Shown: positions 1 through 27,473 of the stretch, in pieces
Position numbering within the stretch: the stretch's first letter is position 1
Layout: each line of letters opens with the position of its first letter
Source: a virus
Virus record (IMG/VR): IMGVR_UViG_3300006108_000048
Span: 1-27,473 of that record
DNA: 27,473 nt
Strand: one strand, 5' to 3'
The notes under the pieces: model-generated
Databases searched by the model: none
The model's input: only the letters and a program-made list of their open reading frames with translations
Told to the model about the DNA's origin: nothing
Position numbers and translations under genes: made by a program

Positions 1-1
1 G

Positions 2-766
2 TTGGTCTTTTGATAATTGTTTGAAAGTCAAACCACCTGCACCACCAGTTTCTTTATCTTTATCACCAAAATTAGGAATAACTGTTTTCCAATCAACATT
101 AGCTAGTGCTTTTTCAGCCAACAAAAATGAACCTATTGCACCACCTGCCATAAGTCCATATTTTAAGAAACCAGATTTCTTGACTTTGCGAGTTATGCGA
201 CCAACCAATGAAGGTCTTTTACCAGTTAAAACTTCAACTATTTCTTCTAAATGTGTTTCTTTTTGGTCGTCTAATTGTTTTCTATACTTTTTATCTTTTT
301 TGGCCTTTTGTTTTTCCCACTTGGCAATGTTTCTTTCCAAATTAAATAATTTAGCCAAAATGTCGGCCGCAGTATCTCTCGCCTTCATTGGAACTTCTGA
401 ACCAGAACTGACTTTAGAAATTAAAAGATTCTTTTGTTTAACAGAAACCTTTTTTTCTTCTTTTTCTTTTTTTGGTTCTTGATTGCCCACAGGCGCAACG
501 TCAGGTTTTACTTCTTGTGGAGTTTCTTCTTTGGGAGTTACTGCTTGTGGAAATAGTTTTGACATTAATGGTAATGTCATAAAGTCCTGATAACCAGGTT
601 GAGAAGCAATTTCTGCTCCCATTTTCTGTAATCGTTCATCACTTAGGTCTCTTGATACCGCTTTGACCTTTTTCATTTGTTGTGGCGTCAAATGTGAACC
701 ACCATCGGAAAGTATTAAACCGATTTCACCTTTATTTAATAGTTCTTTAAATGTTTTGTTGTCCAT
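2..766 (-). CDS. Partial large tail protein, candidate tape measure (C-terminus beyond window)
   Basis: The reading frame opens with ATG at 766 and stays open to the window edge (255 codons), so the C-terminal part is missing. The N-terminal 75 residues are helical and polar (start MDNKTFKELLNKGEIG). A Pro/Glu/Lys-rich linker follows, then a strongly charged helical region likely to form a coiled coil (around residues 125-190). A hydrophobic Gly/Ala/Leu segment at about residues 199-218 resembles a membrane-spanning stretch, and a Gly-rich linker comes after it. The start codon directly abuts the TAG of the gp26 frameshift extension, which suggests translational coupling. I do not recognise the family. 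The position right after a frameshifting chaperone, the coiled coil and the membrane-like segment fit a tape measure protein (T4 gp29 role), but a tail-associated lysozyme or another hub protein is also possible. Confidence 0.6.
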   Translation of the reverse strand, partial: MDNKTFKELLNKGEIGLILSDGGSHLTPQQMKKVKAVSRDLSDERLQKMGAEIASQPGYQDFMTLPLMSKLFPQAVTPKEETPQEVKPDVAPVGNQEPKKEKEEKKVSVKQKNLLISKVSSGSEVPMKARDTAADILAKLFNLERNIAKWEKQKAKKDKKYRKQLDDQKETHLEEIVEVLTGKRPSLVGRITRKVKKSGFLKYGLMAGGAIGSFLLAEKALANVDWKTVIPNFGDKDKETGGAGGLTFKQLSKDQ

Positions 767-1680
767 CTATCGTTTCATTGAAGCTTGTTGTTTTATTCTT
801 TCATTTTCTTCTTCAATATACTGAGCCAACATAGCGATATAAATGTCCCTTTCCCACGGTATCATATTTTCAAGTTCCGTGAGAGAATACTTATGGTGTT
901 GCATCAAAGAGAAATTAGTTTTATAGTAATTTCTCAGGTTATCATGACAAAATATTATACGAAAAAACTTTCGAGACCTTCCATACTAATCGTATGGTCA
1001 AAACCGCATTTAGAACACTTCATTTCAATCTTCTTGTTCATCTTTGGTAGATGATTAAAGAAATCTTCTAGTTTACTGAATTGCTCTTGATTCAAAGATT
1101 CAATAAATTGCATCAATTCTTCTCTTGGTGTTTCAGCCGCATAATAATATTGTTCACCATCAAAAATATAATCAATACTATCTAATACCACTTCAAATGC
1201 AATATCTACAGCCGAATCTTTGTTAGAAAGTTTATTAACCAAAGAAAACTCTGGATATTTCATCTTAATAGTAATCTTATCGTTAATTTTAATCTCATCA
1301 GAACTATCTGGATCAAATTCAACTTTAACATCCAAAATATTAAACTTAGCCAACATCTTACTATTACATTGTTCACCATTAACTTCATTGGTACAAACGT
1401 ATTTGTTTTCTACAATCTCACCAACAGACCTTGCACGAAGGTTTAAAAAGTAATATTCAACATCGATTACTGGTAACTTATCGATATCGATGCCTTCTGT
1501 AATGGTACAATTTGTTAATACCTGACGAATGTTTCTTTCAATCGTTTCTTTATCATCCGCTTCCATGGCCATCATCAAGTTTTTTTGTTCTTTAACTAAG
1601 AACGGTCTAAATTTAATCTGTTTTTTAGATAATGGTAAATCAAGGTCATAGACCGGTGCATCAATTTTTGGTAAAGCCAT
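767..1680 (-). CDS. gp26 -1 frameshift product (tail assembly chaperone, gpGT-like)
   Basis: A -1 slip on TTTTTTC (967-961) would carry ribosomes past the gp26 stop into an open frame ending at TAG 769-767. The slip would add 64 residues and give a fusion of about 304 residues. The extension is coherent and helical: it includes the stretch YSLTELENMIPWERDIYIAM and ends in a charged helix (YIEEENERIKQQ). The only ATG in this frame (904-902) has no Shine-Dalgarno sequence and would drop the well-formed helix before it (LRNYYKTNFSLM). The -1 frame is open from 985 down, with no ATG before 904. In lambda, the gpG/gpGT pair made this way chaperones the tape measure protein. I infer the same role. 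A stand-alone small protein starting at 904 is the alternative. Confidence 0.6.
955..1680 (-). CDS. 26: Baseplate hub / tail assembly protein gp26
   Basis: This 241-residue protein matches the T4 gp26 type (208 residues in T4; T4 baseplate protein family), which is needed to assemble the central hub of the baseplate. The N-terminus reads MALPKIDAPVYDLDLPLSKK, followed by the conserved region KFRPFLVKEQKNLMMAME. Four cysteines stand in two pairs (C96/C105 and CxxC at 222-225), which could bind zinc. A clear GAGGAG Shine-Dalgarno sequence lies 7 bases before the ATG. The gene lies 20 bases after the tube protein gene in the same leftward operon. Its last sense codons contain a slippery TTTTTTC, so a longer frameshift product is likely to be made as well. 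Confidence 0.85.
   Translation of the reverse strand: MALPKIDAPVYDLDLPLSKKQIKFRPFLVKEQKNLMMAMEADDKETIERNIRQVLTNCTITEGIDIDKLPVIDVEYYFLNLRARSVGEIVENKYVCTNEVNGEQCNSKMLAKFNILDVKVEFDPDSSDEIKINDKITIKMKYPEFSLVNKLSNKDSAVDIAFEVVLDSIDYIFDGEQYYYAAETPREELMQFIESLNQEQFSKLEDFFNHLPKMNKKIEMKCSKCGFDHTISMEGLESFFV
961..967 (-). promoter_or_regulatory. Programmed -1 frameshift site TTTTTTC
   Basis: In the gp26 frame the heptamer reads T TTT TTC, a canonical X XXY YYZ slippery sequence, and it is followed by GTA and the stop TAA. A -1 slip would re-pair both tRNAs and continue with CGT ATA ATA into a frame open for 64 codons. I see no strong downstream hairpin or upstream Shine-Dalgarno-like stimulator. The nearby stop codon may itself help by slowing the ribosome. 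Confidence 0.6.
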
Positions 1681-1700
1681 TTTAAAACTCCTCTATCAAA

Positions 1701-2300
1701 TCAAAATTTTAATGATGTTATATCGTTTACTAATCCAGTAGTTGCAGCCTGAACAAAACTCTGACCAAGACTTTGAACAGTATTGTTTTGCCATTGTGTA
1801 TATGCAAACACAACAGCTAATTTATGGTAACCTTCATTTGACCAATCCATATCTAATTGATTTACTGCAATTGGAAAGGCTTCTCTCAATACGGCCGAAT
1901 AAGACAAATTGTTTGTTGAACTGTATTGATTAACCGATACATCAACCGCATAGTTTGCTTTGTATTGAAAATTAAAATTAGATGATGGATTAACCAATTC
2001 TTGCCAAGCATCAAAGAAAATCTTTTCTTTCATATCATCACCAACAATAAAAGTCATAGTTATTTCATTATAAGTTGTATGATAAGGCATCTTTTCAACC
2101 GGCGCAGAACCAATTTTTCTTTCTGTCGTTTCGAATGTTCTACCTGGCATTTCTGCATTTTCGCAACGGAAACTTAAATTTCTACCAGCAGTAACATATG
2201 GTGACAAAACAATAGGTACCGGTATAGTTACATCAAACCTTGCCGGTCTGGCAACTTCCGTGTAAAAACTCGATTTGAATTGATTAAGATTGCCTGCCAT
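1701..2300 (-). CDS. Tail-tube-fold protein (gp19/gp54 type)
   Basis: The 199-residue protein has the layout of phage tail tube subunits: an ARPARFDVTIPVPI strand near the start, SFRCENAEMPGRTFETTERK, and YSAVLREAFPIAVNQLDMDW before the closing strands. In T4 such proteins form the inner tube (gp19, 163 residues) or start it on the baseplate (gp54, 320 residues). The location among hub and baseplate genes, away from a sheath gene, favours a tube initiator or hub-proximal ring, but this is inference. The gene starts 1 base after the stop of the upstream gene and shares its leftward operon. GGAAAG about 4 bases before the ATG can act as the ribosome binding site. Confidence 0.75.
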   Translation of the reverse strand: MAGNLNQFKSSFYTEVARPARFDVTIPVPIVLSPYVTAGRNLSFRCENAEMPGRTFETTERKIGSAPVEKMPYHTTYNEITMTFIVGDDMKEKIFFDAWQELVNPSSNFNFQYKANYAVDVSVNQYSSTNNLSYSAVLREAFPIAVNQLDMDWSNEGYHKLAVVFAYTQWQNNTVQSLGQSFVQAATTGLVNDITSLKF

Positions 2301-2301
2301 T

Positions 2302-2895
2302 TTACTTTCCTATTTGTTCTACTGATTCTTGCCATACTTTACCGGTTCTTGCCTTTTTGAAGTCTTGGACAGGCAGAAAGGCTGCCACATCCCACTCATT
2401 TGGCTGAATGGCAAGTATTTTTGACCTAATCTGACTGGTCAAGTATCTTTTAATGCATGGTTTAAACTCTACAAGCGACTTGGAGGCCTTCAAAATGTCA
2501 TAAGTGACACGCAACCTTTGTATGTTGTTTCTCTCATCGTAGGTGGCGAAATCCATCAGTTTGGATAAAAATGCCAATCTGTATCGGAGTGGCAAATAAT
2601 GCAGGTTTAAACCTAAAAAACCATCGTTATATCTTTCCAATACCAAAGTAAGTGGGAAGATATCATAATATGGTAACTTATCTTTGGTCTTTGGGTCATA
2701 ATAATAACAGTATAAACCACCTTCCATAAAGTGGTTAACGTGTCTACTCTTTTCCGCCTCTATACTATCCGCAATACTACCTTGACCTCTAATCGTGGAT
2801 ATTTTTCTCATTAACCAGTCCAAAGATTCTCTGGACATGGTTTGAAGTTCTCTTGCGGACTTTTGAGCTGCGAGTTGTGTAAGTTTAGATGCCAT
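2302..2895 (-). CDS. 2: gp2-like DNA end protector / head-tail completion protein
   Basis: This 197-residue protein carries a central conserved block, with LYCYYYDPKTKDKLPYYD at about residues 61-78, then FPLTLVLERYNDGFLGLNLH and YLPLRYRLAFLSKLMDF. I recall this block from proteins annotated as gp2 in T4-like cyanophages and pelagiphages. T4 gp2 (274 residues) binds the ends of packaged DNA and shields them from host RecBCD. In T4, gene 2 lies directly before gene 4. Here the two are also neighbours, 12 bases apart on the same strand but in reversed order, which supports the call. The N-terminus is helical and basic. The protein is shorter than T4 gp2, and no catalytic motif is visible. Confidence 0.5.
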   Translation of the reverse strand: MASKLTQLAAQKSARELQTMSRESLDWLMRKISTIRGQGSIADSIEAEKSRHVNHFMEGGLYCYYYDPKTKDKLPYYDIFPLTLVLERYNDGFLGLNLHYLPLRYRLAFLSKLMDFATYDERNNIQRLRVTYDILKASKSLVEFKPCIKRYLTSQIRSKILAIQPNEWDVAAFLPVQDFKKARTGKVWQESVEQIGK

Positions 2896-2907
2896 TTGAG
2901 TATTTAG

Positions 2908-3342
2908 TTAGAGTCCTAGATGGTCTTCCGTAATAAGTTTAAACTCCCAACCACGGTCAAGACAATATTCTGTTGCTGCTTTCCATTTGGCCTGATTGAC
3001 ACCCCATGTTTGAACCTCGGTTAAATACTGTTTTGTAATTCTTTTACGAACTTCTGGCTGTATTGTTTGTTTTTTTGGTTTAACTTCTAACATCATTGTT
3101 TTGAGTGTTCCGTCTTTGGTTCTCATTTTTACAATGAAGTCTGGAAAGTATCGGTGTCTGCGATTATCTATTGGAGAGATGTATGGAATGGTTAATTCTT
3201 CTGAAGCCCAAGAGATAATCGATGGATTCTGGTCGAGCCATGACATCAACTTACATTCCCATGAGGAACGATAGATGATATTATTTGGGTCACCAATATA
3301 CTTTTTTGGGTATTTTGGTATGAATTGTCCTTTGTAAGCCAT
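2908..3342 (-). CDS. 4: Head completion protein gp4 (gp50/65 family)
   Basis: This protein of about 144 residues aligns by eye with T4 gp4 along its whole length (150 residues): start MAYKGQFIPKYPKKYIGDP, then IYRSSWECKLMSWLDQNPSI, ISWASEE, RRHRYFPDFIV, MLEVKPKKQT and a C-terminal WGVNQAKWKAA...ITEDHLGL. The order E...D...ExK (SEELTIPY, PDFIV, EVKPKK) resembles a PD-(D/E)XK nuclease core. In T4, gp4 acts at the last step of head filling before tail joining. I chose the ATG at 3342 because the T4 protein starts at the same MAY; the longer frame begins with a TTG at 3360. No Shine-Dalgarno sequence is present before this ATG. It is the first gene of the leftward operon. Confidence 0.9.
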   Translation of the reverse strand: MAYKGQFIPKYPKKYIGDPNNIIYRSSWECKLMSWLDQNPSIISWASEELTIPYISPIDNRRHRYFPDFIVKMRTKDGTLKTMMLEVKPKKQTIQPEVRKRITKQYLTEVQTWGVNQAKWKAATEYCLDRGWEFKLITEDHLGL

Positions 3343-3349
3343 ATAAATA
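3342..3349 (+). promoter_or_regulatory. Late promoter TATAAATA for the rightward baseplate operon
   Basis: The sequence is an exact match to the T4 late -10 element TATAAATA, which is read by the phage late sigma factor gp55. It stands 28 bases before the gp48 start, which leaves room for a short leader with the purine-rich AAAAAGAGAAAA ribosome binding site. It overlaps the gp4 start codon on the other strand. Confidence 0.65.
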
Positions 3350-3355
3350 TGTATA
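3348..3355 (-). promoter_or_regulatory. Possible leftward late promoter TATACATA
   Basis: On the minus strand TATACATA differs from the T4 late element by one base and overlaps the rightward TATAAATA by two bases. Transcription from it would begin at or next to the gp4 ATG (3342), so the message would have no leader. This is the only promoter-like element found in the 35-base gap for the leftward genes, and it is a weak call. Confidence 0.3.
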
Positions 3356-3377
3356 TTCAATCCAAAAAGAGAAAACC

Positions 3378-4673
3378 ATGGGTCTGTCAGTCATTCCAAC
3401 AAATATAGGTGGAGTTAATATTCCACTAGCCCAATTACAGGGACCATTATCATCTCTGTTTCAAACAACAGCTTCAACAAATCTTACTTTTCCTGCGGAT
3501 TTAGCTACAAATCCTACTATGGGTCATGCAGTTATTTTTAGTGTATATGATTACCAATCAGGTTTTAGTGATGGATTAAACCAAGCAACTAGTGCTTTAT
3601 CTTCTGCAATTAATAATGTAGCGTCAGGCACTACAAATTTAGGTCAAGCAATCAATTCAGCCAGCCAAGCAGTAAGTGCTGGAATTCAAAGTAATATATC
3701 TGCTGCATTAAATGGAGATAAACCTTCTGTAATTAATGCAATTCAAGCAAAAACTTATACCAGAACTGCAAATAAAAAAGCTCCAGCACTTGGAAATATT
3801 TGTTTGTATATGCCAGATACTTTGGTTGCACAACATACTGCTAATTATAGTGATGTTAGTATGACAGATTTATTGGGTTATAAAGGTCTTTTAGGAAATG
3901 CCTACGGAGATTTTGCAAAAGCTGGTGGAATGAAATCTGTGGCAGATTTTGCAAATACATTCTTAAAGTCTGATTACGGTAAAGCAGCTGCTGCTAAAGT
4001 TGCAGGTGCCGCCTTAGGTGGTGGTGAATTGGGTGCAGTCATTCAACAAGCAGCTGGTCAATATACCAACCCACAAACACAATTATTGTTTAAAGGTGTA
4101 GGTCTAAGAACATTTAATCTTGAGTTTCTTTTTACTCCAAAAAGTTCAGCAGAAGCGGACACAGTAAAAACTATTTGTGATACTTTTACATTCTTCTCTT
4201 TACCTGGATTAGCAGGCGCTTCAGGTGGCGAACCAGGTCAATATTTAACACCTCCACAAATTTTTGGAATTCAATTTAAATTCTTAGGTGGTAATGGTAT
4301 TGTTAGTTCGGTTGCAAATGTCTTTCAAAATGCATTAACCAATGCAGGTTTAGGTTTCTTGACCAGCACCAACCCATATGAAACAATTAATGGTGGTGCA
4401 GATGCAAAAATAATGTCAATTAACGATTGCGTTTTAGAAAGTGTTTCTGTTGATTATGCACCAAACGGTTGGGCAGCATATAATGATGGTTATGGAGTTC
4501 AAACTCGTTTAACATTATCATTTAAAGAAATGCGTATCTTTACTAAAGATGATGTTAAAAATCCTACAATTAACAAAAATTATAAATCTACAACAGGTTC
4601 TTCAACAACAAGTAATCCAAATGCTTTACCATCATTATCAGGTGTTGGTCCTCAACCAGGAGTTACATACTAA
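3378..4673 (+). CDS. 48: Baseplate tail tube cap protein gp48
   Basis: The 431-residue protein fits gp48 (T4: 364 residues), which sits on the central hub and forms the platform on which the tail tube starts. Supporting stretches are TNPTMGHAVIFSVYDYQSGF (about residues 46-65), NICLYMPDTLVAQHTANYSD, a long Ala/Gly-rich middle, FKGVGLRTFNLEFLFTPKSS, and the C-terminal INDCVLESVSVDYAPNGWAA...TRLTLSFKEMRIFTK, which is the beta core shared with tube proteins. The Ala/Gly/Ser-rich inserts explain the extra length. It is the first gene after the TATAAATA promoter, and gp53 follows 2 bases later. Confidence 0.85.
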   Translation: MGLSVIPTNIGGVNIPLAQLQGPLSSLFQTTASTNLTFPADLATNPTMGHAVIFSVYDYQSGFSDGLNQATSALSSAINNVASGTTNLGQAINSASQAVSAGIQSNISAALNGDKPSVINAIQAKTYTRTANKKAPALGNICLYMPDTLVAQHTANYSDVSMTDLLGYKGLLGNAYGDFAKAGGMKSVADFANTFLKSDYGKAAAAKVAGAALGGGELGAVIQQAAGQYTNPQTQLLFKGVGLRTFNLEFLFTPKSSAEADTVKTICDTFTFFSLPGLAGASGGEPGQYLTPPQIFGIQFKFLGGNGIVSSVANVFQNALTNAGLGFLTSTNPYETINGGADAKIMSINDCVLESVSVDYAPNGWAAYNDGYGVQTRLTLSFKEMRIFTKDDVKNPTINKNYKSTTGSSTTSNPNALPSLSGVGPQPGVTY

Positions 4674-4675
4674 AA

Positions 4676-5305
4676 ATGAAATATTTTGACACCATACCTT
4701 TTGCTACCACATTTGATGCAAAAGGCAATGCATTACAGTTAAAAAATTTAACATTAAGAAGTAAACTGATTCCTCAGTTGGCTCAAAATCCATTAATTTT
4801 TTATGCCTATTCAATTCAAGAAGGGGATACACCAGAAATTATTGCTTACAAATATTATGGTGATCCGTATCGTTATTGGGTCGTATTGGTCGCAAATGAA
4901 ATGATGGATCCTTCATGGAATTGGCCATTAGATACTCGCCAGTTTACAACATACCTTATAGACAAATATGAGGCAGCTGCCAATGGTGCAAATGTTCTTT
5001 CTTATACTCAATCAACAATTCACCATTATGAAAAAATAATTACCACATATGATGATTCGGTTCAAACCAAAGTAATCAAAAACATTATTGTTGATGGGGA
5101 TACATATAATGCAACGGTGCCAAGTTCCAAAAGTGCATCATTTCCTAGTGAAAATGCTTTGGTTTCTTATAGTGTAAGTAAAGAGGCGGTTTCTATTTTT
5201 GATTATGAAAATAACTTAAATGAATCAAAGCGAAATATCAAATTAATCAACTCTGCTTATGTTGGTGATATTGAAAATCAATTTAAATACTTAATGTCTT
5301 TATAA
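4676..5305 (+). CDS. 53: Baseplate wedge subunit gp53
   Basis: At 209 residues it is close to T4 gp53 (196 residues). It starts MKYFDTIPFATTFDAKGNAL. A LysM-like stretch follows at about residues 42-85 (YSIQEGDTPEIIAYKYYGDP, then YRYWVVLVANEMMDPSWNWP), the best conserved part of the family. In T4, gp53 joins neighbouring wedges to each other and to the hub, which closes the six-wedge dome. The C-terminal half is more variable. The gene is packed between gp48 (2-base gap) and the gp27-like gene (1-base gap), so coupled translation is likely. Confidence 0.88.
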   Translation: MKYFDTIPFATTFDAKGNALQLKNLTLRSKLIPQLAQNPLIFYAYSIQEGDTPEIIAYKYYGDPYRYWVVLVANEMMDPSWNWPLDTRQFTTYLIDKYEAAANGANVLSYTQSTIHHYEKIITTYDDSVQTKVIKNIIVDGDTYNATVPSSKSASFPSENALVSYSVSKEAVSIFDYENNLNESKRNIKLINSAYVGDIENQFKYLMSL

Positions 5306-5306
5306 T

Positions 5307-6722
5307 ATGGCCACAACAAATATAAGTGGTACACAAGTTTTAAGGTACCCAACAGAGTACCAACTATCACTATTAAACCTTGCAACTTCAATGCAAGGTG
5401 CTGGTGTAGTTAATCTTATGCCATTTTTGGTTGAATTGAGTTTGTTTGAAGATATTTACGGTAATACAATTTCTGGTCAATTAATACTTTCTGATGCATT
5501 GGGATTAATTTCAAACTTCTCAATGAGTGGTAATGAATTTCTTCAAATACAATTAAAGAAAACCGAACAAGATTCTTTTGGTATTAGTAGAAATTATAGA
5601 ATATATAAAGTTTCACATAGAACTGCCGCAGAAAACAATAATTACGAATCATACATATTAAACTTTTGTTCTGAAGAATTTTTGGTAGCCGAACAATACA
5701 GAATATCAAAGTCATACAAAAGCAAAAAAATATCTGAAATTATTACCAGTATTTTAAAAGATTATGTCAAGGTTGGCCAAGGTAAAACTAAGACGATTCA
5801 TGTTAGTGAAACACAAGGCACATATGACTTTATTTTACCAAATAAAAGATTATTTGAAACTATTAATTGGTTGTCTACATATGCTCTACCACTACCTAAT
5901 GCAGGTGAAGGTGCGGATATGTTATTCTTTGAAAATGCTGATGGTTACTGGTTTAAATCGTTACAAGAACTTTATGTTCAACCAATTTACAGAACATTTA
6001 GTTATGCACCAAAAAACGTTTCGGTGCAAAATATTGACCAGCAATTGGCTAACGTATATGATTTTGAAGTTTTAAATTTATTTGATACATTAAAAGCAAT
6101 TACTAATGGAACTTTTTCTAATCGTTTAATTTCTTTGGATCCTGTGCAAAGAAAAAGTACCGTAACAGATTTTAATTATGATACTTATTTTACTAAAGGT
6201 AAAAAAATAAACGTCAGTCCAGTAACCAATAACTTAAAAAATAGATGGCAAAAAGCAATATATGATGCGCCTCCAGGTGAACTAAATCATGGTACACTAA
6301 GAATGGTACCAGGTAATTCTGAACAAAAGAAACAACCATTCGTAGCAGGAGCACCAAATACTGTGGCACCTGATATTTTTATTGAAAAAACAATGCCCAA
6401 CAGAGTGGCACAGATTGCTTTGGCAAATTATACTAAGATTAAAATAACTGTTGCTGGTGACCCACTATTAACAGTAGGTAGAGTTGTAGATTTTGAGTAT
6501 TTAAAAGATGACCCATCAACCAGTTTCTTGACTTCTGGTGGCAATTCAATGAGAAAAAGTGACCCTTTGTTATCAGGCAAATACTTAATTACTGCATCAA
6601 GACATATTTTGAGAAACAACTCCTATATGACAATATTAGAGTTATGCAAAGATAGTTACCAACAACAGTTGGCTTCTTTTGATAGTTCTTTGCAACCTTT
6701 GGTGGATGGTAAACAAGTATGA
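5307..6722 (+). CDS. 27: Baseplate central hub protein, gp27-like
   Basis: This 471-residue protein resembles T4 gp27 (391 residues), the trimeric hub ring that joins the tube to the gp5 spike. The hub-family stretch FLVELSLFEDIYGNTISGQL is at about residues 41-60, followed by ILSDALGLISNFSMSGNEFL and YESYILNFCSEEFLVAEQY. Later, SKKISEIITSILKDY and YDFILPNKRLFETINWLSTY match the second tube-like domain, and RVAQIALANYTKIKITVAGDP with LSGKYLITASRHIL close the protein. The neighbours fit: an OB-fold gp5 gene starts inside its stop codon (ATGA). T4 keeps gene 27 elsewhere, beside genes 26 and 51, so this order differs. Confidence 0.8.
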   Translation: MATTNISGTQVLRYPTEYQLSLLNLATSMQGAGVVNLMPFLVELSLFEDIYGNTISGQLILSDALGLISNFSMSGNEFLQIQLKKTEQDSFGISRNYRIYKVSHRTAAENNNYESYILNFCSEEFLVAEQYRISKSYKSKKISEIITSILKDYVKVGQGKTKTIHVSETQGTYDFILPNKRLFETINWLSTYALPLPNAGEGADMLFFENADGYWFKSLQELYVQPIYRTFSYAPKNVSVQNIDQQLANVYDFEVLNLFDTLKAITNGTFSNRLISLDPVQRKSTVTDFNYDTYFTKGKKINVSPVTNNLKNRWQKAIYDAPPGELNHGTLRMVPGNSEQKKQPFVAGAPNTVAPDIFIEKTMPNRVAQIALANYTKIKITVAGDPLLTVGRVVDFEYLKDDPSTSFLTSGGNSMRKSDPLLSGKYLITASRHILRNNSYMTILELCKDSYQQQLASFDSSLQPLVDGKQV

Positions 6723-7021
6723 TGATAGATAGAAATAGTTTTATTGGTAACCAATTCATTTGGTGGGTTGGTGTTGTTGAGAATGAAATTGATAAGTTGG
6801 CTCTTGGTCGTTGTCAAGTTCGTATCTTTGGCTGGCACACAGATAATACCAGTCAATTACCAACAACTGATTTACCTTGGGCTCATCCGGTTCATTCTAT
6901 TAATAATTCAAGAACATTTACTCCTTTGAGTAAAGGTGATTGGGTGGTAGGGTTCTTTATGGATGGAGAATCAGGACAATTTCCAGTAATGTTTGGCGTG
7001 ATGCCAGGAATAAAACACTAA
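6719..7021 (+). CDS. 5: gp5 N-terminal OB-fold domain as a separate protein
   Basis: The 100-residue protein corresponds to the N-terminal OB domain of T4 gp5 (about residues 1-129 of 575), which docks the cell-puncturing spike on gp27. Typical features are FIWWVGVVENEIDKLALGRC, VRIFGWHT, LPTTDLPWAHPVHSI, and a C-terminal GDWVVGFFMDGESGQFPVMF. In T4 the same chain continues into a lysozyme and a beta-helix; here it stops after the OB fold. The ATG overlaps the gp27-like stop (ATGA), so the two binding partners are probably translated in step. A second in-frame ATG at 6722 is an equal start candidate. Confidence 0.85.
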   Translation: MMIDRNSFIGNQFIWWVGVVENEIDKLALGRCQVRIFGWHTDNTSQLPTTDLPWAHPVHSINNSRTFTPLSKGDWVVGFFMDGESGQFPVMFGVMPGIKH

Positions 7022-7022
7022 A

Positions 7023-7682
7023 ATGGCTGAATACGATAATTCGGTTGCCTCTGATGGGTCAGTAGTTACACCACCAAGTGGTGTTATTACCGAACGAACT
7101 GGTGAACCGTCTTTACCTTCTATGGCTCGTGGTGTCGTTAAAGACACAATGCAGCAGTTGGCTGCCAACAACAGAGAACATAACTGTGATATTTGTTCTG
7201 GCTTAAATAAAGATATTGCAACGGCAAAAGCAGAAGTTATGACTTTTGTTGGAGAATTAAGAACTTCAATTGAAGGACTATTTGCTGGAACATCTACTAA
7301 TCCTGCTGTGGAAGATATTAAACAACAAATTGCGGCAGTCAAAGCAAAAGTTAAATCAATACAAAAGCAATTACAACCTATTCAAGACCAAATTAAAGCG
7401 GTGCAACAATACATTGCTGATATGCAAGCACTCATTAAAGAAATTCAATCTTTACCTGCACAATTACAAACATTATTACAGAGTTGTTTGGCTGATGCAA
7501 CAAAAGGTTTAACAGATGCGATAAAAGAAGCTAAGAGTGTTGTAACTGATACCACAAAACAAGTTACAGGAATCGTTAGTGATGCACAACAACAAGTTGG
7601 CACAATTACTCAAACAGTTTCTCAAGCAACACCTCAAACTATTACTGATGTGGTTGTTACAACAACTTCACCAACAAATTAA
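7023..7682 (+). CDS. Gln/Ala-rich coiled-coil protein between the two gp5 parts
   Basis: I do not recognise the family. The 219 residues contain a flexible start, a CDIC motif at residues 55-58, a long predicted coiled coil at about 95-175 (IKQQIAAVKAKVKSIQKQLQ and on, with Pro breaks at QPIQD and LPAQ), and a Thr/Val-rich tail. It lies exactly where T4 gp5 has its lysozyme domain and linkers, between the OB-fold gene (1 base before) and the needle gene (8 bases after). No lysozyme catalytic signature is visible. I infer a spike or hub linker, perhaps trimeric like gp5. A chaperone for the needle is also possible. Confidence 0.6.
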   Translation: MAEYDNSVASDGSVVTPPSGVITERTGEPSLPSMARGVVKDTMQQLAANNREHNCDICSGLNKDIATAKAEVMTFVGELRTSIEGLFAGTSTNPAVEDIKQQIAAVKAKVKSIQKQLQPIQDQIKAVQQYIADMQALIKEIQSLPAQLQTLLQSCLADATKGLTDAIKEAKSVVTDTTKQVTGIVSDAQQQVGTITQTVSQATPQTITDVVVTTTSPTN

Positions 7683-7690
7683 AGTAAATT

Positions 7691-8536
7691 ATGCCAAATA
7701 GCGCCTGGACAGAACCCATAGTAACCGATGCGGACAATCCGCCTCAGTATCCATATAATAATATAACACAAACCAAAGGTGGACATTCATTTGAGATGGA
7801 TGATACACCAGGTAAAGAACGTGTTCGTATGCAACACCGTTCAGGTTCATTCTTAGAAATGCAGCCAAATGGTACTGAAGTTCACAAGTTGTATGGTGAT
7901 AGTTATGAAATTGTTGCAGGCAATAAAAATGTAAAGATTAAAGGTCAATGTAATATTACTATTGAAGGTCCTTGTGTAGTTACAATTAATGGTGATAGTG
8001 TTTTCAATGTAAACGGTAATTCTACACAAAATATTAATGGTAACTTGGTACAAAATGTTAATGGAACATCTTCTGTAACCGTTTCTGGTGACATGGATTT
8101 ACAGTCAAAGAGTGATATCACCATGTCTGCACAAAATGTATACGTTAATGCTGATTTGGCTGTCCGTGGAGGAATCACATCTACATTAAGTATTTCTGCA
8201 ACCAATAATGTTACTGCTGGTATGCAGTCATATGCAAAACTTGGTTTTGTTACTCCTGGATACATTACAGCAGGTTCTCCTGTGCCTTTAAACACAGTAC
8301 CTGGTTCGATTCATACTACTGGTTGGGTTCAAGGACAGTTGGCCACATTTGGAACAATGTATGGATTGGCCGGATTACTTGGCGGAGCAGGATTAATTAA
8401 AGGTGTTACAGTTTATGGTGGTGTTGTTAAAGATCCAGTATTCTCAATGGCTCAAGACCGTGCAATCTTTAATGCTCACCGTCACTATGATTCACGCAAT
8501 GGATTGACTACCACACCTACTCTAAATAATAGTTGA
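7691..8536 (+). CDS. 5: gp5 C-terminal beta-helix spike (needle)
   Basis: This 281-residue protein matches the gp5/VgrG needle. It opens with a Pro/Tyr-rich segment, then TKGGHSFEMDDTPGKERVRM and HRSGSFLEMQPNGTEVHKLY, the standard entry into the triple-stranded beta-helix. Short repeats follow (ITIEGPCVVTINGDSVFNVN, then GNSTQNINGNLVQNVNG), about residues 85-160. The C-terminus has a Gly-rich turn and FNAHRHYDSRNG, where H263-x-H265 resembles the HxH that holds an iron ion at the tip of P2 gpV-type spikes. The needle pierces the outer membrane during contraction. The chain carries no lysozyme domain, and the OB domain is encoded two genes upstream. Confidence 0.85.
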   Translation: MPNSAWTEPIVTDADNPPQYPYNNITQTKGGHSFEMDDTPGKERVRMQHRSGSFLEMQPNGTEVHKLYGDSYEIVAGNKNVKIKGQCNITIEGPCVVTINGDSVFNVNGNSTQNINGNLVQNVNGTSSVTVSGDMDLQSKSDITMSAQNVYVNADLAVRGGITSTLSISATNNVTAGMQSYAKLGFVTPGYITAGSPVPLNTVPGSIHTTGWVQGQLATFGTMYGLAGLLGGAGLIKGVTVYGGVVKDPVFSMAQDRAIFNAHRHYDSRNGLTTTPTLNNS

Positions 8537-8546
8537 CCATAATCAG

Positions 8547-8554
8547 AATAAATA
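8547..8554 (+). promoter_or_regulatory. Possible late promoter AATAAATA at gp25
   Basis: AATAAATA fits the NATAAATA form of the T4-like late element and lies in the 22-base gap before gp25. It ends only 4 bases before the ATG, so transcripts would start at or just inside the gene. It could be an AT-rich coincidence. Confidence 0.3.
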
Positions 8555-8558
8555 AAGA

Positions 8559-8951
8559 ATGGCAATCAATAACTACATATACTCCGATTTAGACTTAACA
8601 TTCAACAAAGTTCCTGGAACTAAGGATGTTGCACGGAAATACAATGAACAGGCGGTAATCCGTTCTATTCGTAATCTTTTATCAACCAATTTGTATGAAA
8701 GATTATTTCAACCAGACATTGGAAGTAGTTTAAATAAGTTATTATTTGAGCCAGTTACTCAAGTAACAGCAATATTAATACAAAATGAAATCGCCAGAGT
8801 TATTAATAACTATGAACCTAGAGCACAAATCAGTCAGTTGAATGTTACGGCTTCACCTGATAGTAATTCGTTTAATGTTTCTTTATATGTAATTATTGGA
8901 AACCAAACAACACCTACTGCAATTAACCTAATATTAGTGAGGTCCAGATAA
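8559..8951 (+). CDS. 25: Baseplate wedge subunit gp25
   Basis: The 130-residue protein is a clear gp25/GPW family member (T4: 132 residues). The hallmark EPR motif is present (VINNYEPRAQI, about residues 84-94), together with RSIRNLLSTNLYERLFQPDI and GSSLNKLLFEP. In contractile injection systems gp25 ties the sheath to the wedge core and starts sheath polymerisation, with the EPR arginine buried in the gp6/gp7 core bundle. The stop overlaps the gp6 start (TAATG), as expected for a coupled wedge pair. No clear Shine-Dalgarno sequence precedes the start. Confidence 0.95.
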   Translation: MAINNYIYSDLDLTFNKVPGTKDVARKYNEQAVIRSIRNLLSTNLYERLFQPDIGSSLNKLLFEPVTQVTAILIQNEIARVINNYEPRAQISQLNVTASPDSNSFNVSLYVIIGNQTTPTAINLILVRSR

Positions 8952-11026
8952 TGGCCGGAGCAAATTCAAATATTCAATTAACTAGTTTGGATTTTAATTC
9001 TTTAAAAACAAACTTTAAAACCTATTTACAGGGTCAAGACGCTTTCAAAGATTATAACTTTGAAGGTTCTAGTATGGCTGTTCTTTTGGACATTTTAGCA
9101 TACAACACACAATATAATGCTTACTACCTTAATCAAGTTGCCAATGAAATGTTTTTGGATTCCGCAGTTCAAAGAGCTTCGGTTGTTTCTCATGCAAAAT
9201 TGTTAAACTATACACCAAAATCAGCAATTTGTCCAACAGCTACAGTAGATGTTGTAGTGGAAAATGTAAATGTTTCATCTTTAACACTACCAGCATACAC
9301 TATATTTCTTTCTTCATCAATTAACGGAATAAATTACACATTTGTTAATCCTGATGCATATACTGTAAATACGGATGCTAATAACACAGTTACTTTCTCT
9401 AATGTGGAAATTAAACAAGGTGTATTATCGTCTTTTAATTACACAGTTGATTCTGTGGTAAATCCAACTTATACATATGAAATTCCGGATGATGCGGTAG
9501 ACACCACAACATTGTTTGTAAAGGTACAAAATTCTAGTTCTAATTCGAACTATTCAATCTTTACAGCAGCTGATTCACATCTATCATTAGATGGTACATC
9601 TCAAGTATATTTTTTACAAGAATCTCTTTTAGGAACTTATGAGATTGTATTTGGTGATGGAATCATTGGTCAACAATTGTCAGACGGAAATATTATTAGT
9701 ATTGCATATCTTTCCACAGAAGGTAATGCGGCCGCAGGTGCCAACAGTTTCACAATTATGGATACAATTGCAGGTTATCCTGTAACTTCTGTAAATTCTG
9801 TAACACAGGCAACCACAGGTAGTAATAAAGAATCAACTGATTCCATTAAATTCCAAGCACCAAAATCATTTTCTGCACAAAAACGTGCAGTAAGTAAAAA
9901 CGATTATATTACCGCTATACAACAAAACAAATTAGGCATTTCATTTGATGCTGTTAGTGTTTGGGGTGGAGAAGAAAATAATCCTCCAGTTTATGGTAAA
10001 GTATTCATTTCTTTAAAACCATCTGGTGCTTATAATTTAACTGATACACAAAAAACTCGTATTATTAATGAAGTAATTGATCCAGTTAGTATCTTAACTG
10101 TAAGTCCTAGTATTGTGGATCCAGATTATACTTACTTAAAATTAAATGTTAATGTTGTTTATGATTCAAAGAAAACGGTATTAACTTCTTCACAAATTCA
10201 ATCAGGTGTAACGACTGCAATACAAAATTTTGCATCTTCCACATTGAATACCTTTAACTCAACTTTTAATTCTTATGAATTGTTAAGTGCTGTCCAGAAT
10301 TTTGATTCTTCAATCATTTCTAGTGACTTTGAAATTAGAATGGAAAAGAAATTTTTCCCTAATCTAATTAGTCCAGCAACCTACACTTTACAATATAATA
10401 CAACATTAGAAAAAGGTATTTTCCAAAGTGGTGTTGAAAGTTCTCCTGCTCTTACTTTCTTATCACAGAACAATTTAGCCAATACAATTACTGGCGTTTA
10501 TATTGAAGAAGTACCTTCGGTGACAAACGGAATTGAATCTATTTCAGTTTTGAATCCTGGTTTTAATTACCAATTAGCTCCAACAATCACTATTCGTGGT
10601 GATGGTACTGGTGCAACAGCTCATGCAGTAGTTGTAAATGGTTCTATTACCAATGTTGTTGTTGATACGGCTGGTTCTGGTTATACTAGTGCAATTGCAG
10701 TTGTTACTCCAGACCCTTCAGATACAACAGGACAAAATGCTGTCTTGACGGTGAACCTTGAAGGTCGTTATGGTACATTAAGAACTTACTTCAACGATTC
10801 AACAAATGTTAAAAACATATTAAACTCAAATGCAGGAACAATTGATTATCAAGAAGGCACAATCACATTAACCGATTTTGGTCCTTCACAGATTGATAAT
10901 ATTATTGGTCAATTGGCAATTTCAGTTAAACCAACCACATCAATTATTTCTTCAACATATAACAGAATTATTACAATTGATCCATATGATAATAATTCTA
11001 TTGTTGTTAATGTAACTGCCAAATAA
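8951..11026 (+). CDS. 6: Baseplate wedge subunit gp6
   Basis: The 691-residue protein corresponds to T4 gp6 (660 residues), the dimeric wedge protein that forms the inner baseplate ring with gp25 and gp53. The N-terminal core is well kept: SSMAVLLDILAYNTQYNAYY, LNQVANEMFLDSAVQRASVV and SHAKLLNYTPKSA (about residues 40-100). A beta-rich middle and a baseplate J-like region with SAQKRAVSKNDYITAIQQ follow (about 311-328). At about residues 525-585 there is a Gly/Tyr repeat (ESISVLNPGFNY and VVVDTAGSGYTSA) that also occurs in three other proteins of this window. The ATG overlaps the gp25 stop. Confidence 0.9.
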   Translation: MAGANSNIQLTSLDFNSLKTNFKTYLQGQDAFKDYNFEGSSMAVLLDILAYNTQYNAYYLNQVANEMFLDSAVQRASVVSHAKLLNYTPKSAICPTATVDVVVENVNVSSLTLPAYTIFLSSSINGINYTFVNPDAYTVNTDANNTVTFSNVEIKQGVLSSFNYTVDSVVNPTYTYEIPDDAVDTTTLFVKVQNSSSNSNYSIFTAADSHLSLDGTSQVYFLQESLLGTYEIVFGDGIIGQQLSDGNIISIAYLSTEGNAAAGANSFTIMDTIAGYPVTSVNSVTQATTGSNKESTDSIKFQAPKSFSAQKRAVSKNDYITAIQQNKLGISFDAVSVWGGEENNPPVYGKVFISLKPSGAYNLTDTQKTRIINEVIDPVSILTVSPSIVDPDYTYLKLNVNVVYDSKKTVLTSSQIQSGVTTAIQNFASSTLNTFNSTFNSYELLSAVQNFDSSIISSDFEIRMEKKFFPNLISPATYTLQYNTTLEKGIFQSGVESSPALTFLSQNNLANTITGVYIEEVPSVTNGIESISVLNPGFNYQLAPTITIRGDGTGATAHAVVVNGSITNVVVDTAGSGYTSAIAVVTPDPSDTTGQNAVLTVNLEGRYGTLRTYFNDSTNVKNILNSNAGTIDYQEGTITLTDFGPSQIDNIIGQLAISVKPTTSIISSTYNRIITIDPYDNNSIVVNVTAK

Positions 11027-11028
11027 CA

Positions 11029-13854
11029 ATGATACAAAACGACCAAAAAACATCGTTATTAGTTCCTTTTCAATTACCTGAATTTATTCGGGATAATCCT
11101 TCTTATGAAAATTTTGTTCTATTTCTTAAAGCTTATTATGAGTGGATGGAATTAGAAGGGAATGTATTGGATCGTAGTAAGAATCTATTAAATTATGATG
11201 ATATTGATTCTACCACCGATGAATTTATTGATTATTTCTTTAATGAATTTTTAGTCTATTTTCCAAAAGATATTCTTGCCGATAAGAAAAAAGTTGCCAA
11301 GATTGCCAAAGAGTTATATAATGCTAAAGGCACACCTGCATCATATGAGTTCTTATTTAAAGTTCTCTATAACTCTCCTGTTGATTTCTTCTTCACCAAA
11401 GATGCCGTATTAAGAGCATCTTCAGGAACATGGTATGAATCCAAAAGTCTTAACTTAGATACAACCAATGCAGATTTTCTCTTAACTAAAAACTATTATG
11501 TTTTTGGTGAAACAACCAAATCTTTGGCAGTCATTGAAAATGTTAGACAAGAAGGTTTAAAAACAATTCTTTATCTTTCAAACATTCAACGAGGATTTCA
11601 ATCTGGTGAATTTATTCGCATTTTAGATACAAACTATCAAGATGCCACATTTACAGATGGTGCATTAAGAGCCAAAGTCGTAGGACAAATTACACAAGTT
11701 AATATTGATCCAAACAATAGAGGACTGTTATACAATCCAGGTGATCCAGTATCAATCTATGGTGGTTTAAATTCAAATACAGGTATTGGTGCTTCTGCTA
11801 GTGTTTCAGTTACCACAAAAGGTTCAATTCAAAGTATTCGTGTCTTTAATGAAGGTTATGGTTATCGTGTTGCACCAAATACAGTCATTTCAATTTCTGG
11901 TGGTTCTACTGCTGCGGCAACTGTTACTGGTGTAGATACTGATCCAAACAAAACTGCAAACGTATCTTTAGTACCTATTAATACTATTGGTAATCAATCA
12001 AGTATTAAACTTAATGCAAACAATTATAATTTTACGGCAAATGCAAGAGCAAATTTAAATTGTTCTTTGGCCAACGCATTTAGTTTTATTTCATTTACAA
12101 CTTATCCTATTTCTGCGGTTATATTGACAAACCAAGGAACAGGATTATCTTCTGTGCCAACCATTACTGCTGATTCTTATTATCAAACAGACGATCCTAA
12201 TATTGTTGCAAATTTAAGAACTTTAGGTATTTTGGCACCATTACAGATTCAAAATGGTGGCCATGGTTATAGTGCAAACGATACAATCGTATTAACTGGT
12301 GGTGCAGGTTATGGTGCTCACGCCAATATTATTTCTGTATCAGCAAACGGTGCAATTACTGGTGTAAGATACACTTATGCAAATCCAACCGCAGGATTAC
12401 AATACTATCCATTAGGTGGAATAGGTTACAATCCAGGTAATTTACCTGCTGTATCAGTTTCTTCTGCAAACGTAGCAGCCGCAAATGCAGTTATTGTTGC
12501 ACCTGGTATTTTAGGTGATGGTGCAACATTCTCAACATCGGTTGACAAAATTGGTTCTATATCATCAATTCAAGTCACTAATCCCGGTAAAGATTACATT
12601 GATGTTCCAAGTATTTCTTTGAAGATTCAAGATATTTGTGTAAGCAACGTATCAGTTTCTTTAGTTCCACAAAAAACAAACAAGGTTTATCAAGGTGCTT
12701 CATTTAGTTCAGCAACCTATGCGGCTTATGTTGATAGTCTTACCAATTTGGTAAATTTACCAAATCCAGCAAACTCTTTATATAACTTGAGAGTTTATGA
12801 GTATAACAACACTAGACCTGATCCAACAAAACCATTAAAGATTGATACACCAAATGGTACATTGATATTAAATCTATCAACCAACTATTCAACATACAAT
12901 CCTGCAAGTAAGTATGATTCAAATGCAACAATCACTTATGGTGATGGTACCGCTAAGGCATCTGCGGTGTTTATTAATGGATTGGTATCATCACAAGGCC
13001 AATATATTAATTCTACTGGCCATTTAAGTGCATTTGACGTATTGCAAAGTTCTGAATATAATGACTTTACATATGAACTTACACTTGAAAAAGAAATTGC
13101 AGAATATAGAAACATTTTATTAGAATTGTTACATCCAGCCGGTACAAAAGTTACTGGTCGTTATTCAATGAAATCGGATGTAAGCACAACGTCAAGTTTT
13201 GTTTCTGGTTCTGTTGTAGGTCATACATTAGGATTCTATACAGGTAATCCAGGTTCTTCTGCAACGATTGTAACTAATTTTAATAATGCAAGTAATAACA
13301 TTATTCATTTCAATAGTTTGGTTGGTGCAAACTTAGAAAACTTTATTTTTGCAAACAACATTGTTGTAATGACCGATCCATATGGATTTGTTGTATCGTC
13401 TGGTGTGGCATCATCGACAGATGGTAACGCAAACAATGTTGTTATGACAGATAATGTATGGTTAACCTATGCCAATGTGGCTTACACTTATGCAAATTCT
13501 GGTGCAAACGTCATAAATATAACATCACTCACCAATTCTTATGACATTATTAATAATGGCAATTATAGAAATCCTAATAATAAATTATTAGATATTGTTC
13601 GTGTCGGTGACAAAGTATTGGTTGCAAACAATACACAAAAAACAGTAACAAAAATAGATTATGCAAATACCAGAATTTATTGTGATTCTAATTTTGCAAA
13701 CAATTCTATTTCTTTAATGTCGGTAAATAGAACATTTACAACAACAAATGTTCAAATCTATGGTCCATTGGGAACACAATACTTCCCATTGATTACGGAT
13801 GAATTAGGTAACGAAATCGTAACAGAAAATGGAAATTTCATTCTACTAGGGTAA
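11029..13854 (+). CDS. 7: Baseplate wedge subunit, gp7-like
   Basis: At 941 residues, directly after gp6 and upstream of gp8, this is the best gp7 candidate (T4 gp7: 1032 residues). T4 gp7 clasps the gp6 dimer and carries gp8 and gp10. The N-terminus is helical and conserved in type: PFQLPEFIRDNPSYENFVLF, LKAYYEWMELEGN, then KVAKIAKELYNAKGTPASYE and FLFKVLYNSPVDFFF. From about residue 190 the protein is beta-rich, with several Gly/Tyr repeats: SIRVFNEGYGYRVAP near 270, LQIQNGGHGYSAND near 405 and SSIQVTNPGKDY near 510. Residues 680-710 return to a helical ELTLEKEIAEYRNILLELLH. A beta-rich Asn-rich tail follows. Identity as gp7 rests partly on position. Confidence 0.7.
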   Translation: MIQNDQKTSLLVPFQLPEFIRDNPSYENFVLFLKAYYEWMELEGNVLDRSKNLLNYDDIDSTTDEFIDYFFNEFLVYFPKDILADKKKVAKIAKELYNAKGTPASYEFLFKVLYNSPVDFFFTKDAVLRASSGTWYESKSLNLDTTNADFLLTKNYYVFGETTKSLAVIENVRQEGLKTILYLSNIQRGFQSGEFIRILDTNYQDATFTDGALRAKVVGQITQVNIDPNNRGLLYNPGDPVSIYGGLNSNTGIGASASVSVTTKGSIQSIRVFNEGYGYRVAPNTVISISGGSTAAATVTGVDTDPNKTANVSLVPINTIGNQSSIKLNANNYNFTANARANLNCSLANAFSFISFTTYPISAVILTNQGTGLSSVPTITADSYYQTDDPNIVANLRTLGILAPLQIQNGGHGYSANDTIVLTGGAGYGAHANIISVSANGAITGVRYTYANPTAGLQYYPLGGIGYNPGNLPAVSVSSANVAAANAVIVAPGILGDGATFSTSVDKIGSISSIQVTNPGKDYIDVPSISLKIQDICVSNVSVSLVPQKTNKVYQGASFSSATYAAYVDSLTNLVNLPNPANSLYNLRVYEYNNTRPDPTKPLKIDTPNGTLILNLSTNYSTYNPASKYDSNATITYGDGTAKASAVFINGLVSSQGQYINSTGHLSAFDVLQSSEYNDFTYELTLEKEIAEYRNILLELLHPAGTKVTGRYSMKSDVSTTSSFVSGSVVGHTLGFYTGNPGSSATIVTNFNNASNNIIHFNSLVGANLENFIFANNIVVMTDPYGFVVSSGVASSTDGNANNVVMTDNVWLTYANVAYTYANSGANVINITSLTNSYDIINNGNYRNPNNKLLDIVRVGDKVLVANNTQKTVTKIDYANTRIYCDSNFANNSISLMSVNRTFTTTNVQIYGPLGTQYFPLITDELGNEIVTENGNFILLG

Positions 13855-13857
13855 GAA

Positions 13858-15978
13858 ATGTCAACAGTAAAAATATCACAACTCCCATTATTATCATCAC
13901 TCAATGCTAATACCTCAAACTCATTGTTTATGGGCGTGGATTTGCCAACAGGTACTACTGGAAAGTTTACAGCACACACTTTAGCACAAGGTCTTTTTTC
14001 GAATGAAATTTTAAACGTAGGTTTGAACCAACAGAACTTACCTAATACGGTTGCTCAGTTTGCTTTATCTGGCGAATCTTATATTCAAACAAACCTAGTT
14101 AATACAAATGATGACGGTACGGCTGATATTGTTGTAACTGCAAACGTGGGTTCAGGTGGTTCAGATTCAACTAACTTTATTGACATGGGTTGGGCTAATA
14201 AGAACTATCAACCAGGTTTAGAATTTAATAATATTGGTAATGCAGTTAATGCTAATGATGGATATTTGTATGCTCAAGGTGCCGCAGGACAAGTTTATGG
14301 CAATTTAATTGTAGGTACAACTTCTACTTCTGGTCAAGTAAAATTTATTGCTGGCGGTGGCCAAGCAGCAAATATTGTTGCAAGAATGACTTCTACTGGA
14401 TTGGTATTAAACACACAATCATCAATTACATTCTCAGATGGTTCGGTACAATCTACTGCTGCAGCATCTTTAGCATATGCACAAGCGGCTTTTGCTTCTG
14501 CAAATACCAATGCAAATAATATTTCTTATCAATCGAATGTAGATTTAGCACAAAACACAACAATTACCGCAGTAAATCAATTTGCTCAGAGTGCTTATAA
14601 TGTTGCCAATAATGCTAATAATTTAGTTAATTATCAAACAGGTATTGATGTTACTCAAAATGCTGCCATTGTTGCTGTAAATCAATTTGCTCAGAGTGCA
14701 TACAATTCAGCAAATACTAATGCAAATAATATTTCCTATCGAAATGGTGTTGATGTTACTCAAAATAACAACACACAATTGGCATGGAATCTTGCTAACA
14801 CGGCAGTTCAAAACAGTTCAAACATTCTTTTACCAGGCAACGTAACATTTAATGGTGCCAATACATTCTTTAATAGTAATATTGTAACCTTTGGTACAAT
14901 GACTACAACAGGTAATGTTGTAACAACTGGTAATTTAACTGCAACAGGACCAGTAACATTCAATGGGAACTTTATTAATAACGGCCAAACCACAAACAAT
15001 GGTAATACTATTAATAATGGTAACTTAACAACGACAGGTAATGTTGTAAGTGTCGGTTATTTAACTGCAAACGGACAATCAACATTTAATGGTAACTTGA
15101 TTATTAATGGTGTAACTTATAATAATGGCATTACTTATTTGAATGGAAATACCACAACAACTGGTAGTTTCATTATGACCAATCCAAATTTTGCACCGAA
15201 TTCTTTTGCAATTGGTATCATTGGTTCAACTAGTGGTCAAACACAAATGCCAATTGCTGATGGCACAATGTTGCAAATTACAGGTAAAGATAACACCAAT
15301 TCCAAATTAATTATTGATGCAGCTGGTACTGGTGTATACTCTCTCATCAATGGCCGTTCTATGCGTGGATTGGCCAATACTCCTAGTGCTTTGTTATCTG
15401 GTGACATTTTAGTTAAATTTGGCGGTAATGGATACGGAACAACAGGATTTGGTTCTGGTGTAAACGTTGGTGGTGCATATATGCAATATGTTGCTGCTGA
15501 AAACTTTTCCGATACAAATAAAGGCACTAATATTGTATTTGGTTCAACACCAGTTGGTTCAAATACAATAACAACAGCACTTACAATTTCAGGAAATACA
15601 ACTACCGCAAATACATTAGTTGCAAATACTTTAGTGTATGGTTCTGCTACTGCTAACGGAATGGTAACACAGTTAACCAGCAAATCTACAGCAGTAACAG
15701 CAAACGGAATGTCTGGTCAAATTACCATGAACAATGCTGCACTCAATCATGGAACGCAAGTTGTATTTACAGTTAATAACAGTTATGTTCAACACGTTAA
15801 TGACATTCCAATTGTTGCAATACAAAATCCTATTACTGCTGGACAATATATTGCATCAGTTGCTGCGGTTCGTGCGGGAAGTTTTGATATTATGGTTTCT
15901 AACTTAGGTGCAGGCCCAGCACAAGATAAATCTGATGCAATTATATTAAATTGGGCACTAATAAGAGTTGGATCATAG
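13858..15978 (+). CDS. Tail fibre with C-terminal knob, between gp7 and gp8
   Basis: The 706 residues have a fibre layout. The N-terminus (MSTVKISQLPLLSSLNANTS) resembles attachment modules of phage fibres. Three tandem repeats of 33-35 residues (212-314) probably form a trimeric stalk, and Asn/Gly repeats with a step near six residues follow (about 346-438). The C-terminal 105 residues (from MVTQLTSKSTAVTANGMSGQ, 602 onward, ending in AIILNWALIRVGS) look like the knob domain found at the tip of many phage fibres, the probable receptor-binding part. There is no S74 chaperone. It lies 3 bases after the gp7-like gene and 13 bases before gp8, so it is made with the wedge and is probably attached to it. 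Its target is unknown. Confidence 0.75.
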   Translation: MSTVKISQLPLLSSLNANTSNSLFMGVDLPTGTTGKFTAHTLAQGLFSNEILNVGLNQQNLPNTVAQFALSGESYIQTNLVNTNDDGTADIVVTANVGSGGSDSTNFIDMGWANKNYQPGLEFNNIGNAVNANDGYLYAQGAAGQVYGNLIVGTTSTSGQVKFIAGGGQAANIVARMTSTGLVLNTQSSITFSDGSVQSTAAASLAYAQAAFASANTNANNISYQSNVDLAQNTTITAVNQFAQSAYNVANNANNLVNYQTGIDVTQNAAIVAVNQFAQSAYNSANTNANNISYRNGVDVTQNNNTQLAWNLANTAVQNSSNILLPGNVTFNGANTFFNSNIVTFGTMTTTGNVVTTGNLTATGPVTFNGNFINNGQTTNNGNTINNGNLTTTGNVVSVGYLTANGQSTFNGNLIINGVTYNNGITYLNGNTTTTGSFIMTNPNFAPNSFAIGIIGSTSGQTQMPIADGTMLQITGKDNTNSKLIIDAAGTGVYSLINGRSMRGLANTPSALLSGDILVKFGGNGYGTTGFGSGVNVGGAYMQYVAAENFSDTNKGTNIVFGSTPVGSNTITTALTISGNTTTANTLVANTLVYGSATANGMVTQLTSKSTAVTANGMSGQITMNNAALNHGTQVVFTVNNSYVQHVNDIPIVAIQNPITAGQYIASVAAVRAGSFDIMVSNLGAGPAQDKSDAIILNWALIRVGS
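14491..14799 (+). repeat. Three tandem 33-35 residue repeats in the fibre stalk
   Basis: The units start at 14491, 14590 and 14695. They share the pattern SA(Y)N-x-AN-x-NANN-x(2)-Y, then (I/V)DVTQN and AVNQFAQ. Units 1 and 2 end in the same VNQFAQ, and units 1 and 3 share NTNANNISY. DNA identity between units is high (for example TCAATTTGCTCAGAGTGC occurs twice), which points to recent duplication or ongoing recombination. Confidence 0.75.
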
Positions 15979-15979
15979 A

Positions 15980-15987
15980 GATAAATA
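15980..15987 (+). promoter_or_regulatory. Possible late promoter GATAAATA at gp8
   Basis: GATAAATA matches NATAAATA and lies in the only gap between the fibre gene and gp8, ending 4 bases before the gp8 ATG. The spacing is the same as at gp25. AGAG further upstream could be a weak ribosome binding site instead. Confidence 0.3.
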
Positions 15988-15991
15988 AATC

Positions 15992-17353
15992 ATGGCAAAT
16001 CAATCACTACTTACATATAATGCAAAAGTTGCTCAAGTTGAGCAGGCATATTTCGCACCTACAGCGGTATTGCCGGTCACAGGAACACCAATTAGTACCA
16101 TTTTTGCAATCTTATCAAGAGTTTTACCTTGGAATGATGATTTAAATCCTCCTGCACCAACTCAAGACCAAGCATACATTAAAAGTGTTTTTGCTAATAT
16201 GTTTGTGGCAAAACAAATTCTTTCAAACAATATTAGTCCAGTAATACAACGTATTGATTGGATTTCTGGCACATCATATGATTTTTATCAAGATAATGTT
16301 GATATGTTTGCAAAAGATGCTAACGGTTTCTTAGTTTATGAATTTTATGTGAGAAATCGTTATGACCAAGTATTCAAATGTCTTTGGAATAATAATGGTT
16401 CTCAATCAACAGTAGAACCATTCTTTAAACCTGGTAACTACGGTTCAAACAATATTTTCCAAGACGTTGATGGTTATAAATGGAAATATATGTTTACAAT
16501 TGATGTTGGTTCTAAGAAAACATTTATGGATTTCACATGGATTCCTGTTCCAGTTGGCCAAAATACTCCAAATCCAATTACAAATACTGCCGGTTACGGT
16601 GATATTGAAGTAATCAATGTAACAAATGGTGGTTCTGGATATCCAATGGATGGATCCGTTTCTGTGGTAATTACAGGAGATGGTATTAATGCCGCTGCGA
16701 CACCAACTATTGTAGGTGGTGTTATTACCGATATTACTGTAAACAACACAGGAACGAGTTATTCTAATGCGACAGTATCAATAGTAAGCACATCAGGCGC
16801 AAACGCAACGGCGATTGCTCCAACCAGTCCAATTGGAGGCCACGGCTTTGACCCTGTGTCTGAGTTGGGTTGTTCCAATGTAATGTTTACCACAGAGTTT
16901 AATGGTAGTGAAAATGGTTTAATACCAACCGATATTGATTATCGTCAAGTTGGTATTCTAATTAATCCTACCGCACAAAGTGTTACTCCCTCACCAGCAA
17001 ATGGTTCGATATACAAAACATCTACTGATATTGTTGTTGCTTCTGGTTTCGGTTCTTATGTTCCGGATGAAACTTTTTATCAAGGTGCAACGATAGATAC
17101 GGCGACATTTTCTGCAACCGTTTTAAGTTTTGATTCACAAAACAATGTGGTAAAGCTAATAAATACAAAAGGAACACCGGTAACCGATACTTCAGGTTAC
17201 GGCAACACAACAAAAACAACAAGAACAGTATTAGGCATCAGTTATCCAGATTTTGTTCCATATTCTGGTTATCTTGCTGCAATTCAAAACAGAAGTGCTG
17301 TTACAAGAAGTTCAGACGGAATAGAACAATTTAAGTTTGTATTAGGTTATTAA
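15992..17353 (+). CDS. 8: Baseplate wedge subunit gp8
   Basis: The 453-residue protein matches T4 gp8 (334 residues), a dimeric wedge protein that binds gp7 and gp10. The conserved path is visible: STIFAILSRVLPWNDDLNPP, SNNISPVIQRIDWISGTSYD, FYVRNRYDQVFKCLWNNNGS, STVEPFFKPGNYGSNNIFQD and VDGYKWKYMFTIDVG, then a C-terminal DIDYRQVGILINP as in T4 (FRQISIITNP). Between these, at about residues 204-270, stands a Gly/Tyr repeat insert (VINVTNGGSGYPMDG, ITDITVNNTGTSYSN) that T4 gp8 lacks and that accounts for much of the extra length. The DUF4815 gene follows after 9 bases. Confidence 0.9.
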   Translation: MANQSLLTYNAKVAQVEQAYFAPTAVLPVTGTPISTIFAILSRVLPWNDDLNPPAPTQDQAYIKSVFANMFVAKQILSNNISPVIQRIDWISGTSYDFYQDNVDMFAKDANGFLVYEFYVRNRYDQVFKCLWNNNGSQSTVEPFFKPGNYGSNNIFQDVDGYKWKYMFTIDVGSKKTFMDFTWIPVPVGQNTPNPITNTAGYGDIEVINVTNGGSGYPMDGSVSVVITGDGINAAATPTIVGGVITDITVNNTGTSYSNATVSIVSTSGANATAIAPTSPIGGHGFDPVSELGCSNVMFTTEFNGSENGLIPTDIDYRQVGILINPTAQSVTPSPANGSIYKTSTDIVVASGFGSYVPDETFYQGATIDTATFSATVLSFDSQNNVVKLINTKGTPVTDTSGYGNTTKTTRTVLGISYPDFVPYSGYLAAIQNRSAVTRSSDGIEQFKFVLGY

Positions 17354-17362
17354 GGATAAAAA

Positions 17363-20300
17363 ATGTCGTTAAATTTTAATGTTGATCCATACTACGATGA
17401 TTTCGATGCTTCGAAAAATTATCATCGTATTCTTTTTAAACCTGGTTATGCGGTTCAGGCTCGTGAATTAACACAAGCACAAACAATTTTACAAGACCAA
17501 GTTACCAAGTTTGCGGATAACATTTTCAAACAAAACACTCCAGTAACCGGTGGTCAAGTTACAACAAACTTAAATTGTAATTATGTTAAATTACAAACTT
17601 CTTACTTAAATGTTCCAGTTGATGTTTCTGTATTTTCTGGTCAAATGGTTCAAAGTGCTGATGGTTCTGTTCAAGCTAAAGTTTTGGCTGCCATTCCTGC
17701 AACCGGTACAACAGCATCAGATGATCCTCCTACATTAATACTATCTTATAAAACTGGTACACAATTTACTGATAGCCAAGTAATCTATGTTACTGGTACA
17801 AATGCAGCTGCTGTTGCAGCCACACAATCTTCAACAGGATTAAGTTCTGTTGTATCGATTGCACAAGGTGTATTCTACATTTCTAGCAATTATACAAATT
17901 CTGCTGGCAATCAAATTTCTAACGGAACATTTGTTCAAGTTAATCCACAAACAATCGTTATTTCAAAATATTCTAATACACCAACCAATCGTGTTGGTTT
18001 GAATATTACTGAATCGATTATTAATTTTACAGAAGATGCAACACTATTGGATCCAGCAATTGGTGCATCCAATTATCAAGGTCCAGGTGCAGACCGTTAT
18101 CAAATTACATTAACACTTGAAACACGACCAATGACTTTGGGTAATGATGATACATTCATCGAATTGCTCCAAATTACCAATGGTAACGTAGTCAAGATTG
18201 TTAATGGTACAGTTTACAATGTAATTGATGATTATTTTGCAAAACGTGATTATGAAACTAATGGTGATTACATTGTTAATGACTTCAAATTAACACCAAA
18301 AGCGAATACCGCAGATTCTTCAAACAACACATATATTATGAGTGTTGGTAAAGGTCTTGCTTATGTTCACGGTTATCGTATTGAAAATCCAGGTGCGGTT
18401 GATATTACTTCAGACCGTGCAAGAACTTTAGCCTATTCAAATACTTCTCCAGTATTCATTGATTACGGTTCTTATTTTTATGTAGATACTGTAAAAGGTA
18501 ATAACGCATCTTTCTTTGATACTACAACATATGGCCAAGTAGATTTACATTGCGTATCTCCTGCAAACGTTAATACATCTAATGCAGCATCATACTATTC
18601 TACTGTCGTTGCAACCGCTAACATTCGTGGTTTAATTTATACCAGTTCAACAAATGAATTATTAACAAATACTTACATTTATAGAGCTTATGTTTCTGGC
18701 GTTCAAAATCAAACACAAAGTAATGTGGCCGTTTCTGCAACATCCAACTCAATTACTTTGCCAAGTTATTTCTCAGCTGCAAACAATGCTTATGTTGGTG
18801 TAACTATTACTATCAATTCTGGTGCAGATGCTGGAGATTTTAGAACAATTAGTTCTTACAATGGTGTAACCAAAACTGCAACAATCTCAACAAATTGGAC
18901 AGTAACACCATCAACTGGCGATGCATTTACATTAAATTTTGATACAGCAGATATTGAAACTATCGTTGCTGCAACTAAATCTTCTTATCCTGCTACTGTT
19001 GTTGGCACCGCAAACATCAATCCAGAAAGTAAAGTTAATGGTCTTGCTTCTGGCGATGCAATTTTAGAAAATCCAACTGTGCCAGAATTGTTATTCACAG
19101 TCGGCAGTCCATACCTTTCTACATTAATCAATACTTCTTATACTACACAACAAGTATGGAGAAACATATCATTTACACCTAGTGGTTCTGGTTATTCTGC
19201 TCAATTAAATTACCAAGGCGATTACCTAGGTGTTGTAAAACATTTTGGTACAGCAAGTTCAACACTTTCACACGATTTAATTAAACAAAATTACGTTGTT
19301 GTTGTAACGGCTACTGGTTCTGGTTGCACATTGAATGTTGGTGATAATGTGCCTTGGACAACTAGTGGCAGAACAGTTACTTTAAATAGTGATTCTTCTA
19401 TTGCAACTTTTGCTGCTACAGATGTTGGTGGAACATTTACCGCTACCATTTATGCAAAAGTATTTGTTCAAAATGGCCAAAATACTGGTCACATTCTTAA
19501 AACCAAAACATTAATTCGTGCTAACACTAGTGTAATTAATACAAGCAATACTGCTGTTACAGGAAATGTTTTTGTCGATGATACTACCACATATTCAACC
19601 GGTCAAGTTTATATCCTGAATGGTGGATTGTCAACACCTGGTTCTAAACAATCTTTATATCTCTCTGATGTTAAACGTGTTGTTAAGATTATTGATACTA
19701 AGAGTGCAAATACTGCACCAACGGTAGCAATGTTATCTAATCCAGCATACGATATTACCAATGCATACACCTTTAACAGTAACCAAAAAGATGACCATTA
19801 TGGCCATGGTTACATTACATTAAAACCTGGTTACCCACAACCTCAAGGTAATATTCTTGTTCTTGTTGATTACTACCAACATTCTGGTGGTGATGGATAT
19901 TTTAGTATCAACTCTTACATCAATGAACAATATCAACAGATTCCACAATATACAAGTAGTCATGGAACATTATACAATTTAAGAGATTGTATTGACTTTA
20001 GACCTGCTCGTGCAAATGCTACAACAGCATGGCAACTCCGTTATTCAAATGGTGCATCAAATAAAGGTGTATTCTTGCCTGTTGATTTAACTACTTTTGT
20101 TGGTGATTATACTTACTATCTTGGCCGTCAAGATAAATTGGTATTGACAAAAGATAGAAGTTTCAAGATTATTGAAGGAACTCCTTCTATCAATCCAATT
20201 TTCCCATCTGAACCAGATGGCGCATTGGTAATTGCACAATTGACACATAATCCATACACAGGTTATTTGCCAACGGAAGCACCAACAGGATTTGTTCCAG

Positions 20301-23300
20301 ACCTCAGCATTGTAAAAGTAAAACACAAGCGTTACACAATGCAAGACATTGCTGGTCTTGAAAATAGAATTAATAATATTGAATACTATACTTCATTGAG
20401 TATCTTAGAACAAAATGCACAGAATCTACAAATTTCTGATGCGTATGGTTTGAACAGATTCAAAAATGGTATTATGGTTGATGATTTCTCAAGTTATTCA
20501 GCTGCTGATACTACCAACTTAGATTTCTCTGCTGCAATTAATCGCCGTGAGAGAACGATGACTGCAATGCAGAATGTTCAGAATTTCCCATTGAAATCGT
20601 CTGCTTTGGCATACAACATGGGATTACCATCTAGTGCAACATTGTCTAGTTTAGGTTTTGGAGTTAATTCTGATGGTTATGTAAATTACTTTACTTTACC
20701 ATACACAACAGCAAATGCAGTTACACAACAAATTGCTTCAAGAGCAGTCAATGTTAACCCATTTGCTTTCTCATCACTTGAAGGTACACTTACATTATCA
20801 CCAAACGTAGATAATTGGGTAGATACAAACTACGCACCTTCTTTGTTGATTACTGATCCTAATTTGCAAATTTTCCGTTCAAATTCGCAATCAATCAACG
20901 TATTGTCTGCTGGTGATTGGAAAACAATTTCTGGTACAACATACACAACAAGCACATCTGTTGTTAACCATGGTGCATTTAATGGTCCATTTGGTGGTGT
21001 AGTAGGTTATACCGCAACAAGCGTATATTCCAATTTACAACAATCGCAAACAAATATTGTTGGTAACTACGACAAGATTGACAATACCTATTCATTAAAC
21101 AACAATTATATTACTGATGTTTCTGTATTGCCATATATTCGTGCTCAACAGGTTGCTGTTCGTGCAAAAGGATTATTGTTTAATACACCAGTAGAAACTT
21201 TATTTGATAATACTGATGTTAAAAAGTATGTGCGTAAAACAAACATCATCGAATTGACTGGTGTTTCTGGTACATTCTCAGAAGATGATGTAATTGGTTA
21301 TTACACAGGTGGTGTATTTACTGGTACTGCAAGAGTTATTGGTGTATACAACTATGGTACAAACCAAACAAGATTGTATGTTGCTGCTGATCCATTTACA
21401 ACATCATACACAACTACTGGAACAATTCAAAATGGTTATTTTGATGCCAATGGTGTGTATCAATCAACAACTGCAAGTGGAACATTTGCATCAGCAAAAC
21501 ATTTTGGTGGCCGTATTGCAAATGCAATCTCTACTACTAAGATTCAATTATCTCCATTAGCTTCTGCAACAGATAATTACTATACAGGTAACACCATCTA
21601 CATCAATGCTGGTACAGGTGTTGGTCAATCTGCAACAATTAGTTCTTATGTTGCCGCAAACCAAACTGCGTTCTTGAGTTCAACTATTAGTGCTGCAAAT
21701 TCTGACATCTATTCTATCGGTTCTTTTGCAACTAATGAAGTTGGTTCTTTCTATGGTATCTTTAATTTACCTGCAAACCAATTCCATACTGGTCAAAGAG
21801 TATTCCGTGTTGATAATGGAGTAAATGGTAATTCTGGTTCTTCAACAACATATGCTCAAAGCACTTACTATGCTGAAGGTTTACAAACAACTTCACAGAG
21901 TTTAGATTTTGGTGCTTCTCCTGCTGGAGCCAAAAATACATTTACTGCAACACAATATCAGAATGTTAATTCTGTTGTAACAACATATAGTCCTTATGAC
22001 CCTGTTGCACAAACATTTATTGTGTCTAAAGACAATTATCCAAATGGATTGTTCTTAAGCTCTGTTAAATTGTTCTTCAGAACTGCCGCTAGTGATACCA
22101 CACCAATAACATTGTCTATTGTTGGTACATTAAATGGTTCACCAAGTGGTACTACATTGGATAATTCAATCGTTACTGTAAATGCAAGTGATGTTAATAC
22201 TTCTGAAACTCCACATTATTTGGATTCTTCAACATATACAGAATTTGTATTTAATGCTCCAGTTTATATTCAACCAGGTGTTTTATATGCCTTTATTTTG
22301 AAATCAAATAGTGATGAATATACTTTATGGTCAGCATCTAGTGGAGATACTGCGGTTTCTTCAACAGTTAAAAACTTGCCAACTGATGCAACACCATCTA
22401 CTGTAACTAAAATTGGTTCTGCACCTTATGTTGGTGCTTTGTTCTTATCACAAAATGCTCAAACATGGACTGCTGACCAAAATCAAAGTTTAATGTTTGT
22501 AATGAATCGTTGTGTGTTTAATACAAGTGCTCAACCTAATATCACTTATGTTGTTCCACAAAAGTTACCACAAAGAACATTGGTTGACCAATCTTTGGGT
22601 TATTTCTTAAATGCAAATAATATTTCTTCTACAACAGATTTAGTAACAAATTCTGATGTATTAGTAGATGCATTTAACATTACCACAACAGATTTTGTTC
22701 CAACGACAACAGGAATCAACTATTCTTATAGTGGAACATTATCATCAACTGGTTCACATACTCCAATTACCAATATTACTCCAGGTAAATTTGGTACTGC
22801 AACTGCTGATGACATCTATTTGAATGATGGTAAAGGTGAAAGAATTTTACAAGCAAATTCTACTAACTCTTTAATATTGTATGCAACTTTAACTTCAAAT
22901 GATAATACTGTATCACCAGTTATTTCTGATGCAGGTTTATCAGCCTATGCAATTCAATGGAACATTAACAATTGCCCATTATCAAATAGTTTAATTACTA
23001 TTACTAATGCTGGTTCAGGTTATAGTAATAATGCTACTGGTAACACAACTGTTACAATTTCTGCACCTACAGGCAAAAATGGTGTTCAAGCACTTGCGGT
23101 TGCTAACGTGGCAAATGGTTCAATTCAATCCATTTACATCACACAACCAGGCTCTGGATACATCACAACTCCAACAATTTCAATTGCTGATGCAAATACC
23201 ACACCAGGTCAAAATGCTACTGCAATCATTACTGGTGAAACATCCGTTTCTGGTGGTCCTGCTCTTGCCAAGTATATGACTAAGAAAGTTGTATTGGATG

Positions 23301-23686
23301 CTGGATTTGATTCTGGTGACTTAAATGTTTACTTAACTGCATACAGACCAGTTAATACAGACATTTCTGTATATTACAAAATTTTAAACAGGAATGATAC
23401 ACAAAAGTTTGAAGAAGGTAACTGGCAATTAATGACCATTATTAATTCTGGTGATTCAAGTTATTCACAGTTAAGAACAGATACTATTGAATACACTTAT
23501 GCACCTGGTATTAATAATACTGCCAATGGTTATGTTTCTTACACAAGCACAAGTGGCCAGAAATATACAACATTTAGTCAATTTGCAATTAAGATTGTAT
23601 TGACAACCACAGACAAGACTGCTGTTCCTTTCTTGACTGATATGCGTGCCATTGCACTTCCCGCTAACGTAAATACAACATTCTAA
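17363..23686 (+). CDS. Giant DUF4815-type virion structural protein
   Basis: This 2107-residue protein is the largest in the window. Its start (DPYYDDFDASKNYHRILFKP, GYAVQARELTQAQTILQDQV) is the signature of DUF4815, found in large structural proteins of T4-like cyanophages. The core runs to about residue 1000 and includes RYTMQDIAGLENRINNIEYY near 990. After it come many beta domains, among them a repeated module at about 461-510 and 1389-1440 and a Gly/Tyr repeat at about 1877-1958 (ITNAGSGYSNNATG, SIYITQPGSGYITTP). The position after gp8 is where T4 has gp9/gp10, so a peripheral baseplate or fibre-attachment role is likely, though similarity to gp10 is not visible. A good ribosome binding site (AAGGATAAAAA) precedes the ATG. 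Confidence 0.8.
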   Translation: MSLNFNVDPYYDDFDASKNYHRILFKPGYAVQARELTQAQTILQDQVTKFADNIFKQNTPVTGGQVTTNLNCNYVKLQTSYLNVPVDVSVFSGQMVQSADGSVQAKVLAAIPATGTTASDDPPTLILSYKTGTQFTDSQVIYVTGTNAAAVAATQSSTGLSSVVSIAQGVFYISSNYTNSAGNQISNGTFVQVNPQTIVISKYSNTPTNRVGLNITESIINFTEDATLLDPAIGASNYQGPGADRYQITLTLETRPMTLGNDDTFIELLQITNGNVVKIVNGTVYNVIDDYFAKRDYETNGDYIVNDFKLTPKANTADSSNNTYIMSVGKGLAYVHGYRIENPGAVDITSDRARTLAYSNTSPVFIDYGSYFYVDTVKGNNASFFDTTTYGQVDLHCVSPANVNTSNAASYYSTVVATANIRGLIYTSSTNELLTNTYIYRAYVSGVQNQTQSNVAVSATSNSITLPSYFSAANNAYVGVTITINSGADAGDFRTISSYNGVTKTATISTNWTVTPSTGDAFTLNFDTADIETIVAATKSSYPATVVGTANINPESKVNGLASGDAILENPTVPELLFTVGSPYLSTLINTSYTTQQVWRNISFTPSGSGYSAQLNYQGDYLGVVKHFGTASSTLSHDLIKQNYVVVVTATGSGCTLNVGDNVPWTTSGRTVTLNSDSSIATFAATDVGGTFTATIYAKVFVQNGQNTGHILKTKTLIRANTSVINTSNTAVTGNVFVDDTTTYSTGQVYILNGGLSTPGSKQSLYLSDVKRVVKIIDTKSANTAPTVAMLSNPAYDITNAYTFNSNQKDDHYGHGYITLKPGYPQPQGNILVLVDYYQHSGGDGYFSINSYINEQYQQIPQYTSSHGTLYNLRDCIDFRPARANATTAWQLRYSNGASNKGVFLPVDLTTFVGDYTYYLGRQDKLVLTKDRSFKIIEGTPSINPIFPSEPDGALVIAQLTHNPYTGYLPTEAPTGFVPDLSIVKVKHKRYTMQDIAGLENRINNIEYYTSLSILEQNAQNLQISDAYGLNRFKNGIMVDDFSSYSAADTTNLDFSAAINRRERTMTAMQNVQNFPLKSSALAYNMGLPSSATLSSLGFGVNSDGYVNYFTLPYTTANAVTQQIASRAVNVNPFAFSSLEGTLTLSPNVDNWVDTNYAPSLLITDPNLQIFRSNSQSINVLSAGDWKTISGTTYTTSTSVVNHGAFNGPFGGVVGYTATSVYSNLQQSQTNIVGNYDKIDNTYSLNNNYITDVSVLPYIRAQQVAVRAKGLLFNTPVETLFDNTDVKKYVRKTNIIELTGVSGTFSEDDVIGYYTGGVFTGTARVIGVYNYGTNQTRLYVAADPFTTSYTTTGTIQNGYFDANGVYQSTTASGTFASAKHFGGRIANAISTTKIQLSPLASATDNYYTGNTIYINAGTGVGQSATISSYVAANQTAFLSSTISAANSDIYSIGSFATNEVGSFYGIFNLPANQFHTGQRVFRVDNGVNGNSGSSTTYAQSTYYAEGLQTTSQSLDFGASPAGAKNTFTATQYQNVNSVVTTYSPYDPVAQTFIVSKDNYPNGLFLSSVKLFFRTAASDTTPITLSIVGTLNGSPSGTTLDNSIVTVNASDVNTSETPHYLDSSTYTEFVFNAPVYIQPGVLYAFILKSNSDEYTLWSASSGDTAVSSTVKNLPTDATPSTVTKIGSAPYVGALFLSQNAQTWTADQNQSLMFVMNRCVFNTSAQPNITYVVPQKLPQRTLVDQSLGYFLNANNISSTTDLVTNSDVLVDAFNITTTDFVPTTTGINYSYSGTLSSTGSHTPITNITPGKFGTATADDIYLNDGKGERILQANSTNSLILYATLTSNDNTVSPVISDAGLSAYAIQWNINNCPLSNSLITITNAGSGYSNNATGNTTVTISAPTGKNGVQALAVANVANGSIQSIYITQPGSGYITTPTISIADANTTPGQNATAIITGETSVSGGPALAKYMTKKVVLDAGFDSGDLNVYLTAYRPVNTDISVYYKILNRNDTQKFEEGNWQLMTIINSGDSSYSQLRTDTIEYTYAPGINNTANGYVSYTSTSGQKYTTFSQFAIKIVLTTTDKTAVPFLTDMRAIALPANVNTTF

Positions 23687-23687
23687 A

Positions 23688-23915
23688 ATGAGTCTAGTTC
23701 AAGTTACAGGTACAAAGATGGTCCGTGATACAACAACACGGGCTCTCATTAATCGTGACCAAAATGGGTTACAAGAATACCAACACAAGCGTAATTTACT
23801 AGCCGCTCAAAAACAAGAAATAAATAACGTAAAGTCTGAAATTGATGGCATTAAAGACGAAATGCAAGAAATCAAACAATTATTGTTGCAATTATTAGGT
23901 AAAACAAATGGCTAA
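23688..23915 (+). CDS. Small coiled-coil virion protein
   Basis: The 75-residue protein starts SLVQVTGTKMVRDTTTRALI, then NRDQNGLQEYQHKRNLLAAQ, and ends in a regular heptad helix (INNVKSEIDGIKDEMQEIKQ). I recall similar small proteins directly after the DUF4815 gene in T4-like marine phages, but not a proven function. It lies 1 base after the DUF4815 stop, and its own stop overlaps the next fibre gene start by 8 bases (ATGGCTAA). The position between a giant baseplate protein and a fibre, plus the coiled coil, suggests a connector or assembly factor. Confidence 0.75.
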   Translation: MSLVQVTGTKMVRDTTTRALINRDQNGLQEYQHKRNLLAAQKQEINNVKSEIDGIKDEMQEIKQLLLQLLGKTNG

Positions 23916-24996
23916 TACCGTATCACTTATAACTTATGCTAATACCTTTGGAGATTGGGTAGTTACTACCAACAATCTTTTGAGAGAAAATAACGACATA
24001 GCGGCAAACAATTATATCAAACCAACAGGTACATTATATCTCAATGCGCCTACTTTAGGTTTGCAGGTTGCAAATAATGCTGTTATTGCTGGTGGATTAC
24101 AAGTTCAAGGTGTCGGTTCTTCTGCTTATGTTCAAAACACACTTCGTGTTGATGGTGTTGCAACTTTAAACAGTTCCAATACTGTAAGTGCTAATATAAC
24201 TGGTTCTGGTACAGCATTAAATGTTTCAAATAACGCAACTATTGGTGGAACACTCACATTAAGTGGTACAACATTCTCTGTTACTGGTGGTCAATTAAAT
24301 GCAAGTATTACAGGAAATGCAGCTACCGCTAATAATGCAAATAACTCTACAACCGTAACAAATGGCGTATATACTACTGGTTCTTATGCAAATCCTTCAT
24401 GGATTACATCCCTTGCAAATACTAAGATTACTGGATTAATTACTTCAGGTCAAATTGCAACAGTCGCAAATACACAAATTACTGGTACCATCAATAATGC
24501 ACAAATTACCAATGGTATTGTAAATTCTCTTGTAGGAACAGTAAATCAAGTTTATGCAAACGCAACATCAGGTAATATAGTATTAACTTTACCACAAAAT
24601 GTTCATACCAATGCAAACGTAAGATTTAACTCTCTTGGTATTGGTGTTAATGCCAATAATAATACTGGTGAGATTTTAGCTGCAAATAACATTACTTCTT
24701 ACTATTCCGATGACCGTCTAAAAGACCGTTTGGAGAATATTAGTAATGCTTTAGACAAAGTAGACACTTTAAATGGTTTTTACTACCGTGCTAACGAAAC
24801 AGCACAAAAACTAGGTTATTCTGATAAAATTGAAGTTGGTCTTTCTGCACAGGAAGTGCAAAAAGTGTTACCTGAGATTATTGCTGCAGCACCTATTGAT
24901 AATCAGTATATGACTATTCATTATGAAAGAGTAATTCCGCTTTTGATTGAAGCAATCAAAGAACTTCGTGCGGAAATAAAAGAACTCAAAAAATAG
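23908..24996 (+). CDS. Tail fibre with S74 self-cleaving chaperone
   Basis: The 362 residues begin with a conserved fibre head (MANTVSLITYANTFGDWVVT, TTNNLLRENNDIAANNYIKP, TLYLNAPTLGLQVANNAVIA, about 1-75). A Gly/Asn/Thr-rich beta stalk follows, and then a peptidase S74 intramolecular chaperone from about residue 264. The catalytic pair is S267 and K272 in SDDRLKD, with the same spacing as S911/K916 of endosialidase NF. The chaperone continues through EVGLSAQEVQKVLPE and YERVIPLLIEAIKELRAEIK. The chaperone helps the trimer fold and then cuts itself off at the serine, leaving a mature fibre of about 266 residues. No receptor-binding domain is obvious. Confidence 0.9.
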   Translation: MANTVSLITYANTFGDWVVTTNNLLRENNDIAANNYIKPTGTLYLNAPTLGLQVANNAVIAGGLQVQGVGSSAYVQNTLRVDGVATLNSSNTVSANITGSGTALNVSNNATIGGTLTLSGTTFSVTGGQLNASITGNAATANNANNSTTVTNGVYTTGSYANPSWITSLANTKITGLITSGQIATVANTQITGTINNAQITNGIVNSLVGTVNQVYANATSGNIVLTLPQNVHTNANVRFNSLGIGVNANNNTGEILAANNITSYYSDDRLKDRLENISNALDKVDTLNGFYYRANETAQKLGYSDKIEVGLSAQEVQKVLPEIIAAAPIDNQYMTIHYERVIPLLIEAIKELRAEIKELKK

Positions 24997-25122
24997 AAAA
25001 TTCGAATTTTTGCGTTCCGGCCTGAAAATTCCGGAGACGAAATCCAAAAGTCCAAAAAGCGAATTTACTTTTGAGCTCGATTACAATTTAAATAAATATC
25101 CATAGATTTCATAGGACATTAA
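24997..25122 (+). other. Intergenic region with inverted repeats and a late promoter
   Basis: This 126-base gap is one of the few non-coding stretches. It opens with a perfect 14-base palindrome AAAATTCGAATTTT followed by another T (24997-25010), then TCCGG-10 bases-CCGGA (25016-25035), then CAAAAGT paired with ACTTTTG around 25050-25075. The late promoter-like AATAAATA is at 25091. The first part may end transcription of the S74 fibre message, but no GC-rich stem with a run of T is present, so termination is uncertain. Confidence 0.5.
25091..25098 (+). promoter_or_regulatory. Late promoter AATAAATA for the right-hand fibre cluster
   Basis: AATAAATA matches the NATAAATA late element. It is 24 bases before the next ATG, which leaves a leader carrying AGGA as ribosome binding site. 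It lies in real non-coding DNA behind possible stop signals, so it is one of the two best promoter candidates here. Confidence 0.5.
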
Positions 25123-25461
25123 ATGGCAGCCGCATATAGTAATTTATACATAGAACAAGGAGCAACATACTCCACGACCATCACTTTAGATGATGTCTAT
25201 GGCCAACTATATGATTTGTCTAATTATACCGCCCACAGTCAAATTCGTAAATCCTACTATTCTTCCAATGCAACTGCAACATTTTCCACATCTATTAACA
25301 TAGGTAATGGTACTGTTACATTAAATTTGGATGCAAACACCACAGCAAATATAGCTCCTGGTCGATATGTATATGATGCCATCATTGTTGATAGCGTTCA
25401 TAATGTGACAACAAGAATTTTAGAAGGAATTATAGACGTTTCACCAGCCGTAACGAGGTAA
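25123..25461 (+). CDS. Small beta-sandwich virion protein
   Basis: The 112-residue protein starts MAAAYSNLYIEQGATYSTTI and reads on as TLDDVYGQLYDLSNYTAHSQ, IRKSYYSS, then ITS-like strands ending in GRYVYDAIIVDSVHNVT and RILEGIIDVSPAVTR. The alternation of short strands and the pattern E-Q-G-A-T-Y ... D-L-S-x-Y-T-A-x-x-Q-I-R resemble small immunoglobulin-like accessory proteins in T4-like aquatic phages and the N-terminal domain of BppU-type adaptors. I infer a structural or fibre-attachment role. It is the first gene behind the AATAAATA promoter, with AGGA 8 bases or so before the start, and it leads a run of three small genes. Confidence 0.65.
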   Translation: MAAAYSNLYIEQGATYSTTITLDDVYGQLYDLSNYTAHSQIRKSYYSSNATATFSTSINIGNGTVTLNLDANTTANIAPGRYVYDAIIVDSVHNVTTRILEGIIDVSPAVTR

Positions 25462-25463
25462 TC

Positions 25464-25709
25464 ATGCCAAACGTCACAGTAACACAACCAGATGTTATCA
25501 AAGTAAGGGTTGGCACAGGAACTCAACCTACTGCCACAGAAATTAATTATGGTGGTACCAGAACACTCAAAAGTGCAACAGATTTGGAATTATTAGGCGC
25601 TCAAAATGGTGATGTTATCACCTATCAAGCAAATACCAATAGTTTTGCGGTAGTAAATGCAGGTACTTTACCTTTGGATTTAAGAAATGTTGATGCTGGT
25701 ACATTCTAA
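25464..25709 (+). CDS. Small structural protein ending in VDAGTF
   Basis: I do not recognise this 81-residue protein by family. The N-terminus is strand-rich (VTVTQPDVIKVRVGTGTQPT). The segment ELLGAQNGDVITYQANTNSF resembles a short motif (NGD-x-x-x-Y-x(4)-N-x-F) that recurs in marine phage fibres. The last residues, NVDAGTF, match the end of the next protein (LVDGGLF). The gene starts 2 bases after the previous stop, and its own TAA overlaps the next ATG (TAATG), so all three small genes are probably translated together. A fibre-linked or adaptor role is inferred from context only. Confidence 0.6.
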   Translation: MPNVTVTQPDVIKVRVGTGTQPTATEINYGGTRTLKSATDLELLGAQNGDVITYQANTNSFAVVNAGTLPLDLRNVDAGTF

Positions 25710-25906
25710 TGGCAAATACCACAATACAGATACTCCGGTCGTATGCGAATACCACACCATCAGATTTGGCGGATGGTGAACTGGCGTATTCATTTAAATC
25801 CAATACATTATTCATTGGTGACCAATATGGAGATATCGTTCAAATAGGTGGTCCGAATTACATAGCAAATGCCTTCATCAACCTGGTTGATGGTGGTTTG
25901 TTTTAA
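25709..25906 (+). CDS. Stand-alone fibre head module (65 residues)
   Basis: This protein is a paralogue of the first 60 residues of the fibre encoded at 25951. Both start MANT-x-I-x-I-x-RS and both contain LADGELAYSFKSNTLFIGDQ or the matching LQAGEFAYSYSSNTLFFGSP, then an (I/V)GG-x-x-Y step. Here the chain ends soon after, with NLVDGGLF, so it is a head module without a shaft. It could be a separate adaptor that seats the fibre, or the remnant of a fibre that lost its shaft. The clean stop, the coupled start (TAATG) and the tail shared with the gene before it argue for a functional gene. Confidence 0.65.
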   Translation: MANTTIQILRSYANTTPSDLADGELAYSFKSNTLFIGDQYGDIVQIGGPNYIANAFINLVDGGLF

Positions 25907-25912
25907 TAAATA
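25905..25912 (+). promoter_or_regulatory. Possible late promoter AATAAATA before the last fibre
   Basis: AATAAATA overlaps the stop codon of the 65-residue gene and lies 38 bases before the fibre ATG at 25951. The leader would contain AAAAAAAGGA, a suitable ribosome binding site. A separate late promoter would let the fibre be made at a different level from the small genes. Confidence 0.4.
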
Positions 25913-25950
25913 GCACATGGCAGATAAAAATAAAAAAAGGAACATGAGAG

Positions 25951-27473
25951 ATGGCCAATACTAATATTTTAATTAAACGCTCGCTAACGACAGGTAAACC
26001 TGCCTCGTTGCAAGCTGGTGAGTTTGCGTATTCATACTCATCGAATACGCTTTTCTTTGGTTCTCCAACAGGAAACGGTACAGTTAACGTAGGTGGTCAA
26101 TACTATACTGCCACATTAGATGCTGCCACGACTTCTAATACTGCGAGCACACTAGTAAAACGTGACTTAAACGGCACATTTGCTGGTCGATTAACTGGTA
26201 TTGCTGATAAGGCGGATCAATTAACCAACTCCAGAAACTTCTCAATTTCTGGTAGTGATATTACTGCTACTGCGGTAGGATTCAATGGTTCTGGTGATGT
26301 AACATTAAATGCTGCTCTCAATGCAATTCCTGGTCTTTCTGCTGGTGCTTACGGTTCTACTACTGCAATTCCTGTTGTTACTGTTGCTGCAAACGGTCGT
26401 GTTACTGCAATTTCTACTGCATCCATCTCAACATCATTTAATATTTCTGATGGTACAACAAGTAATACTATCAATGGTGGTGCAACATTCTATCATACAG
26501 GTACAAAAGGTATTACAACTACTGTTTCTGCAAACACCATTACAATTGGTACAGATTCAACGATTCTTCGTTCAAATACATCAGGTGCTCAACAGGTTAT
26601 TTCTACCGACTTGACTGTTGCTGGTAACTTAATTGTAGCTGGTACACAAACATATGTAAACTCTCAAACAGTTCAATCAAACGATTCGTTAATTAAACTT
26701 GCTGCAAATAATACAACAGGTGACGTAGTTGATATTGGTTTCTACGGAGCATCCAATACAGGTTCTTCTGTTGCTTATCACGGTTTGATTCGTGAAGGTT
26801 CTGGCGGTACCAATGCAGGTAAATATTTCCTGTTTAACAATCTTGCAACTGATCCAACCGGTAACACAGTAAACTATGCTGGATTAAACAAAGCAGATTT
26901 ATATGCTGGTCAATTTAACGGTACATCATTAGTAATTTCTGGTACATCTACATTAACTGGTCAGGCCAATACTGGTGCTGACTTGGGTGTTGGTGGTAAT
27001 CTTTATGCTGCACAAAAATTGGTTGTTACTGGTACTACAACATTAACCGGCCAAGCAAATACAACCAATGATTTTGGTGTTGGTGGTAATTCATATGTAA
27101 CAGGTAATGAAAGAGTTGGTGGCACATTAAACGTAACTGGTGCAGCAACATTAGTTGCTTCTTCTAATACTACAAACGATTTGGGTATTGGTGGCAACTT
27201 ATATGTTACTGGTACTCTTGCTGCTGCAAATACAACATTAGGTAATATATCTGCTTACTCTGCAACAGTAACAAATGGTTTCTATTCAAAAGGTCAATGG
27301 CAAGGCGGTTACACAGATGGCATCGTTGTTGATTATGTAACAGGCAATGGTCGTGTAAGTGTTGGACCTGCTGATTCATTATCATTCTATAACGGTGGTC
27401 CTGGTACAACTGCAAACTTTGTAATCTCTGCTGCTGGTCCAATCACAACTGGTACTTGGCAAGCGACAACAAT
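25951..27473 (+). CDS. Tail fibre, 5' part only (runs off the window)
   Basis: The frame is open from ATG 25951 to the end (507 codons, C-terminus missing). The head module (MANTNILIKRSLTTGKPASL, then GEFAYSYSSNTLFFGSPTGN) is shared with the small gene just before. A phage-fibre stalk follows: FNISDGTTSNTINGGATFYH, a STDLTVAGNLIVAGTQTYVN strand set at about 212-231, and SNDSLIKLAANNTTGDVVDI with GFYGASNTGSSVAYHGLIRE (about 245-285), a domain common in T4-like marine phage fibres. Three tandem repeats follow from about residue 331. The missing end probably holds a knob or an S74 chaperone. The ribosome binding site is AAGGA 9 bases upstream. Confidence 0.85.
   Translation, partial: MANTNILIKRSLTTGKPASLQAGEFAYSYSSNTLFFGSPTGNGTVNVGGQYYTATLDAATTSNTASTLVKRDLNGTFAGRLTGIADKADQLTNSRNFSISGSDITATAVGFNGSGDVTLNAALNAIPGLSAGAYGSTTAIPVVTVAANGRVTAISTASISTSFNISDGTTSNTINGGATFYHTGTKGITTTVSANTITIGTDSTILRSNTSGAQQVISTDLTVAGNLIVAGTQTYVNSQTVQSNDSLIKLAANNTTGDVVDIGFYGASNTGSSVAYHGLIREGSGGTNAGKYFLFNNLATDPTGNTVNYAGLNKADLYAGQFNGTSLVISGTSTLTGQANTGADLGVGGNLYAAQKLVVTGTTTLTGQANTTNDFGVGGNSYVTGNERVGGTLNVTGAATLVASSNTTNDLGIGGNLYVTGTLAAANTTLGNISAYSATVTNGFYSKGQWQGGYTDGIVVDYVTGNGRVSVGPADSLSFYNGGPGTTANFVISAAGPITTGTWQATT
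26944..27225 (+). repeat. Three tandem repeats in the last fibre
   Basis: Units of about 29-36 residues begin near 26944, 27034 and 27142. Each has a TLTGQANT-like or TLVASSNT start, then (T/A)(N/D)D(L/F)G(V/I)GGN-x-Y and a short VTGT-like strand. The middle unit is longer by a GNERVGGT step. They most likely extend a beta-rich shaft. Repeats of this kind vary in number between related phages. Confidence 0.65.

Follow-up and report, generated by a model that had tools for sequence, protein, structure and literature searches.

A conserved T TTT TTN site near the end of gp26 in T4-like phages predicts short and long tail-assembly chaperones from a single gene

A conserved frameshift in the tail-assembly genes of long-tailed phages was reportedly described by Xu and colleagues in 2004. 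The abstract of a 2022 study by Vladimirov and colleagues is likewise said to describe a frameshift conserved across several T4-like groups, with T4 itself relying on genes 26 and 51. For lambda gpG and gpGT, tape-measure loading and recruitment of the tube protein have been described (reviewed in PMC5009743). Tail-assembly chaperone genes of T4-like phages were identified by Vladimirov, Gautam and Davidson (Virology 2022, 566:9-15), as cited in PMC10885494 and PMC12846349. According to a passage of the PRFect paper (PMC10885494), some T4-like phages have a short gene and a longer fusion copy in place of frameshifting, and a passage of PMC12846349 cites Vladimirov et al. (2022) for poly-T -1 signals within the TAC-N genes of T4-like phages. 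A preliminary description of the DNA analyzed here had expected a link between gp26/gp51 and a frameshift to be new; as this link was published in 2022 already, the gain of the present analysis is breadth, not a new principle.

The window, the whole stretch of 27,473 nucleotides that was analyzed (IMG/VR record IMGVR_UViG_3300006108_000048, uncultivated virus), contains the following features at the locus:

1701 to 2300, minus strand: tail tube protein, directly upstream of gp26 (PHROG 45, 8.4e-35; PF06841, 2.3e-4)
955 to 1680, minus strand: gp26 (TAC-N), 241 aa, predicted short-form tail-assembly chaperone (PF12322, 1.5e-58; PHROG 150, 1.3e-63)
961 to 967, minus strand: slippery heptamer T TTT TTC, in phase with the gp26 frame, read off the sequence
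767 to 961, minus strand: -1 frame extension (TAC-C, 'gp51'), 64 codons plus TAG
2 to 766, minus strand: probable tape-measure-like gene, directly after the extension stop, its 3' part lying beyond the window end

The PF12322 match of gp26 scored 198.5 bits against a cut-off of 24.5, and its AlphaFold2 model was confident (mean pLDDT 90.5). The gene ends in GAA AGT TTT TTC GTA TAA, with the single codon GTA between heptamer and stop. Read in the -1 frame, the sequence continues as FF|RIIFCHDNLRNYYKTNFSLMQHHKYSLTELENMIPWERDIYIAMLAQYIEEENERIKQQASMKR*, i.e., 64 residues beyond FF, up to a TAG at 769-767 that adjoins the ATG (766) of the following gene. The preliminary description was thus right that TTTTTTC lies in the gp26 frame close to the stop (967-961), that the -1 frame stays open for another 64 codons beyond it, and that the next gene starts right at the extension stop. 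As a control for chance, we counted 50 in-frame X XXY YYZ heptamers across 19 window genes; only the one in gp26 opens a -1 frame reaching more than 56 nt beyond the gene stop (188 nt). An in-frame AAATTTC, six codons from the end of a baseplate wedge gene (11029-13854), has a -1 frame open for 25 codons, 56 nt past the stop, and is probably a chance occurrence. The window is a contig fragment in which a single PF12322 copy was found. Positions 3378-24996 hold baseplate and tail fibre genes of the T4-like type, encoding a tube cap, several wedge subunits of the baseplate and fibre-like C-termini, and a very large ORF of 2107 aa spans 17363-23686.

We consider it very probable that -1 programmed frameshifting on T TTT TTC yields a short and a long tail-assembly chaperone, as the arrangement of the sequence suggests. 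With both Phe codons of the heptamer in the P and A sites, ribosomes would in a minority of cases slip one base back, re-pair on TTT TTT and read 64 further codons, giving a gp26-gp51 fusion (TAC-NC) as the minor form, while most would terminate at the TAA one codon on and release gp26 (TAC-N). On the model of lambda gpG/gpGT, the tape-measure protein would be coated by many copies of the short form and few of the long one, and the C-terminal extension would recruit tail tube subunits; the binding of tape measure and tube, like the skewed ratio of the two forms, is proposed from this likeness. In T4-type phages the equivalent two products come from the paralogous genes 26 and 51. Counting against the proposal, the U UUU UUN sites assayed in E. 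coli, those with UUA and UUU, were less slippery than A AAA AAG (PMC5009743), and the search for a conserved RNA fold 3' of the heptamer, described below, found none.

The order at the locus is tail tube, gp26, extension and tape-measure-like gene, and the gpG/gpGT-type layout that the preliminary description had recognized is borne out by heptamer, open -1 frame and these neighbours. The product of the gene at 2-766, which is partial in the window, gave no family match of its own in Pfam and PHROG searches; its full-length relative (L007) has 585 aa and a Peptidase_M23 domain (1e-24). In this relative (L007:3915-5672) a hydrophobic segment accompanies the Peptidase_M23 domain, and in P-HM1 the neighbouring gene has a VanY-like peptidase domain in place of Peptidase_M23. 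HTVC008M has an annotated tape measure near its gp26/extension locus. The gene order bears on the possibility that the frameshift is real and both products serve only baseplate hub assembly, with no handling of the tape measure. T4 gp26 and gp51 are indeed known genetically as hub-assembly proteins (PMC3004832), but we regard this restricted role as improbable given the tail tube and tape-measure-like neighbours and the assignment of the gp26/gp51 genes as tail-assembly chaperones by Vladimirov et al. (2022), as relayed in PMC10885494 and PMC12846349. Moreover, gp29, the T4 tape measure, belongs to the hub itself, and hub and chaperone roles thus need not conflict.

A chaperone extension made by frameshifting should be told apart from an independent gene 51 with an internal start and translational re-initiation, the layout given in most public annotations. 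The extension is a protein with recognizable relatives: its residues 2-62 matched PHROG 634 ('baseplate hub assembly catalyst') at 4.8e-29, residues 3-47 matched the end of PHROG 150 at 1.4e-6, and the matching region corresponds to the C-terminus of T4 gp51. A match of the extension to Stealth_CR2 in Pfam (E=0.0039), under that family's cut-off, was taken as chance. In a tblastn search with the extension 639 phage records matched, and most alignments began with the FF at residue 1 of the query. Homology of the small frame therefore begins at the heptamer and not at the ATG at 904, which upholds the preliminary claim of a real protein beginning before that ATG; conservation starting only at the ATG, which would have spoken for a separate gene, was not what we found. 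The ATG at 904 has no Shine-Dalgarno sequence in front, as described, but it is not the sole ATG of the frame: it is the first of several (others occur in ENM, IAM and ASM), and a TTG at 907 lies just ahead of it. Many relatives carry Ile in its place (e.g., L054, L060, L071, L074, L078), and the extension of Desulfovibrio phage 7757 contains no ATG, GTG or TTG. Besides, a -1 stop stands immediately 5' of TTT TTT in five distinct segments and two codons before it in nine more; where it is immediately ahead, as in P-HM1, phiAS5 and Melnitz, the frame can be entered only at the heptamer. Because of these stops, the start-free extension of 7757 and the change of ATG 904 to Ile, translation from an own start is not the general mechanism. 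GenBank records do annotate gp51 from internal starts, and Vibrio V05 and Rhizobium AF3 have an ATG overlapping the stop of gp26, which makes re-initiation possible as well in those two. Nevertheless, conservation sets in at the heptamer and includes the residues ahead of the start codon, single fused gp26-gp51 ORFs are known in T4 gp51, RB43 and Campylobacter CC_R7, and we judge an independent gene 51 to be very improbable.

The conservation of the site was assessed in a tblastn-guided main survey of 186 single-gene loci with a readable gp26 end and -1 extension, comprising 159 distinct 260-nt segments. T TTT TTN, where N is C, T, A or G, was present in all 186 and in 27 of 27 more distant marine loci; as the surveyed loci are akin to each other, these counts do not represent independent events. 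By our script's count the heptamer always lay 2-3 codons from the gp26 stop in the 186 loci. TTTTTTC at three codons accounted for 151 of the 159 segments and TTTTTTT for five, with one each of TTTTTTG, TTTTTTA and TTTTTTC at two codons; the extension was 57-70 codons long in the 154 complete cases. The second codon may be TTC, TTT, TTA or TTG, encoding Phe or Leu in the 0 frame, while the six Ts are constant. Since the last base and the 0-frame residue vary and the six Ts stay, it is the T run that is kept, not the 0-frame peptide. Even the GC-rich genes of ACP17 and Xanthomonas X1 retain the heptamer. It was absent in T4 (L003), avDM3 (L090) and Ursula (L095), all two-gene phages, and in one further locus, L075. 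There (L075:1436-2155) the gp26 frame is broken just upstream of the heptamer position and the FFR... extension is intact, which makes an indel or sequencing error likely. Scans of viral contigs starting from ACP17, V05 and HTVC008M gave 1, 2 and 11 loci, respectively. The alignment of homologues proposed earlier thus favours a frameshift, with the heptamer in every intact single-gene homologue; homologues lacking a slippery site and offering a start codon and ribosome binding site for the small frame instead did not turn up. The site is therefore conserved widely in T4-like phages.

Outside this set, Ackermannviridae-type gp26 genes of Salmonella phage S118 (L195:2468-3435) and Vibrio phage D494 (L196:2483-3399) are followed by a homologous-looking -1 extension (...SMPWHLDLL...) that is not annotated as such. 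The site there reads GAG ATT TTC or TCA CTT TTC, which falls short of a canonical heptamer, and frameshifting would require a shorter slip on U UUC.

In bacteria, transcription can also slip on homopolymer runs. The fusion might accordingly be produced by RNA polymerase slipping on the T run instead of by the ribosome (PMC5009743 treats both kinds of slippage), but with a run of just 6-7 Ts, short for efficient slippage, and a T TTT TTN register relative to the gp26 codons that is fixed in every locus, as ribosomal but not transcriptional slippage needs, this is very improbable too, and the least likely of the alternatives.

To relate the ribosomal frameshift to the two genes of T4, PF12322 copies were counted in 25 complete phages. 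Two copies were found in all seven two-gene phages (T4, avDM3, CC_R7, Acj133, Ursula, RB43, 44RR), none of which has the slip site, and one copy in all 18 phages with a -1 extension. The window locus, with slip site and extension, corresponds to the one-copy layout. T4 gp51 (249 aa) consists of a PF12322 domain at 1-201 (3.9e-52) with a C-terminal stretch behind it, and its PHROG 150 match extends as far as position 280 of 282; T4 gp26 (208 aa) is the PF12322 domain alone, and the two align at E=2e-6. The AlphaFold2 model of a T4-type gp51 shows helices at 196-248 beyond the domain. The suggested tie to T4 genes 26 and 51 is thereby confirmed: gp51 is a gp26 domain plus extension, and an in-frame heptamer occurs in none of 21 T4-type gp26 loci. 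GLKEFF is kept in 18 of these 21, written as TTC TTT or TTC TTC, with G TTT TTT in one locus (L217). These phages provide a natural control, in that the heptamer is kept where one gene makes both forms and absent where a second gene supplies the long form.

Straboviridae V05, phiAS5 and Ah1 retain the one-gene layout. In the tree the gp51 rows of Tevenvirinae group together (100/100) and the gp26 rows do so more weakly (about 80/40); the 18 lie on one side of one branch with a support of 91/87, which is not conclusive. A single duplication in the Tevenvirinae lineage that replaced the frameshift fits this tree. As the root of the tree is not known, the direction from frameshift to duplication is our inference. 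It is conceivable, though we lean against it, that the one- and two-gene layouts were exchanged more than once, in Tevenvirinae and separately in Campylobacter phages. The slip site would then have decayed whenever a separate gene for the long form arose, and Ackermannviridae would retain their -1 extension after a shorter, non-canonical site, A TTT TC or C TTT TC. An independent duplication in Campylobacter phages was neither shown nor rejected, as a single gp51 clade remained acceptable in the AU test (p = 0.19). Campylobacter phage CC_R7 has a fused gp51-like ORF beside the terminase gene (L093:1863-2603, L252); its second PF12322 gene is highly divergent and lies about 10 kb from the first. 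In RB43 (L199:2501-3794) two PF12322 genes are adjacent on the same strand; the first is a full gp51-like gene, and the second matches profile positions 60-219.

Two elements near the heptamer were considered as candidate stimulators:

977 to 981, minus strand: GAAGG within gp26, possibly Shine-Dalgarno-like, 9 nt ahead of the heptamer, weak candidate
909 to 935, minus strand: inverted repeat GAGAAATTA-n9-TAATTTCTC, beginning 25 nt past the heptamer, not supported as stimulator

Among P-SSM2-like relatives, 69 of 82 (84%) use GAG for the Glu 9 nt upstream, compared to 31% elsewhere in the gene, the highest share of 13 conserved Glu columns, and 76% encode the following Gly by GGA or GGG. The two codons form GAGGGR, which is Shine-Dalgarno-like and has a dnaX-like spacing; p-values for the bias are to be taken as indicative, as the sequences are phylogenetically dependent. 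In the family of the window the bias is slight (GAG 28% vs 13%, second of 14 columns) and the window itself has GAAGGT, so that an upstream stimulator at this locus is a weak proposal. The hairpin at 909-935 found no support as a stimulator: its fold z-score (-0.10) was no better than that of shuffles, RNAalifold gave no such structure, and covariation was within controls. No conserved RNA structure was found downstream of the heptamer by folding, RNAalifold or covariation, and Rfam gave zero matches in the window.

The breadth of the survey extends to freshwater and marine uncultivated phages and to phages of Desulfovibrio, Rhizobium, Acidovorax, Xanthomonas and Pseudoalteromonas. Hundreds of T4-like records carry the small 'gp51' or 'baseplate hub assembly catalyst' ORF from an internal codon, or leave it uncalled; our data indicate that this ORF encodes the C-terminal portion of a fusion with gp26. 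Possibly new, but small, are the absence of the heptamer from T4-type gp26 genes that still encode FF, the upstream bias towards GAGGGR, the range of hosts over which the site occurs and the non-canonical site of Ackermannviridae.

Compared with lambda gpG/gpGT, the locus is alike in its short and long forms from one gene with a predicted -1 frameshift near the 3' end, and in the position of that gene between tail tube and tape-measure genes, here with a conserved in-frame heptamer near the end of the short gene and an open -1 frame. The slippery sequence differs, and no sequence-family link was found. A PDB fold search with the models of gp26 and T4-type gp51 gave no significant match. The HK97 chaperone 2ob9 (gp13) appeared at ranks 14 and 28 with E above 2 and a probability of 0.12-0.25; as this fold link is not significant, we do not claim common descent with lambda gpG. 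In BFVD the best named matches were known gp26-like baseplate hub proteins. The TAC locus of Vandenendeviridae and Andersonviridae shares a -1 frameshift at a poly-T motif at the TAC-N end (PMC12846349); compared by slip site, its motif is GTTTTT and that of the window T TTT TTC. Closest is the T4-like TAC-N/TAC-NC set of Vladimirov et al. (2022), as far as it is represented in PMC12846349 and PMC10885494, with gp26/gp51, PF12322, PHROG 150 and 634 and a poly-T -1 site in common; the window differs from it in coming from an uncultivated virus whose frameshift is not annotated. T4 itself has the same parts, gp26 being the short form and gp51 the short-form domain plus extension, but keeps them in two separate, divergently oriented genes without the heptamer, whereas the window has one gene with it.
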